A DNA stretch of 64,000 nucleotides, from contig NZ_QEWP01000005.1 of assembly GCF_003121985.1 (NCBI RefSeq), positions 1 to 64,000 of the forward strand. Direction: 5' to 3'. This DNA is from Marinilabilia rubra. GTDB lineage: Bacteria > Bacteroidota > Bacteroidia > Bacteroidales > Marinilabiliaceae. The notes beneath the pieces are model-generated. The model searched no databases and was not told the DNA's origin. It saw nothing but the letters and a program-made list of their open reading frames with translations. How positions within the stretch are numbered: the stretch's first letter is position 1; the number at the start of each line of letters is the position of its first letter. Of this stretch, positions 1-64,000 are shown in pieces. A program made the position numbers and the translations under genes.

Positions 1-282
1 CCTCAGTTAACATATATTCTGATCAAAACAGAAAATTAAAATCAAATGTCAATCAAGGCACTCTTTTTTTTTAGCAATTTTGCAGTTAATAATAAATCAA
101 AAAGTCAACCTATATTAGGACGGCTCAACGCGGAACCCAAAACCCTGAACTCCCTTCTTCACACCCCCTAATCCCCTGAAAGGGGAACCTCCAACCCGCA
201 ACTCTCAAACTCATAACGCGAAACCAAACCACAGAACGCAGAACCCAAAGTCCCCTCTTGGGTGATTTAGGGGGCCCTAACC
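1..282. other. Non-coding window edge with dispersed repeats
   Basis: No convincing gene is visible. The stretch is rich in short direct repeats built from phrases such as GGAACCCAAA and CAGAACGCAGAA. It ends in a copy of the G-rich element AAAGTCCCC...GATTTAGGGGGCC that recurs at 2075-2130, 23566-23593 and 26271-26308. A 60-codon frame on the minus strand here is made entirely of this repeat and is not treated as a gene. Confidence 0.6.
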
Positions 283-1476
283 TCAATACAAAAAACCAAA
301 CAACCACAAAGGGATTCGGTTCCCCCGCCCGGTTTCTATATCATCAATCACCAGATAGGAATTGGCAATATCTTTAATCTGGTCAAAATTTTTGTTCCTT
401 CCTCCAACTTCTATATAATATTTCCCATCTATCAGGAAGTCCCCTATTTCGCTATAGTCCACACGATGGTTCTGTCTCAGCTGTTGAAAAAGAAATGTTT
501 CCCTCAAATTTCCTTTATCTGGTTTTTTATCGGAAAGGCTCATTAAAATATTCACATTCCCGGGGAATATCTTTTCCGCTTTTCTCATTCGCGCCAACCC
601 GGTTTTTGAAGATTTCAACAATAAAATAATTCCTGCCCTGCTTAGTATCTCAAGATAATGGTACAATGTTTTTCTGTCCAGGCCAACCACAGAAGCCAGT
701 TTAGACATATTAGGAACGAACGGTACATTGGAACTTATAATCTCGATCAATGATTTTAATTTAATAATATTCTTATATTCAACTCCGTGTGTAATTGGTA
801 TATCTGACTCCAACACGGTATTAATCACCTCCTGCAACCGCTTTGAATAATGAGTCCGGCTATCTTTGTAATAGGGATAGCATCCGTTGGAAAAGTACTC
901 CTCCAATACTGCAAGCGGCTTCAATTTTTCACAAATATCCCGGCTGATTGACATGTGATTCGCAAACACATCATTCAATGAATAAGAAGGAAATCTAATA
1001 CCATGCTCAAGTTCAACATACTCACGAAGCGACATTTCAGACACTAAATAACCTGAAACCCTTCTGCTTAAATCACCTCGCCCTTTGTAGATATCCAGGA
1101 CAGAGGATCCTGAGAAAACAATCTGCATATCAGGATAACTGTCATACAAATTCTTAATTTCACCAGACCAGGAAGGATACTTGTGCACCTCATCTAAAAA
1201 AAGCACCTGGCCCCCATGGTTGTAGAAGTCTTCAGCAAAGTCAACCAAACGATGATTTGAGAAATAAATATCATCCAAACTTACATACAAAGCTCCCTTG
1301 TTTCCGGAATAATTCTCCTTCAAATACTGAAGCATCAGTGTTGTTTTTCCAACTCCTCGCGCTCCCAAAAGTGCAATTAACCGATCATTCCAATCGATTA
1401 ATTCAAAGATGTAACGCTTAAACTCAAGGTCTGTATTCTTTAACAAACGGGAATAAATATCATATAACCGATCCAT
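283..1476 (-). CDS. AAA ATPase with DUF4143-like C-terminal region
   Basis: This 397-aa protein belongs to the AAA_14/DUF4143 class of stand-alone ATPases common in Bacteroidota and archaea. Residues 38-46 hold a Walker A motif (GARGVGKTT) and residues 91-98 a Walker B motif (VLFLDEVH). A winged-helix-like stretch around residues 255-290 (KLASVVGLDRKTLYHYLEIL) precedes a C-terminal part typical of DUF4143, which has a nuclease-like fold. The in vivo role of the family is not established. The gene stands alone and starts at an ATG about 22 nt downstream of a plausible transcription start. Its 3' end abuts the repeat-rich window edge, and the last codons overlap the end of the ordinary coding signal cleanly. 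No toxin partner is next to it. ATPase class is confident; function is not known. Confidence 0.85.
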   Translation of the reverse strand: MDRLYDIYSRLLKNTDLEFKRYIFELIDWNDRLIALLGARGVGKTTLMLQYLKENYSGNKGALYVSLDDIYFSNHRLVDFAEDFYNHGGQVLFLDEVHKYPSWSGEIKNLYDSYPDMQIVFSGSSVLDIYKGRGDLSRRVSGYLVSEMSLREYVELEHGIRFPSYSLNDVFANHMSISRDICEKLKPLAVLEEYFSNGCYPYYKDSRTHYSKRLQEVINTVLESDIPITHGVEYKNIIKLKSLIEIISSNVPFVPNMSKLASVVGLDRKTLYHYLEILSRAGIILLLKSSKTGLARMRKAEKIFPGNVNILMSLSDKKPDKGNLRETFLFQQLRQNHRVDYSEIGDFLIDGKYYIEVGGRNKNFDQIKDIANSYLVIDDIETGRGNRIPLWLFGFLY

Positions 1477-1504
1477 GATTATTGTTTTTGAGGAATCAAG
1501 TACA

Positions 1505-1512
1505 CAAATATA
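1505..1512 (-). promoter_or_regulatory. Candidate -7 promoter box (TATATTTG)
   Basis: Read on the minus strand, TATATTTG matches the Bacteroidota -7 consensus TAnnTTTG and lies about 29 nt upstream of the ATPase start codon. A convincing -33 TTTG box is not obvious, so this is an inference from a short match. Confidence 0.4.
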
Positions 1513-2358
1513 AACTTATTTTGTACATTGAGAAGAACAGATCCTAAATATCTAATGATTTCATTCTACAATTTTCCAGTTCCCGGCTAACCTAATCTTT
1601 CGCCATATTTTGAGGCTGGGAGGACTTATTTGAGTCTCCTGAATCAGCAGGGAGGGGGCTTTTTGAACCATATAATGCATATACAGTACAGAATTGAAAC
1701 AAACCTCGGTCGGAGCTTTGTTGCTTAATGTATTTCTCCAAATTGATTTTTACTATCCGGCTTTCACAGCGGAGCGGTAAAAAAAATTAAAACACCGTCT
1801 TCGTGACACTTTTTCTCCCCCTCGTTTTCCCACGAGGAGTTTATAACCGTCGTCTCCCGACGACAAATAAGACATCTCCCGCAGCTCCGCAGCTCAATCT
1901 TTACAGACCACATTCCGGCTACCGGTCTGCCACCGCTCCGCGGTTAAATAAAGGAATCGAAACAACAGATATTGCACATCACCTATAACTCACTGGAACA
2001 GGAATCACCAACCCCCAAATTCCATCATTACCGCAAGAAACAGACAACCCTGAACACAAAACTAAATACGGAACCCAAACCACAGAACGCAGAACTCCAA
2101 GTCCCCTTTGGGGGATTTAGGGGGCCCTTAGGGGGCTCTCTCCCTCCTTTCATCAAAGAAATTCCCTTATTTATCCAATCCTGTAGGCTTTTTCCTCATT
2201 TTTTGCAATCTTTGCGCATTGAAAATGAGTATACATCATCAACTGAAAACATTTCAGCCACGAATGGTGTTTTTAACGCCAATGCAACCTATTGGGAAAA
2301 GCAGCGTAACAGCACCAAAGAAAATTTCGTAAGTTATACCAAATTGAATGTAACCTGA
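1513..2358. other. Long intergenic region without a supported gene
   Basis: About 850 bp lie between the divergent ATPase gene and the small protein gene. Frames of 61 and 128 codons exist on the plus strand, but they run through the dispersed G-rich repeat (2075-2130), lack family resemblance and have no ribosome binding site. I see no RNA gene. The promoter of the downstream small protein gene presumably lies in the last 150 bp. Confidence 0.5.
2075..2130 (+). repeat. Dispersed G-rich repeat, copy 2
   Basis: It contains CCAAACCACAGAACGCAGAA followed by GTCCCCTTTGGGGGATTTAG and GGGGGCCC. The same two-part unit occurs at about 224-278, and the second part alone at 23566-23593 (inverted) and 26271-26308. 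The TCCCC...GGGGGA core is palindromic. Confidence 0.7.
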
Positions 2359-2610
2359 ATGCAACTCGGGAAAAACAGATATACAAATTCTAATAAGAAA
2401 GCCTACCGGAAACCGGTATTGGAGGTGGTGGAAGTGGATCGGGAGATTGTGTTGATGGCGCCTTCTACGGTCCCTCCTGATCCAGGAGTAGGTGGAACTG
2501 GAGGTCCAGCGGGAGTATCATCCTTCCCCTCGAAAAATACCACAAACACCCAACCACCCTCCAAATCATCCAACCCTTTTGGTGGTGGTACTCCGGATTA
2601 CGAACGTTAG
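2359..2610 (+). CDS. Small Gly/Pro-rich protein of unknown function
   Basis: This 83-aa product starts with a basic stretch (RYTNSNKKAYRKP), followed by a conserved-looking hydrophobic and acidic core, VLEVVEVDREIVLMAPS. A low-complexity Pro/Gly/Ser tail then ends in NPFGGGTPDYER. Short Bacteroidota proteins with a K-P-x-(I/L)-E-V-V-E-(I/V) core and a Gly/Pro tail are familiar to me as unannotated proteins, but I cannot name a family or function. There is no signal peptide or membrane segment. A strong hairpin terminator follows 21 bp after the stop, which supports a real transcription unit. The gene converges on the giant secreted-protein gene. The ATG directly follows a TGA at 2356-2358, and no clear Shine-Dalgarno is seen. 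A peptide precursor (leader plus core) is possible but no modifying enzyme is adjacent. Confidence 0.55.
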   Translation: MQLGKNRYTNSNKKAYRKPVLEVVEVDREIVLMAPSTVPPDPGVGGTGGPAGVSSFPSKNTTNTQPPSKSSNPFGGGTPDYER

Positions 2611-2630
2611 ACTATAAAACCAAACATATC

Positions 2631-2671
2631 AAAAAGGCTGAATTCCCTTAATTGGAAATTCAGCCTTTTTT
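2631..2671 (+). terminator. Rho-independent terminator of the small protein gene
   Basis: AAAAAGGCTGAATT and AATTCAGCCTTTTTT form a long stem around a short loop and end in a T run on the plus strand. The A run on the other side could let it work in both directions between convergent genes. Confidence 0.8.
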
Positions 2672-2758
2672 AGTTGATTTAAACTCGTAAAATCGTATTT
2701 AAGACCTAATGAGGTTCAAACAATAAACTCACCCGGTGGTTACAAACCTCCAAACGTG

Positions 2759-2795
2759 AAAAAGCCCCGCTTCCAACGTTTTGGAGCAAGGCTTT
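2759..2795 (-). terminator. Terminator of giant secreted gene A, conserved family
   Basis: Read on the minus strand, AAAGCCTTGCT and AGCGGGGCTTTTT form a stem with G-U pairs that encloses CCAAAACGTTGG, itself a CCAA/TTGG mini-hairpin, and is followed by Ts. Homologous terminators follow the three other paralogues at 13543-13580, 23482-23520 and 26193-26230. Confidence 0.85.
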
Positions 2796-2800
2796 CAAAC

Positions 2801-2819
2801 TTCACAGGGTTAATTGTGA
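2801..2819 (-). promoter_or_regulatory. Conserved 3'-UTR hairpin with AUUAACCC loop (gene A)
   Basis: On the minus strand TCACA-ATTAACCC-TGTGA forms a small stem with an 8-nt loop, between the stop codon and the terminator. All four paralogous genes have it. The loop is complementary to the GGGTTA of the shared leader motif. Confidence 0.55.
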
Positions 2820-2825
2820 TATCTT

Positions 2826-5800
2826 TTACAGGGAGGCCCCTACTACTTTTTCAGTCTTAACAACACCACCGGCGGCTACTTTTACAATATACATTCCGCT
2901 GTTGTCCGATAAAGCAATCTCTGTTTCCTGATCAGTGGTGTTTTTTCGCTCTATCAAACGACCGTTCATATCCATCAACTCAACAACTGCATTTCCGGCA
3001 CTCAGCAACTCATCGCTGATGGTCACTATTGCATATTCATCTTTTCCGACAATGGTAATGTCACCTTTAGCTGAGGACTCCGGATTTTCCACACTGGTCG
3101 GCACCTCTTTAACTTTATCAAGATGAAGCACAAACCGGTCGTGGTCATCGCCCATTTGGACAGGTGTATAAGCATATTCGTTGATATCCCTGAGATCGGT
3201 CCAAGCTCCTGTTACTTTATCTTCCAGCAATACATCATAGGTTACGTCGGTAAATTCATCAAGGTCAAAGACCAATCTGACTTCACCCTCTACACGGTTG
3301 CGAACACTCAATGCGTATGCATTTTCCTCAGCACTCAAAAGAGGCTGGCCATTGATGGCCAAAGCCTGGGTATTTAGGCTTGTGTATACTTCAGGAACTT
3401 TCTCTGAGCCATTGAAACGTTTCTCTGAATCTTCACTGCCTTTGCCGGTAATGAAACTGCCATTGAAATAAAGCACTGTAGCGTCCATTGTATGTGCATT
3501 CTCTGCCTTAATCCGGATCATTTCAAAGGAACCGTCTCCCGATGAAGCGCTCTTGAGAGGTGCATCGCTGTTCTTGACCCGGGCTGCCCGTTTTACAGTC
3601 AATGGAACAGCCGTTTCAGACTCCTGCTTCATCCATACCGACTGATACGGGGGGATGTGGCTCATGGTAGAAGCATCGTAACCATTAGGTTCTAATGTCC
3701 ATACACCCGGCAATGCATCTCCATTATTGTTATAGGTCTGTATAATACGCTCACCTCCATAATTAATCCAACTCCAAATGGTATTGGAAAAACCGGCACG
3801 TGTCCATCCTGCTGGATCTTCCCAATCAATAGCTGTCGGGTATGGATTTCCTACCAGGTGATAACCGGGATCATCAGGCGTTACTGTCAAATCTGTATTT
3901 TGAACCGTCCCGGTGTAATCCAGATGTTTTGTATCTGTATAATAATACCCAACAATCCCCTGCATATCGCCTATCGGACGGTTGTTATCCACATCGGACT
4001 GATCCAGACGGATCCATTGCCAACGGTTATCAACCACCTCAAAAACATAAACGTAATCTTTGCTGACATCCTCTGACGGTTTGAACCATCCGGCTACAGT
4101 ATTCTGAAGCGGGCTGCTCATATACCAGTAGTGATCGGGATCCAAAGTCAGTTTTACATTGACATTACCAGAGTTGGTCATAGTCTCGGGTAACATCAGT
4201 GAAGACAGGCTGGAATTGGTAGATTCCAGAACAATGGTGCCGGAATTATCCACATCGTTGGCTATTTCCAAGGTAGAACCAGCTCGTAAAGTAAGACTGG
4301 AATTAGCCTCCAGGCTCAAGTCCTTACAGAAAGCATCTCCGTTTATCACTGGTTGGCTACCGCCTGAAGGGCTTTCAGGAATGTCAATTTCTGTACTCAG
4401 TGAAGGAACATTCCCAGTTGCCCAGTTACCAGCAGTAAACCAATCCTCAGTATTTCCAACCCAACTGTAATTGTAGATCTGAACCCCGCCAATGGTAAAG
4501 TAATCTCCATCAACAAACTCGTTAAAGTTTAGCAAGGCATCAGACTGGATGGTTCCGGAATTTTGTCCGTTATCGGTAATATTGCCTCCTACGTTATCCC
4601 AGGCATCAGTAGAAAGATCTTCCCACGAAACTAATCTCAAATCCTGACGTTCTGTGGGATCAGCTGAAACACCGCTCTGAGAGTCCCAACGAACAGTAAT
4701 ATGAGCCTGTGTTGACTCCGAAGCTTTAACCTGCCAGTATTCGTTATTGCTGACAAACTGCAATGGAGACACAAAGGAGTTGGGATCAAAACCATCATTC
4801 CCGGGATTGTGATTAAAATAGGTCACTTCCCAAATGGAAGCAGAAGCCGTTTGTGTACTTGACACATTCAATTCACCTAACCGCCCGGAGGCACCGACGG
4901 GGAAATTAAACGAACCACCGGTATTGATAGATTTCTCGAAGGGGCCCCACACATATGAAGAAGCACCTCCACCCAAAACTGCATTAGCATCATAGCTGGT
5001 TACTGTAAAACGGCTTCCACTGATATTATTGACAACTCCCTCGGTAAGAGAAAGAACGCCTTCTGTTTCAACATCAGTTTTCACAGTTACCCCGAATGAA
5101 TTATTGATCTCAAAGTGATTAAAAGCGTTGCCTCCTGTAAATGCAGATAATCCATCTATGTTTTGAGCCCCATTGCCGTTGAAAACAACTTTGGCATTAT
5201 TCCCGTTACCGGCATCAAAGATTCCGGCATCAAAGATAAAGTCTCCGTTTAACGACAAAGTCCGGTCATGCTCATTAATCAGTGAAGGTCCGTCCAGTTC
5301 GATATCTCCGTAAACTTCCAAATCGATATTAGGAAGCCTGCGTTCACCTGAACCTGTAAACCTAAGGTTATTCACAAAAGTATTCTCGCTAAGAACATCA
5401 TAATCATTGCTGCCACCATACTCCAGAGTACCTCCTGTGGCTGACAGGAATTGATCATAAACCCCGGCAGGCAATTCACCCCGTAACAAGCTCAAAGTGC
5501 CCTGACCGGTAACTTCTCCCAAGCGATGTCCAAAAGTACTGCCAATAGATAAAGTACCATTCTCCTGAATTTCGGTTTTGTAACTCACCTTATAATTATT
5601 CGTCATAGAGACATCATGGGCAATAATTACTGCTGATCCACGAGGGCCTCCGGCAGGAACAGTCCCACCGCTTGTTGGATAAGTATCCCAAATAGACCCG
5701 TCTCCCCAAATTCCGTCTGTTGTGGTGATATAAGTTGGCACCTGATCAGGAATAGCACCTTCACAAGATCCGGACTGATCCTCAACACCCGCAGTATAAT

Positions 5801-8800
5801 CTCCACTTACACCATTATCATCGGTATTGGAAAAATAGAACATTAACAGCTCGTTAGATTCATCGAAACTATTGGCATCGTATTTATTCCAGTCCGTGCT
5901 GTTTCTCAGCAATCTTGCAGTTGCATAATCCGTTATATCGTATGAAGTTCCTGAAAGAGAATTATCAATCAATACATCATCCGAATAATACTTCATCGAA
6001 GCATTCCCGCTAAAGTTATTAACACCACTGGTTTCCAGTGTCCAATGATAATCCAGGACATTTTGTGTATCTGTAATATCGTTGCAGGGTTCATCATCGT
6101 CAACAACAGTTGGGTGCTTTTCGTCGGCTGCTTTCACCCTGATGAAACTACCGGCATCAAGCTGGTCAATATTGAACTCAACAGGTGTATATTTCCCAGT
6201 CGATCCAAGAGGGTAAATGAAAGTTGTTGCAGAACTTATTGCCGGAAACCATTTCTTAATGCCGTTATCAGTAAAAGAAATATTGGTTTGAATCATGTTT
6301 TCTTCAGAAAAAGCATTTGCCTCAATTATGTCAGCATCTACGGTAAGTTCCAACAGGTTTTTACCAATGTCAAAAACGCCACTTTCGAGCTGCAACGCAC
6401 CATCAATATTAATGGTATTGCCTTCGGGAACAAAGACGCCCCCGGGATTATTAATAGAAAGTTTTCCAAAAACACCACTCCCCTGAAGATTCTGCTGAGT
6501 TTCACCGGCCAGGTAAATGCCTTTTCCGGAACCTCCCCAGGTATGTCCACCATTAAAGAAAACATCCCCTTCTATTGTTAAGGTGTTACCGCCGTCACTT
6601 AAAATACCGCTTTGATGGTCAAAAACATTTTCGACAGTTACATCATTATTCAGAGTAAGCGTTCCGGCATTGGTCTTGGACAAATTATAAAACACCGGAG
6701 AACCTGAAATCTGCTGATCAGAATCACTGTCAATATAAGTGGTATTCCCATTGGCCACAAAAGCCCCATTAGCAAATAAATCTCCACTCAGGTTTAAATC
6801 AAGACCATTGCCATTGAGTGAGGCACCTGATTCAACTGTTAAATCTCCGGAGACAGACATGGGAACAGTCCACATCTTCAATTCAGGATCGTTTCCACTA
6901 CTATTATCCACCATTACATTTGGCAGATCTACCGTTGAATACACCCCGAGGGTTTCCCCCGATGGCGTATTGGTATGTCCAAAATGAAGAGTTGCCGAAG
7001 GATCCAATGCAGATGTTTCCGGATCCAGGTAAAAGGCAGCTGTTTCCGGATTGTTCTGTGATCTTACGATGTAAAAGTCACCTCCTGTTATCTCAAAATG
7101 GCTGCCATCATTGAGTATTTCAAATACTCCGCGATTATTCTCGGATGCTGTATTGTTCCCTGCAACCACGGTTCCTCCACTTTGAGAAAAACTTAAAATG
7201 CCTTCAGATGAAGTCAATCCCCGTCTTATCTGTGACCCTACAATTAAGCTACCGACAGATATATCAATGGCTGCATTACCACTGGCCGAGTATTGAATGT
7301 AATTATCGCCACCACTCATATCCAGGGTACCACCGCTAATTTCAATTGATCCGTCTAAAACAATACCGCTGTTACCATTGGCAAAAAGCTGTCCCTGAAT
7401 AACCTCCAGCCCGGCAGTTCCGGGTATTACAAAATCATCATCACCGGTAGTAAGGTCAACATTAATACCACTGTTATTGAATATCAGTTTACCATTTTGC
7501 AGTTCCACAGCTTTAAGCTGATCAGCTCCATCAGTTGAACCAGTTAAATCAAAATTACTGTTAAGAGAAAATGAATGGTTATTATCTGTCCCCTTATTCA
7601 TTATCAATCGATAAAACTGAGGAGTATCACTGCCATAATTGTTAACAAAGGTATTGTCAGAATCGCCCTGGAACTCTAATTCAACATTGGTTTTGGCCGG
7701 ATCGCCATCACCTAACCGAATTCTGCCTCCATCATTAACTACAGTTATATCTCCTTTTGCAATTAACTTGTGAACTTTAGCTGATGCGGCGGCATTTTCA
7801 ATACCGATTTCTGAATTAGCACTTCCCCGCACCCTGATGTCCTTTTCAACATTAAGGGTAACACTACCTGAAGCAGCGCCAGGGAAAAGAAACTTTCCAT
7901 AACCAAGAGAAGAATGGCCAATATTCATATTCTGCTCCATGGTAATGGTATTATCGGAATCTCCATTGGCCACAACAATAACATCACTGGGAATTGTAAA
8001 ACCACCATGAATGGTCACATCTGTATTTGGAAAACGAATTTTCCGGCTGCCATTACCATTTGAGAACCACATCTGGGGATACTCTGTCGCAGCAGCAGAA
8101 AGTGTTATATCTGCGTTAGCAGGAGCATTTTCCCAGCTATAAATCACCAATGCGTTGGGATAATTGTTAAATCCGCCAAAATCACCTCCCGGGAAGCTAC
8201 TTGACCATGGATGCGCTGTTTTCCAGGCACCTGGTAATTGATAGTTCATTAAGGTTCCGCTATTACCATTTGAAGTATAGTCTGTAGCAATATTGTCAGA
8301 GCCACTTCCATCCAGTTTGTAATAAATATTAAGACCCGATTCAGTCCCACTCAATGATTCATCCATTGAGCCTGACAATTCATTTTTTGAACGGGCAATA
8401 TTCCAAACCCGAACTTCAGAGATACTTCCATTAAAATAATTAGTAGGGCCTTTGTCTCCGTCATAAAAATTTGCTTCGGAGCCAACACCAATAAAGCCAT
8501 ACCTTGTCACTCCACTTCCAAAAGTACTTCCCCGTGAAGTTGAATTATCCAATACTCCATCAACATATATATAGGCATCACCATTATCATAAACAGCTGC
8601 AACATGGTGCCATTCTCCATCATCAATCCTGATAGTTCCTCCAAAATCCAGCTGACCGGCATCGGTCATAACATCAAAACCAACCTGTCCGGTACCGGCC
8701 CCCTCTCCATTTATCTCAAGACGCCAGAACTGGTTCCTGTCAAATGATGCAATCACCTGATCTGAACCATCATCTGTTTTTACCCATGCTTCAACAGTTA

Positions 8801-11800
8801 ACTCCTGATGGCCTCCTCCACTATAATTATAATTCTGAATAGCAATATAGTCGTCCTGCCCATCCATCTGAAGAGATGTACTGGCATTAGAATATTCATC
8901 ATCCACATTATACTGAACCACGGCACCATGCGTATTGTAATCGAGGACACCTCCCTTATGGGTGTCAGCAACATCAAACACGCTAAACACACTATTAAAA
9001 GAGTCATAGTTATTTTTTGAGCTAAATATAACTCTTGGACACCCGCTGCTCCATCCATTCTCATCATCGAAAATAACGGCAGCGGCCCGTTCTGCATTTC
9101 TTACTGTCACGATGCCGGAATAGCTAGTTCCAAAACGTCTGATTACTGCAATATCTCCAGCTTTAGGGTAATCTCCGGCACTGGGTCCTCCTCGTGAAAA
9201 AGACCAGGTATTATTATTGTCCCAATCTCCGTTCCTTCTTAAATAGAAAACATCGGGAGTCCCCTGAAAACGAGCAATAACACCTGCAGTGTAGCTAGCT
9301 TTTTCGAGAGTAAAACCAGTATCTGTTTGCCCATTGAAAGTAATGTGATTATTAGAAGTATTAACCCCTTCACTCTCCGAGGCATCCTCATCCTCATAAA
9401 TACGGTCAAAAGGATAGGCATCTAAAACTTTCCCGGCCACGTAGTTGGACTCATTTCCGGCGACATCACCTCCATCATAGAATAACCGTAACCGGTCAAT
9501 AGTAGGCATATTTTCAAAGCCTTCATAATCCAACTTCCAGTAATATTGTAATATATCCCCTCCAGATAAATCAGTAGTTTGTAACTCACTGTCAACAGGT
9601 GTCAACCTGATATATCCATCATCTACAACATTACTTAAAGTAATTTCTCCCGGCGTATATTTACCCAACATTCCCAGCGGAAACGAAAAGGTCGTACCAT
9701 CGGAAGAACTGGCAGGAACATAAAGTAACAATCCTCCATCGGAAGCATTCCCTGAAGAAAAAAACATCTCTTCATTACTGTTCCCATCAGAAATATCGTA
9801 ATTATTGGTAGTCAATCCATCATGAAGGTAATCCAATTTAAGGGTATTGGATTGCAGGTTAATCCTGCCATGGAAGTAAGCAATCCTTTTTACATAAACA
9901 TCGCTTGAGAAAGAGATAATATCCGTTTGGGGGTTTGGATTCATTTTAACATTACCCAATACAGCACCCTCTTCTGTATTAATATTAAGATCGGCATCTT
10001 TCATCATAACCATTGCCCAGGGATGGGTCGTTCCAGGTTCCCATACACCACATTCTCCCTGTAAACCAATGGTAAGCGGACCATAAAGGCGGAAAGAACT
10101 ACGCCCCTGATCCAGAATTCCTGATTCAACCGTTAAATCATCTTCTATACGCACCAGTCGTGCATGCCAGTGATTTCTATTGTTATCATCCTGATATTGT
10201 GCTGACTTCTGATTATCACAAACAACTGTAACCTTACTACCAGGAGTTTTCTCTACCGTCAAATCATGAAAAAACTGTTCAAAACCATCTGAGCTATTGT
10301 ATCCAATGTAAAACTCGCCATCTTCAGAACCATTGAATACAGTATTGTTTGGTTTGGACTGATCATACAAATAGCCAATATTATAATCATTCCAAGTATC
10401 ACTCAACCCACTATCATCAAAGGTTTTTCGTTGAGCATCCCTGTCGATGTAAAAATCACGCCCCACAAATACATCATTCCCATCGTGATTCAAAAATGCA
10501 TCAGCTTCAATGGTAAGATCATTTAGAACTCTAAGGGGTTGTGCGGACAAGTTTTCATCAGAGGATCCAACATCTACTCCATCAGCAAGAATATGCTCAC
10601 CGCTACCTCCTGAAGTGTTTCTCAAAATCACATTCCAAAAAGGAGCTGTTGAAGTTATTGGGAAATCATTTCCGTCCCCAATATCCATTATCACGGTACC
10701 GCCGGAAACATTATAATTGGTTTCATCTGAAGCAATAAAAATGGCTCCTTTACCTTCAGTTTCATGAATGTGCAAAGTACCACCGGTCATATTGAAAACA
10801 TTTCCAGAATAGGAAAGATTAAAACAATAATAATCATTAGTAGTATTAGCCCCCAGGATATTAACCACTCCTCCACTCTGAACATAACCACCTACATTAT
10901 CAGTTCCAAGAACAGATGTGCGAAGTTGATTAATATTTAAAATACCCCCTTCAACCTTCACCAGACCATTTGAACGAGTTGTAATTCCACTGCTTATTTT
11001 GGCTTCCAACAAACCGGAACTAACCAAAATCTTACCATAAGGAACAATGGCAGATCCGCTGTTTTTAAAAACACTTCCACCATCAATCCACAAACGGGCA
11101 TTTTCATTAATGTTGTAGTTGCCTCCGGTATTCAATACAGGTATACTCACATTACTTTTAATACGCACAGTTCCGTTCAATAAACCAAGGGCATTATCAT
11201 TTTCTGGCAATTGAGGGGTATCTCCATGGCTGTCCCCTGCATAACCGTAAATGTTAAAATACGATGAATTAGTCGCCTCCAGAATCAATTCATAAGTGGC
11301 ATCACTGCCTTTATCAATTTCGACACGGTAAAAAGTAGCCGGACCATCTATGAAAACTGTTTGGTTTTGACTATCGCTTAAGAAGTTGGCATCTACAATC
11401 CCATTGGTAGCTTCGCTGCCATAGTTTGCAGCGGTACGATTGGTAAACTCAACTGTGCCTTTATTGGTGAAATCACCATAAAAATTAAATTGGTGACGGG
11501 CATTGGCTGACCCGGTCAAAATTGCCCCATTGCTTTCAACCACAACGTCGCCATTGGCTGAAATATTAAGATTTGTGGCACTTGCATCATCATTTATCTG
11601 AAGGGTTCCTGAGGTAATCCTCAACTCACCATTGATGGTGTAATCATTAAGCAAGGTTAATTGAGAAACCGGGGTGTCCATATCAATTTCCAGGTTGAAG
11701 AATTCCCTGGAAGTGGCCAGATTAAATCCCGATCCGTAATACTCTACAGTTCCTTCTCCCTGTCCTTCAGAAATAAAATCGGTGGCATCCCCCGTGGGGA

Positions 11801-13382
11801 AATGATCTCCGCTAAGTAGTATTCGCCCACGGCCCTTAATCGCTCCAAAACTGTGTCCGGATGAAGATTGAAAATCAAGACGTCCGTCAACGGTAATGGT
11901 ATTGTGGGTTTTGTTATCGCTGGAAACAGTGACCGTTTTACCAGTTAAAACCACCACCTTATCAGCATTAGCTGTAGGGGAGGTTGATGGCGTAAGTTGA
12001 TTGGGGTTGTTGGGCAAAGCTCCTGATGGGTCCAGTGTCCAAACTTCCCAGTTATCCCAATCTCCGCTGATAAGGGTATACCAGGTGCGTCCGGATTCTC
12101 CTTCCAGTGGAGAGTTTGCTTCATCAACCGTTCCAAGAGTATAATAACCATCACTCAGATCTGCATCATTGACAGCAAAATAAATCTGATCGCCATTTTG
12201 GACACCTCGCCCCGCCACGGTAACCGTATCATAACTACCTGCCAATGAAGCTTTATACATCAATCGGTAATTCTCAATATTGGAAGGAAAATCACCACCA
12301 ATTCCCTCGCTTAAATCAAAGGCAATTTTGGCATCTACAGTTCCTGTTTTATCAACATACCAATCCCTGCTCCAGGTAGCTTCAACCTCGGAATGCAATA
12401 CTGAGGGACTACTATTAACAGAATTGGAACTGCCATCATGTGCGGCAAAAATATATTCCCCATTATTGAAGTTACCATTCTGAGTTATTACCAGTCCATC
12501 CGACTCCAGAACCGTTGTACCATCACTCTCTTTCCCCATACCTGTCAGGGCCTGAATATATGAGCCATCCTCTGGAACAAAAAAGTCTGTGGAAAGATTT
12601 GCATCAAGACCATACTTCTGAGCGAGATAAATTTCAATAACTGTTCTTTGAGCCTGCTTTAGTGAGGATCCGTAAATTATTATTTCAGCAATATCACCAT
12701 CATAATCCTGATCCTCTCCATAACCAGCGTCAACACCATCCTGTTCCCCACCAATAGCGAAAGAACCATTCTCATAAAGCGAGACTCCTGAACGATGATT
12801 GGTTGAATATAACTCAGAACCATTCAGATGCATCAATAAGCGACCATCTGAATTACGCCACTGATGAGAAAACACATTCCAGGCTCCATCATTAATTGAC
12901 TGGCCGGAATTATCCTGACTTCCATCTATGTAGGTCCTGAACGACCCGGGCTCAATGAAAAGATAATTATTTGCTGACCCTGCACCTTCATATGAGAGTA
13001 AACCATCATCATCATTGCTGCTGGTTTTTAATACCATGAATACAGCAACAGCCTCAGTGGGCATATTGAATGGATTTCTGAGAATTCTGTTATTGTTTTT
13101 AGAGAATTCCAGATAACTGTGACCATTCAATGCACCTCCCCTGTATAAAGGGGAAGTAGAGGAAGCAGCACTAAGGGTCTGACTTTTCCCCGAAAAATCA
13201 GTCCAGTTAAGCACATCATCACCGTCATTCAATGACAGAGAATCCGGCAATAACCAAAGAAACAACTCTGGTTGGCCATCGCTACCATCAGTATTACCAA
13301 TACCCCCAGGCACTGATTGGGCTAAAATCCCAATAAAACTGAAGATATATAAAAAACTAAGGAGTAAAATTCTTGATTTCAT
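2826..13382 (-). CDS. Giant T9SS-secreted surface protein A (two LamG-like domains, beta-solenoid)
   Basis: A 3518-aa secreted protein. I chose the ATG at 13382 because residues 1-22 then form a clean signal peptide ending ILAQ; an in-frame ATG 16 codons upstream adds a poor N-terminus. Residues ~60-250 look like a concanavalin/LamG-type fold (LWLLPDSLSL, GHSYLEFS). A classical LamG domain lies near 1490-1700 (LTVEAWVKTDDG, DGEWHHVAAVYDNG). Long stretches of N-T-x-Thr/Gly-rich repeats with alternating hydrophobic residues suggest beta-solenoids. They are punctuated by 'GDWDN..W'-type openers near residues 437, 1387, 2554 and 2977. Repeated 'YPLGSTGKYTPV' segments also occur. The last ~85 residues (DITIVGK ... 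MNGRLIERK ... SGMYIVKV ... KTEKVV) match the type A T9SS sorting domain, which directs export and surface anchoring. Adhesion or polysaccharide binding is inferred from LamG, not shown. Its tail is identical to that of gene B over about 1.2 kb. Confidence 0.88.
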   Translation of the reverse strand: MKSRILLLSFLYIFSFIGILAQSVPGGIGNTDGSDGQPELFLWLLPDSLSLNDGDDVLNWTDFSGKSQTLSAASSTSPLYRGGALNGHSYLEFSKNNNRILRNPFNMPTEAVAVFMVLKTSSNDDDGLLSYEGAGSANNYLFIEPGSFRTYIDGSQDNSGQSINDGAWNVFSHQWRNSDGRLLMHLNGSELYSTNHRSGVSLYENGSFAIGGEQDGVDAGYGEDQDYDGDIAEIIIYGSSLKQAQRTVIEIYLAQKYGLDANLSTDFFVPEDGSYIQALTGMGKESDGTTVLESDGLVITQNGNFNNGEYIFAAHDGSSNSVNSSPSVLHSEVEATWSRDWYVDKTGTVDAKIAFDLSEGIGGDFPSNIENYRLMYKASLAGSYDTVTVAGRGVQNGDQIYFAVNDADLSDGYYTLGTVDEANSPLEGESGRTWYTLISGDWDNWEVWTLDPSGALPNNPNQLTPSTSPTANADKVVVLTGKTVTVSSDNKTHNTITVDGRLDFQSSSGHSFGAIKGRGRILLSGDHFPTGDATDFISEGQGEGTVEYYGSGFNLATSREFFNLEIDMDTPVSQLTLLNDYTINGELRITSGTLQINDDASATNLNISANGDVVVESNGAILTGSANARHQFNFYGDFTNKGTVEFTNRTAANYGSEATNGIVDANFLSDSQNQTVFIDGPATFYRVEIDKGSDATYELILEATNSSYFNIYGYAGDSHGDTPQLPENDNALGLLNGTVRIKSNVSIPVLNTGGNYNINENARLWIDGGSVFKNSGSAIVPYGKILVSSGLLEAKISSGITTRSNGLVKVEGGILNINQLRTSVLGTDNVGGYVQSGGVVNILGANTTNDYYCFNLSYSGNVFNMTGGTLHIHETEGKGAIFIASDETNYNVSGGTVIMDIGDGNDFPITSTAPFWNVILRNTSGGSGEHILADGVDVGSSDENLSAQPLRVLNDLTIEADAFLNHDGNDVFVGRDFYIDRDAQRKTFDDSGLSDTWNDYNIGYLYDQSKPNNTVFNGSEDGEFYIGYNSSDGFEQFFHDLTVEKTPGSKVTVVCDNQKSAQYQDDNNRNHWHARLVRIEDDLTVESGILDQGRSSFRLYGPLTIGLQGECGVWEPGTTHPWAMVMMKDADLNINTEEGAVLGNVKMNPNPQTDIISFSSDVYVKRIAYFHGRINLQSNTLKLDYLHDGLTTNNYDISDGNSNEEMFFSSGNASDGGLLLYVPASSSDGTTFSFPLGMLGKYTPGEITLSNVVDDGYIRLTPVDSELQTTDLSGGDILQYYWKLDYEGFENMPTIDRLRLFYDGGDVAGNESNYVAGKVLDAYPFDRIYEDEDASESEGVNTSNNHITFNGQTDTGFTLEKASYTAGVIARFQGTPDVFYLRRNGDWDNNNTWSFSRGGPSAGDYPKAGDIAVIRRFGTSYSGIVTVRNAERAAAVIFDDENGWSSGCPRVIFSSKNNYDSFNSVFSVFDVADTHKGGVLDYNTHGAVVQYNVDDEYSNASTSLQMDGQDDYIAIQNYNYSGGGHQELTVEAWVKTDDGSDQVIASFDRNQFWRLEINGEGAGTGQVGFDVMTDAGQLDFGGTIRIDDGEWHHVAAVYDNGDAYIYVDGVLDNSTSRGSTFGSGVTRYGFIGVGSEANFYDGDKGPTNYFNGSISEVRVWNIARSKNELSGSMDESLSGTESGLNIYYKLDGSGSDNIATDYTSNGNSGTLMNYQLPGAWKTAHPWSSSFPGGDFGGFNNYPNALVIYSWENAPANADITLSAAATEYPQMWFSNGNGSRKIRFPNTDVTIHGGFTIPSDVIVVANGDSDNTITMEQNMNIGHSSLGYGKFLFPGAASGSVTLNVEKDIRVRGSANSEIGIENAAASAKVHKLIAKGDITVVNDGGRIRLGDGDPAKTNVELEFQGDSDNTFVNNYGSDTPQFYRLIMNKGTDNNHSFSLNSNFDLTGSTDGADQLKAVELQNGKLIFNNSGINVDLTTGDDDFVIPGTAGLEVIQGQLFANGNSGIVLDGSIEISGGTLDMSGGDNYIQYSASGNAAIDISVGSLIVGSQIRRGLTSSEGILSFSQSGGTVVAGNNTASENNRGVFEILNDGSHFEITGGDFYIVRSQNNPETAAFYLDPETSALDPSATLHFGHTNTPSGETLGVYSTVDLPNVMVDNSSGNDPELKMWTVPMSVSGDLTVESGASLNGNGLDLNLSGDLFANGAFVANGNTTYIDSDSDQQISGSPVFYNLSKTNAGTLTLNNDVTVENVFDHQSGILSDGGNTLTIEGDVFFNGGHTWGGSGKGIYLAGETQQNLQGSGVFGKLSINNPGGVFVPEGNTINIDGALQLESGVFDIGKNLLELTVDADIIEANAFSEENMIQTNISFTDNGIKKWFPAISSATTFIYPLGSTGKYTPVEFNIDQLDAGSFIRVKAADEKHPTVVDDDEPCNDITDTQNVLDYHWTLETSGVNNFSGNASMKYYSDDVLIDNSLSGTSYDITDYATARLLRNSTDWNKYDANSFDESNELLMFYFSNTDDNGVSGDYTAGVEDQSGSCEGAIPDQVPTYITTTDGIWGDGSIWDTYPTSGGTVPAGGPRGSAVIIAHDVSMTNNYKVSYKTEIQENGTLSIGSTFGHRLGEVTGQGTLSLLRGELPAGVYDQFLSATGGTLEYGGSNDYDVLSENTFVNNLRFTGSGERRLPNIDLEVYGDIELDGPSLINEHDRTLSLNGDFIFDAGIFDAGNGNNAKVVFNGNGAQNIDGLSAFTGGNAFNHFEINNSFGVTVKTDVETEGVLSLTEGVVNNISGSRFTVTSYDANAVLGGGASSYVWGPFEKSINTGGSFNFPVGASGRLGELNVSSTQTASASIWEVTYFNHNPGNDGFDPNSFVSPLQFVSNNEYWQVKASESTQAHITVRWDSQSGVSADPTERQDLRLVSWEDLSTDAWDNVGGNITDNGQNSGTIQSDALLNFNEFVDGDYFTIGGVQIYNYSWVGNTEDWFTAGNWATGNVPSLSTEIDIPESPSGGSQPVINGDAFCKDLSLEANSSLTLRAGSTLEIANDVDNSGTIVLESTNSSLSSLMLPETMTNSGNVNVKLTLDPDHYWYMSSPLQNTVAGWFKPSEDVSKDYVYVFEVVDNRWQWIRLDQSDVDNNRPIGDMQGIVGYYYTDTKHLDYTGTVQNTDLTVTPDDPGYHLVGNPYPTAIDWEDPAGWTRAGFSNTIWSWINYGGERIIQTYNNNGDALPGVWTLEPNGYDASTMSHIPPYQSVWMKQESETAVPLTVKRAARVKNSDAPLKSASSGDGSFEMIRIKAENAHTMDATVLYFNGSFITGKGSEDSEKRFNGSEKVPEVYTSLNTQALAINGQPLLSAEENAYALSVRNRVEGEVRLVFDLDEFTDVTYDVLLEDKVTGAWTDLRDINEYAYTPVQMGDDHDRFVLHLDKVKEVPTSVENPESSAKGDITIVGKDEYAIVTISDELLSAGNAVVELMDMNGRLIERKNTTDQETEIALSDNSGMYIVKVAAGGVVKTEKVVGASL

Positions 13383-13399
13383 AATTTTCACTTTATATA

Positions 13400-13415
13400 T
13401 AACCCTGTTCAAAAA
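13400..13415 (-). promoter_or_regulatory. Shared leader motif TTTTTGAACAGGGTTA (gene A)
   Basis: This motif lies 17 nt upstream of the chosen ATG. Identical copies precede paralogues C and D, and a variant overlaps the start of B. It falls inside the predicted 5' UTR, downstream of the candidate -7 box at 13432-13439. It is not a normal ribosome binding site because AGGG is too far from the start. Confidence 0.55.
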
Positions 13416-13431
13416 GTAAATTTTGAGCATC

Positions 13432-13439
13432 CAAATTTA
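13432..13439 (-). promoter_or_regulatory. Candidate -7 box (TAAATTTG) of giant gene A
   Basis: TAAATTTG on the minus strand fits TAnnTTTG and would give a 5' UTR of about 40 nt containing the shared leader motif. No clear -33 box is visible. Confidence 0.4.
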
Positions 13440-13542
13440 TTAATGTATACGCGATTAATACATAAGAGCTTTCTTTATTTGGCTATCGTCTCTTCAGATT
13501 AGATTAAAACACCCTTTTTTAACATTAAAGTAACTACAATAG

Positions 13543-13580
13543 GAAAAGCCCCGCTATCCAACGTTTTGGAGCGAGGCTTT
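13543..13580 (-). terminator. Terminator of giant secreted gene B
   Basis: The stem AAAGCCTCGCT / AGCGGGGCTTTT encloses CCAAAACGTTGG on the minus strand and ends in Ts. It has the same sequence as the terminator of gene D and is a close relative of those of A and C. Confidence 0.85.
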
Positions 13581-13585
13581 CAAAC

Positions 13586-13604
13586 TTCACAGGGTTAATT
13601 GTGA
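13586..13604 (-). promoter_or_regulatory. Conserved 3'-UTR hairpin with AUUAACCC loop (gene B)
   Basis: TCACA-ATTAACCC-TGTGA on the minus strand, located between the stop codon and the terminator as in the paralogues. Confidence 0.55.
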
Positions 13605-13610
13605 TATCTT

Positions 13611-16600
13611 TTACAGGGAGGCCCCTACTACTTTCTCAGTCTTCTGCTTTCCACCAGCGCTTACTTTGACAATATACATTCCGCTGTTGTCCGGTAAAGC
13701 AATCTCTGTTTCCTGCTCAGTGGTGTTTTTTCGCTCTATCAAACGACCGTTCATATCCAACAGGTCAATAATTGCATTTCCGGCACTCAACAACTCATTG
13801 CTTATCGTTACTAACGCATATTCATCTTTCCCGACAATGGTAATATCACCCGCAGCTGAGGACTCCGGATTTTCCACACTGGTTGGCACCTCTTTAACCT
13901 TATCCAGATGAAGCACAAACCGGTCGTGGTCATCGCCCATTTGGACAGGTGTATAAGCATATTCGTTGATATCCCTGAGATCGGTCCAAGCTCCTGTTAC
14001 TTTATCTTCCAGCAATACATCATAGGTTACGTCGGTAAATTCATCAAGGTCAAAGACCAATCTGACTTCACCCTCTACACGGTTGCGAACACTCAATGCG
14101 TATGCATTTTCCTCAGCACTCAAAAGAGGCTGGCCATTGATGGCCAAAGCCTGGGTATTTAGGCTTGTGTATACTTCAGGAACTTTCTCTGAGCCATTGA
14201 AACGTTTCTCTGAATCTTCACTGCCTTTGCCGGTAATGAAACTGCCATTGAAATAAAGCACTGTAGCGTCCATTGTATGTGCATTCTCTGCCTTAATCCG
14301 GATCATTTCAAAGGAACCGTCTCCCGATGAAGCGCTCTTGAGAGGTGCATCGCTGTTCTTGACCCGGGCTGCCCGTTTTACAGTCAATGGAACAGCCGTT
14401 TCAGACTCCTGCTTCATCCATACCGACTGATACGGGGGGATGTGGCTCATGGTAGAAGCATCGTAACCATTAGGTTCTAATGTCCATACACCCGGCAATG
14501 CATCTCCATTATTGTTATAGGTCTGTATAATACGCTCACCTCCATAATTAATCCAACTCCAAATGGTATTGGAAAAACCGGCACGTGTCCATCCTGCTGG
14601 ATCTTCCCAATCAATAGCTGTCGGGTATGGATTTCCTACCAGGTGATAACCGGGATCATCAGGCGTTACTGTCAAATCTGTATTTTGAACCGTCCCGGTG
14701 TAATCCAGATGTTTTGTATCTGTATAATAATACCCAACAATCCCCTGCATATCGCCTATCGGACGGTTGTTATCCACATCGGACTGATCCAGACGGATCC
14801 ATTGCCAACGGTTATCAACCACCTCAAAAACATAAACGTAATCTTTGCTGACATCCTCTGACGGTTTGAACCATCCGGCTACAGTATTCTGAAGCGGGCT
14901 GCTCATATACCAGTAGTGATCGGGATCCAAAGTCAGTTTTACATTGACATTACCAGAGTTGGTCATAGTCTCGGGTAACATCAGTGAAGACAGGCTGGAA
15001 TTGGTAGATTCCAGAACAATGGTGCCGGAATTATCCACATCGTTGGCTATTTCCAAGGTAGAACCAGCTCGTAAAGTAAGACTGGAATTAGCCTCCAGGC
15101 TCAAGTCCTTACAGAAGGCATCTCCGTTTATCACTGGTTGGTTACCGCCTGAAGGAACTTCGGGAATGGAAACTTCTGTACTAATGGAAGGAACAGTATT
15201 ACTTGCCCAGTTTGAGTCGACAAACCAGTCATCGGTAGCACCTATCCAACTGTAATTGTAAACCTGAACACCACCAATGGTATAGTAATTCCCATCCACA
15301 AACTCGTTAAAATTTAGTAAGGCATCAGATTGAATGTTTCCTGAGTTTTGTCCGTTATCGGTAATACTACTACCGGCTTCTTCCCACCTATCGGTGGCCT
15401 GATCTTCCCAGGAAACCAGTCTCAGATCATCACGCTCCCCTGCATCAGCTGAAACACCACTTTGAGAGTCCCAGCGAACAGTAACATGGGCATTAGCTCC
15501 ATCAGGGCCTTTTACATTCCAATATTCATTGCGGCTTACAAACTCAATAGGTGCAGCATAAGACTCGGGATCAAAACCTGCATCTCCCGGATCGGCATTA
15601 AAATAGCGAACCTGCCATGGAGCAGCAGCACCTGTTTGAGTTGAAGATATCTCCAACTCACCATACCGGTTTCCGGCACCCATAGGGAAAGTAAATGAAC
15701 TTCCATTGTTGACCAGCTTCTCAAAAGGTCCCGTTATGTAAGAAGAAGAACTTCCTCCTGTAACAGAAGCAGAAGACGCATTCATTAATGCCAAACGATT
15801 GCCAAGGGAATTATTAATCACCCCTGAAGTAAGCGATAAGCTATTATCAATTTCCACATCCGTTTCTATAACGATCCCTGAAGTATTGTTGACGCCAAAA
15901 TTGTAGAAAGTATTACCACCGATAAATCCGGTAAGTCCGGTAACATACTGAAGAGCATTGCCATTAAAAATCCATGATGCATCACTTCCGGTACCGGCAT
16001 CAAAGGTTCCCGAATTAAACTCAAAATCTCCTCCAAGCCCTATAGACCTGTTATGCTCATTAATTAAGTCAGCACCGGAAAGCAAAACATTGCCATTAAT
16101 CTGCAAATCAATATTTGGCAAACGGCGCTCACCGGTTCCACTGAATATCAAATTATTGACATCACTAAAACTACTGAGGACGTCATAATTTCCATTACCG
16201 GTAAATTCAAAGGTACCAGACAGCAAAAAGTTGTCGTAAATACCGGCAGGTAAATTTCCGCTCTCAAGTTTAAGGATTCCTTCTCCGTCAACCTCTCCAA
16301 ACCTGTGACCAAAAGTTTGGCCCACAACCACTTCTCCACCGGCATTAATAGTGGTTCGGTAAGATGAAACATAATTGGATGGGATGGTCACCTGATGATC
16401 AACATACACCATGGATCCCCGAGGCCCTCCGGCAGGTACAGTTCCGCCGGGGACAGGGTATGTATCCCAGATGGTTTCATCCGTCCAGTTACCACTAGTC
16501 GTTGTGATATATCCGGGCACCTGATCGGGGATTGCTGTTTCCAGCCCCGCAGTGTAATCTCCACTGATGCCAACATCATCGGTTCCCGAAAAAGTAAATA

Positions 16601-19600
16601 CCAGTTCCTGATTACTCTCATCAATAACATCTGCACCACTGTACTTTTCCCAATTTCCCGATCCATCAGACAACAATCTGGCGGTCCAGTAATCGTTTAT
16701 GGTATTGGGGGCTTCTACTTCAACATCACTATTAACATATTTCATTCGGGCTGTGGCACTGAAACCAGTCAAACCATCAGCTCTTAATACCCAATGATAT
16801 TGCAAAACATTATTGGGATCTGAAACACTTGGATGTTTCTCATTCGATGGTTTAACAACAATACTTCCTCCCGTAGCGCTATTATTTGTAATATCAAAAG
16901 TCACCGGAGTATACTTCCCGGTTGATCCCATTGGAAATACGAAACCAGCTGCTCCGGTTGGAAGGATTTTTTTAACTCCATTATCTGTAAAAGAAATATT
17001 GGTTTGAATCATTTTGCTTGCCGAAAAAGGTGCAATACCAGCGACTTCTTCTATTTCACAATTTTCTCCTAAAGCCAGGAGATTTTTATCAATGTTAAAT
17101 ATACCCCGTTCCATTCTCAGGGAATTGATAATGGTTAAATCGTTGCCTAATGGAACATTCACTCCCGAGCTGTTATTAATGGTCAGTTTTCCGAAAGTTC
17201 CGTTTCCGCTTAACAATTGAGCATTACTCCCATTTAAGGACACACCTTTACCAGCCCCACCATATTGATGAATACCATCAAAGAAAACATCGCCCTGAAC
17301 AAAAACAGTATTGCTGTTATCAATCAGAGAACCTTGATTAATGCTCATATTGTTGGCAACATTAACCGCTGTCACACCAGAAGACAGGATAAAATCCGTA
17401 CTGCCATCTTTTTGCAAGTTGTAGAATGTGGTATTGCCCGAGAGGGTTTGATCTGTCAAACCTGTAAAGAAAGTATTATTACCTCCGGCAACGAAGTCGC
17501 CATCATTTGTAAAATTGCCATTCAATGTTAAATCAAGACCATTTGCATTAAATACAGCTCCTGCATCAACAGTTAAATTGTTTAACTCCAGGGGAACAAT
17601 CTGCATAAGAACCTCGGGGTTGTTGCCTGAAACATTATTAACAATAACATTCTCAAGAGGCACAGAGGAGTATAGCCCAAGAGATTGAGCTGCCCCGGTG
17701 TCTGTATTTCCAAATGTTATTGAAGATCCTGCCCCCAGAGTAACATCATCATTCGCAATATCCAGATAAAAGGATGGAACAGATGAGTTAGCAACACTAT
17801 TAGCGATGATTAACTCAGCGCCATCTACCTGTGAAAAAGTTGAGGTGTTCAAAAGTTCCAACATCCCCCGGGCAGCCTCACCTCCCTGATCGGCATTTGA
17901 CCCAATTACGATTTCTGAATTGGAATGGTTTTGGTTAAAATGCAGGATTCCATCTTCGGTGGCCGGGTTGCGACGAATCTGGGATCCAACATACAAATGT
18001 CCCTGATTCATAACAATAGTTGAATTACCGGAAGCAGTGTATTCGATGTAATTGTTCACTCCGCCGTTTATATACCAGTAAGTATCCCATCCAATACTAA
18101 TTTTACCATCTAACCAAATACCCGTGTTATCGCCTGTTACCCTGACTGTACTCTGAGTTCCTGTATACAACTCAGCTTCTGCAGGAATTCGGAAGTCTGC
18201 TCCACCCGAAGAAAGTGTCACATCGATACCGGCGTCTCGTAACTGCAACCTTCCACTAATTAACTCAAGGGCTTTTGTATCACCATCGGATGGGCCATTG
18301 AGCGTGAAGTCATCTTCAAATGAAAAGCTTTTATTTTCCATTTTATTCATGACAATGCGGTAAAAATCTGCAGTTGCCTCTGGAGCTTTTTCGAAAGACT
18401 TTCCAGCTTCGCCAGTAATTTCTAGGATAGCATTGCTTTGACCATCATTGTTAGTAAAAAGATCAATTAGTGAGTTATCATCACGCAATTGAATATTTCC
18501 ATACACAATAAGTCGATGTTTCAAATCAGAATTGCCTCCTTCTTCAACTATTATCTGGTTATTTGTATAAGCAGCCCCATCTGTGTCCATTGACAAGTCT
18601 CCTTGTACTGTAAGTGATCTGTTGTTTCCACTATTAGGAAAAATAATCCGCCCAGCATTATCTGTTCCGATACCTCCCACTCTCAGCGAATCAAGCACCT
18701 CAACATCACCAGCACCACCATCATTTAAACGCAGAGTTCCTCCGTATCTTACATTCAGGTTTTCACATGTGATATCAGTAATAAAAGTAACTGATCGCGA
18801 ATCGGTCCAGTCAGGGGAAGAACCTGGAATACTTAACCTGGGAAATCTTGTTAAATTGGTTGGTGCAATTACATTACCTTCATTAGACCGCATAATAAAG
18901 CTGGCACCTTCTGTCTCAACAAACTCACCAAAATCTCCCTCAAAAAGAGGTATATTGGAATTCTCCATTTGAAATTGTACTTCTCCATCCCCGGAAATCT
19001 TCCCATTAACCCTCAACCCTCTTGTGGGAGGAATAATTAAACGGCTCATTTCTGATTCGTTTGCTCCGGCTTCAGGATTTTGTTCAAGAACTAACGCCGC
19101 AATTTCAACCGGATTAGAGGGAGTGCCTACATTCAATGTAACCCTATGGCGAACATAGCTTCCTGGACTTCCTTCATATCCAATTTTTACAATATCATAA
19201 GGTCCGGGAGCAGAATTAGCCTTAGCTCCACCATAACTTTCATTAGACCAAGTATTTTTAGAACTCCAATCACCGTCCTGACGGCTATAAAAAATCTTTA
19301 GATTATTAAACCCGGAAGGATTTCCGACTGTAAAATCTCCTCCAACCATTCCTACGTCGTAAAAATAGGCATCCGGAGTAGCATCATCATTATTTTTTAC
19401 CCAATCGGTTGTATTTTCCAAAAGTTTCATAACCTGCCAACCGTTATCAAAACCACTTAAATAGGTCAATTTATAATTCACGGAGGAAGAGTTAATTCCA
19501 TCAAATCCATCGACTGATGCAACCCAATAGTATTCCAGAGCATTTCCAGAGGAAGCTGCAGGGTGTCTTCTATCAACACCTTTCAGTGTAATTTCACCTT

Positions 19601-22600
19601 GGGTAATTCCCGGATTTCCGTCTATAAATACACTTCCAGTATTAAACCCTGTTGAAGATCCTATAGGAAAAAACAGGACTTCCTCACTTGAATAAGAGCG
19701 ATCTTCCAAATTCACAAATAAAGTAAGACCTCCATCAGAGGCATTCCCTGCAGTTTTAAACATTTTAGATCCAGAATAGCCACTACCATTAATTCGCCCT
19801 GAAATATCAAGGTTGTAAACATCAAGATCCATTACACCATTAACTAGTGTAAATTCAGAAACATTAATGTCACTCAACAATAAAGCACCGTTGTTATTAT
19901 CCAGTTCAATATGGCCAAAATCCTGCTCTTTACTTAAAGCACCCTTTATGGTCTGTTGTGAACTCCCATTAAGTCTTATCCGGCCAGGGTTATTATCTGT
20001 GGCTATCATCTGACCGTCAACAATCTCAACATTGCCACGCACATCCACCAGATACTCATCCACATCAAATTCTCCGCGTAAAACAGTCAGATTACCTTCA
20101 ATCAACAGAGGAGAATCAGCAGAGGCTCTTCCATTGCTCACCACTTCAACCCGGTGAAAAAGGGAAGTATTGTAACGCTGATCTTTGGCCAATTCAACGT
20201 CATTCAAAGTTAATTCATGAATTGTATTTGTGTTCCGAATGTAAATATTAGAACGTCCACTGCCTATAAAACGGGTAGTATTGCCTCCGTGGGTATATGT
20301 TCCCTTGTCATTCAGATCAAAATCCCCACCAATAGAAACATCGTGGCCGTTGGCTGTAAGTGTTGCATTGGATTGAATTTCCAAATCATTCAGCACAGTC
20401 AGTGGTTCCTGCAAAGTAAGGGAAGAACCTCCATTTATGACCAAATTATAGAACGGAGCAGTGGATAAAACCTCCGTATTGGAACCTGAATTAATGTAAA
20501 CAGTACCGCCTGAAACATTGTAATTACCAATCGAACTGGCAATATGAATTCCATTAGGGTCATGACCACTGGTACCATCAACATACAATGCTCCTCCGGT
20601 CATAGAAAAAGTCATATCTGCATTATCAAGATTGAGCAACGCCCGTCCCCCATCTGAACCATATTCATCGGTTACTCTAACTTCTCCTCCATTGAGCACA
20701 AATGAGAAATTACCTTGTGAAGCAGAACTACTTATTGCAATTTGATTGGCTTCTAAAACACCTCCGTCAACCTGAATAATTCCCGGAGCCTCATCTCTAA
20801 AGTTTATGGCTTCACCTTTTCCAAGGTAAAAATAACCATTGGAAACCTGTAACTTCCCATATGGGTAAAGCCCCTGCTGGCTGCCTCCGGTGTTAATACC
20901 ATCCGGCGCCCCATGAGTCATACCTGAGAAATCCGTGTTCTCATCGGCAGAATTTTGCACATAAACATCGGGGCCATCAAGTACCAGACCGGCCCTCTGA
21001 CCAATGGTGTAATCCCGACTCCCTTCGGTCAAAGATGGAATAAAAACACTCCCGGTCAGTCTGAGTGTTCCATTTTTGATCCAAAGTGCCTTGCGATTTT
21101 CCGGATGTGCAGAATCGGTATCATCCCATTGTTCATCGTTTTCACCAAAAAGTGCAAAATAGGCTTTATCATCGGCGTATAATTCCAATTCATATGTGCG
21201 GTCGTTGCCTTTGTCTACCACCAGATTATAAAGGTCAGTGGTGTTATTACACAAAAACCCTTTATTGGAAGCTCCATAAAACACCATTGAAACAGCACCA
21301 TTTGTGGCTCTGGAATTATAATCAGGAGCCAACAGATTAGTAAGTCTTACTACTCCGTTATTTAGAAAATTTCCACCAATTCTAAACTGGTGAAAGCCTT
21401 TGTGATAGTTACCATAACCGGATTGGAGGGAAGAACTGTAAGCATCGGCAGTTCCTACCGACAATCTACCATTTGAGTTAACAGTTACATCTCCCGCAAC
21501 ATCGAGCATTAAAGGATTGGTATTTGCATTATCGTTAATTTGCAAATCCCCGGTTTTTACAGTAAGATTCCCAACTATGGTGTAATCCGTTTCAAGAATT
21601 AATTTGGTGGTCGGGGCATCCATCTCTACTACTACATCATTAAATGTCTGCGATGTAGTAAGATCATAACCCGCTCCATATAATTCGACGGTTCCATTTC
21701 CCTGTGCATTAAATGCCGAAGCATCCCCTGAAGGGAAATTATCAGCCTGTATAAGAATTCTTCCGTTACCGCTTATTTCACCAAATGAATGGCCCGTTGT
21801 AGCGTTGAGATCCAGACGACCATTCACTTCTATTGAAGCATTATTCAAATTATCGGATGTTACATCAACGGTACGACCATTTAAAATGACCACCTTGTCG
21901 GAATTTGAAGCAGAAGGGGTCAAATTATTGGGGTTATCGGGCAAAGCTCCTGATGGATCCAATGTCCATATTTCCCAATTATCCCAATCACCACTTACCA
22001 GACTGTACCATATCTTCCCCGGTTGTCCCTGCACAGGGCTTCCTGTTTGATCCAATGAACCAAAAGTATAGTACCCATTTTGCAAGTCCGCATCAGGCAC
22101 ACTGAATAAAACCTCTGCACCATTAATGCTGGTGGCAGTAGTCACCTGGCTATAAGCTCCGGTAGTACCCGATCGATACAACAATACATAGTCATCGGGA
22201 CTATGAGGATGGTTACCATTTTCAAAACCCTCTGCAATATTAAAGACAAACTGCGAATTCAGACTACCTGTTTTTTCAACATACCAATCTCTTTTCCAGG
22301 CAGATTCGGCACCAGAACCAGTAATATCTGATCCATAACGAATATTGGCTTCATTATTTACAGCATTGTTATGTCCGAGGAACAAATAATCTCCATTATC
22401 GAAATCTCCGTCCTGAAAAAGCGTTAATCCTGCAGAATAAGCCTGATTTTGTGCTCCATCACTCTCTTTCCCTAGTCCTGATATATTATGCACCCAGGCA
22501 GGATCGCCTCCGGAAAAATAGTCATTGGCAATAGTGATGGCATATTTTTGCGAGATATAATTTTCCAGAACAGCACGTGAAGCTGAGTTAAGCACTTCTG

Positions 22601-23357
22601 CAAACAAAAAGACTTCGGCAACCTTTCCATCCCACGAACCGTTTGCATCTTTGGGCCCCTGCCCAACAATAAGTTTGGTGGAGTTTGTGATAGTCCCCGA
22701 CAAAGCACCATCATCATCAGTTAAAACATCGGTACTACCATCTACAAACAACCGAATACTTCCCCCGTCAGTCCACTGAGATGATATTAATTGTGGTGAG
22801 GTTGTCTGAATATTTTCAGAAGATTCAATTTGCACTTGGCCATTACCGGTGCGAACTCCAATCTTAATTACATCGTCTCCTCCTCCATTGGCACCAGAAT
22901 CATCGTATCGTACCGCAAAAACATCATCGCCACCATCCGGATCTTCAGTGTCAAAAAAACCGGCATCAGTATTTGTAACATCAGATTGCACAACAGCAAA
23001 AAATGAGAAACCATCCAGTCCGTTGAAGTAGGACTCGCCGTCATCATCAATCAGGGACATATCAGAACCGTCAAATTCTATTGCCGAATGTCCATTTATC
23101 GAAGAAGTTTTAAAGACTGGTTGTTCAGATATTTGTGCCTGAGAAAAATCATAGCTATTACCTGAAAGATCATTCCATACACTTACATTGTCATTATCAG
23201 ATAAAGAAAGAGAATCGGCATTTAGCCAGAAAAGAAGTATTGGCTGGCCATCATCACCATTAACATTTCCAATTCCACCAGGCCCGGTTTGAGCCACTCC
23301 TGAAAAAGAAAACATGCTAAAAATAATTATACCCAATAAATAAATAACCCTGTTCAT
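13611..23357 (-). CDS. Giant T9SS-secreted surface protein B
   Basis: A 3248-aa paralogue of protein A. Residues 1-23 form a signal peptide ending SGVAQ. No other start would leave a full signal sequence, so the ATG at 23357 is used even though it sits inside the leader motif shared with A, C and D. Residues ~45-270 form a LamG/concanavalin-like region (SAIEFDGSD, SIRLFVDGS, KVAEVFLFAE). Beta-solenoid-like Asn/Gly/Thr repeats fill most of the rest, with 'W...W' openers near residues 455, 1362, 2289 and 2705. The C-terminal ~550 residues carry the block common to the array (HYWYMSSPLQN, YHLVGNPYPTAIDW). A T9SS type A sorting domain ends KTEKVVGASL. The tail is a mosaic: DNA 13906-15116 is identical to gene A, while the last ~95 residues resemble protein D more closely. 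Likely an outer-surface or released adhesin; ligand unknown. Confidence 0.88.
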   Translation of the reverse strand: MNRVIYLLGIIIFSMFSFSGVAQTGPGGIGNVNGDDGQPILLFWLNADSLSLSDNDNVSVWNDLSGNSYDFSQAQISEQPVFKTSSINGHSAIEFDGSDMSLIDDDGESYFNGLDGFSFFAVVQSDVTNTDAGFFDTEDPDGGDDVFAVRYDDSGANGGGDDVIKIGVRTGNGQVQIESSENIQTTSPQLISSQWTDGGSIRLFVDGSTDVLTDDDGALSGTITNSTKLIVGQGPKDANGSWDGKVAEVFLFAEVLNSASRAVLENYISQKYAITIANDYFSGGDPAWVHNISGLGKESDGAQNQAYSAGLTLFQDGDFDNGDYLFLGHNNAVNNEANIRYGSDITGSGAESAWKRDWYVEKTGSLNSQFVFNIAEGFENGNHPHSPDDYVLLYRSGTTGAYSQVTTATSINGAEVLFSVPDADLQNGYYTFGSLDQTGSPVQGQPGKIWYSLVSGDWDNWEIWTLDPSGALPDNPNNLTPSASNSDKVVILNGRTVDVTSDNLNNASIEVNGRLDLNATTGHSFGEISGNGRILIQADNFPSGDASAFNAQGNGTVELYGAGYDLTTSQTFNDVVVEMDAPTTKLILETDYTIVGNLTVKTGDLQINDNANTNPLMLDVAGDVTVNSNGRLSVGTADAYSSSLQSGYGNYHKGFHQFRIGGNFLNNGVVRLTNLLAPDYNSRATNGAVSMVFYGASNKGFLCNNTTDLYNLVVDKGNDRTYELELYADDKAYFALFGENDEQWDDTDSAHPENRKALWIKNGTLRLTGSVFIPSLTEGSRDYTIGQRAGLVLDGPDVYVQNSADENTDFSGMTHGAPDGINTGGSQQGLYPYGKLQVSNGYFYLGKGEAINFRDEAPGIIQVDGGVLEANQIAISSSASQGNFSFVLNGGEVRVTDEYGSDGGRALLNLDNADMTFSMTGGALYVDGTSGHDPNGIHIASSIGNYNVSGGTVYINSGSNTEVLSTAPFYNLVINGGSSLTLQEPLTVLNDLEIQSNATLTANGHDVSIGGDFDLNDKGTYTHGGNTTRFIGSGRSNIYIRNTNTIHELTLNDVELAKDQRYNTSLFHRVEVVSNGRASADSPLLIEGNLTVLRGEFDVDEYLVDVRGNVEIVDGQMIATDNNPGRIRLNGSSQQTIKGALSKEQDFGHIELDNNNGALLLSDINVSEFTLVNGVMDLDVYNLDISGRINGSGYSGSKMFKTAGNASDGGLTLFVNLEDRSYSSEEVLFFPIGSSTGFNTGSVFIDGNPGITQGEITLKGVDRRHPAASSGNALEYYWVASVDGFDGINSSSVNYKLTYLSGFDNGWQVMKLLENTTDWVKNNDDATPDAYFYDVGMVGGDFTVGNPSGFNNLKIFYSRQDGDWSSKNTWSNESYGGAKANSAPGPYDIVKIGYEGSPGSYVRHRVTLNVGTPSNPVEIAALVLEQNPEAGANESEMSRLIIPPTRGLRVNGKISGDGEVQFQMENSNIPLFEGDFGEFVETEGASFIMRSNEGNVIAPTNLTRFPRLSIPGSSPDWTDSRSVTFITDITCENLNVRYGGTLRLNDGGAGDVEVLDSLRVGGIGTDNAGRIIFPNSGNNRSLTVQGDLSMDTDGAAYTNNQIIVEEGGNSDLKHRLIVYGNIQLRDDNSLIDLFTNNDGQSNAILEITGEAGKSFEKAPEATADFYRIVMNKMENKSFSFEDDFTLNGPSDGDTKALELISGRLQLRDAGIDVTLSSGGADFRIPAEAELYTGTQSTVRVTGDNTGIWLDGKISIGWDTYWYINGGVNNYIEYTASGNSTIVMNQGHLYVGSQIRRNPATEDGILHFNQNHSNSEIVIGSNADQGGEAARGMLELLNTSTFSQVDGAELIIANSVANSSVPSFYLDIANDDVTLGAGSSITFGNTDTGAAQSLGLYSSVPLENVIVNNVSGNNPEVLMQIVPLELNNLTVDAGAVFNANGLDLTLNGNFTNDGDFVAGGNNTFFTGLTDQTLSGNTTFYNLQKDGSTDFILSSGVTAVNVANNMSINQGSLIDNSNTVFVQGDVFFDGIHQYGGAGKGVSLNGSNAQLLSGNGTFGKLTINNSSGVNVPLGNDLTIINSLRMERGIFNIDKNLLALGENCEIEEVAGIAPFSASKMIQTNISFTDNGVKKILPTGAAGFVFPMGSTGKYTPVTFDITNNSATGGSIVVKPSNEKHPSVSDPNNVLQYHWVLRADGLTGFSATARMKYVNSDVEVEAPNTINDYWTARLLSDGSGNWEKYSGADVIDESNQELVFTFSGTDDVGISGDYTAGLETAIPDQVPGYITTTSGNWTDETIWDTYPVPGGTVPAGGPRGSMVYVDHQVTIPSNYVSSYRTTINAGGEVVVGQTFGHRFGEVDGEGILKLESGNLPAGIYDNFLLSGTFEFTGNGNYDVLSSFSDVNNLIFSGTGERRLPNIDLQINGNVLLSGADLINEHNRSIGLGGDFEFNSGTFDAGTGSDASWIFNGNALQYVTGLTGFIGGNTFYNFGVNNTSGIVIETDVEIDNSLSLTSGVINNSLGNRLALMNASSASVTGGSSSSYITGPFEKLVNNGSSFTFPMGAGNRYGELEISSTQTGAAAPWQVRYFNADPGDAGFDPESYAAPIEFVSRNEYWNVKGPDGANAHVTVRWDSQSGVSADAGERDDLRLVSWEDQATDRWEEAGSSITDNGQNSGNIQSDALLNFNEFVDGNYYTIGGVQVYNYSWIGATDDWFVDSNWASNTVPSISTEVSIPEVPSGGNQPVINGDAFCKDLSLEANSSLTLRAGSTLEIANDVDNSGTIVLESTNSSLSSLMLPETMTNSGNVNVKLTLDPDHYWYMSSPLQNTVAGWFKPSEDVSKDYVYVFEVVDNRWQWIRLDQSDVDNNRPIGDMQGIVGYYYTDTKHLDYTGTVQNTDLTVTPDDPGYHLVGNPYPTAIDWEDPAGWTRAGFSNTIWSWINYGGERIIQTYNNNGDALPGVWTLEPNGYDASTMSHIPPYQSVWMKQESETAVPLTVKRAARVKNSDAPLKSASSGDGSFEMIRIKAENAHTMDATVLYFNGSFITGKGSEDSEKRFNGSEKVPEVYTSLNTQALAINGQPLLSAEENAYALSVRNRVEGEVRLVFDLDEFTDVTYDVLLEDKVTGAWTDLRDINEYAYTPVQMGDDHDRFVLHLDKVKEVPTSVENPESSAAGDITIVGKDEYALVTISNELLSAGNAIIDLLDMNGRLIERKNTTEQETEIALPDNSGMYIVKVSAGGKQKTEKVVGASL
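23345..23357 (-). promoter_or_regulatory. Leader motif variant overlapping the start of gene B
   Basis: ATGAACAGGGTTA replaces the TTTGAACAGGGTTA of the paralogues, so here the motif supplies the start codon and encodes MNRV. The encoded L/M-N-R-V-I-Y also appears in the untranslated upstream frame of gene A, evidence that both derive from one leader. Confidence 0.5.
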
Positions 23358-23481
23358 AATTCGAATTTTTAATTCGTCCAGTTAACCTTGATTTCATTAA
23401 CGTATTGGCCGCTGCAAAGATCCTTATATTTGGTTGCATGCTCGATTTTTTAGACCAATGTCACAATATCACTGACAAAAG

Positions 23482-23520
23482 AAAAAAGTCTCGCTACCCA
23501 ACGTTTTGGGGCGAGACTTC
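23482..23520 (-). terminator. Terminator of secreted gene C with compensatory changes
   Basis: The minus-strand stem AAGTCTCGC / GCGAGACTT encloses CCCAAAACGTTGGG and runs into Ts. Compared with the other three, C-G pairs have become T-A on both arms together, which supports a conserved RNA structure. Confidence 0.85.
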
Positions 23521-23525
23521 TTTAC

Positions 23526-23545
23526 TTCACAGGGTTAATTGTGAA
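23526..23545 (-). promoter_or_regulatory. Conserved 3'-UTR hairpin with AUUAACCC loop (gene C)
   Basis: TTCACA-ATTAACCC-TGTGAA, one base pair longer than in the paralogues but with the same 8-nt loop. Confidence 0.55.
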
Positions 23546-23565
23546 TATTTTTAATATGAAGGAGG

Positions 23566-23593
23566 CCGCCTAAATCCCCCAAAGGGGGACTTT
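23566..23593 (-). repeat. Dispersed G-rich repeat, copy 3, in the 3' UTR of gene C
   Basis: CCTAAATCCCCCAAAGGGGG followed by ACTTT, next to GGAGGCC. It is the reverse orientation of the copy at 26271-26308, which is inserted next to the same GGAGGCC sequence at the end of gene D. Confidence 0.7.
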
Positions 23594-23637
23594 GAAATTC
23601 AAGAGACCATATTCTACCAGATCTATCGTTTTACCAT

Positions 23638-25992
23638 TTATCGACCTGCTTTCATAACGACCTTTTCAGTTTTAACAATACCTCCGACATTTACTTTCAC
23701 CACATAAACCCCACTGTTGCAGGGCAGTTCCACTTCAGCTTCCGTACTTCCGGTATTAATGCTCCTCATCAGACGACCAGTCATGTCTAATACTTCTATG
23801 ACTGCCTCGGATGACTGCAGCAATCCACGACTGATTTTTATCAAAGCGTAATCCTGCTGACCGATAATGGTGATATCTTCTTTTTCTGAGATATTCGTAT
23901 TTTCAACACTGGTAGCTACCTGTTTTACTTTTTCCAGATGAAGCACAAACCGGTCATGATCATCGCCCATTTGATCAGGTGTATATACATATTCACTTAC
24001 CTCACGAAGATTAATCCAGGCCCCGGATTCTGTGTCTTGAAGAAACAGATCATAGGTGGGATTTGCGAAATCGCTCAAATCAAAGCTCAAAGTAACATTT
24101 CCTTCCACACGGTTTCTTACGCTAACAGGAATTTCATAATTCTGTTCTGAAAGAGCCGGTAATCCGTTAATGGATAAATCGGTATTTCCAACTTTGGTGT
24201 AGACTTCAGGTACGTTCTTTGAACCATTGAATCTTTTTTCACCATCTTCCTCTCCCACATTGCTTGACAGGCCTTCGCTAAAGAATAGGACAGTTTCATC
24301 TAAGGCATATTCATTCTGGGTCCGGATACGGATCATCTCCAAATCATTGCTTTCGGCTGAAGTGCTTTTTAATGGTGCGCTGTTATCCTTTACCCTAGCT
24401 GATTTTTTTACCGTTAAGGTTGCTTTCTCTGTGGTTTGTTTAATCCATACGGACTGATAAGCAGGAATATGTCCTTTGTTTTCACTATTGTAACCTTCAA
24501 CCTGAGGTGTTACAATATCAAATTCACCATTATAGGTTTGCACAACTCTTTCATTACCTATTGAAACCCAGCTCCAGATGGTATTGGAAAAGCCTTCACG
24601 CTCCCAGCCGTCTGCATTATCCCAACTCCAGTCAATGGCTGTTGGGTAAGGATTCCCTAAAAGGTGATAGCCGGGGTCATTAAATTCTTTAACGATTTCA
24701 TCATTGTTTACCTCACCTGTAAAATCCAACTGTTTGGCATTGTCGTAATAATAAGCAACCACACCTTGCAAAGGATCAATCCCCCTTTGGTTATTCACAT
24801 CTTCCTGGCTTAACCTCACCCACTGCCATCGGTTATTCACTACCTCGAAAACATATACATAATCTTTATCTGCATTTTCTGATGGTTTAAACCAACCTGC
24901 TTCTGCATTTTTCAATGGTGCACTCATGTACCAGTAACGATCCTCCTGCAACAACATTTTCACATTGGCTTTTCCCGGCTTTGAAGCATTGTCGGGCAAC
25001 AACAAAGAAGAAAGGTTGTCAAACTCAGATTCTAAAACAAATAAACCATCATTTTGAACATCTTCTGTTATTTCCAAAGTAGAACCGACATTCAATACTA
25101 AACTTGATCCCTCTGCTATCGACAGCGATGAAATAAGAACATCACCATCAATAACCGGAGAAACAACTCCCGACTCAATCTTAACAGAAGATTCTATTCC
25201 AGGGATTTCCTGGTTTTTCCAGTTCGTCTGGTTAAACCAATCATTATCTGTTCCACCAACCCATGTGAAAAATGCAGGTACCAGCCCAACATTCTCTACT
25301 ATTTCTTCAAGAACCGATCCTTCTTCATTGATTACAAAATCATCAAGATTACCATAATCTCCGTTTTCAATAATACCCCAACCAGGAGAAGTGATATTGG
25401 CCTCAGGATCCAATATATAAATATCATCGCTTTTGGCATTCAAACCTCCTCCAAGGTGAGAAAAATCGCCACCCACAACAAGGTTTCCTTTATTCTGAAC
25501 CTGAGTGCTGGAAGAAGTTGAGAAGTCCCCTTTGACTATAACATCACCGTTGGTTTTGAAGCTGCTTCCAGTTGATGATAAATTACCATGAACAATAAGG
25601 ATTCCACCCTTTTTCACAGAAATTCCGGCAGAACCTTCAAGATTTCCAAATATTTCCACCGTTGCCCCATCTTCAATAGTTAAGCCGCCCCATTGATTAT
25701 TGGAATAGTTTCCTGACACATTTAATATACCATTAACGGTTACGGTTACCGGATTAAGATTCCCATTGCGCGAAATCGTACCATTAATGGTCATTTCCTT
25801 ATTGATGTTCTCAAAATCGGAAGGTATGTTATTATTGTCCCAGGCATTGGAGTCTTCAAAATCACCCTGGAAATTTGAGTTTGTAATGTAAGTATTGTTG
25901 TTTCCGCCGTTGCCATTACCGCCTTTTTTAGCAACGACATCAAAACTAAAGAAAAAAATTAACCCAATTAAAGTTAAACTAATCCGTTTCAT
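23638..25992 (-). CDS. Short T9SS-secreted paralogue C
   Basis: A 784-aa member of the array. Residues 1-21 form a signal peptide ending VVA, followed by KKGGNGNGGNNN. Residues ~40-240 are a single short solenoid of repeats with the pattern 'v-x-G-d-x-(s/t)', for example VIVKGDFSTSSS and LVVGGDFSHLGG. At about residue 244 the protein enters the C-terminal block common to all four (WVGGTDNDWFNQTNW, RYWYMSAPLKN, YHLLGNPYPTAIDW). It ends in a T9SS type A sorting domain (VLDMTGRLM, SGVYVVKV, KTEKVV). Its sequence is clearly more diverged from A, B and D than those are from one another. It appears to show a minimal architecture of the family: one solenoid plus the export module. It has its own leader motif and terminator, so it is probably transcribed alone. 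Confidence 0.88.
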   Translation of the reverse strand: MKRISLTLIGLIFFFSFDVVAKKGGNGNGGNNNTYITNSNFQGDFEDSNAWDNNNIPSDFENINKEMTINGTISRNGNLNPVTVTVNGILNVSGNYSNNQWGGLTIEDGATVEIFGNLEGSAGISVKKGGILIVHGNLSSTGSSFKTNGDVIVKGDFSTSSSTQVQNKGNLVVGGDFSHLGGGLNAKSDDIYILDPEANITSPGWGIIENGDYGNLDDFVINEEGSVLEEIVENVGLVPAFFTWVGGTDNDWFNQTNWKNQEIPGIESSVKIESGVVSPVIDGDVLISSLSIAEGSSLVLNVGSTLEITEDVQNDGLFVLESEFDNLSSLLLPDNASKPGKANVKMLLQEDRYWYMSAPLKNAEAGWFKPSENADKDYVYVFEVVNNRWQWVRLSQEDVNNQRGIDPLQGVVAYYYDNAKQLDFTGEVNNDEIVKEFNDPGYHLLGNPYPTAIDWSWDNADGWEREGFSNTIWSWVSIGNERVVQTYNGEFDIVTPQVEGYNSENKGHIPAYQSVWIKQTTEKATLTVKKSARVKDNSAPLKSTSAESNDLEMIRIRTQNEYALDETVLFFSEGLSSNVGEEDGEKRFNGSKNVPEVYTKVGNTDLSINGLPALSEQNYEIPVSVRNRVEGNVTLSFDLSDFANPTYDLFLQDTESGAWINLREVSEYVYTPDQMGDDHDRFVLHLEKVKQVATSVENTNISEKEDITIIGQQDYALIKISRGLLQSSEAVIEVLDMTGRLMRSINTGSTEAEVELPCNSGVYVVKVNVGGIVKTEKVVMKAGR

Positions 25993-26005
25993 AATTCACT
26001 AATTT

Positions 26006-26021
26006 TAACCCTGTTCAAAAA
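26006..26021 (-). promoter_or_regulatory. Shared leader motif TTTTTGAACAGGGTTA (gene C)
   Basis: Identical to the copies before A and D and 13 nt upstream of the ATG at 25992. A weak TATAATTG lies upstream as a possible -7 box with one mismatch. Confidence 0.55.
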
Positions 26022-26192
26022 TTTCAGACCCTTTTGGGAGTCCTCTTGTACAATTATACCGTAAGGCAGATGAATTGTTATTAAGCTTTGATTAAAGACC
26101 AAGGTTGTATTGACGAATCAGTTTGTTTAAGAGATAAAGTTTAAAAAGTACTTTTATAATAATTACGTAAGCAAACGGAGAATATGACTAAT

Positions 26193-26230
26193 AAAAAGCC
26201 CCGCTATCCAACGTTTTGGAGCGAGGCTTT
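26193..26230 (-). terminator. Terminator of giant secreted gene D
   Basis: Same stem and loop as the terminator of gene B, ending in Ts on the minus strand. Confidence 0.85.
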
Positions 26231-26235
26231 CAAAC

Positions 26236-26254
26236 TTCACAGGGTTAATTGTGA
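26236..26254 (-). promoter_or_regulatory. Conserved 3'-UTR hairpin with AUUAACCC loop (gene D)
   Basis: TCACA-ATTAACCC-TGTGA on the minus strand, in the same position as in the paralogues. Confidence 0.55.
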
Positions 26255-26270
26255 TATCTTCAACAGGGAG

Positions 26271-26308
26271 GCCCCCAAAGTCCCCCTTTGGGGGATTTAG
26301 GGGGCCCC
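26271..26308 (+). repeat. Dispersed G-rich repeat, copy 4, inserted in the end of gene D
   Basis: CCCCCAAAGTCCCCC, TTTGGGGGATTTAGG and GGGCC together separate the GGGGCC and CCTCCCTG that are contiguous in A and B. The stop codon of gene D (26297-26299) lies inside the repeat. Confidence 0.75.
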
Positions 26309-29300
26309 GACTACTTTCTCAGTCTTCTGCTTTCCACCGGCGGTTACTTTTACAATATACATTCCGCTGTTAGCTGGCACAGCAATCTCTGTTTCCTGCT
26401 CAGTGGTGTTTTTTCGCTCTATCAAACGACCGTTCATATCCAACAGATCAATAACTGCATTTCCGGCACTCAACAACTCATTGCTGATGGTCACTAACGC
26501 ATATTCATCTTTTCCGACAATGGTAATATCACCTGCAGCTGAGGACTCCGGATTCTCCACACTGGTCGGCACCTCTTTAACTTTATCAAGATGAAGCACA
26601 AACCGGTCGTGGTCATCGCCCATTTGGACAGGTGTATAGGCATACTCGTTGACATCCCTGAGATCAGTCCACGCACCTGCTACTTTATCTTCCAGCAATA
26701 CATCATAGGTTAAGTCGGTAAATTCATCAAGGTCAAAGACCAATCTGACTTCACCTTCTATACGGTTGCGAACACTTAATGCGTAGGCATTTTCCTCAGA
26801 ACTCAAAACAGGCTGGCCATTGATGGCCAAAGCCTGGGTATTTAGTCTTGTGTATACTTCAGGTACTTTCTCTGAGCCATTGAAACGTTTCTCTGAGTCT
26901 TCAACTCCGGTGCCGGAAACAAAGCTATCGCTAAAATAAAGCACCGTGGCATCCATAGTATACTCATTCTGAGCTTTAACTCGAATCATTTCAAAGGAAC
27001 TCTCTCCCGATGAAGCACTCTTCAGTGGTGCATCGCTGTTCTTTACACGAGCAGCACGTTTAACGGTCAACGGAACAGACGTTTCAGACTCCTGTTTCAC
27101 CCATACTGCCTGATATGGAGGGATATGGCTCATAGTAGATGCATCATAACCGTCAGGTTCCAGCGTCCAAACACCAGGTAAGATATCTCCGTTATTATTA
27201 TAGGTCTGGATGATACGGATACCACCATAAGTAATCCAACTCCAAATAGTATTAGAGAATCCATCTCGTGTCCAACCGGCTGGGTCTTCCCAGTCAATAG
27301 CTGTCGGATATGGGTTTCCTACCAGGTGATAACCGGGATCATCAGGCGTCACTGTCAAATCTGTATTTTGAACCGTGCCTGTGCAATCCAGGTGTTTAGT
27401 ATCTGTATAATAATACCCAACAACACCCTGCATATCGCCTATCGGACGATTGTTATCCACATCTGTCTGATCCAGACGAATCCATTGCCAGCGGTTATCA
27501 ACCACTTCAAAAACATAAACATAATCTTTACTGACATCCTCTGACGGTTTGAACCATCCGGCTACAGTATTCTGAAGCGGGCTGCTCATATACCAGTAGT
27601 GATCGGGATCAAGAGTCAGTTTTACATTGACATTACCGGAGTTGGTCATAGTCTCTGGTAATATCAGTGAGGATAAGCTGGAATTGGTCGATTCCAAGAC
27701 AATGGTACCAGCATTATCAACATCACTAATCACTTCAAGAGAAGCTCCGGGTCTAACCGTTAATACTTCACCTGTTGTAACAGTTAAAACATCGCAGGAA
27801 GCATCACCTGCATCAATCACAGGATAAGTTGCACCCGTTCCATCAATAATAGCAGGATTCGCAGCAGATGGAACCATCCCTGAACTCCAGTTGGCGGAAG
27901 TAAACCAGTCGGTAGGGCTGGTTAAATCATCGCCCTCCCATGTATATGGTGCAATAGATGCAACTCCAAAGGTAAGATACCTTGAAGAAGAAAAAGTAAC
28001 AGGACTGTCACTGGATGTGGTGGCCATTCCAGTATTTACTGTTCCGGTAACTTCATCCCACTGAGATGACACAAATTCCACAATCAAAGCATTATCTTCA
28101 TTAACGCCACTCTCTCCGTCAAATCTCATATTAACATTAGCATCAAGGGCTGATGAAGGAGCTGTTACATTCCAGTATTCATTATTGCTTACCCATTCGA
28201 CACCTGTGCCATAGGTGGCAGAGATATCATCTTGTGCTGATGAATTATAGTATTGAGCTGTCCAATAACCACCTGCCCCTGCAACAGGTTTAATTTCAAT
28301 ATTTCCAAATCTGGATACATCACCAACGGGGAAATCAAATGAAGAACTTTCATTTATCTTTTTGCTCATTGGTCCATCTACAAAACTTGAGGAACTGCCT
28401 CCAATCACTGCATCTGTTGCAGTATTATTAATAGTTAGCATTGTGGAAGAACTGGAAATAATATCTCCCGAGGTAAGCAGCAAGTCGTTATCTATTTCGA
28501 TATTCGATTGAAGCTCTAATCCGGAAGTATTATTTATTTCCAGGTTATAGAATGCACCACCCGATGCGGTTGTAAAATCAGTTGTTCCTGAAATCACCTG
28601 TGTTGAGGAACCGTTAAAAGTAATGGTTGGCACTTTGGGGTCAACATAAGTTCCTGCATCAAATGATCCGGAATTAAAAGTAAGATCACCCATTATAGAG
28701 ATACTGTTATTATGAGTGTTCTCTATATCCGGGCCATTTAGAACTAAATCACCATACAGTTGAACGTCAATATTAGGCAGTGTTCTTGTTCCAGTTCCAG
28801 TAAATACAACACTATTAACATTAGGTATTTCACTTAACACGTCATAATTATCAGTCCCTGCATATTCTAACACTCCTCCATCAGAAGAAAAGAAACTATC
28901 GTAAGAGCCGGCAGGCAAATCCCCACTTTGAAGTTTCAACGTTCCGGTTCCAAAAACATCTCCAAGTCGGTGTCCTATTGAAGTACCAATATCAACAACT
29001 CCTGTTGGATTAATAAAGGACCTGTAAGCTGCTTCAAAATTATCCGGAAATGAAAGCGTGTGATTAACATAAATAATGGAGCCTCTGGGTCCTCCTGCCG
29101 GAACATCAACTCCGGCCGAGCCTGTCGTTCCTGTTGATGGATCATAAGTTGCCCATGTCGATGTATTCGAATAATTACCGTCAGTTACTGTAATATAAGA
29201 AGGAACCTGATCCGGTATTGCACTTTCAATACCAGCAGTATAATCCCCGTCAATACCATTATCACCGGTCCCTGAAAAAGTAAATATCGAAAGGTCATTA

Positions 29301-32300
29301 GCACCAGCCTGTCCCTGAAAATCATCTGTTGTAAATTTGTTCCAGTCTGTGCTCTCTAATAAAATCCGCGCTGTAATGTATTGAGTGGTATCACCAGGAG
29401 CATCCCCGTCATTAGAATACATTTTTGCCTCCCCTGAAAATCCGGAGATACCATCTGCATCTAATGTCCAGTTATACTGCAATACATTTCCCTGATCTGC
29501 CGTTGGAACAGAAATATGTGGCTCATCAGCGGCCTTTACTCTGATAGATCCCGTATTATTACCATTTTCAGTTATGTCCATTACAACGGGAGTATACTTC
29601 CCTAAGGAGCCAATTGGATAGGTAAACGAAGTAGCTGACGAAATAACCGGGAACGTTTTTTTAATTCCATTATCAGTAAACGACAAATTAGTCTGAATCA
29701 TATTGGTATTTGAGAAAGGATTCACTTCCTCAATGGAAGCATTCTCTCCAAAAACCAACAGGTTGCGTCCAATGTCGAAAACCCCATCTACCATTCGTAG
29801 TTTGTTGGTGAAGTTAACCGCTCCTGATTGAGTCGGCAACACAACGCCATTTCCGTTGTTAATGGTCAAAACAGAATATGACCCACTTCCTGAAATTTGT
29901 TGAATATCGGAACCGGCCATAACAATTCCCTGACTTGGATCTGTACTTGCTGTAGTAACATTATTGATCAAATCACCAAGCACGGTCAGATCATATGTAC
30001 CGGTATTCAAAGCTCCGCTGCTTAACGTCAAGTCATTTGAAACAGTAATACCCCGACCTAATACCAAAGTTCCGGAACCGGTTTGCTTTATAACATCTGC
30101 AAAAGTAGTTATACCAGTTCCTGATATTGTCTGGTCTGATGCTCCTGTAAAATAAGTAGTATTATTATTAGCGGTATAAGTCCCGTTGTTGGTTAAGTCT
30201 CCATTCAAAGTCAAATCCAACCCATTGGCATTAAAGGTTGTATTAGCTCCGATGGTTAAATTACCGTTGAGCGTATGTCCCTGAGTCAATAATTTCAATT
30301 CATTTCCTGTTCCTCCTGAGATAGAAACATCGTTCAGATTCTGAGGAGCATAAATTCCAAAAGTTTCATCCGAAATTGTGGCACCATCAATATCAAAACC
30401 ACAACGCCCGGTATAGTTCACAGTTTCAGGATTAAAATACAAGGACGGAACCAATGTACTTCCATTGGAAGAATGAATCGTTATAGCATCGCCATCATTC
30501 TGAGAGAATGAACTTCCTGTACCAAGAATTTCAAACATACCGCGGGTGCTTTTAATATCAGCACCTACTGTACCTATATTAACATTACCACCATCTTGAA
30601 CAAATGTCAAAACGCCTTCATCTGAGTTGGTAGACCGGCGAATCTGATCACCAACAGATAAAGTTCCTAAGTTGGTTACTTCAAGATTAGCATTGCCAGA
30701 TGAAGTAAATTCAATGAAACTACTATTAGATGTGCCACCGGCCGCAGTAGAACCATCTATATTGGCTGTACCGCCATTTATAATTAAGGACCCATTCAGA
30801 TTTATTCCTGAATTTCCGGATGCATTTACAGTACCGGCTGTAACTTCCAATACAGAACCTGAAGGAATTTCAAAGTTGTTGCCACCTGTTGTCAGGTCAA
30901 TATTAATCAAGGCATTGTTCAAATAACAATCACCTGAAATTAACGTTAAGGCTTTAGTGGCTCCATTGGTTGAAGCACCTAGCGAAAAATCTGAAGTAAA
31001 GTCTGTATAAACTCCCGTTGATTTAGCAATAACTGTCCTATAAAAACCAGCAACATTCCCACTGGAGCTATAGGTGGAATTTGTATCACCCTGGAAATAA
31101 ACAGATAGATTACCACTGGCAAAATCTATATTACCACTACTTCCCAAATCTATGTTTCCGTCAAGATAAAGATAGTTTTCCGTACCACCGGAGGCGTTAA
31201 AAGTCCCAGTTCCTGTAAAAGAAATATTGCCATCAACATCCATATACCTTATTCCAGTCGATTCATAGGTTAAAGTACCGGAGTTAATGCTCACATCTCC
31301 TCCAACAGAAACAAACTCATCATTATTGCCATCCAAAAAGAAATCACCACTCTCGACTGTTAAATCTCCATTGACAATAAGATTCATACTATTGGTCGTT
31401 TGCGTAGTTCCTGTGGCTTCAGAAATCACAATATTTGGGTAAATGGGGACATTTGAATCGTCCGGGATAATATGGGGCCCCGCACCCGAAGTCGAAGTAT
31501 ATTCTATTATTGCTGATGCATTATTGCAAAATTCGGAATGATCTCCTGAAATATGTACAAAATCCGAGTGATAATTATAATTATTCTCATACACCAAACG
31601 GCCACCTCCTTTAATAATATCAATAGAGTGACCTGATGTTGCATGAGCTACTTTTAAAGTACCGTTTATTTCTACCTGAGAAGCCAAAGCATTGTTATTT
31701 GCAATTGTTACAATATCTCCTGCCTCAATCACCGCAACATCTGATTCTCCCGGAGGACCTACCGATGTAGTTCCATCCTGATCTCTCCAACTAGAGGTAT
31801 TCCAATCATGGCTTCCATTACTGTAATAAACATCAATCCCTGAAATAGGAATTTTTCCGTTTCCATTATCTAATCCAGCTGTATAATCGCTATTTATTAT
31901 ATTTGGATACGGTCCATAGTTTGTCGTTCCATCAAAAATCAGGGTTGTTTCATTATTTCCGTACTTATAGTCACCTACCTGCCAATCGTAGCCATTAAGG
32001 AATGCGGCTTTCAGATTCTTCAAATTGTTATTGGAAGTAAACTCAAGTCTAATTCTATTATCCTCCAAATTATCAAAACCAGAAACTCTTGTTTTCCAAT
32101 AATATGATATAACATCATCAGCTTTATTGGGATCAGTTGATGGGTGTGCGGTATTAATAGGAATAACCGTAAAGCTACCACTGGCATCAACAGAATTACC
32201 ACTTGTAGTTTTGACAACACAGGGTGAGTATTGATCTGTTCCAACAGGAAAAGTAGCATGAGTAGCTGTAATTCCGGCAGGTATTGTAAATTGCAAAGTT

Positions 32301-34651
32301 AATCCTCCATCGGAAGATTGGGGAGAATCTGAAGTTTGAAACATACAATTTATTCCCCAGGAAGTATTTGTGCTTACGGAACCTGAAACATTCAAGTTAT
32401 ACCCTCCAAGGTTTACGACCTGGTCGGTTGAAAAAATTACCTGGTCGGCGTCTACATCAGAGTCTAGAAGAACCTGCGGTGAGGCACTTCCATTATTTAA
32501 TATTAGGCGACCAAAGTTGTAGTCTTGTCCACCTGCACCTTTCAACACTTGTTGAGAAGCACCTGTTAACTCAAGCCCACCAGTTCCGGATGAAGTTAAA
32601 TCACCATTTTCAATAACCACACTATCCGTCACTTGCGGCGTAAAATCAACAACATCAAAAGCACCTCGTGAAAGCTTCAGAGTTCCTTCAATGGTTACAT
32701 TATCTGATCCTGTTAAGCTTACAGTATAAAACTGTCCTGAAGTCTCATGCCTTTCTTTAAAGACATGAAGTCCAGGCAATGTTACAGTTGCTCCTGAAGT
32801 GTTATTTATAGCAGCATCCTGTGCTCCGTTAAAAACCAGGTTTCCTGATTGTGTAAATGTCCCGGCAATATTAAAATCACCGCCAATAGAAATATCATAA
32901 CCATTGTCGTTAAAAGTTGCATTGCTGGCGATTGTTAAATCATTCGATATAGAAAGATTGGAAGGATTGCTAGTTTCCCCATACTGATCAACAACTTGAA
33001 CTTCCTGACCGGAACTACTTGCATTAATTGTTAAGTTGTACAAAGGCACAGTTGAATAAACTTCTGCCTCATTGCCTTCAGGTGAAGTAGTTGGGGTATT
33101 AAATTGAATGGTTCCTCCCGTAACATTATAATTCCCTTCTCCTGAAGCAATGCGTAGTGCGGTAATATTATGCTTATTGACAGTCGAGAATTCGATCGTT
33201 CCAGCACTCATTTCAAACACCTGATCTTCATGTGCAATGTCAAACGATGGAGATCCCCAGTTATTAGTGGGCAAAGAATGGATATGGAAAGCACCTCCGG
33301 ATTGCCTATAATTCAAGCGTCCATTAGAATCTTTTTGTCGGAGTTGAGTTGCATAAATTGTTCCCCCCTCTACAATTAAAGAAGAAGGAAAGGATACATT
33401 GTCATAGTAGGATATTCCACTTGATTCTTCGGGCAGTGTTAATGAGCCAGATGAAATTTTTAATGCCCCCCGCAGTGTAATCCCGGTCCAGTCTGCAATG
33501 TATCCATGCTCTGAAGCATCAAAAGTAGTAACACTAGCCCCATTTACGATCAACTGTCCCGTCTCAGGTATCGTAAATTCATTAGGAGCATTTCCACTCA
33601 TATTCTCTCCCAAACGGTCAATAACAATATTTGAACCTAATTCAAGCGTTCCATTTTCAATAACAATTGGTAATCGCTGCCATCCGGCAGATCCATCTGT
33701 GGCATCAGCACCAGAATAATCGGCAGATGCAACAGGTCCATAAAGATTGAAATTGGTATTTTGATCGGCATTAATACTTAACTTAAAAGTCTTGTCATTA
33801 CCCTTATCTATAAAAAGACGATACAAGTCTGTGGGCCCATTACTGACCAACGAATTATTGCTGGCTCCCAAAAATTTTAATTTCACCGCACCACCAGAAG
33901 CCTCTGCGTACTGAGAAGAATTACTAAAATCCACATTTCCTTCATTGGTAAAGTCCCCATAAACATTCAGCCAGTGAAATGCATCCCCGGTTCCAACAGT
34001 AATACGGCCGTTAGTTTCAACAATCACATCGCCATCAACAGTAACATTAAGGGAAGTCGGTCCATCATCATTAATACCAAAAGAGCCTCTCGTTACAACC
34101 AACGAACCATTTAACGACAAATCATTCTCCAGAGAGACTGTTTGCCCGCTGTTCATATCGATTTCTACATTAAAAAAGGTATTAGCAGATGCTAGAGAAA
34201 AGCTATCTCCATAAAAAACAACGGTTCCTTCTCCTTCTCCCCTGGTGGTGAAATCGGAATCGTCAGTTATAGCAGGATAGTTATCTGCTGCCATCAGAAG
34301 ACGACCGGAACCTTTTAATTCATTAAAGGTATGACCGCTTGAAGTTCTTAAATCCAATTGGCCGTATATTGTTACGGATCCACAATTTAAAGTAACATCT
34401 CTTAAAGGTGAGTCATAAGGAGCTGCTCCATCAGGCACAGTCACTGTTTTTCCACTTAAGATAATAACATTATCACCATCGGCAGGGACCGCACTAGCCA
34501 CAGACACTGCCCCTGCAGGATCTTGTGTCCATATGTCGGCATTATCCCAGTCACCACTGGCTAAAGTATAATAAGTATCCTGCCCAAACGCATCATTGCT
34601 TAAGCTCAACCCAATAAAAAGCCCAACAATTAATAAGTAAAATTTTCTCAT
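26297..34651 (-). CDS. Giant T9SS-secreted surface protein D
   Basis: A 2784-aa paralogue. The signal peptide spans residues 1-23 (ending DAFGQ). Unlike A and B it has no N-terminal LamG region and begins at once with a 'YTLASGDWDNADIWT' module (residues ~26-45) followed by 'VIILSGKTVTV', which resembles G8-like strand openers. Further 'W...W' openers occur near residues 943, 1823 and 2235, separated by long solenoid repeats. The C-terminal block and T9SS sorting domain are about 90 percent like those of A and B by eye. The protein ends KTEKVVGAP, not KTEKVVGASL, because a short G-rich repeat has been inserted and supplies the last codon and the stop. It is the first gene of the minus-strand array and has its own leader motif and terminator. 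Surface adhesin or matrix protein is the likely role; the ligand is unknown. Confidence 0.88.
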   Translation of the reverse strand: MRKFYLLIVGLFIGLSLSNDAFGQDTYYTLASGDWDNADIWTQDPAGAVSVASAVPADGDNVIILSGKTVTVPDGAAPYDSPLRDVTLNCGSVTIYGQLDLRTSSGHTFNELKGSGRLLMAADNYPAITDDSDFTTRGEGEGTVVFYGDSFSLASANTFFNVEIDMNSGQTVSLENDLSLNGSLVVTRGSFGINDDGPTSLNVTVDGDVIVETNGRITVGTGDAFHWLNVYGDFTNEGNVDFSNSSQYAEASGGAVKLKFLGASNNSLVSNGPTDLYRLFIDKGNDKTFKLSINADQNTNFNLYGPVASADYSGADATDGSAGWQRLPIVIENGTLELGSNIVIDRLGENMSGNAPNEFTIPETGQLIVNGASVTTFDASEHGYIADWTGITLRGALKISSGSLTLPEESSGISYYDNVSFPSSLIVEGGTIYATQLRQKDSNGRLNYRQSGGAFHIHSLPTNNWGSPSFDIAHEDQVFEMSAGTIEFSTVNKHNITALRIASGEGNYNVTGGTIQFNTPTTSPEGNEAEVYSTVPLYNLTINASSSGQEVQVVDQYGETSNPSNLSISNDLTIASNATFNDNGYDISIGGDFNIAGTFTQSGNLVFNGAQDAAINNTSGATVTLPGLHVFKERHETSGQFYTVSLTGSDNVTIEGTLKLSRGAFDVVDFTPQVTDSVVIENGDLTSSGTGGLELTGASQQVLKGAGGQDYNFGRLILNNGSASPQVLLDSDVDADQVIFSTDQVVNLGGYNLNVSGSVSTNTSWGINCMFQTSDSPQSSDGGLTLQFTIPAGITATHATFPVGTDQYSPCVVKTTSGNSVDASGSFTVIPINTAHPSTDPNKADDVISYYWKTRVSGFDNLEDNRIRLEFTSNNNLKNLKAAFLNGYDWQVGDYKYGNNETTLIFDGTTNYGPYPNIINSDYTAGLDNGNGKIPISGIDVYYSNGSHDWNTSSWRDQDGTTSVGPPGESDVAVIEAGDIVTIANNNALASQVEINGTLKVAHATSGHSIDIIKGGGRLVYENNYNYHSDFVHISGDHSEFCNNASAIIEYTSTSGAGPHIIPDDSNVPIYPNIVISEATGTTQTTNSMNLIVNGDLTVESGDFFLDGNNDEFVSVGGDVSINSGTLTYESTGIRYMDVDGNISFTGTGTFNASGGTENYLYLDGNIDLGSSGNIDFASGNLSVYFQGDTNSTYSSSGNVAGFYRTVIAKSTGVYTDFTSDFSLGASTNGATKALTLISGDCYLNNALINIDLTTGGNNFEIPSGSVLEVTAGTVNASGNSGINLNGSLIINGGTANIDGSTAAGGTSNSSFIEFTSSGNANLEVTNLGTLSVGDQIRRSTNSDEGVLTFVQDGGNVNIGTVGADIKSTRGMFEILGTGSSFSQNDGDAITIHSSNGSTLVPSLYFNPETVNYTGRCGFDIDGATISDETFGIYAPQNLNDVSISGGTGNELKLLTQGHTLNGNLTIGANTTFNANGLDLTLNGDLTNNGTYTANNNTTYFTGASDQTISGTGITTFADVIKQTGSGTLVLGRGITVSNDLTLSSGALNTGTYDLTVLGDLINNVTTASTDPSQGIVMAGSDIQQISGSGSYSVLTINNGNGVVLPTQSGAVNFTNKLRMVDGVFDIGRNLLVFGENASIEEVNPFSNTNMIQTNLSFTDNGIKKTFPVISSATSFTYPIGSLGKYTPVVMDITENGNNTGSIRVKAADEPHISVPTADQGNVLQYNWTLDADGISGFSGEAKMYSNDGDAPGDTTQYITARILLESTDWNKFTTDDFQGQAGANDLSIFTFSGTGDNGIDGDYTAGIESAIPDQVPSYITVTDGNYSNTSTWATYDPSTGTTGSAGVDVPAGGPRGSIIYVNHTLSFPDNFEAAYRSFINPTGVVDIGTSIGHRLGDVFGTGTLKLQSGDLPAGSYDSFFSSDGGVLEYAGTDNYDVLSEIPNVNSVVFTGTGTRTLPNIDVQLYGDLVLNGPDIENTHNNSISIMGDLTFNSGSFDAGTYVDPKVPTITFNGSSTQVISGTTDFTTASGGAFYNLEINNTSGLELQSNIEIDNDLLLTSGDIISSSSTMLTINNTATDAVIGGSSSSFVDGPMSKKINESSSFDFPVGDVSRFGNIEIKPVAGAGGYWTAQYYNSSAQDDISATYGTGVEWVSNNEYWNVTAPSSALDANVNMRFDGESGVNEDNALIVEFVSSQWDEVTGTVNTGMATTSSDSPVTFSSSRYLTFGVASIAPYTWEGDDLTSPTDWFTSANWSSGMVPSAANPAIIDGTGATYPVIDAGDASCDVLTVTTGEVLTVRPGASLEVISDVDNAGTIVLESTNSSLSSLILPETMTNSGNVNVKLTLDPDHYWYMSSPLQNTVAGWFKPSEDVSKDYVYVFEVVDNRWQWIRLDQTDVDNNRPIGDMQGVVGYYYTDTKHLDCTGTVQNTDLTVTPDDPGYHLVGNPYPTAIDWEDPAGWTRDGFSNTIWSWITYGGIRIIQTYNNNGDILPGVWTLEPDGYDASTMSHIPPYQAVWVKQESETSVPLTVKRAARVKNSDAPLKSASSGESSFEMIRVKAQNEYTMDATVLYFSDSFVSGTGVEDSEKRFNGSEKVPEVYTRLNTQALAINGQPVLSSEENAYALSVRNRIEGEVRLVFDLDEFTDLTYDVLLEDKVAGAWTDLRDVNEYAYTPVQMGDDHDRFVLHLDKVKEVPTSVENPESSAAGDITIVGKDEYALVTISNELLSAGNAVIDLLDMNGRLIERKNTTEQETEIAVPANSGMYIVKVTAGGKQKTEKVVGAP

Positions 34652-34664
34652 ATCACTAATAATT

Positions 34665-34680
34665 TAACCCTGTTCAAAAA
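34665..34680 (-). promoter_or_regulatory. Shared leader motif TTTTTGAACAGGGTTA (gene D)
   Basis: 13 nt upstream of the ATG at 34651, the same spacing as in gene C. No TAnnTTTG box is found directly upstream. Confidence 0.55.
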
Positions 34681-35150
34681 GCCCAACCCGTTTCAGGGTT
34701 TAGCTGCTAAATTGTACACGCGCGCGATTTTTTTGTTAAAACTCTTTGAGGAACGAAAGCAACCACTTGACAAATGGATAAATTTGACAGGTGAAAGAAA
34801 AATGGGCATGGAGCATGGGGAAAAGAGCATGGAGAAAACAGGCAAGTTCCAGCAACCAAATTATTTTTAAAAACACCTGATTTTATGAACCATAAAGACC
34901 AAGTCGGCCGCATTTAACAACAACATTAAACATACCTGAAAGAAGCCTAAAAAGCATTAAAAAAAACCTCTCGTCAACGCAAAGCAGCATATCAATCCTT
35001 CCTATAAAACCAATCAAGACAATTTCAAAAATCGCAATAAACTCTACTCTAAATACTTACTCTTTCATGAAACCACAATTAAACATAACAACAAAGACAA
35101 GACTCATCTAATCAACTGTTTTTCTGCCACTTAAATAGCCTCCATCGCCC
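34681..35150. other. Intergenic region, nothing recognised
   Basis: About 470 bp upstream of the secreted-protein array. It holds a small direct repeat of GCATGG(A/G)G-type words near 34805-34835 and an A-rich tract. The promoter of gene D should lie in its first 100 bp but I cannot place it with confidence. Confidence 0.5.
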
Positions 35151-35154
35151 CTTC

Positions 35155-35262
35155 TCCTACCATTCTTCGGGGCTTGTTCGGCCTTTCTTCGGCATTTGTC
35201 CGACTCTATAGGGCCGAAAAAGTGTCGAAGAACAGTCGAACAAAGGTCGAAGGAGGTACGAC
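35155..35262. repeat. Inverted array of 11-bp phased TTCGG/CGAA units (array 1)
   Basis: TTCGG or TCCG cores start at 35166, 35177, 35188 and 35199, exactly 11 bp apart. After a short centre, (C/T)CGAA or ACGA cores start at 35214, 35225, 35236, 35247 and 35258, again exactly 11 bp apart. The two halves are imperfect inverted copies. The six bases between cores vary. No coding frame is conserved across it. Confidence 0.85.
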
Positions 35263-35276
35263 TGAGGGACAAAGGA

Positions 35277-35311
35277 AAATAAATGAAACCTCGAAGAGAT
35301 TTCATTTATTT
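35277..35311. repeat. Perfect 12-bp hairpin between the two arrays
   Basis: AAATAAATGAAA and TTTCATTTATTT are exact inverted copies separated by an 11-nt loop (CCTCGAAGAGA). It is AT-rich and lacks a GC stem, so an ordinary terminator is unlikely. Confidence 0.8.
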
Positions 35312-35348
35312 AATGGAGAATGAAAGGTTAAAAACAAGATCCCGGTTG

Positions 35349-35546
35349 TTCGATGATTCTTCGGACCTGGTTCGGACCTGGTTCGGGACTGCTTCGGAGC
35401 AGATTCGGTGTTTCTTCGGTTGTTCTTCGGTCGGGCTTCGCTTCTTATAAGGAACGAAGGATAAGCGAAGACGAACCGAAGAGCAACCGAAGCAGGTACG
35501 AAGCAGTACCGAAGCAATCCCGAAGGTGGGACGAATGGCAACCGAA
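35349..35546. repeat. Inverted array of 11-bp phased TTCGG/CCGAA units (array 2)
   Basis: Nine TTCG cores start at 35349, 35360, 35371, 35382, 35393, 35404, 35415, 35426 and 35437. Nine CGAA-type cores start at 35454, 35465, 35476, 35487, 35498, 35509, 35520, 35531 and 35542. Every step is 11 bp and the arms are symmetric about 35447.5 without any indel. Pairing between arms is roughly 70 percent by eye and highest at the cores. Confidence 0.88.
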
Positions 35547-35642
35547 GAAAAATCAAATAATTGACTTTGAAAGGGGAGTGTTTATTCTGTGGAGATTGTC
35601 TAAAAGTAATAAAGCAGGTTTGGGGAGTATTCAAAAGGGACA

Positions 35643-35668
35643 GATTCTTCGACAAGCTCAGAATGACT
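35643..35668 (-). repeat. Dispersed repeat word ATTCTTCGACAAGCTCAGAATGAC-type
   Basis: The stretch reads GATTCTTCGACAAG followed by CTCAGAATGAC. An inverted copy with a longer partner arm lies at 46839-46910. Such words are common intergenic repeats in Bacteroidota genomes. Confidence 0.6.
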
Positions 35669-35788
35669 CAAAACTCCAAATATTGAAAGTCTCCCAAATA
35701 AAGGTACGCAGATATAATGTGGGGTTAAAACCAATGAGAAGCCAAATACATTTATTACATTTATCCCAACAACAAAACCCCATTTGGT

Positions 35789-38701
35789 ATGTCTCACTCA
35801 AAAGTGGAAGAAGCAATCCCGGTGGTTGCCATCGGCGCATCGGCAGGAGGACTTGAAGCATTGCAAGCCTTTTTTAAAGTGGTGCCTCCCGAACCCGGGG
35901 TGGCTTTTGTTGTAATACAGCACCTGTCTCCTGACTACAAGAGTTTTATGGACGAATTATTGGGGCGTATCACTACACTTGACATTCAAGTCATTGAAGA
36001 CGGGACTCAACTCAAAACAAACACCATTTTCCTGATACCTCCGCGTAAAAACCTTTCGCTTTTTCATAATCAGCTATTTCTTGAAGATCAAAGCCAAAGA
36101 AAAAGTCTTCATTTGCCCGTTGATATATTTTTCAGATCACTGGCAAGTGAACGGGGCAAAGATGCCATAGGGATCATTCTTTCGGGAACGGGCAGCGATG
36201 GCACACTGGGTACCAAAGCCATAAAAGAGTACGGAGGTATGATTATGGTGCAGGATGAAGAATCCTCCAAATTTGACGGCATGCCCCGGAATACCATAGC
36301 GACCGGTCTTACCGACTACATTCTTCCACCGGAAAAGATGCCCGAGGCACTGCTTGGCTATTTGAAACATCCCTTTATTGAAAAAAGCAGTTCTATAGAT
36401 TCCATTCTGAAACAGGAAACGGATGTTCTTTCCAAAATACTAATGATTCTGAGAGATTACTCAGGAGCAGACTTCTCCTTCTACAAAGAGAAAACGATCA
36501 CCCGCAGACTTGAGAGAAGGCTGTCGGTCAATCATTTCCAAACACTGGAAGAATATCTGGAATTGCTTAGCGAATCGGACAAAGAGAAAGAAATTTTATA
36601 CCGGGAATTACTAATAGGCGTAACAAGTTTCTTTAGAGATCCCGAAGCATTTGAAAGCATCAGGAAAAATATACTTCCGGAATTGTTGAAACAATCAGAC
36701 AAGAAAACGCTGAGAATCTGGGTGGCTGCAACGTCGACCGGAGAAGAAGCCTATTCAATAGCCATTTTAGTGATGGAATACCTGAAAACAAATGGCATAA
36801 ACACTGATCTAAAAATATTTGCAACTGACATTGACAATGAATCCATTGAAATTGCCGGACAAGGTTTCTATCCCGAAAGCATTGTAGCAGATGTTTCACC
36901 TGAAATACTGGCTAAATATTTTGAGAAAAATGAGAATGGCTATAAGGTATCCGAAGGCCTGAGGAAAAAAATCATTTTTGCCACTCATAATATACTGAAA
37001 GATCCGCCTTTTTCAAAAATAGACCTCATCTCCTGCCGGAATTTGTTCATATACTTAAAACCTCAAATTCAGGAAAAGATTTATTCCACGTTCTACTTTT
37101 CCCTTAAGTCAAAAAGTTTTCTATTCGTTGGAGCCAGTGAATCACTGGGAAATATGCAATCAGCATTTACCCCTGTTGACAGTAAATGGAAGTTGTTCCG
37201 TGCGCGGGAAGGATTCAAGCCCCCCTTTGCGCCCAACATACCGCATTTAAGAACCTCCTCTGAAAAACCAACCAAAAGTCAGTCTCCTGTTACGGATAAA
37301 ACCAGCCACAATCATGTGAAGCTGGATAAGATGCTGGAAATGATTATTCATGATCTTCTCCCCCCTTCAGTGATCATAGATGAAAATTTTAATCTCATAC
37401 ATGTCATCAATAATATCAATGACTACATTAATCTGCCATCCGGCAAATTCACCAATAATTTTCTTTCACTGCTAAATGAGGACTTGCGCATGGTTGTTTC
37501 GGGGCTCTTACGGCAACTGAGAACAGAGAATCAAACGCCGGCTTCTGAAACACTCAAAAATGCCAAAGGTTTCCCGGGAAAGCTTCTCCGTATTGAAACC
37601 AGACGTCTGAATCAAAATCAGGATTCCTTTAAGTACTTTATTGTGTCCTTCACTGAGAAAGAGATAAAAAACGATACGGAAACACAATCATCTGAAGAAC
37701 GACCGACCGACTTAAATGAAAAACAATCTGAGGCTTATTATGAACTTGAAAAAGAGCTGCAATACACCAAAGAAACCCTCCAGGCTACAGTAGAGGAACT
37801 TGAGACTTCCAACGAAGAACTGCAATCCTCCAACGAGGAGTTAATTGCCTCCAACGAAGAACTGCAGAGCACTAACGAAGAACTACAATCGGTTAATGAG
37901 GAGCTATACACAGTCAACTCGGAGCATCAGGACAAAATAGAAGAACTGACAAAACTCAACAATGACATCAACAACCTCCTCAAAAACACCGACATTGGAA
38001 CCCTTTTCCTGGACAGTCATTTATGTATACGGAAGTTTACACCGGTTGTATCCAAACTTACAAACATCATTGAGATGGATATTGGGCGCCCCATCCATCA
38101 TATTTCTGTGCCCGAAAATTACGGGGCGTTTATCGAAGACATCAAGAAGGTTTTAAATGACTTACAACCTGTTGAAAAAGAGATCTGCGATAATTCAGGC
38201 CAATGGCATCTGGTAAAAATTATGCCTTACCGAACAGAAGAAAATGCGGTGGATGGCATCATCATTACTTTTGTTAATATTTCCACTCTTAAGAAAGAAA
38301 CCAAACGTGCAGATATCGCTGCTGCCAGATTGGAACAAGCCATGGATGCCGGCAAAATGGCATGGTGGGAATGGGATATCCCCTCAGGCAATGTCACATA
38401 TGATGATAAAAAAGCAACCATGCTGGGCTATCATCCCGATGAATTCCCCAACCAGATCTATAAAATCACAGAACTTATTCACCCTGAAGACTTCGAATCA
38501 AGTATGCAGGCCATGCGTGACCACCTTGCCGGGAAAAAAGAAAACTACGAAGTTACTTATCGCATAAAAAGAAAAGACAACACTTACGGCCGGTTTTTCG
38601 ATAAAGGCGGGGTGGTCGCATGGGACGAAACCGGAAAACCATTAAAACTGACCGGTATTGTTGCAGATGTATCATCATTAAATTTACAACAAAAAGCTTA
38701 A
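35789..38701 (+). CDS. CheB-CheR fusion with coiled coil and PAS domains
   Basis: A 970-aa cytoplasmic signalling protein. Residues ~10-190 form a CheB methylesterase domain with the catalytic triad visible as Ser18 (GASAGG), His45 (QHLSP) and Asp137 (GTGSDG). It lacks the usual receiver domain. Residues ~215-480 form a CheR methyltransferase domain with SAM-binding [13 protein letters not shown] and [11 protein letters not shown] long heptad coiled coil (~650-720, repeated E-E-L-x-S-x-N-E-E) follows, then two PAS-like domains (~725-840 and ~850-965). There is no kinase domain. No chemoreceptor, CheA or CheY is near. Fusions of this type are common in Bacteroidota and are thought to signal outside flagellar chemotaxis. 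The histidine kinase that follows 92 bp later is its likely partner. Start at ATG 35789; upstream in-frame codons run into repeats. Confidence 0.9.
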
Positions 38702-38793
38702 GTACTAAAACAAAATCCCTGTTTCTGAATTATAAAATAAAAACAGAAACTAAGAAACTGTTTAAATTTTGTTCTCTTTTAACGATCTGGTCT

Positions 38794-40845
38794 ATGGGTG
38801 ATTTATCCGACAACAAGAAGGACATCTTAAAGCAAAAGGCGCTGCAACTGCTCCACAATAAAGAGAGCTTACCGGGTGACATCTACAACAGTAACCTGGA
38901 AGAACTGGTCGAAAACCTTCAGGTGTATCAGTTTGAACTGGAAATGCAAAACGAGGAATTAAAGCGTGTTCAGGACGATCTGACCATCAACAAAGAGAAG
39001 TTTCAAACCATCTTTGAACTGGCACCGGTTGGTTATTGCATGCTCAATATGGAAGGAACAATTATTCAATGCAACAACAAATTCCGCAGTCACTTCAACA
39101 TTCCTAAAAATAATTTAAACAACAGGAAACTAAGGGAATTGGTAGAGCCTTCCAGTCAGGATGACTTTTATTTCCATCTTAAAGTTTTAAAAGAGAGAAA
39201 GGAAAAAAGCAATGCATTCCTGGGCTTTAAAGGAAAAACCGGCACCATACATATTAAAATAAATTCCAGAGTCATTTACCTAAACTCTGAAACCAGGGAG
39301 AAGGTAATACTATGTGCCCTCAATGATATTTCAGACGAAGTAAAGTATTATCACAAACTTAAAGACAGTGAGGAGAGATTTCGCTCTCTGGTCGACTCCA
39401 TGAACGATGTCATCTTTACTATAGATCAGGACCTGAGGCACTCCAGTGTCCATGGGAAATGGGTTGCAGAGGCTGGGAGAAAAGAAGCAGACTTTCTGGG
39501 TAAAAGAGCTACAGAAATTTTGGGCGAAGAGGCAGGTGAATTCCATGAAAAGCATTTCAGGGAAGCCCTCGCCGGCAAGCCGGTGGTTTATGAATGGACC
39601 GCCGGAGAAGGAACCGGTCAGCAACATTTTCAAACTTCTTTATCCCCCATTTACAATGAAGAGGGCCATGTTAAAGAGATCGTTGGTGTTGGAAGAAACA
39701 TCACGCCTGCCAAGAAAAGTAATTTTGATCTTCAGGAGAGGATGAAAGAGCAAAAGTGTTTGTACAAGATTTCTAAAACACTTCACCAGCAAAATCATCC
39801 AACTGATGATATTCTGCACCAATGTGTAAGAATCATTCCTGAGGGATTTCAGTTTCCTGAAAAAGCCAGAGCCTGCATAAAGACCAGTGAAAGAAATTAT
39901 TTTAGCCACGAAGCATTTAATATTGACGAAGATATATGTTTAAAAAGTCAGCCAGCGTTCTCTGGTGGCACCTTAGCACAAATTATAATAAAATACAGTG
40001 ACCAGGACAGTGGTGATTTAACAAGGTTGTCCTCCTCATTTCTTGAAGAAGAACAACAATTGATAGATGTTATCGCCAGAAACCTGGTTCAAGCCCTGAA
40101 GAACCAGCAAACCAAAGATGAACTGGACCGTAAGAATAACATGCTGAGTCAACTAAATGCCGAAAAAGACCGGCTCCTGTCTGTTATAGCGCATGACTTA
40201 AGAAGCCCCTTTTCTTCCATCCTCGGGCTCATCGGCCTGATGCATGAACGATTTGACAGAATGCAACCCGAATACATAAAAGAACTGCTCGGGGCCTTAA
40301 ATAAGTCAACCAACTCCTTTTACACGTTGTTGGAAAACCTGCTTGAATGGTCAAGAATTCAAAGAGGCCAGAAAGAGATAAAACCCACCCCTCACCTGGT
40401 CTCTGAGATTGTTAATCAGGCCATAGAAGCTCATCAGAATATAATAGACAACAAAAACATTAAATTGAATCTTAACTTCGATAACAACTTAAGAGTTTTG
40501 GGGGATCAAACTTCCCTGATATCTGTTTTCAATAATTTATTGAGTAATGCTATAAAGTTTTCTGAAAAAGGAGGTGAAATCTCCATCCTTGCAAAACCTC
40601 AACAACCAGACAACATCATCTTTTCAGTCTGTGATCAGGGCATAGGCCTCAGTAAAGACATGCAGCAAAAACTCTTTAAAGTTGATGCCGATGTAAAGCG
40701 CCCCGGAACAGACAATGAACCCAGCACAGGGCTGGGACTTCTCATCAGCAAGGAACTTGTGGAAATGAATGGTGGGGAAATATGGGTGGAAAGTGAGGAG
40801 GATAAAGGAAGTTGCTTTTTCTTTACCATCGCCAGGAGCAATTAA
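38794..40845 (+). CDS. PAS-containing hybrid-free sensor histidine kinase
   Basis: A 683-aa soluble histidine kinase. An open frame extends 58 codons upstream into the preceding gene, but that stretch ([15 protein letters not shown]) has no domain character, so I take the ATG at 38794. Order of domains: an N-terminal helical region with VENLQVYQFELEMQNEEL (~33-55), PAS 1 (~70-175), PAS 2 (~190-310) and a GAF-like region (~320-440). Next comes HisKA with the phospho-accepting His467 in VIAHDLRSP, then the ATPase domain with N-box FNNLLSNAIKF, G1 DQGIG and G2 GLGLLIS. No transmembrane segment or receiver domain is present, so it probably senses a cytoplasmic signal or input from the CheB-CheR-PAS protein and needs a separate response regulator, which is not in this window. 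Confidence 0.9.
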   Translation: MGDLSDNKKDILKQKALQLLHNKESLPGDIYNSNLEELVENLQVYQFELEMQNEELKRVQDDLTINKEKFQTIFELAPVGYCMLNMEGTIIQCNNKFRSHFNIPKNNLNNRKLRELVEPSSQDDFYFHLKVLKERKEKSNAFLGFKGKTGTIHIKINSRVIYLNSETREKVILCALNDISDEVKYYHKLKDSEERFRSLVDSMNDVIFTIDQDLRHSSVHGKWVAEAGRKEADFLGKRATEILGEEAGEFHEKHFREALAGKPVVYEWTAGEGTGQQHFQTSLSPIYNEEGHVKEIVGVGRNITPAKKSNFDLQERMKEQKCLYKISKTLHQQNHPTDDILHQCVRIIPEGFQFPEKARACIKTSERNYFSHEAFNIDEDICLKSQPAFSGGTLAQIIIKYSDQDSGDLTRLSSSFLEEEQQLIDVIARNLVQALKNQQTKDELDRKNNMLSQLNAEKDRLLSVIAHDLRSPFSSILGLIGLMHERFDRMQPEYIKELLGALNKSTNSFYTLLENLLEWSRIQRGQKEIKPTPHLVSEIVNQAIEAHQNIIDNKNIKLNLNFDNNLRVLGDQTSLISVFNNLLSNAIKFSEKGGEISILAKPQQPDNIIFSVCDQGIGLSKDMQQKLFKVDADVKRPGTDNEPSTGLGLLISKELVEMNGGEIWVESEEDKGSCFFFTIARSN

Positions 40846-41330
40846 TTGAAATAAAAACCTCCAAACCATTTATTTTGGATCAGAATCTTAATGAATACAG
40901 ACGGTGGCTCGATCAACTCCTCGACAAAGGACAAACCGTTCAGGTTCCGGTGCATGGCATGAGTATGTTTCCCATTCTTATGCCCCGGGACACGGTGCAA
41001 ATCAGGAGGATAAAGTGGGAGAATCTTAATCCCGGTCAGGTTCTGGTTTTTGAATGTGAAGGAAAGTGGATCGCACACCGCCTTATCGCTGTAAATCAAC
41101 AGGAAAAATCATTGCTCACCAGAGGTGATGGACTGCCCGCGCCGGATAAACCAATAATGGCAGAAAAAGTAAAGGGGGTTATTGTAAAAATAATAAAAAC
41201 CAGATCTCCATTTGCATGGACCATCAATACTTCATTTGACCGTTTCATGGTCTTTGCAGGTCCTCTGTCGGGGAAAGTTTTCTGGTTTCTGGGCCGCGTT
41301 GTGAGTTGGGGGTTGAGGGTTTGGAATTGA
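40812..41330 (+). CDS. S24/S26-type (S26B-like) peptidase-like protein
   Basis: A 172-aa frame opens at TTG 40812, inside the end of the kinase gene. Other possible starts are ATT 40845, which has AGGAG at 40835-40839 before it, or TTG 40875. No ATG precedes the domain. The core HGMSMFPIL carries the expected nucleophilic Ser, followed by DTVQIRR, GQVLVFE and AHRLI. The His in HRLI takes the place of the bacterial catalytic Lys, as in SipW/Sec11-type signal peptidases. TRGDGLPAPD supplies the conserved acidic residue. The C-terminal ~35 residues are hydrophobic and aromatic and may attach it to the membrane. Proteins of this kind are found both as accessory signal peptidases and in peptide natural-product clusters with PqqD and ABC exporters. 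Here an exporter gene follows 1.1 kb downstream. Function not proven. Confidence 0.7.
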   Translation: MLFLYHRQEQLIEIKTSKPFILDQNLNEYRRWLDQLLDKGQTVQVPVHGMSMFPILMPRDTVQIRRIKWENLNPGQVLVFECEGKWIAHRLIAVNQQEKSLLTRGDGLPAPDKPIMAEKVKGVIVKIIKTRSPFAWTINTSFDRFMVFAGPLSGKVFWFLGRVVSWGLRVWN

Positions 41331-41383
41331 ATGTTTTGAGAATAACTTGCAATATGCTTATCTTTGTTTAAAACATTAGCGCC

Positions 41384-41617
41384 ATGGGAATCAAAAAAGA
41401 CAAATTGAATTTAATTGAATGGATCTCTAAAATAGAAGATTTTTCGATTATTTACCAGATTAAAAAGATCAAAGATAGTTCGGCTCAAAGCTTTAAACAA
41501 TCAGACAATTTAAGTAAAGGCGAAAAAGACTCAATACTAAGAGGCCTGAAAGACTTTGAGAATAAAAACACGCATTCTCATACCAAAGCCCGCAAGATCT
41601 ATGAGAAATACTTATAG
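41384..41617 (+). CDS. Antitoxin-like small protein of a ParE-type pair
   Basis: This 77-aa acidic/basic helical protein (LNLIEWISKIEDFSIIYQIK) resembles the short antitoxins that precede ParE/RelE toxins in Bacteroidota, in which a fragment like 'LIEWI..L.D..IL..I' is usual. There is no recognisable DNA-binding domain in the short sequence. The downstream toxin-like gene starts inside its last codons (overlap 41601-41617), the usual arrangement of type II toxin-antitoxin pairs. The toxin frame is broken, so the antitoxin may be an orphan. Confidence 0.6.
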   Translation: MGIKKDKLNLIEWISKIEDFSIIYQIKKIKDSSAQSFKQSDNLSKGEKDSILRGLKDFENKNTHSHTKARKIYEKYL

Positions 41618-41905
41618 AATTATTTGGTCTGATGAAGCCCTTAAAAATTTAAAGAATATAATTGAATATCTTGAACGTTATTGGAGTGAAAAGGAAATAG
41701 AGAATTTCGCCCAATTACTTGATAAACATCTAGATCTACTTCAAGAGAATCCCCTTCTGTTTCCTAAAGATCCCAAATATTTCAACTAAGAAAAGCTGTC
41801 ATCTCTAAACAAACCTCCATCTATTATCGTATTTCTCAAAATCAAATACAAATCATTTCTTTATTCGATAATCGCCAAAATCCTGAGAAATTAATGGCTA
41901 CATAG
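41601..41905 (+). pseudogene. ParE/RelE-family toxin, frameshifted
   Basis: The frame from ATG 41601 reads RNTYRIIWSDEALKNLKNI...YLERYWSEKEIENF and stops at 41787-41789 after FPKDPKYFN. In another frame, from 41786, the expected C-terminal half of a ParE-like toxin follows: LRKAVISKQTSIYYRIS, then IISLFDNRQNPEKL, to a stop at 41903-41905. One missing base near 41784-41788 explains both. Together the parts give a full-length toxin of about 100 aa. No slippery sequence is evident, so loss of function by deletion (or a sequence error) is more likely than programmed frameshifting. A MITE terminus-like sequence begins right after the reconstructed stop. Confidence 0.75.
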
Positions 41906-41924
41906 AGTGCGCTGAAAAACGCAT
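41906..41924 (+). repeat. Solitary MITE terminus-like sequence
   Basis: AGTGCGCTGAAAAACGC closely resembles the left end of the 235-bp element (AGGGAGCGCTGAAAAACGCC) that starts 115 bp further on. It may be a remnant of another copy. Confidence 0.5.
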
Positions 41925-41989
41925 ATATCACCCTGAAAATCTCAATAACTCTATACTTAAACAAACACTGGTGTCCGGTTAAAATACTA

Positions 41990-42015
41990 AGATTGCTTCG
42001 GTTAAGAAGCAATCT
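41990..42015. repeat. Perfect 10-bp inverted repeat
   Basis: AGATTGCTTC and GAAGCAATCT flank a 6-nt centre, immediately before the 235-bp element. No T run follows, so it is not a standard terminator. Confidence 0.6.
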
Positions 42016-42019
42016 AAAT

Positions 42020-42254
42020 AGGGAGCGCTGAAAAACGCCTACTTTATTAGCGTTTAAAACTTTAAATCATATCAACAAACTCCTAAGTGCAAGGTTATTC
42101 CACATCAAACTCGGATTTCTTTGCACTTAATCATAAAAAAACAGCTAATCAAAAGAACAAAATTTACTGCACCGCCCGAATCTCGAAGTATTTCAATACT
42201 CCTTCGATTGGGCGGCTTGTAAATTTTGCCCTTTTGACTTTTTCAGCAGCCCCT
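42020..42254 (+). mobile_element. 235-bp MITE-like element, copy 1
   Basis: The ends AGGGAGCGCTGAAAAA and, read inward from the right, AGGGGCTGCTGAAAAA are imperfect terminal inverted repeats. AAAT flanks both sides as a possible target duplication. Inside, TCAAAAG..CAAAATTTAC..CCGCCC pairs with its complement to form a hairpin of about 130 nt. An almost identical copy of the same length lies inverted at 51632-51866. It codes for no transposase; the short frames in it are chance. Confidence 0.8.
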
Positions 42255-42405
42255 AAATACACACACGCTACTTTTAACTTAAGCCGTCACCAGCTCTTAT
42301 TTCAAAGGTTTAGAGTATCAACACAATGTTGAAATTCTCGTCCAGGTCCTATCCTAATGGGCAGGGACAAATTTTGGTTCTCACTCTAAACTCTCAAAAA
42401 TGTTT

Positions 42406-42413
42406 TATATTTG
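42406..42413 (+). promoter_or_regulatory. Candidate -7 box (TATATTTG) for the ABC exporter
   Basis: Exact TAnnTTTG match about 25 nt upstream of the earliest possible start of the ABC transporter frame. A -33 element is not clear. Confidence 0.45.
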
Positions 42414-42437
42414 AACAGCCCTTTGCCTGGCTGAGCT

Positions 42438-44258
42438 ATAACACTAAAACCAACAACTATCAGAAACTATCGCCAAATACTAACCATTTTACGTTATATC
42501 TGGTCGAGTTCTCCGGGCTGGACAATTCTAAATGCAGCGCTAATCCTGATAAGAGGGGTACTCCCATTATTTCTGCTTTACCTTGTTAAATTACTTGTTG
42601 ACGAAATCCAGACAGTGGCTACAGGCCCCAACGGAGAGGATGCATTTAACCGGCTTTTGGGACTATTAATCATTGCAGCTGTTGTTTTTCTGGCCAATGC
42701 TCTCTCAGCCTCTTTGGGAACATTGGTTCGTGAGCGTCAGTCATTCCTGATTTCTGACTACTTTGATAATCTCATCCACAACAAAACCACCAACATAGAA
42801 TACGGCTACTTTGAACATCCAAAGTATCAAAACGTCTTTTTCCGGGCTTTAAATGAAGCCTCTTTCCGGCCTTCACGAATCTTCTATGGCATCGTTGGAC
42901 TTTTACAGAACCTTATTACCCTGATTGTAATGGGCGGTATCCTGTTAATGGTACACTGGTCAATATCCATAGTGCTTTTGGTTGTCACACTGCCGGTTAC
43001 TGCAATCCGTCTTCGATACGCCCGGTCACTTTTCAGTTTCAAACGAAAGAATACCAACCGTGAAAGAAAAGTCAACTATTACAATCGACTGCTCACCTCC
43101 CGGGAATTTGCAAAAGAGCTAAGGACTTTTGAGCTGGGCAGCCTCTTTCGTCAGCGTTATCATGAAATAAAAGATGATTGGCGGCAAAGCCAGTTTAGAA
43201 TGTTAAGGAGTAAGACTCTCCGTGAAGTAGCAGTGCAGGTTCTGGCTGCCATTGCAGTCTTCTCAGTGTATGGATTAATCGCCTTCAGAGCATTTCAAGG
43301 TCAATTATCGATTGGAGACGTGGTTCTTTATTTTATGGCCCTTCAGCGCGGATATGCATACCTTCAGGAATTTCTGGGAAGGATATCCGGCTTGTATGAA
43401 GACTCACTTTTCCTGAACAACCTCTTTGAATTCTTACACCTTCCGGAAGCTCAACCCACCCTTGAAGAAAATGAAAAGGTGCCTTTTCCGGCGCGCATGA
43501 AGCAGGGAATCAGATTAGACAATGTAGGGTTTCATTATCCATCCAACGACCGGTGGATTCTACGCAATGTTTCGTTTCAGATAAATGCTGGTGAAACCGT
43601 TGCGCTTGTAGGGGCTAACGGCACCGGGAAAACCACTTTGGTAAAACTTATTTGCGGGCTTTACAAACCCAATGAAGGAAAAATATATGTTGATAAACAT
43701 CCTATCGACCATCTTAAATGGAAATCCAGGGTCGACAACATCAGCGTCATCTATCAGGATTTCATGCTTTACAATGTTACTGCTAAAGAAAATATTTGGT
43801 TTGGCAATGTCCGTCAGCAGCTTTCAGAGAAAAACATCAAAGACGCTGCTAACCAGGCCGGAATCAATGAGGTAATTGAAGAATTTGAGAACGGATACAA
43901 TACAACATTAGGCACTCTGTTTGACGACAGCGAGCAGCTAAGTCCCGGACAATGGCAAAGATTAGCCCTGGCCAGATCATTTTTCAACCAGTCGCAGGTT
44001 GTTTTGCTGGATGAACCCACAAGCTCACTGGATGCTTTTTCTGAAGCAAAACTATTAAACTACATTAAAGGCATTACAGAAAACAGGACTGCCCTCATCA
44101 TCAGCCACCGACTATCAACCATCAAAATGGCAGACAGGATCGTGGTTCTTGATGGTGAAAATGTTGTAGAAACCGGACATTACAGAGAGCTTATGAATAT
44201 GAAAGGCCACTTCTATAAGATGGTCCAATCCTTCTCGGAACTTGGGATAATAAGGTAA
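42438..44258 (+). CDS. ABC half-exporter (fused membrane and ATPase domains), start codon unusual
   Basis: A single polypeptide with an N-terminal transmembrane domain and a C-terminal ATPase, dimeric as an exporter. The ATPase has Walker A GANGTGKTTL, Q-loop YQD, signature LSPGQWQ, Walker B VVLLDEPTSSLD and H-loop ISHRLS. The first regular start, GTG 42615, would cut away the first membrane helix. In frame upstream, after a TGA at 42432-42434, the sequence reads ILRYIWSSSPGWTILNAAL and then GVLPLFLLYLVKLLVDEI, the expected first helix of this family. The only starts available there are ATA 42438 or another non-ATG codon, giving up to 606 aa. No protease (C39) domain is present. Substrate unknown; peptide or lipid-like export is typical of the subfamily. 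The nearby S26B-like peptidase may be functionally linked. Confidence 0.82.
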   Translation: MTLKPTTIRNYRQILTILRYIWSSSPGWTILNAALILIRGVLPLFLLYLVKLLVDEIQTVATGPNGEDAFNRLLGLLIIAAVVFLANALSASLGTLVRERQSFLISDYFDNLIHNKTTNIEYGYFEHPKYQNVFFRALNEASFRPSRIFYGIVGLLQNLITLIVMGGILLMVHWSISIVLLVVTLPVTAIRLRYARSLFSFKRKNTNRERKVNYYNRLLTSREFAKELRTFELGSLFRQRYHEIKDDWRQSQFRMLRSKTLREVAVQVLAAIAVFSVYGLIAFRAFQGQLSIGDVVLYFMALQRGYAYLQEFLGRISGLYEDSLFLNNLFEFLHLPEAQPTLEENEKVPFPARMKQGIRLDNVGFHYPSNDRWILRNVSFQINAGETVALVGANGTGKTTLVKLICGLYKPNEGKIYVDKHPIDHLKWKSRVDNISVIYQDFMLYNVTAKENIWFGNVRQQLSEKNIKDAANQAGINEVIEEFENGYNTTLGTLFDDSEQLSPGQWQRLALARSFFNQSQVVLLDEPTSSLDAFSEAKLLNYIKGITENRTALIISHRLSTIKMADRIVVLDGENVVETGHYRELMNMKGHFYKMVQSFSELGIIR

Positions 44259-44607
44259 GTGAGGCAGTTATAAAGGATAGTGAGTATTTTATATATCCCC
44301 AAAAAAAGAAATCATGAAGGGTCAGTTCCCGAGTCCCGGAGGGACGATATGTAGGTAAAAAACATCAGGTAGAACACAAATGAGTGCCGTGGGTACGGAA
44401 TATTTATTTCATCCCTACAGAACTTGATTCCATCAACAACCTAATCTCCACCGACATCATAGCCCTAACGGGCCTCTACCACAGCATAAAAGGCCATCCA
44501 ACATAAAAACACAGAAATAAGAAATCACGTAACAAGTCCCGGATTGAGGTAGTATCGGTAAAAATCTATTGACAAGAAGAATAAATAATAATCTTTATCC
44601 AATCCCA
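44259..44607. other. Intergenic region with a probable dispersed repeat
   Basis: Convergent gap between the exporter and the beta-barrel gene. GTCCCGGAGGGACGATATGT is a local palindrome followed by GGTAAAAAACATCAGGTAGA and later CATCCCTACAGAAC. This resembles the 'CCCG(T)AGGGAC' intergenic repeats common in Bacteroidota. No gene and no clear terminator are seen. Confidence 0.45.
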
Positions 44608-46023
44608 TTACCACTCGTAAAACAGCCCCGTAAAGACACCGAAAGAGTAAGGACGGAAAGTTCCTGGTGCTTCTTTGCTTACATCAGAAAGGAAATAATC
44701 GACCCGTGGTTCCATTCTCAAATGGATTCCTTTAAACACAGGCAACGAAACGGCAACACCTGCATGTGTACTCAACCCCATATCTGCCAATCCCTGAGTC
44801 TGACCAATTCGCTTCTTGTCACCTCCCATTTGTAAATAAGCATTGTTATCAACCAACCAATTGGTGCTAACACCACCTGACAATGAAAGATTTAATTGTG
44901 ACTGCTTCAACAATTGATAACGAATGGTTAATGGAACCTGAACATACCCCAGGTTTTGTTCGAGCAAAGGATTTCCATTTGCTGCAAAATTAGAATTCTG
45001 CAAATCAACCAATTCATTAGAACTGCCCTGAAAACCTGCAGCATCCTGCATCCTTGAAGGTGAGGCATCGGGCGTAACAGCTCCAAGTGAGTTGGATAAA
45101 TTGATTTCTGTAATATCCATACTGCTCTCCAATGAAGGGGAAGCATCGGCAAAACTATACACCCTGTCAGATCTGGAAGTGGCACTCACCTCCTGCCCCA
45201 GCATTGCATACTTCACACCGGTTTCTATCTGCCAGCGGGAATTCAGCTTAACGGCAAGACTTATTCCACCACCGGCTTTGTTAATTCCACTCTCTGAATT
45301 GCCTGAGCCCCCTCCTGATGTTTCCCTAAAGGCATAAGTTGGGGAATATTCACCTCCTAAAACAAACCTGAGAGAAGGCCTTGAGTCATCCACATCACTG
45401 ACAGGTTCATCGGGCTTATTGCCAATTAATTCCACCTTATCACTGTGTCTGTAAGCCAGCTTTCGGGTATCGGGACTTGCCACATGCCAAAGATCAAAAT
45501 TGAACGCATGTGATTTCATGGCTTCAACAGCGACAACAAGATGGTTCTCTTTGTCTTCCGTACCGGTCAATTTGGGATTGAAGGTTTCTGTTGCTGAAGT
45601 ATTTCCTTCAGCAGTCATGGTAGTAAAAGAAGTGTGTTTAGTTTTTTCACCCGAAAAATCAGAAACCACATTCAGATTATTTGTTTTCTGAAGGTCCTGA
45701 TCAATCTCAACTTCCTGCTTTATTTCCTCATCATTCATTTGCCGGGCCATCTTTGGAGTGGTAGCCGATTCATTCGGGGAAATATGTTTCTGTTGTGCCA
45801 TATCTCCACTTGAAAGATCTGAGTCAGGAGAATTGAAAATAAAAAATCCGATCACCAAAAGAACAGATGCTGCAGCACCCACCCACCAATAAAGTGGAAC
45901 AAGGCGTTTTCTCTTTTTATCAAGAAGTCCCTCGATACCCTCCCACACCTTATCGGATGGTGAAATTTCAAGATCTTTAAGATCATTGAACAAAGGGTCT
46001 ATATTTTGATCGGGTATCATCAT
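44608..46023 (-). CDS. Membrane-anchored protein with C-terminal beta-barrel domain, anti-sigma candidate
   Basis: This 471-aa protein begins with a ~43-residue acidic cytoplasmic segment (FNDLKDLEISPSDKVWEGIEGLLDKKRKR). A single transmembrane helix at ~46-64 (WWVGAAASVLLVIGFFIF), a long polar linker and a C-terminal ~250-residue region of alternating beta strands follow (RWQIETGVKYAMLGQEV, YVQVPLTIRYQLL, GIHLRMEPRVDYFLSDV). It ends in the aromatic GLFYEW typical of outer-membrane barrels. The start ATG overlaps the stop of the upstream ECF sigma gene by 4 bp (ATGA), so the two are translationally coupled. The 'x-V-W-x-G-I' segment before the helix is typical of Bacteroidota proteins paired with ECF sigma factors, for which an anti-sigma role is suspected but not proven. 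Confidence 0.75.
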   Translation of the reverse strand: MMIPDQNIDPLFNDLKDLEISPSDKVWEGIEGLLDKKRKRLVPLYWWVGAAASVLLVIGFFIFNSPDSDLSSGDMAQQKHISPNESATTPKMARQMNDEEIKQEVEIDQDLQKTNNLNVVSDFSGEKTKHTSFTTMTAEGNTSATETFNPKLTGTEDKENHLVVAVEAMKSHAFNFDLWHVASPDTRKLAYRHSDKVELIGNKPDEPVSDVDDSRPSLRFVLGGEYSPTYAFRETSGGGSGNSESGINKAGGGISLAVKLNSRWQIETGVKYAMLGQEVSATSRSDRVYSFADASPSLESSMDITEINLSNSLGAVTPDASPSRMQDAAGFQGSSNELVDLQNSNFAANGNPLLEQNLGYVQVPLTIRYQLLKQSQLNLSLSGGVSTNWLVDNNAYLQMGGDKKRIGQTQGLADMGLSTHAGVAVSLPVFKGIHLRMEPRVDYFLSDVSKEAPGTFRPYSFGVFTGLFYEW

Positions 46024-46580
46024 GTTCTTGCAGCCTCCATCTTTTTATTTTCCTTCAACCGATCCTGCAGCCATTTTCTGGCACGGGAAAGATTCGATTT
46101 ACTGGTTCCGGGAGAAATATTCAGTTGTTTGGCAATTTCATCATGGGACAATTCTTCCAATACATATAAATTAAAAACCAGCCTGTATCGTTCAGGGAGT
46201 TGCTGAACCAAAGCTAACAAATCGTGCAACGAAGGTTGCTGAACGGTGAAATTGCTACCCTCATCTTCCTCCTGATCAGGAAATTCATCCGTCAACTCGG
46301 TTTTTAGTTTGTTTTTCCGGAATGACTCAATAATCATATTGACGATAATTCTCCGCATCCATCCCTCAAAAGAACCTTCAAAACGGAACATTCCAATTTT
46401 TTCAAAGACCCTGATAAAACCATCCTGCAAAAAATCTTCAGCTGTCTCCCGGTTTCCGGCATACCGCATACAAACCCCCAGCATTTTGGGCGCAAAAAGC
46501 TCATAAAGTGCCTTTTGAGCACTCCTTTCCCCTTTCTGGCATCCTTTTACAATATTGTTTATTTCATTATTTTCAGACAC
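46020..46580 (-). CDS. ECF-type RNA polymerase sigma factor
   Basis: A 186-aa sigma-70 family protein with region 2 (~25-95, including ETAEDFLQDGFIRVFEKI and FEGWMRRIIVNMIIES) and region 4 (~120-175, PERYRLVFNLYVLEELSHDE followed by IAKQLNISPGTSKSNLSRAR). It lacks regions 1 and 3, as expected of ECF sigma factors. It directs transcription of a small regulon, probably under control of the co-transcribed membrane protein with which it overlaps by 4 bp. Start chosen at ATG 46580. Confidence 0.92.
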   Translation of the reverse strand: MSENNEINNIVKGCQKGERSAQKALYELFAPKMLGVCMRYAGNRETAEDFLQDGFIRVFEKIGMFRFEGSFEGWMRRIIVNMIIESFRKNKLKTELTDEFPDQEEDEGSNFTVQQPSLHDLLALVQQLPERYRLVFNLYVLEELSHDEIAKQLNISPGTSKSNLSRARKWLQDRLKENKKMEAART

Positions 46581-46983
46581 TGAAGAACTATCAAGTTGGT
46601 TTCCTGTAAAAGTAAGCCACTCAACTTAATAATGCAACATGAGGGCCACCGGGGGTTAGGGTAATAATATAACCACTCCCTGCTTTTTATGATTAGATGA
46701 AAGAATATAAAAATGGTTGCGTTGAAAAGGGTAAAAACTTCAAGTAAACCATAAAAATCTGAACTTCAGAACCCGAAAACGGGGAGCAGATAAATTTTGA
46801 CACCCTTATTATGGGGCTGTCCGAAAAGTCCGGGGTTGGTGTCATTCTGAGCTTGTCGAAGAATCTTTTCGTAAAAAACCAGATGTTTCGACTTCGCTCA
46901 ACATGACAAGCTGTAAGTGTATAATAATTCTGGGACAGTTACCCTATTAACTATTGCCTACAACTATCAACTACTAACCTCTT
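46581..46983. other. Intergenic region with dispersed repeats
   Basis: No gene is seen between the sigma factor and smpB. At 46839-46910 TCATTCTGAGCTTGTCGAAG and TTTCGACTTCGCTCAACATG form an imperfect hairpin; the first arm recurs inverted at 35643-35668. GGGGCTGTCCGAAAAGTCCG just before it is another repeat-like word. Confidence 0.5.
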
Positions 46984-47439
46984 CTAAAAACTCTTCCTTG
47001 CACGGTCCATCTCCCGCCTGGTATCTTTTGCTTTAATGGTCTCCCGCTTATCGTGTTGTTTTTTACCCTTAGCCAGGCCTATTTCAAGCTTCGCAAAACC
47101 CCGGTCATTAATAAACATTCGAAGGGGTATAATGGTAAGACCTGATTCTTTGGTTTTTCTTTCCAACTTGTAAAGTTCCTTCTTGTTTAAGAGTAATTTA
47201 CGTTCCCTCTGGGGGGCATGATTGTTAAATGTTCCATAAAAATACTCAGAAATATTCATGCCCTTAAGCCACAGTTCCCCTCTCACAAAATAACAGAATG
47301 AATCTACCAGGGCGGCACGTCCCATTCGAATGGACTTAATCTCAGTTCCGGAAAGCTGGATGCCGGCTACAAACTTCTCCTGTATTTCATAATCGAAATA
47401 AGCTCTTTTATTCTTGATGTTTATGCGACTTGCCGACAT
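46984..47439 (-). CDS. smpB: SsrA-binding protein
   Basis: This 151-aa protein matches SmpB over its whole length: [20 protein letters not shown] at the start, [36 protein letters not shown] and [16 protein letters not shown] at the end. SmpB binds tmRNA and brings it to stalled ribosomes for trans-translation. The length is usual for Bacteroidota. The gene lies one base downstream of the Yip1-like membrane protein gene and is presumably co-transcribed with it. The ssrA gene is not visible in this window. Confidence 0.96.
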
Positions 47440-47440
47440 A

Positions 47441-48028
47441 TCATATAGTTAATAAATTCAACAATAAAATCTTAATTAAAAAGGGAATGCCCATCACCAA
47501 AACGCCTACAACAACCGAGAAAACAAATTTGCGGTGATGTACAGGTCCTGCTATATCCCTAACTCCCAGCCATGCCAGGTAAAAACTGTAAAAGGCCAGT
47601 ATGTAAATGAAAAATATTTCAGGTATCAGGGCTGTTACAAAAGAAATCACATACAAGGGTCCTGAACTATAAATAACCAGTTTGGCTGCTAACTCCCCTG
47701 AAACCACAAACTGAAAAAACTTCAGCAGTTTTGCCACAATATACCATGACAAAAACACAGCTCCAAGTAATGCCACAAAAACCAATATTGCTTTCTTCAT
47801 GGCCAACTCTAAAATGAACGCCTGTTGATTGATTAAATGCGACACAAATGTGGCAATCGTCACCAATCCGACAAGTGGAAGGGCAAAATTCCCCAACATA
47901 TCATTAAAAGTGGTGCTCTCGCGATGAATGCTCCTCCACTCCAACACAGGTGAAATCACAAAATTCCGTAATCTAACAACAAGGTTACGATAGAGTTCTC
48001 CCGTATTTTCAGGTTTCTTTGTAGACAT
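47441..48028 (-). CDS. Yip1-family integral membrane protein
   Basis: A 195-aa protein with about five hydrophobic segments (around 50-70, 75-105, 110-135, 135-155 and 168-192) and an N-terminal motif [16 protein letters not shown]. That motif resembles the start of the Yip1 domain, 'P...W..I..E'. The function of bacterial Yip1 proteins is not known. It is directly upstream of smpB with one base between them; this pairing may be only transcriptional. Confidence 0.75.
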
Positions 48029-48163
48029 AAAGTTCCTCTAAAATCAAGATACAAAATTAAAAAATAAGGCACACCCTACAAATCACTTGGAATGCTTTGC
48101 AAAGAAAGGTTATCCTGACAAAAAAAAACGGTTGCTTTCCAATTAACAATACACCGTTATCCT

Positions 48164-48339
48164 GGCTCTAGTGTCAATTCAAGTGTAGAATTTCGGGTAA
48201 GCTGCCGCTATTTTTCACCTTGTGCAAATCAACAAAAAAGTAAGCATAGCCGTAGCTACGTGAGTCTTTTTTTGAGAAGCACAAGGTAGAAAGAGCAAGG
48301 CTTGGCCCGTCAGACTATGCTTGACTTGACACTCGAGCC
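48164..48339. repeat. 176-bp full-length imperfect hairpin element
   Basis: The outer arms GGCTCTAGTGTCAATTCAAG and, read inward from the right, GGCTCGAGTGTCAAGTCAAG match at 18 of 20 bases. Similarity continues inward through CGGG, AAGC, GCT, TTT and CCTTGTGC to about 62 bp per arm. A central AAAAAAG..TAGC / GCTA..CTTTTTT pairing also exists. It could be a MITE or a structured RNA; no second copy is in the window. Confidence 0.7.
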
Positions 48340-48599
48340 GTTATATTTTGTAAAAAGCTATAAATCAACTTTTTGGAATTACACGCATAACTACCTTAAA
48401 GCCCTGGTTATTTACATATTATAGCTTGTCTTAAATCTGACATCTAACGATCTATTGAATTGGCTGTAGTTTAGTTTTGCAATGATATTAACAATTAGGT
48501 TCTTTCTATAAATTACGTACCTTGTGAATGACACAAATAGGGCTAATCCATCAAGTCCCTGATAAGCTTGCCTGCCGGGAGGCAGGGGGCGAACTTAAA

Positions 48600-48627
48600 T
48601 AACCCCGGGGCAACTGTCCCGGGGTTA
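48600..48627. repeat. GC-rich hairpin upstream of miaA
   Basis: TAACCCCGGG and CCCGGGGTTA are exact inverted copies around GCAACTGT. No T run follows on either strand. A second small palindrome, CCTGCCGGGAGGCAGG, lies just before it near 48570. Confidence 0.65.
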
Positions 48628-48735
48628 AACATGCTCCCGGCACCGGGTCCCTGAAAGGGGCCAACTAATTACGAACAATGCAGGTTAAACCTTTTTTCTT
48701 AGATTTGAGAAATAAATACAACCGAGAGTCATACC

Positions 48736-49668
48736 ATGCAAAACAAAACACCATACAACCTTTTAGTGATAACCGGACCTACGGCCAGTGGCAAAACAAA
48801 ACTGGCAGCCCGAGTAGCCAAAAAAATAAACGGAGAAATAATCAGCGCCGACAGCCGGCAGGTATACCGACGTATGAATCTTGGTACAGGCAAAGATTAT
48901 GATGATTATCTAATCGATGACAAAGAAATCCCATATCACCTCATCGACCTAAAGGAGCCCGGATATAAATACAATGTGTACGAATATCAAAACGACTTTT
49001 TCAACATTTTTGACGACATTCATAAAAGAGACAAATTTCCTGTTATGTGCGGAGGAACGGGACTTTATATACAAGCTGTCCTGGACCAGTACAAAATGGT
49101 GCATGTGCCCCCTGACCGCGCCCTGAGGGAAAAGTTAAAAGACAAATCTCTTAAAGAACTGACAGACATTCTGGCCTCCTTTAAAAAGCTGCATAACACG
49201 ACGGATACCGACACCGTAAAACGTGCCATAAGAAGTATTGAAATAGAGACCTACTATCAAAACCACCCGGAGATTGAGGTGAAACTACCTGAAGTAAAAC
49301 CATTGCTGATAGGAGTCAGAATTGATCGCTCCCTGCGAAGAGAAAAAATAACCCGGCGGCTTAAGGAAAGATTAGATGAAGGCATGGTGGAAGAAGTTAA
49401 AGGCCTCATTAAAGAGGGTATTAAGCCTGAAGACTTGATTTACTACGGTCTTGAATACAAATTCCTTACTCAGCATGTAACAGGTGAGATCTCCTATAAT
49501 GAAATGTTTGAGAAATTAAACATTGCCATTCACCAGTTTGCCAAAAGGCAGATGACCTGGTTCAGAGGGATGGAGAGGAAAGGCCATAAAATCCATTGGA
49601 TAGATGCACGGGGTAACATTGAGGATAATGTGGCGGATATTGTCAGGATGCTAACAAAGACAGATTAA
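48736..49668 (+). CDS. miaA: tRNA dimethylallyltransferase
   Basis: A 310-aa enzyme that adds an isopentenyl group to A37 of tRNAs reading UNN codons. The P-loop GPTASGKTKL is at residues 13-22, the substrate-binding ISADSRQVYRRMNLGTGK near 38-55 and the family motif GGTGLYIQAVL near 98-108. The C-terminal QFAKRQMTWFRGM is typical. Length agrees with the family. It stands alone, preceded by a long structured intergenic region. Confidence 0.95.
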   Translation: MQNKTPYNLLVITGPTASGKTKLAARVAKKINGEIISADSRQVYRRMNLGTGKDYDDYLIDDKEIPYHLIDLKEPGYKYNVYEYQNDFFNIFDDIHKRDKFPVMCGGTGLYIQAVLDQYKMVHVPPDRALREKLKDKSLKELTDILASFKKLHNTTDTDTVKRAIRSIEIETYYQNHPEIEVKLPEVKPLLIGVRIDRSLRREKITRRLKERLDEGMVEEVKGLIKEGIKPEDLIYYGLEYKFLTQHVTGEISYNEMFEKLNIAIHQFAKRQMTWFRGMERKGHKIHWIDARGNIEDNVADIVRMLTKTD

Positions 49669-50046
49669 TTAGTCAGAAGTTGTAAAAAGCCAAACCGATT
49701 ATTATTGAACATTCATTATTCTTTCGGCTGTAGTTTAATTTTGTGTTGTTAAAAACCGGGGTTCATTTTTTCACCACATCCATATATCCATTCCCCTAAA
49801 ACAAGCCAATGATAAATAAAAAACCACTCAAATCCTTTTCACAACACACTGTCCCAGCATAATAATCAAGCACTTACCTCAACAGCACCACTCAAGTATC
49901 TTTAACAATAAGAAAGGCTAGTTAAGTCTAATTACTCAGTCAAAACGGCCATAAGTCAGGGATTATTAAACTTTCATCAAAGATTTAGTCACTTTTTTCA
50001 TTTTTTCACGTACAACAACTTAATCTGAATTTAAGAAATTTCGCAA
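49669..50046. other. Intergenic region, little recognised
   Basis: About 380 bp of AT-rich sequence. GGCTGTAGTTTAATTTTG at 49726-49743 contains TAATTTTG, a TAnnTTTG match, and is nearly the same as a stretch at 48463-48480. No RNA gene or terminator is clear. Confidence 0.4.
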
Positions 50047-51483
50047 ATGGATAATATCCACGACTATATAAGCAGAATTACAAATCTGGCCAATCGTAAT
50101 AAGGAACTCAACGATCAGCTTCAAAATCTTGTTGGCAGGTATTCCGTTATTCAGAAACAAAACGAAAAGTACAACGAGCTTTTATCAAAGTTTTCAGATA
50201 CCAAGCCGAACCATTACAAAGATTTATTTGAAAAAAAGCCGGAGAAAAAAGTTGAACATCTTCGGACTGTTTCATTGCTTTATCTTTCCATCGGTGGATT
50301 TGAAGCGTTAAATCATGTTTCTGAAAAATCGGAAATGATAGATGTTCTGGATGAAATCTATATAACCATTGACAGGATTGCTACAGAATATAACATTTCA
50401 AAGATCAAAAGTTTTGGCGATAACATCATTTTTGCTGCAGGTTTAAACAACGAGCACCGCACCAATCCGATAAACATCACAATGGCTGCGAACAAGATGC
50501 TGGCAACGGTGAAGAGCATCTGCAAAAACCACCCCTCAGCCCCGCCCTGGACAGTAAAGATGGGCATTCACACAGGGCCTGTACTGGCAATTGACTCCTG
50601 CACAAGCCACAATCCTTATTCTATTTCAGGCGACAGCATTAATGTCACCTGTCGATTGGGCGAGGCCTGCCCTCCGGGTGAAATCAACATGTCTGAGATG
50701 ACCTACGAACTGGTGAAGGAATTTTTTGATATTTCGCAGTTAGGCGCTATGCCCGTAAAGTACAAAGGCGAAATGAACATGTACCTGGTAAATGGGTTGA
50801 GAGGCGAATTGCACCACAAGGAAGATCGTTTTAGAAGCAACGAAAAGTTTGATGTCAGATATGGCCAGATCCAATTTATGGACATACAGGAAAAAATACT
50901 GGATCTTTTGGAAAATAACCTGCCTGATAACCTCTACTACCACAACGTAAAACACACCGTTGATGTTGTTACAGAAGTAGAATTGATTGGCTGGGCAGAA
51001 GGCCTTAATGAGGAAGAAGTATTGCTCCTGAAGATTGCAGCCCTCTTCCATGATGCCGGTCACATTGTGGATTATAAGTACCATGAACACCAGGGAGCAC
51101 TGCTCGCCCGACAAATTCTTCCAAGGTACAATGTACGACAAGATCACATTGATACCGTCTGCCGATTAATAATGGCTACTAAGTTACCACCTCAACCAAA
51201 AGATAAAATGGAAGAGGTAATGTGCGATTCAGATCTTGATTATCTCGGAAGAACTGACTTCATTCCTGTTTCCAATACGCTTTACAGCGAATTAAAAGAA
51301 CGTCAAATGGTTAGCTCATGGCACGATTGGAACAAGATGCAGCTGAACTTTATCAAGCAACACCAGTATTTCACCAAAACAGCCAGAAATCTCAGGGAAG
51401 TAAACAAACAACACCAAATTGAAAGACTAAGACATTTACTTGAAGAACTTAATGTCAAGGTAGATATTTCAATAGATCGTTAG
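50047..51483 (+). CDS. Degenerate class III cyclase domain fused to an HD domain
   Basis: A 478-aa soluble protein. Residues ~8-50 are a coiled coil. Residues ~72-260 resemble a class III nucleotide cyclase: the second metal Asp is kept (SFGDN, D125), as are MGIHTGPVLA and YSISGDSINVTCRLGEA. The first metal-binding Asp, expected in 'x-D-I-x-G-F', is Ser81 (LLYLSIGGF), so catalysis is doubtful. Residues ~295-410 form an HD hydrolase domain with HNVKHT, FHDAGH, HEHQG and the later CDSDLDYLG. The HD metal ligands appear complete, so phosphohydrolase activity on a nucleotide is plausible with the cyclase part acting as a sensor. Cyclic-nucleotide turnover is inference. It is a single-gene unit bounded by repeats. 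Confidence 0.8.
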   Translation: MDNIHDYISRITNLANRNKELNDQLQNLVGRYSVIQKQNEKYNELLSKFSDTKPNHYKDLFEKKPEKKVEHLRTVSLLYLSIGGFEALNHVSEKSEMIDVLDEIYITIDRIATEYNISKIKSFGDNIIFAAGLNNEHRTNPINITMAANKMLATVKSICKNHPSAPPWTVKMGIHTGPVLAIDSCTSHNPYSISGDSINVTCRLGEACPPGEINMSEMTYELVKEFFDISQLGAMPVKYKGEMNMYLVNGLRGELHHKEDRFRSNEKFDVRYGQIQFMDIQEKILDLLENNLPDNLYYHNVKHTVDVVTEVELIGWAEGLNEEEVLLLKIAALFHDAGHIVDYKYHEHQGALLARQILPRYNVRQDHIDTVCRLIMATKLPPQPKDKMEEVMCDSDLDYLGRTDFIPVSNTLYSELKERQMVSSWHDWNKMQLNFIKQHQYFTKTARNLREVNKQHQIERLRHLLEELNVKVDISIDR

Positions 51484-51631
51484 ATTTTTAGACACCTGTC
51501 TGACGACAGTCAGGAAAGATGTAAGATGATTCGTAAAATATTGATATTCTAAATCCTGACAAACAAATACTTTTAAATGCAAACTATTGATTTGCGGTGC
51601 ATTGCAAAAGCTTTAGGCTGTAGTGTAAAAT
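51484..51631. other. Downstream spacer with a small palindrome
   Basis: CCTGTCTGACGACAGTCAGG just after the stop is a small palindrome. The phrase TTAGACACCTG...CAGTC recurs at 54922-54950 after the flavoenzyme gene, so it is probably a short dispersed repeat, not a gene-specific terminator. Confidence 0.5.
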
Positions 51632-51866
51632 AGGGACTGCTGAAAAAGTCAAAAGGGCAAAATTTACAAGCCGCCCAATCGAAGGAGTATTGAAATACTT
51701 CGAGATTCGGGCGGTGCAGTAAATTTTGTTCTTTTGATTAGCTGTTTTTTTATGATTAAGTGCAAAGAAATTCGAGTTTGAAGTGGAATAACCTTGCACT
51801 TAGGAGTTTGTTGATATGATTTAAAGTTTTAAACGCTAATAAAGTAGGCGTTTTTCAGCGCTCCCT
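51632..51866 (-). mobile_element. 235-bp MITE-like element, copy 2 (inverted)
   Basis: The reverse complement matches copy 1 at 42020-42254 with only about three base differences over 235 bp. Both sides are flanked by AAAAT, which looks like a target duplication, so transposition is more likely than simple duplication. Ends are AGGGA and TCCCT with CTGAAAAA-type inverted repeats. Confidence 0.82.
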
Positions 51867-51879
51867 AAAATAGCAATTT

Positions 51880-52045
51880 CTCCATGTGCTGCCACTCCAC
51901 GGTTTCTCCGCTTGCCACACACTTTTACAGGGGTAATTAGCGACATTGCCCCGTTCCTGCCGCCCTGATAACGTTTCAGGCTTCTGGTGCAATGCATTAC
52001 CGGGTGCAATCCATTCCGGTCTTCAATCTCTTTCACAACAATTCA
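51880..52045 (-). other. GC-richer fragment of unknown origin beside the MITE
   Basis: A 66-codon minus-strand frame (51836-52036) reads MHCTRSLKRYQGGRNGAMSL and VKVCGKRRNRGVAAHG and then runs into the MITE. Base composition is higher in GC than the surroundings. It may be a remnant of a larger conserved sequence; I do not recognise it and do not call it a gene. Confidence 0.35.
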
Positions 52046-52226
52046 ACCGTTAAAAAATAATTTCTAACTTTGGCTTTGCATTACATAAACTAAGCGGTTT
52101 TAAAATCCGCCCCGGCAGCGTTTCTTTTTCAGTTATCTGACTATTTACGCTGTTTTAGACCAATGTCAAAGAACAAATAAACATCTGTTTTTCAAGACAC
52201 TAAATAGTTCAGCATAACTCAAAAAA

Positions 52227-53870
52227 ATGACACGTATGAAAAGGTTGTTTCTGTTTTTCATTGCTTTACACGCAATAACTTCCTGTCAGACAAACCAAAA
52301 AACCTATACCGCCTCGGCACCCGACATAAAAGAAAAAGTGGAGGCTTATCAATCTTTTAAACTGACTTCAAATCTGGACAGTCTTTCACCCAATCAGAAA
52401 AAAATGCTGCCCTTGCTTTTTGATGTTGCCGATATAATGGACAATCTCTTTTGGCAACAATCCTGGGGAAACAAAAAGTCCTTACTGCGCAAGATTGACA
52501 ACCAACATCTTAAAGAATACACCAGGATTAACTACGGCCCATGGGACCGGTTAAACGACAACAAGCCCTTTATCAAAGAGATAGGTCCTAAACCTGAAGG
52601 AGCAGGTTTTTATCCTGTCGATATGCAAAAAGAGGAATTTGAAGAATTTGAAAACCATAATAAAAACAGTCAATACACCATCCTGGAACGTGACAAAGAA
52701 GGTAAGCTTCTGGTAGTACCCTATCACGAGAAATGGAAGAAAGAGCTTCAACAAGCTGCAGAACTATTAAATCAGGCTGCAGAACTGGCCGAAAACAGTG
52801 ACTTCAAAAAATATTTGACAGAACGAGCCAAAGCTCTCACAACCAGCGATTACTACAAAAGCGACATGCAATGGATGGACATGAAAGACAATGAAATCGA
52901 CTTCGTTGTTGGTCCTATCGAAACCTATGAGGATGGTTTAATGGGGATTAAAACAGCTTTTGAAGCATACATTCTCATTAAGGACATGAAATGGTCTGAA
53001 CAATTAAAACGCTTTGCCGCTCTTCTCCCTGAAATTCAATCCAACCTTCCCGTTGATGAAGCCTACAAAGCAGAGAAACCGGGAAGTGACTCAGACCTGG
53101 GTGTTTACGATGCCATTTATTATGCAGGTGACTGCAATGCCGCAAGTAAAACCATTGCCATCAACCTGCCCAATGATCCGGATGTACAGATGAAAAAAGG
53201 AAGCCGCAAACTTCAGCTAAAAAACAGCATGCGGGCCAAGTTTGAAAACATTCTCGTTCCTATCAGTGAGATACTGATTGATACTTCTCAACGTCAATAC
53301 ATCGATTTCGACGCTTTCTTTGAGAACACCATGTTTCACGAAGTTGCTCATGGTCTTGGAATAAAAGAAACCCTTGACGGGAAAGGAACCGTGAGGGAAG
53401 CTCTTAAAGAAACAGCATCAGCTATTGAAGAAAGTAAAGCCGATATTTTAGGACTTTACATTGTTACCCAGCTTGCAGAAAACGGGGAACTTAAAAATAA
53501 AGATCTTATGACCAACTATGTTACCTTCATGGCAGGTATCTTCAGGTCAGTTCGCTTTGGTGCAGGTAGTGCTCACGGACAATCCAATATGATACGGTTT
53601 AACTACTTCCTGGAAAAGGATGCCTTTTCACGCGATGATGAATCGGGAACTTACAAGATCAACTTTGATAAGATGAAGCAGGCTATGAATGAGCTTTCTA
53701 ATGAAATCCTGGTTCTTCAGGGCGATGGAAATTACGGGAAGGCCAAAGAAATGATAGAAAAGCTGGGCATCATCAATGCTGATCTCCGGTCAGATCTGGA
53801 TCGGGTAAACGAAGCCGGCATTCCCGTGGATATTGTTTTTGAACAAGGACCCGAAGTATTGGGTTTATAG
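52227..53870 (+). CDS. Lipoprotein zinc peptidase, dipeptidyl-peptidase III (M49)-like
   Basis: A 547-aa protein with a lipoprotein signal (FFIALHAITSC, acylated Cys20). It is probably attached to the periplasmic or outer membrane side. The metal site is HEVAH at residues 371-375 followed about 30 residues later by EESKAD, which supplies the third ligand. Classical M49 enzymes have HELLGH and EECRAE; here the first motif has five residues with HExxH spacing, as in the divergent Bacteroidota group annotated as Zn-dependent hydrolases. Peptide hydrolysis is inferred. A second ATG (MKRLF) three codons in could also be the start. A terminator follows at 53895-53935. Confidence 0.82.
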   Translation: MTRMKRLFLFFIALHAITSCQTNQKTYTASAPDIKEKVEAYQSFKLTSNLDSLSPNQKKMLPLLFDVADIMDNLFWQQSWGNKKSLLRKIDNQHLKEYTRINYGPWDRLNDNKPFIKEIGPKPEGAGFYPVDMQKEEFEEFENHNKNSQYTILERDKEGKLLVVPYHEKWKKELQQAAELLNQAAELAENSDFKKYLTERAKALTTSDYYKSDMQWMDMKDNEIDFVVGPIETYEDGLMGIKTAFEAYILIKDMKWSEQLKRFAALLPEIQSNLPVDEAYKAEKPGSDSDLGVYDAIYYAGDCNAASKTIAINLPNDPDVQMKKGSRKLQLKNSMRAKFENILVPISEILIDTSQRQYIDFDAFFENTMFHEVAHGLGIKETLDGKGTVREALKETASAIEESKADILGLYIVTQLAENGELKNKDLMTNYVTFMAGIFRSVRFGAGSAHGQSNMIRFNYFLEKDAFSRDDESGTYKINFDKMKQAMNELSNEILVLQGDGNYGKAKEMIEKLGIINADLRSDLDRVNEAGIPVDIVFEQGPEVLGL

Positions 53871-53894
53871 AATTAGCACACTAAACATTAATCA

Positions 53895-53935
53895 AAACCT
53901 GTTGATCTTTGAATTTCAAAGTCAGCAGGTTTTTT
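53895..53935 (+). terminator. Rho-independent terminator after the M49-like gene
   Basis: AAACCTGTTGATCTTTGAA pairs with TTTCAAAGTCAGCAGGTTT with one small bulge and is followed by TTTT. Confidence 0.8.
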
Positions 53936-53952
53936 GCAAAATAGAATAATAC

Positions 53953-54903
53953 ATGGAAAAACTATTTCCCGATAATTCCGTTTCAAAACTTTTCAACATA
54001 GAATACCCTCTTATTCAGGGAGGAATGGTATGGTGCAGTGGCTGGAAGCTGGCCTCTGCGGTAAGCAATAATGGCGGACTTGGCCTTCTGGGCTCCGGAA
54101 GCATGTATCCGGAGGTATTGCGTGAGCACATTCAAAAAATGAAAAAAGCAACCACCCGGCCCTGGGGCGTAAATGTTCCACTGCTTTATCCGGACATCGA
54201 TGCCATAATGAAGATTATTGTGGAAGAAGATGTAAAGATCGTATTCACCTCGGCAGGCAGCCCTGCAAAATGGACCGGCTTTTTAAAAGAACATGGCATT
54301 CAGGTCGCCCATGTCATTGCCAATTCACGCTTTGCAAAAAAATGCGAAGACGCCGGAGTGGATGCAATTGTTGCAGAAGGCTTTGAAGCAGGTGGCCATG
54401 AAGGACGGGAAGAAACAACCACATTCTCACTGATTCCCCTGGTAAGAAGAATGACCTCCCTCCCGCTCATTGCCGCCGGAGGCATTGGTTCAGGTCAACA
54501 CATACTGGCGGCCCGGGCACTTGGTGCAGATGGCGTACAAATTGGGTCCCGCTTTGCCCTATCAGAAGAATCTTCGGCCCATCAGGCATTTAAAGAACAT
54601 GCGGCCGCTGCCAAAGAAGGAGACACCATGCTCACCTTAAAACAACTGGCTCCTGTCCGGTTAATGAAAAACCACTTCTTCAAACTTATTGAACAAGCAC
54701 AATTACGAGGCGCTTCTGCTGAAGAACTCAAAGAACTTTTAGGCCGGGGAAGGGCAAAAAAGGGAATTTTTGAAGGAGATCTGGATGAAGGGGAGCTCGA
54801 AATCGGACAGGTTTCAGCACTCATTGAAGAAGTAAAACCTGTCAACGAAATTTTCGACGCATTACTTGCTGAATACCGGGAAACAAAAAAAAGAATCCTT
54901 TAA
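53953..54903 (+). CDS. Nitronate monooxygenase / FabK-like flavin oxidoreductase
   Basis: A 316-aa TIM-barrel FMN enzyme. Recognisable parts are FNIEYPLIQGGM at the N-terminus, the glycine-rich NNGGLGLLGSG, GVNVPLLYP, VAEGFEAGGHEGR (phosphate and substrate region) and PLIAAGGIGSGQ with GADGVQIGSRF (FMN-binding). The family includes 2-nitropropane dioxygenases and the enoyl-ACP reductase FabK. Sequence alone does not separate them here. It sits downstream of a terminator and upstream of a 320-bp gap, so it is probably monocistronic. Confidence 0.85.
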   Translation: MEKLFPDNSVSKLFNIEYPLIQGGMVWCSGWKLASAVSNNGGLGLLGSGSMYPEVLREHIQKMKKATTRPWGVNVPLLYPDIDAIMKIIVEEDVKIVFTSAGSPAKWTGFLKEHGIQVAHVIANSRFAKKCEDAGVDAIVAEGFEAGGHEGREETTTFSLIPLVRRMTSLPLIAAGGIGSGQHILAARALGADGVQIGSRFALSEESSAHQAFKEHAAAAKEGDTMLTLKQLAPVRLMKNHFFKLIEQAQLRGASAEELKELLGRGRAKKGIFEGDLDEGELEIGQVSALIEEVKPVNEIFDALLAEYRETKKRIL

Positions 54904-55223
54904 TCAACGGATCGTTAAGCCTTTAGACACCTGCCTGACAGCAGTCCGGTTAGATAAAAGTAGCCCAGCCGCGCGGAAGCCGGAAGCTGGAAGCTGGAAG
55001 TTAGAAGCTGGAAACATTCGAATATAAGAAATTTTGATTCTTTTTGCGGCATATTTAAAAAACTAAGAAAATTATAAAAAACACATTTTAAATGGTTTAA
55101 TGATTTTACTTAGATAAAAAATAAATTGCATAATAGTGAAAATCTGCGTTTTTACTCAAGCAAAAACGAACACACAAGCAACTGATTACAAATTTATTAC
55201 AAAAGCCCAATAAAGTACTATTA
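54904..55223. other. Intergenic region with simple repeats
   Basis: At 54966-55012 a 7-bp unit, GGAAGCT or a variant, is repeated about six times (GGAAGCCGGAAGCTGGAAGC). Before it lies a short dispersed repeat shared with 51488-51515. The rest is AT-rich and probably carries the promoter of the M16 gene pair. Confidence 0.6.
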
Positions 55224-56480
55224 ATGATAGAATATAAAAAACATACATTAAAAAACGGCCTGAGGGTGGTCGTTCACCGTGATAGAACCACACCTATGGT
55301 TGCTGTCAATGTCCTTTATGATGTGGGTGCAAGAGATGAGACCCCTGATAAAACAGGCTTTGCACATCTATTTGAACACCTCATGTTTGGGGGCACCAAA
55401 AGCATTCCTTCTTTCGATGGGCCGGTACAGCAAGTTGGCGGGGAAAACAATGCATGGACAAGCAATGATTTCACCAATTATTACGTAACCGTTCCTGCCA
55501 TAAACGTTGAAACCGCTTTTTGGCTTGAAGCAGACAGGATGAACGAGCTCGACTTCTCAGAAAAAAGCCTGGATGTTCAGCGCAAAGTCGTAATAGAGGA
55601 ATTCAAACAACGTTACCTTAATCAACCTTACGGAGATATACCTCTCTTAATAAGAGATCTTGCTTACAAAGTTCATCCTTACAGGTGGCCTACTATTGGC
55701 AAGGATATTTCCCACATTCAAAATGCTGCACTGACAGATGTCAAAGATTTCTTTTACAAGCATTATGCCCCAAACAATGCAGTATTAACAGTTGCCGGGA
55801 ATGTAGATCCGGACCACATTTTCAAGCTTGCTGAAAAATGGTTTGGCTCTATTCCCCGACGAGATGTGCCTCAAAGAGACCTGCCTCAGGAACCACCACA
55901 GAAGGAAGCAAGGTTTTTGACGGTAGAGCGGGATGTTCCGGCACCCTATATACAAATGGTTTTCCATAATGGCCGGCGCACCGATGCCGATTTTTACGCC
56001 AACGATCTTTTATCAGATCTTTTTGCCAATGGCCAATCCGCCCGGTTATTCCAATCACTCATCAAAGAACAGAGGCTTTTTTCTGATGTAAATGCCTATG
56101 TTGCCGGTGACCGTGATCCGGGATTATTCACCATCACAGGACGATTAATGCCACAAGTCCGGATGGACAAAGCAGAGGCAGCTATTAAAAATGAGTTAAC
56201 CCGGATGGTCAATGAAGGCCCTTCAGATTATGAACTTCAGAAGGTAAAAAACAAAGTAGTTTCAAACCTTATTTTCGGAGAAATTCATTATCTCAACAAA
56301 GCAATGAACCTATCTCAGTTTGAACTTCTGGGAAATATTGAAAAAATAAATCAGGAACCGGAACAGTACCGTGCTGTTACCCCCAACGAGATTATTTCAG
56401 TAGCCGAATCTGTTTTTGTACCGGAAAACTGTTCCACTTTATATTATCTCCCGGGCAAGCCAAATACAAACAAAGCATAA
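55224..56480 (+). CDS. M16 family zinc peptidase, catalytic member
   Basis: A 418-aa peptidase of the pitrilysin/processing-peptidase family. The inverted zinc motif HLFEH is at residues 48-52, with the third ligand Glu near residue 125 (VVIEEFKQR). The second half lacks a zinc site, as usual. There is no signal peptide, so it seems cytoplasmic. It is followed after 10 bp by a second M16 gene without the zinc motif; such neighbouring pairs typically form a heterodimer with one active and one inactive subunit. Start at ATG 55224. Confidence 0.92.
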   Translation: MIEYKKHTLKNGLRVVVHRDRTTPMVAVNVLYDVGARDETPDKTGFAHLFEHLMFGGTKSIPSFDGPVQQVGGENNAWTSNDFTNYYVTVPAINVETAFWLEADRMNELDFSEKSLDVQRKVVIEEFKQRYLNQPYGDIPLLIRDLAYKVHPYRWPTIGKDISHIQNAALTDVKDFFYKHYAPNNAVLTVAGNVDPDHIFKLAEKWFGSIPRRDVPQRDLPQEPPQKEARFLTVERDVPAPYIQMVFHNGRRTDADFYANDLLSDLFANGQSARLFQSLIKEQRLFSDVNAYVAGDRDPGLFTITGRLMPQVRMDKAEAAIKNELTRMVNEGPSDYELQKVKNKVVSNLIFGEIHYLNKAMNLSQFELLGNIEKINQEPEQYRAVTPNEIISVAESVFVPENCSTLYYLPGKPNTNKA

Positions 56481-56490
56481 AGAAACCAGC

Positions 56491-57768
56491 ATGTCAGATT
56501 TCTATCATAAAGCACCTGAATTTAAAACAATAGACAAAATTGACTTTCTACCTGTTGAAAAGACATCTCTTGACAATGGCGTTCCTGTATTTACACTCAG
56601 GGCGGGTAGTCAGGATGTCACAAAACTGGATATTCAATTTCCGGCCGGGGCTGTTCAGGCAGGTATTCCATTGGTAGCCTCTACAACAGCCAATCTCATG
56701 CAGGAAGGCACGAAAGGGAAAACTTCCATGCAAATTTCTGAGATGATCGATTTTTTTGGTGCATACATCAACTCCCAAACCTATCACCATCAAACCATAT
56801 TTACAGTTTTGTGCCTAACCCGCCATCTTCCCGAAATGCTGGAACTGATTCATGATATTATTACCCGTCCGGCATTTCCGGAACACGAATACGATCTTTA
56901 CTTAAAAAAGAAGAAAGAGGAATTTATCTTTGAGGGGGAAAAAGTCAAAACCATAGCCACCCGCCAGTTCGGAGAAACCATTTTTGGGGCTGATCATCCA
57001 TATGGCCGTCAATTAAAAGAAGAGCACTTTGAGAAAATATCACTCGATCAAATCAAGGACTTCCACAGGAGTCAATATCAACCTGAGCATGCAAAAATCT
57101 TTGTTGCCGGACAACCGGGTGACCAATTACAACCATTGCTGAACAAGTATTTTGGTAAGGGGCAGGCCGTCAAAACCGATGACAACGAAATGGTCCCCCC
57201 TGTTATGCCGGCTTCTGGGAAATTCATCTCCATAAAAAAGGACAATGCCATGCAAACAGCCCTCCGTATTGGCCGTCCGCTTTTTAACAACCATCATCCC
57301 GACTTTATTCCCTTGCAGGTACTAAACACTATCCTCGGTGGTTATTTTGGATCAAGACTTATGACTTCAGTCAGAGAAGAAAAAGGACTGACCTATGGCA
57401 TTGGATCCTTCATTATGCCACTCATGCACAGCGGAGTGTGGGGAATCAGCAGTGAAGTTGCAGGTGAAAGTCGCGACAAAGCCATTGAAGCCATATTCGG
57501 GGAATTTGACAAACTTCGTTCAACCCCGGTTCCCGAGGATGAACTGCAAATGGTAAAGAATTATATGATGGGTGAGATGCTTCGTAATTTTGACGGGCCT
57601 TTTTCCACTGCTGATATTTACAGAACATTACAAGAATATGGAATGGATTTTGATTTCTACCAGAAGATGATTGATTACATTCGTGAAGTTTCAGCCGAAG
57701 AAATTCGAAAAACCGCAGAGAGATACCTCAGGCGTGAAGACTTCTGGATTGTTGCTGCCGGAATGTGA
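56491..57768 (+). CDS. M16 family peptidase-like, non-catalytic partner
   Basis: A 425-aa protein starting at ATG 56491; an open frame 25 codons longer overlaps the preceding gene and is not expected to be used. At the place of HxxEH it has STTANLMQEGTKGKT, so zinc binding is lost. The C-terminal half keeps the substrate-binding motif GGYFGSRLMTSVREEKGLTYG. Together with the catalytic neighbour it should form the clam-shell chamber of M16 heterodimers that degrade peptides. Translationally close, 10 bp from the upstream stop. Confidence 0.92.
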   Translation: MSDFYHKAPEFKTIDKIDFLPVEKTSLDNGVPVFTLRAGSQDVTKLDIQFPAGAVQAGIPLVASTTANLMQEGTKGKTSMQISEMIDFFGAYINSQTYHHQTIFTVLCLTRHLPEMLELIHDIITRPAFPEHEYDLYLKKKKEEFIFEGEKVKTIATRQFGETIFGADHPYGRQLKEEHFEKISLDQIKDFHRSQYQPEHAKIFVAGQPGDQLQPLLNKYFGKGQAVKTDDNEMVPPVMPASGKFISIKKDNAMQTALRIGRPLFNNHHPDFIPLQVLNTILGGYFGSRLMTSVREEKGLTYGIGSFIMPLMHSGVWGISSEVAGESRDKAIEAIFGEFDKLRSTPVPEDELQMVKNYMMGEMLRNFDGPFSTADIYRTLQEYGMDFDFYQKMIDYIREVSAEEIRKTAERYLRREDFWIVAAGM

Positions 57769-57870
57769 ACAACAAAGAAGATAAATCAGTATTGAATTGA
57801 TGAATTAATCAGGTTGGAAGAACAATTTCTTATCTTTATCATTAATTTAGGGCACAGGTAAATTGACAGC

Positions 57871-60102
57871 ATGAGCGAAGCATCAAAGATAACAGAAGAG
57901 CAACAGGTTAATCAATCCTTCAAAGAGCTATTGGACTTATGTCCCCGTTGCCAGACTGCCGAGGGCAAAAAACTGGTTCACAAAGCTTTTGACCTTGCCT
58001 TTGAAGCACACAGGGATGTCCGGCGAAAGTCGGGGGAATTATACATTTTACACCCCCTGGCAGTGGCACGTATTGTTGCTGATGAAATAGGACTGGGCTC
58101 CAAAGGAGTAGCAGCAGCTTTGCTGCATGATGTTGTTGAAGATACCGACTACACTCTTGAAGATATTGAAGGGATATTTGGGGGTAAAGTGGCCGATATT
58201 GTAGACGGACTCACTAAACTGGAAGGGGTCTTTGACCAGACCAAATCAAAACAGGCAGAGAATTTTCGTAAGCTTTTGCTTACCATGGTGGAAGACATCC
58301 GTGTCATTTTAATTAAATTGGCCGATCGACTGCACAATATGCGCACATTGGACTCAATGCCGGAGCATAAACGACTTAAAATCGCTGGAGAAACGCTTTA
58401 CCTGTATGCCCCTCTTGCCCACCGTTTGGGACTATATTCTATAAAGTCGGAACTCGAAGATCTGTCTTTGAAATATGAACACCCAAAAGTATTCAACGAA
58501 ATAACCTCTAAACTCACAGAGTATCAAAATAAAACCCAGCATCTTATCACGCGGTTTTCGTTGCCGATCATTGAGCGGCTTTCCAGTGAGGGATATGAAT
58601 TTGACATCAAAGGACGGCCAAAATCGATCTATTCCATTTGGCGAAAGATGCAGAGGAAACAGGTCCCTTTTGAGGAAATTTATGATCTGCTTGCCATACG
58701 CATTGTTTTTAAACCCAAACAAGGTATTCCCGAGAAAGCACAATGCTGGACAATCTATTCGCTGATTACAGACATTTACAGACCTAAGCCCGACCGTCTG
58801 CGTGACTGGGTAAGTACTCCTAAAGCCAATGGATATGAAGCCCTGCATGCTACGGTTATGGGCCCCGAAGGCAATTGGATAGAGATACAGATTCGCACCG
58901 ACCGAATGGATGAAATCGCTGAAAAGGGATTTGCTGCACACTGGAAATACAAAGGATCTAATGAAAAAGAGTCTGAGCTGGACAACTGGTTACAACAAAT
59001 TCGAGATGTTCTGGACAATCCTGACTCGGACTCACTGGAATTTCTGGACGATTTCAAATTAAACCTGTTCAGTCAGGAGATCATGATTTTCACCCCAAAA
59101 GGGGATGTTAAAGTTATGCCCAAAGGTGCCACAGCGCTGGATCTGGCGTTTGAAATCCATACCGAACTGGGATACAAATGTATTGGCGCTAAAGTCAATT
59201 ACAAACTGGTTCCCTTAAGCTACGAACTTAAAAGTGGTGATCAGGTTGAAATTCTCACCTCTGAGAAACAGACCCCTAAGTACGACTGGATAACCTTTGT
59301 CACCACGGCAAAGGCCAAAACAAGAATTAAAGATGCTTTCAAAAAAGAGCGTAAAGCCATTATCCAAAGGGGAGAACAGAAACTGGAGGAAGCCTTGAAT
59401 GAGACAAAACTTACCACCAATTCCAAAATTCTTAAAAAGCTTCAAAAACACTATAACCTGCCCACCAAAGAAGAGCTGTATTTCAAGATTGGTAAGAACG
59501 TTATTAATCTTGAAAATTTAAATAAGATATTAAGCGACAAAACTGAAAACAAATGGATACGCTATTGGCGTCTCTCATTCGGAAAGGGCAGCGAAAAAGT
59601 CTTTGGAAAGAAAAAAATCGGCAAAGACAGCAAAAAAACACAGATGGTGGTCTCAGACGACATGGATGCAGAGCAATACATCATCGCTCCCTGTTGCAAC
59701 CCCATTCCGGGCGACGATGTGGTCGGGTATCTGGATCAGGATGATAAGCTGATCCTTCACAGCAGAAAATGCCCCGTGGCAATACGTCTGATGTCAAGCC
59801 AGGGCAATCGAATTGTTTCAGCTGAATGGGAATCGCACAAAATCCTTTCCTTCCTGGCTGTCATAAACTTATCGGGTATTGATCAGATTGGCATTGTGAG
59901 TAAAATCACCAAAGTCATCTCAGATGATCAGACCGTCAATATGCGTTCCATCCACGTGGAAAGTCACGATGGCATTTTTGAAGGAACCATTTATCTGTAC
60001 ATCCACAACACGGAAGACCTCAATAACCTTATTTTCAATTTGGTGAAAATAAAAGGTCTTCATAATGTTACCAGACAGGAACGTATTCACAGCAATTCGT
60101 AG
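57871..60102 (+). CDS. rsh: Bifunctional (p)ppGpp synthetase/hydrolase (RelA/SpoT homologue)
   Basis: This 743-aa protein has the standard long RSH layout. The HD hydrolase domain is at ~40-195 (ILHPLAVARIVADE, ALLHDVVEDTDYT, IKLADRLHNMRTL). The synthetase domain is at ~240-370 (RPKSIYSIWRKM, DLLAIRIVF, TPKANGYEALHATVMG, EIQIRT). The TGS domain is at ~400-460 (IMIFTPKGDVKVMPKGATAL) and the ACT domain at ~665-740. Both active sites look intact, so it should make and destroy (p)ppGpp in the stringent response. Its stop codon lies inside a perfect hairpin (60092-60122). Confidence 0.95.
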   Translation: MSEASKITEEQQVNQSFKELLDLCPRCQTAEGKKLVHKAFDLAFEAHRDVRRKSGELYILHPLAVARIVADEIGLGSKGVAAALLHDVVEDTDYTLEDIEGIFGGKVADIVDGLTKLEGVFDQTKSKQAENFRKLLLTMVEDIRVILIKLADRLHNMRTLDSMPEHKRLKIAGETLYLYAPLAHRLGLYSIKSELEDLSLKYEHPKVFNEITSKLTEYQNKTQHLITRFSLPIIERLSSEGYEFDIKGRPKSIYSIWRKMQRKQVPFEEIYDLLAIRIVFKPKQGIPEKAQCWTIYSLITDIYRPKPDRLRDWVSTPKANGYEALHATVMGPEGNWIEIQIRTDRMDEIAEKGFAAHWKYKGSNEKESELDNWLQQIRDVLDNPDSDSLEFLDDFKLNLFSQEIMIFTPKGDVKVMPKGATALDLAFEIHTELGYKCIGAKVNYKLVPLSYELKSGDQVEILTSEKQTPKYDWITFVTTAKAKTRIKDAFKKERKAIIQRGEQKLEEALNETKLTTNSKILKKLQKHYNLPTKEELYFKIGKNVINLENLNKILSDKTENKWIRYWRLSFGKGSEKVFGKKKIGKDSKKTQMVVSDDMDAEQYIIAPCCNPIPGDDVVGYLDQDDKLILHSRKCPVAIRLMSSQGNRIVSAEWESHKILSFLAVINLSGIDQIGIVSKITKVISDDQTVNMRSIHVESHDGIFEGTIYLYIHNTEDLNNLIFNLVKIKGLHNVTRQERIHSNS

Positions 60103-60122
60103 AAACTGATTCTACGAATTGC
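60092..60122 (+). terminator. Perfect 13-bp hairpin containing the rsh stop codon
   Basis: GCAATTCGTAGAA and TTCTACGAATTGC are exact inverted copies around 5 nt. The stop TAG is in the left arm. There is no T run, so it may protect the mRNA 3' end or act as a weak terminator. Confidence 0.5.
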
Positions 60123-60265
60123 CTTCAGGTTTCATTTCTCCGTAATATTCATGACCTTCTTTACCTCTTTTTATTCCTTAATTCAATTTGGTTTTATTCT
60201 AAATAATTTTTTTTAACTTTGCCTGTAAATGATTCAGTTATCATTATTTTAATTTGGAGTTAATT

Positions 60266-60745
60266 ATGAACAGGCCTTCAAACAAAGAAACGGTCAAACA
60301 AATATTTACAGAATACCTGCAGAAAAACGGGCACCGCAAGACACCTGAGCGATATGCCATTCTTGATGAAATATATTCGCGTGATGGTCATTTCGACATT
60401 GAATCGCTCTATATTTTCATGAAAAACAAGAATTACAGGGTTAGTCGCGCAACGCTCTATAACACTATAGATCTTCTACTTGACTGTAAACTTGTCATTA
60501 AGCACCAGTTTGGAAAAAACATTGCTCAATTTGAAAAGGCATTTGAATCCAAACAACACGATCACCTGATATGTACAAACTGTGGTAAGGTGACCGAGTT
60601 TTGCGACCCAAGCATTCAAATAGTACTGGACAATGCTGCTAATAATTTAGACTTTCAGGTTACCCATCACTCGCTGTATGTTTACGGGACTTGCAAAGAT
60701 TGCCGTGAAAAACTAAATAAAAGCAAAGGCAAAAAATCCTCATAA
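60266..60745 (+). CDS. Fur-family metal-dependent transcription regulator
   Basis: A 159-aa regulator. I use ATG 60266 because TTGGAG at 60254-60259 upstream looks like the ribosome binding region; a TTG in frame there would add four residues. A winged helix at ~15-80 ([36 protein letters not shown]) is followed by the dimerisation domain with [15 protein letters not shown] and CKDCREKL, the two CxxC pairs of a structural zinc. Fur, Zur and PerR share this pattern, so the sensed metal or peroxide signal cannot be fixed. A terminator follows and then purA. Confidence 0.9.
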
Positions 60746-60782
60746 ATTGAGGTTATACTGCCAAAAATCATTACTTTTACGC

Positions 60783-60822
60783 ATCGGAATGTCGACCTAA
60801 CTGGTAGGCCTTCCGATTTTTA
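60783..60822 (+). terminator. Terminator between the Fur-family gene and purA
   Basis: ATCGGAATGTCGACC pairs imperfectly with GGTAGGCCTTCCGAT and is followed by TTTTTA. Confidence 0.7.
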
Positions 60823-60881
60823 TTGCGCTTAAGTCTGGAACAACAGACATTAATACAAACAAAATCAAACAATTGGAAATA

Positions 60882-62144
60882 ATGAAGGTTGATGTTCTAT
60901 TAGGATTGCAATGGGGCGACGAAGGGAAAGGAAAAGTGGTAGATGTACTAACCCCCGACTATGATGTTATTACCCGCTTCCAGGGTGGACCCAATGCAGG
61001 CCATACTCTCGAGTTTGACAATAAAAAATTTGTTCTTCACAATATTCCATCCGGAATATTCCAGGGAGATAAGGTCAATGTAATCGGAAATGGCGTAGTT
61101 CTGGACCCCATTACTTTCAAAAAAGAGATTGACGGTCTTAAAGCTCAGGGCTTCGACTTGAAAGACAACCTGTTTATTTCCAAAAAGGCACATTTGATCC
61201 TTCCAACGCACAGGATATTGGATGCAGCATCAGAAGCCTCAAAAGGCAAAACAAAGATAGGTTCTACGCTCAAAGGAATCGGCCCTACATACATGGATAA
61301 AACCGGAAGAAATGGAATCCGTGTAGGTGACATTCTTTCCAATTTTGAAGAAAAATATGCCGCTCTGAAAGAAAAGCACGAGCAACTCATTAAAATGTAC
61401 GGCTTTGAATATAACCTTGCAGAATACGAAGAAGGCCTGAAAGAAGGCATTGAAGCGCTCAGGGAATTTACGCTTATAGACAGCGAGCATGAACTCAACC
61501 GCTATCTGAAAGGTGACAAATCCATTCTGGCAGAGGGTGCCCAGGGGACTTTGCTTGACATCGACTTTGGCTCATATCCTTATGTCACTTCCTCCAACAC
61601 TGTATGTGCCGGTGCCTGTATTGGAATGGGCATATCGCCCCGAAAAATTGGTGAAGTATATGGCATCTTTAAAGCCTACTGCACAAGGGTTGGATCAGGC
61701 CCATTCCCCACCGAACTGTTTGATGAAGATGGTGATAAAATGCGTGAGCATGGCCATGAATTTGGAAGTACCACCGGACGCCCGCGCCGATGTGGCTGGC
61801 TTGACCTGGTTGCATTGAAATACAGCGTAATGGTAAACGGCGTAACCAAACTGATCATGATGAAAGGTGATGTTTTGGGATGTTTTGAAACCATTAAAAT
61901 CGCCACGGCTTATAAGATGGGAGATACAGTAACAGAAGAATTCCCGTTTGAGCTTCCGGAAAATCTGGAGCCCGTTTACAAAGAAATGCCAGGCTGGAAT
62001 TGTGACTTAACCGCCCTTAAATCGGAAGAGGAATTCCCCCAAGAGCTTAACGATTACATCCAGTATCTGGAGGATGAGCTGGAAGTACCGATTACCATTG
62101 TTTCTGTTGGCCCCGATCGCGAACAAACCATCGTGAGGGAATAG
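60882..62144 (+). CDS. purA: Adenylosuccinate synthetase
   Basis: A 420-aa enzyme that joins IMP and aspartate with GTP in the first committed step to AMP. ATG 60882 is chosen over an in-frame TTG three codons upstream, because GGAAATA just before it fits the spacing of a ribosome binding region and the family starts M-K-V-D-V. The P-loop-like GLQWGDEGKGK holds catalytic Asp13; His41 is in GGPNAGHT. GTTGRPRRCGWLDL-type sequence (here STTGRPRRCGWLDL) and VGPDREQTI at the C-terminus are also typical. Full length, cytoplasmic. Confidence 0.96.
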   Translation: MKVDVLLGLQWGDEGKGKVVDVLTPDYDVITRFQGGPNAGHTLEFDNKKFVLHNIPSGIFQGDKVNVIGNGVVLDPITFKKEIDGLKAQGFDLKDNLFISKKAHLILPTHRILDAASEASKGKTKIGSTLKGIGPTYMDKTGRNGIRVGDILSNFEEKYAALKEKHEQLIKMYGFEYNLAEYEEGLKEGIEALREFTLIDSEHELNRYLKGDKSILAEGAQGTLLDIDFGSYPYVTSSNTVCAGACIGMGISPRKIGEVYGIFKAYCTRVGSGPFPTELFDEDGDKMREHGHEFGSTTGRPRRCGWLDLVALKYSVMVNGVTKLIMMKGDVLGCFETIKIATAYKMGDTVTEEFPFELPENLEPVYKEMPGWNCDLTALKSEEEFPQELNDYIQYLEDELEVPITIVSVGPDREQTIVRE

Positions 62145-62240
62145 AATATTTTAGACAATTAGATCCTTAGACATTAGATTTAAGAGGGCTTTAAAAACAG
62201 ATGTCTAAAGCTTTCAAAAGAATACTACACTTAAATTTCA

Positions 62241-62270
62241 GCCGCCGGAAAATTTCCGGCGGCTTTTTTT
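62241..62270 (+). terminator. Strong rho-independent terminator after purA
   Basis: GCCGCCGGAAA and TTTCCGGCGGC form a perfect stem of 11 bp and are followed by seven Ts. Confidence 0.92.
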
Positions 62271-62400
62271 GGTCCTCATCCAAAACATGAGCAAACTCAG
62301 GCACGACAACATCATATTAAACATCCGAATTTTGTATCTTTAATCATGTCAAAATGTTTAATCTGATTATGCCAAACCTTAATCAGAAAAAAGATACGAA

Positions 62401-63648
62401 ATGAAACCTCTTCTGATAAAAAACATAAAAAAACTGGTCTCAGCAAGCCAGTCTGCCCCTCAAAAAGTGGCAGGGAAACAAATGAAGCAGTTATCATCAA
62501 TTGATAACGCTTATTTATTAATCGCAGACCATAAGATTTCAGAATTTGGCCCAATGGACCAAATTCCGTCAATTAGCGATGCCGAGGTAATGGATGCCTC
62601 TGGAAGATTTGTCCTTCCTGCCTGGTGCGATTCTCACACGCACCTTGTTTTCCCTGAAACACGGGAAATTGAATATACCGATAAGATAAAAGGTCTTAGT
62701 TACGAAGAGATCGCAAAAAGAGGCGGTGGCATCCTCAATTCAGCCAAAAGAATGCAGGAAGCATCTGAAGAGCAATTGTACAATGATGCATCAAAACGCC
62801 TTAAAGAAATAATGAGTTACGGCACAGGGGCTGTGGAAATAAAGAGCGGTTACGGACTTAATACCGAGTCAGAATTAAAGATGCTCAGAGTTATCAAAAA
62901 ACTAAAAGAAGAAAGCCCTGTAACCATTCGCTCCACATTTTTGGGCGCACATGCCGTCCCTCCGGAATTCAAAAGCAACCCTGATAAATATGTTGATTTA
63001 GTCATCAATGAAATGCTACCGGAAGTTGGAAAAGAGAACCTGGCTGATTTTGTAGATGTTTTTTGTGATCGCGGGTTTTTCTCTGTTGATCAGACCAGCA
63101 GAATTCTTGAGGCAGCTCAAAAGTATGGACTTCGTCCAAAAATACATGCCAACGAACTGGACTTTTCAGGCGGAATTCAAACCGGTGTAAAATACAATGC
63201 TCTTTCAGTCGATCACCTTGAATTTACCGGTGATGAAGAAATAAAGGCCTTGAAAGACTCAGATACCATGCCGGTAATTCTTCCCGGTGCTGCCTTCTTC
63301 CTGAACCTCAAATATGCGCCTGCCCGTGAAATAATTGATGCTGGTCTGCCGCTCACACTGGCGACCGATTTTAACCCCGGCTCCTCTCCTTCAGGAAATA
63401 TGCAATTAATCATCTCCATGGGAAGTATTTTATATAAAATGCTGCCCGAAGAAACCATTAATGCCGTCACCATAAACGGCGCTTATGCAATGGGACTTCA
63501 GCATGAACTGGGAACCATTACCCCCGGCAAAAAAGCGAACCTTATTATCACCAAACCTATTCCGTCTGTCGAATATATTCCTTATGCATATGGTGAAAAC
63601 AAGGTGGAAATGACCATCCTTAACGGAAGGATTGTTTATAGTGGATAA
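62401..63648 (+). CDS. hutI: Imidazolonepropionase
   Basis: A 415-aa amidohydrolase that opens the imidazolone ring in the third step of histidine degradation, giving N-formimino-glutamate. The metal site is visible as SHTHLVF (His79, His81), IHANEL and ATDFNPGSSP; substrate residues lie in FLGAHAVPPEF and SVDHLEF. Length is usual. It is followed after about 70 bp by the gene for the next step, so both are probably one operon. The preceding purA terminator separates it from the purine gene. Confidence 0.94.
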   Translation: MKPLLIKNIKKLVSASQSAPQKVAGKQMKQLSSIDNAYLLIADHKISEFGPMDQIPSISDAEVMDASGRFVLPAWCDSHTHLVFPETREIEYTDKIKGLSYEEIAKRGGGILNSAKRMQEASEEQLYNDASKRLKEIMSYGTGAVEIKSGYGLNTESELKMLRVIKKLKEESPVTIRSTFLGAHAVPPEFKSNPDKYVDLVINEMLPEVGKENLADFVDVFCDRGFFSVDQTSRILEAAQKYGLRPKIHANELDFSGGIQTGVKYNALSVDHLEFTGDEEIKALKDSDTMPVILPGAAFFLNLKYAPAREIIDAGLPLTLATDFNPGSSPSGNMQLIISMGSILYKMLPEETINAVTINGAYAMGLQHELGTITPGKKANLIITKPIPSVEYIPYAYGENKVEMTILNGRIVYSG

Positions 63649-63718
63649 CTTATAGTCAACAGCTTACAACAACAAGAGATCAAATCCAATTTTTGAATAA
63701 AAACTTAAATCAACAATA

Positions 63719-64000
63719 ATGCAACAACTCATAGAATGTGTCCCCAATTTCAGCGAGGGACGTGACATGGACATCATCCGTCAGATAACTGATGAAATTG
63801 AATCAGTAAAAGGCATCCAACTTGTGGACGTGGACCCCGGACAAGCTACCAACAGAACGGTTGTCACGTTTGTGGGAAAGCCGGAACCTGTTCTGGAAGC
63901 GGCGTTCAGAGCTGTAAAAAAAGCCCGTGAATTAATTGACATGAGAAACCACAAAGGGGCCCATCCCCGGTTTGGTGCCACTGATGTATGTCCGTTGGTG
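63719..64000 (+). CDS. ftcD: Glutamate formimidoyltransferase, 5' part (cut by window end)
   Basis: The 94 visible codons begin MQQLIECVPNFSEGRD and include GIQLVDVDPGQATNRTVVTF and HKGAHPRFGATDVCPLV, the signature of the formiminotransferase domain. The enzyme transfers the formimino group of N-formimino-glutamate to tetrahydrofolate, directly after HutI in histidine breakdown. Whether the cyclodeaminase domain is fused cannot be seen because the gene runs past the window. Confidence 0.92.
   Translation, partial: MQQLIECVPNFSEGRDMDIIRQITDEIESVKGIQLVDVDPGQATNRTVVTFVGKPEPVLEAAFRAVKKARELIDMRNHKGAHPRFGATDVCPLV

Follow-up and report, generated by a model that had tools for sequence, protein, structure and literature searches.

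What maintains two inverted arrays of a four-base core, repeated at every eleventh base pair, in an intergenic region of Marinilabilia rubra? The arrays sit in a 1.1-kb gap between divergent genes, a minus-strand open reading frame (ORF) of 2784 amino acids (start 34651) and a CheB/CheR-PAS gene (35789), within the window, that is, the whole 64,000-nucleotide stretch of contig NZ_QEWP01000005.1 that was analysed. An initial annotation of this DNA had described TTCGG/CCGAA cores in exact 11-bp phase and had offered two readings of them, a transcribed hairpin presenting the same base pairs at each turn of A-form RNA, or DNA sites for an oligomeric protein along one face of the helix. The observation of inverted, 11-bp-phased arrays is confirmed and its interpretation is partly supported. 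The TTCG array is a real and constrained family of dispersed intergenic elements, operator-like by its anatomy, for which no earlier description came up among the open-licence PMC papers listed in searches.

Anatomy of the arrays and their dispersed copies

Recounting bore out the layout given for array 2, with nine cores per arm, steps of 11 bp throughout and mirror symmetry about 35447.5, within the central CTTCTTATAAGGAA (Table 1); the array is 198 bp long, and up to 18 phased sites thus stand in one element. The four and five cores attributed to array 1 are reached only when degenerate cores are counted, three and four being exact. The common core is the 4-mer TTCG, and the fifth base of the proposed TTCGG/CCGAA does not hold, occurring in array 2 in seven of nine left-arm and five of nine right-arm cores. 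The window contains 17 matches to a three-core pattern, and 100 dinucleotide-preserving shuffles of it contain none. Since 11 is not a multiple of 3, no reading frame explains the arrays, as had been stated.

Table 1. Positions of the arrays and associated features, in window coordinates unless a locus handle (L) precedes them
Feature	Position	Strand	Description
Array 1, left arm	35166..35202	+	three exact TTCG (35166, 35177, 35188) and one degenerate TCCG (35199)
Array 1, centre	35206..35211	no strand	CTATAG
Array 1, right arm	35215..35262	-	four exact CGAA (35215, 35226, 35237, 35248) and one degenerate CGAC (35259)
AT-rich hairpin between arrays	35277..35311	-	terminator-like; possibly part of the element
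Array 2, left arm	35349..35440	+	nine TTCG cores, 11-bp steps (starts 35349, 35360 ... 35437)
Array 2, centre	35441..35454	no strand	CTTCTTATAAGGAA, dyad 35447.5
Array 2, right arm	35455..35546	-	nine CGAA cores, 11-bp steps (starts 35455 ... 35543)
DUF6266 genes with TTCG array upstream	L009:4078-4710, L104:2476-3156, L156:1242-1880, L049:2827-3456, and others		
Other-core 11-bp lattices	L150:3941-5085, L142:1953-2230, L130:830-990, L120:4869-5250, L171:1-100, L188:6622-6683		GTAC, CATG, TAGTT, CTGCC, CCGAT, CCGCTTGTTGT, CCGTACATACC

The hairpin between the arrays had been called perfect. As DNA its 16-nt arms, separated by 3 nt, are 94% complementary; the description holds for the minus-strand RNA with G-U pairs allowed, in which all 16 of 16 pairs form and which scores terminator-like. 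No terminator-like sites were found inside array 1 or array 2. The arrays do not have the form of intrinsic terminators, with a GC stem followed by a T run at gene 3' ends, 21 of 91 gaps that hold an element being convergent; nor do they have that of a CRISPR array, with long near-identical repeats and unique spacers, the core being 4 bp, the spacers 7 bp and the arms mirrored. Described RNA families gave four sub-threshold matches between 34600 and 36000, the best at 27.9 bits against a cut-off of 96.

Several other repeats were noticed in passing. Two long repetitive minus-strand ORFs of the window (26297-34651, 2784 aa, and 23638-25992, 784 aa) are alike at their C-termini and probably encode surface proteins. 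A short TTCTTCGACAAGCTCAGAATGAC-like repeat lies near the arrays both in the window (35641-35670) and at L001:121-150, with an altered form upstream of the array in L156, and a GC-rich intergenic repeat of about 70 bp, CCCCGGGGATCAGGATCAACGATAATTGGAGCCCTGGATGGGCGAAAG, occurs twice near arrays on contig C27 (L001:1-80 and 1206-1281).

Searches of the rest of the genome and of relatives, which the initial annotation had proposed, were both productive. The genome itself (5.38 Mb) holds ten arrays of three or more consecutive exact cores, falling into two sub-families, one like array 2 (C2:57242, C6:48202, C27:2642, C45:198315 and the window) and one like array 1 (C12:269149, C27:3018, C56:142834, C57:59830 and the window); spacers are alike among the copies of one sub-family, which indicates that the whole mirrored unit was copied. 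The dyad pattern occurs in at least 117 stretches of named genomes, all of which, and not just the 80 with titles, were taken in by the scripts. Among the matches listed with titles, 77 of 80 stretches are from Bacteroidota (Chryseobacterium, Sphingobacterium, Flavobacterium, Empedobacter, Chitinophagaceae, Bacteroides, Marinilabilia and others) and the remaining three resemble simple repeats or chance matches; places fetched twice (L084/L126, L052/L115, L060/L143, L064/L162, L094/L246 and L148/L235, among others) were left in some counts. A blastn search of phage and plasmid records with a 221-bp element gave no match at E<=1e-5, and six IMG/VR contigs match the dyad pattern, of which by eye L204 looks real and most others chance-like.

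A mirrored CGAA partner, defined as a CGAA lattice scoring at least 12 of 16 within the next 75 bp, stands beside 43 of 46 runs of at least four cores; on their outer side 2 of the 46 have one, and after shuffling none does. The runs were drawn from 40 hand-chosen loci of the 11-bp family-genome listing, and the two arms of one element may each count. At the place of the array 2 centre, elements in relatives carry CTTATAAG, CTATAG or GC-rich palindromes, and centres are palindromic in different lineages though their sequences differ; either an RNA tip or a DNA dyad would account for such persistence. The centre gaps group near half-turns (8-9, 12-14, 18-19, 23-24 and 28-30), which is suggestive, the periods having been scanned after the fact.

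Spacing, conservation and turnover

Of 71 family genomes, 24 hold four exact cores at 11-bp spacing (backward control, 5), none holds them at 10 bp (control, 1) and 10 do so at 12 bp (control, 17), the 12-bp cases being simple repeats in many instances. An even sample of 296 genomes of the phylum gave 14 at 11 bp against 7 in the control, two of the 14 judged by eye to be simple repeats, and 9 at 10 bp against 2, led by a different, TTCGTGAAAA-type repeat of one genus. In that sample 11 bp is only mildly ahead of 10 bp, and few genomes of the phylum have the strict array form. The TTCG repeats phased at 10 bp (TTCGTGAAAA and TTCGTTTTAA) are of a different type and were seen in another Bacteroidota genus (several contigs of G169, and G284). 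Where 360 exact runs end, a further core follows at 22 bp (61 cases), 21 bp (27) or 10 bp (13) and never at 12 or 23 bp, and single-base phase breaks occur, as in L231. Steps of 11 and sometimes 10 bp fit protein sites one turn apart, as in Apl operators. A period of about 11 bp is described as often being taken to reflect the helical pitch of bacterial DNA under negative supercoiling (PMC4132750), and phasing alone is therefore no pointer to RNA.

In five Marinilabilia ortholog sets, picked by their flanking proteins (set E comprising four of five genomes, with the reduced copy L230 omitted), differences amount to 47 of 534 in cores (0.088), 261 of 1046 in spacers (0.25) and 1065 of 3128 in flanks (0.34), core columns being recognised wherever one or more sequences had an exact core, a choice that biases core divergence somewhat low. 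By position, orthologs differ at 0.105, 0.105, 0.065 and 0.036 across TTCG, at 0.28, 0.31, 0.34 and 0.20 over the next four bases, at 0.16 and 0.13 in the TT before the core, and at 0.30 in the base between TT and TTCG. The low values at TTCG and the preceding TT mark TTnTTCG as the constrained part of the unit, so that the six bases between cores do mostly vary, as had been claimed, except for the TT two and three bases before the core. Among copies within a genome cores differ 3.7-5 times less than spacers (0.044/0.218 and 0.095/0.356 for paralogs in the M. rubra genome, 0.059/0.258 for Breznakibacter copies), and gaps in aligned paralog arms are of one 11-bp unit (C6, L049, L051, L052, L057). 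The spacing counts in family genomes and the core/spacer differences of orthologs and paralogs all agree with the initial proposal that selection acts on the core and its spacing.

Both persistence and turnover of arrays occur. The locus beside a DUF2027/Smr gene has an array in five of five Marinilabilia genomes, clear in three (G000, G038, G039) and reduced in two (G036, with a one-base phase break, and G037). Four of the five M. rubra loci tested are without an array at sibling loci: no two-core run was found near the PhoH-like gene (0 of 4 sibling stretches), the methylmalonyl-CoA-mutase-like gene (0 of 3), the LpxL-like gene (0 of 3) or the aldo/keto-reductase-like gene (0 of 1), these names having been read off the sequences. 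Upstream of the PhoH-like gene, the neighbouring genes vary from species to species as well. A CRISPR-like array with repeat CTCCCAATCGTACCGTGGTGGAATTGAAAT lies upstream of that gene in one sibling (L221, G039:C33). The window locus has no clear ortholog in siblings, the best CheB/CheR match being 44%. The initial annotation would have been undone by arrays decaying in relatives like random insertions; orthologous arrays keep their cores and mostly their phase, but those four of five copies are not found at sibling loci and some copies are one base off phase.

Competing explanations

The reading as RNA supposes a long, imperfect hairpin, transcribed and A-form with 11 bp per turn, that would be the target of a double-stranded-RNA protein or RNase. 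On either strand array 2 has a much stronger fold than shuffled sequence (z -8.4 and -8.7), mirrored arms are usual, and palindromic centres are kept across lineages despite differing sequences; yet this good folding is largely a consequence of the mirrored cores, which alone would fold well, and it is the spacers that discriminate. Of 134 elements collected, 23 with TTCGAA units were set aside, and in the 111 used opposed spacers match in 1115 of 2072 cells against a permuted mean of 1103 (sd 16), a value that 486 of 2000 permutations reach; with G-U pairs allowed the figures are 1283 against 1267, reached by 311 of 2000. Partners one unit off match at 0.525 and 0.565 against 0.538 for the true ones, and partners two units off at 0.477 and 0.547. 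Dyad-centred Marinilabilia copies, with 30 of 32 centres usable, pair only slightly better, if at all, than re-paired arms (0.446 against 0.414, 56/300; with G-U, 0.563 against 0.533, 48/300). The most frequent spacer oppositions are C-C and G-G, as is expected if a base inside TTnTTCG is freely C or G, and mini-hairpins closed by UUCG tetraloops are paired less than shuffled, so that local structures of this type also fail as an explanation. As to the base-pair covariation that the initial annotation had suggested looking for, centres are palindromic with sequences that differ, as those of a DNA dyad would be too, and spacers in the 111 elements show no excess over shuffled unit order. The spacer result speaks against a selected RNA hairpin, which is distinctly unlikely, and we judge that double-stranded DNA sites fit better; a protein array on DNA, the other reading offered at the outset, is a sensible one.

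A selfish dispersed element of the REP or MITE kind would have no host function, its cores being bound by the transposase or replication protein that copies it and its conservation reflecting selection for mobility. Copies with alike interiors at unrelated places of one genome speak for it, as does the lack of any preference in gene orientation (43 tandem, 27 divergent and 21 convergent among 91 gaps with an element; 150, 72 and 37 among other gaps), and the absence of arrays from the sibling loci of four of the five copies tested also fits it. Foldback (FB) elements, which are eukaryotic, likewise have long inverted arms of short tandem repeats, with longer repeats than here. The arrays resemble REP elements with their RAYT, described as small, dispersed, extragenic and palindromic repeats (PMC3733652), but REPs are palindromes of 20-40 bp, and array 2 has 198 bp with an internal 11-bp lattice. 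Y1_Tnp (RAYT) genes occur in 19 of 24 array genomes and in 26 of 47 others, a somewhat higher share in the former, although 5 of the 24 are without one at E<=1e-8, including G017, which has 21 four-core matches; a RAYT does not seem to be a required partner. Neither target duplications nor sharp ends were recognised by eye, ortholog cores are conserved, and at the DUF2027/Smr locus an array persists in each of the five Marinilabilia genomes, though in reduced form in two; on balance a purely selfish element is possible but somewhat unlikely. Unselected 11-bp tandem duplication by slippage is already disfavoured and very improbable: adjacent units do resemble each other (0.56, against 0.38 between elements) and lattices with other cores lie in the same intergenic DNA, but slippage would give no mirrored arms, would not conserve cores above spacers and flanks in orthologs, and would not explain the absence of 10-bp arrays in the family.

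A further explanation would assign the arrays, as a regulatory or structural component, to a DUF6266 gene module that came from a phage or mobile element, with solo arrays as remnants or copies. DUF6266 came to light through neighbour clustering and Pfam, a neighbour cluster of 10 loci being this family. In a scan of 257 sources (2.14 Mb, including an 800-kb control chromosome), an array lies upstream of 12 of 12 distinct DUF6266 genes in array-bearing sources and within 1 kb in 11 of the 12; a partial 13th gene is 91 bp from its array, and the 800 kb of same-class control chromosome, G165, contain none. The sources of all 12 loci had been fetched for their arrays, so that orientation and nearness are telling here and co-presence is not, and some loci are close kin (L156/L165, L084/L085). 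Against a module, the gene is missing from most of the 195 array-bearing sources, and the sole gene found regardless of arrays, that of L254, which lies on a contig from a viral collection and is followed by a holin-family gene, shows no pair of TTCG cores in the 800 bp available upstream. We regard such a module as unlikely; the association of arrays with DUF6266 is itself real but unexplained.

Genes beside the arrays and a candidate mode of binding

Titles of DUF6266 loci, among the matches listed, include Marinilabiliaceae bacterium, Flavobacterium, Chryseobacterium, Aequorivita and Chitinophagaceae. In Marinilabiliaceae a small hydrophobic ORF lies between the array and the DUF6266 gene (seven rows, six loci), and a palindrome-like stretch, GGTAATATTAC(C/T)GT, recurs between the array and this ORF in L079, L126, L085 and L049. 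An HTH_17-like ORF was seen near four DUF6266 loci (L104, L156, L165 and L134). The structural model of DUF6266 predicts an FN3-like C-terminal domain, with residues 1-51 below pLDDT 50. Comparison with PDB sequences gave one match, at E 0.77, six DUF6266 proteins had no PHROG match, and tblastn of one DUF6266 protein against phage and plasmid records gave none; the family is not named in the open-licence PMC papers searched. SusC-like ORFs lie near 10 loci in the BLAST clustering, and by phmmer the array is on the 5' side in 8 of 8 matches in array sources, with two more matches without an array. SusC usually being the first gene of its operon, no signal was taken from these ORFs.

The reading that we favour, with a probability of about one half, is that the arrays are an operator-like, dispersed intergenic DNA element bound head-to-tail by a predicted protein, one protomer per turn. 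Each 11-bp unit would be one site for one protomer, with TTnTTCG constrained and four bases free, and head-to-tail units at one per helical turn would allow a chain of protomers to assemble along one face of the DNA. With arms opposed across a short palindrome, the resulting nucleoprotein complex would be symmetric and could extend outward into the weaker units at the ends; the mirrored arms, together with the palindromic centres, suggest that assembly would start at the dyad and proceed both ways. The outcome may be local control of transcription or of DNA architecture. A constrained 7-bp site per 11-bp unit, head-to-tail order, gain and loss of units and weaker outer units together recall the geometry of winged-HTH oligomers, and the putative binder is perhaps excisionase/BldC-like, a winged-HTH protein of the excisionase/Apl/RdfS/BldC kind. 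HTH_17-like ORFs lie near only five loci, four of which are the HMM's own seeds or their kin.

Known operators supply the analogy and its bounds. The arrays share with excisionase/BldC-type operators direct repeats about one helical turn apart. Apl of phage 186 is described as binding five and seven direct repeats at 10-11 bp, cooperatively and with spreading (PMC7498355), RdfS, BldC and Xis as binding head-to-tail (PMC11963761), and CarH as binding tandem 11-bp repeats (PMC9304148). In the operators of Apl, lambda Xis, RdfS and BldC, as described, one monomer presumably occupies each site, cooperatively and spreading to neighbouring DNA; they have few repeats in one direction, whereas the present elements have two mirrored arms, each with up to nine units, and are dispersed at many loci, and for RdfS itself the description gives no clear motif. 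The operators of CarH (MerR-like) and of SARP/AfsR are also tandem 11-bp direct repeats, but the described sites stand at defined promoters, comprise two to four repeats of a different core and show no mirrored arms.

TTCG is not the only core on an 11-bp lattice. In Sphingobacterium and one Bacteroidaceae locus the same intergenic regions hold lattices with GTAC, CATG, TAGTT, CTGCC or CCGAT, some mirrored, some outside a TTCG array, and by eye sometimes phase-continuous over hundreds of bases. With TTCG pairs masked, these loci, which had been chosen for TTCG arrays, gave 12 other-core arrays at period 11 and 0-5 at each of periods 8, 9, 10, 12, 13, 14 and 16. A broader and rather unlikely extension would be a Bacteroidota-wide class of elements, in which a predicted protein polymerises outward both ways from a palindromic nucleation site along 11-bp half-sites, the core (TTCG, GTAC, CATG, CTGCC or CCGAT) differing between lineages and between stretches of one intergenic region; this would amount to a phased-filament DNA code of general use in nucleoid or regulatory architecture.

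If the arrays are sites of filament assembly, they would link the DUF6266 family, whose function is unknown, to a cis element and would serve as ready-made baits for finding the protein that binds them. They would, on the same condition, expose an undescribed DNA-organising or regulatory system in the Bacteroidota.
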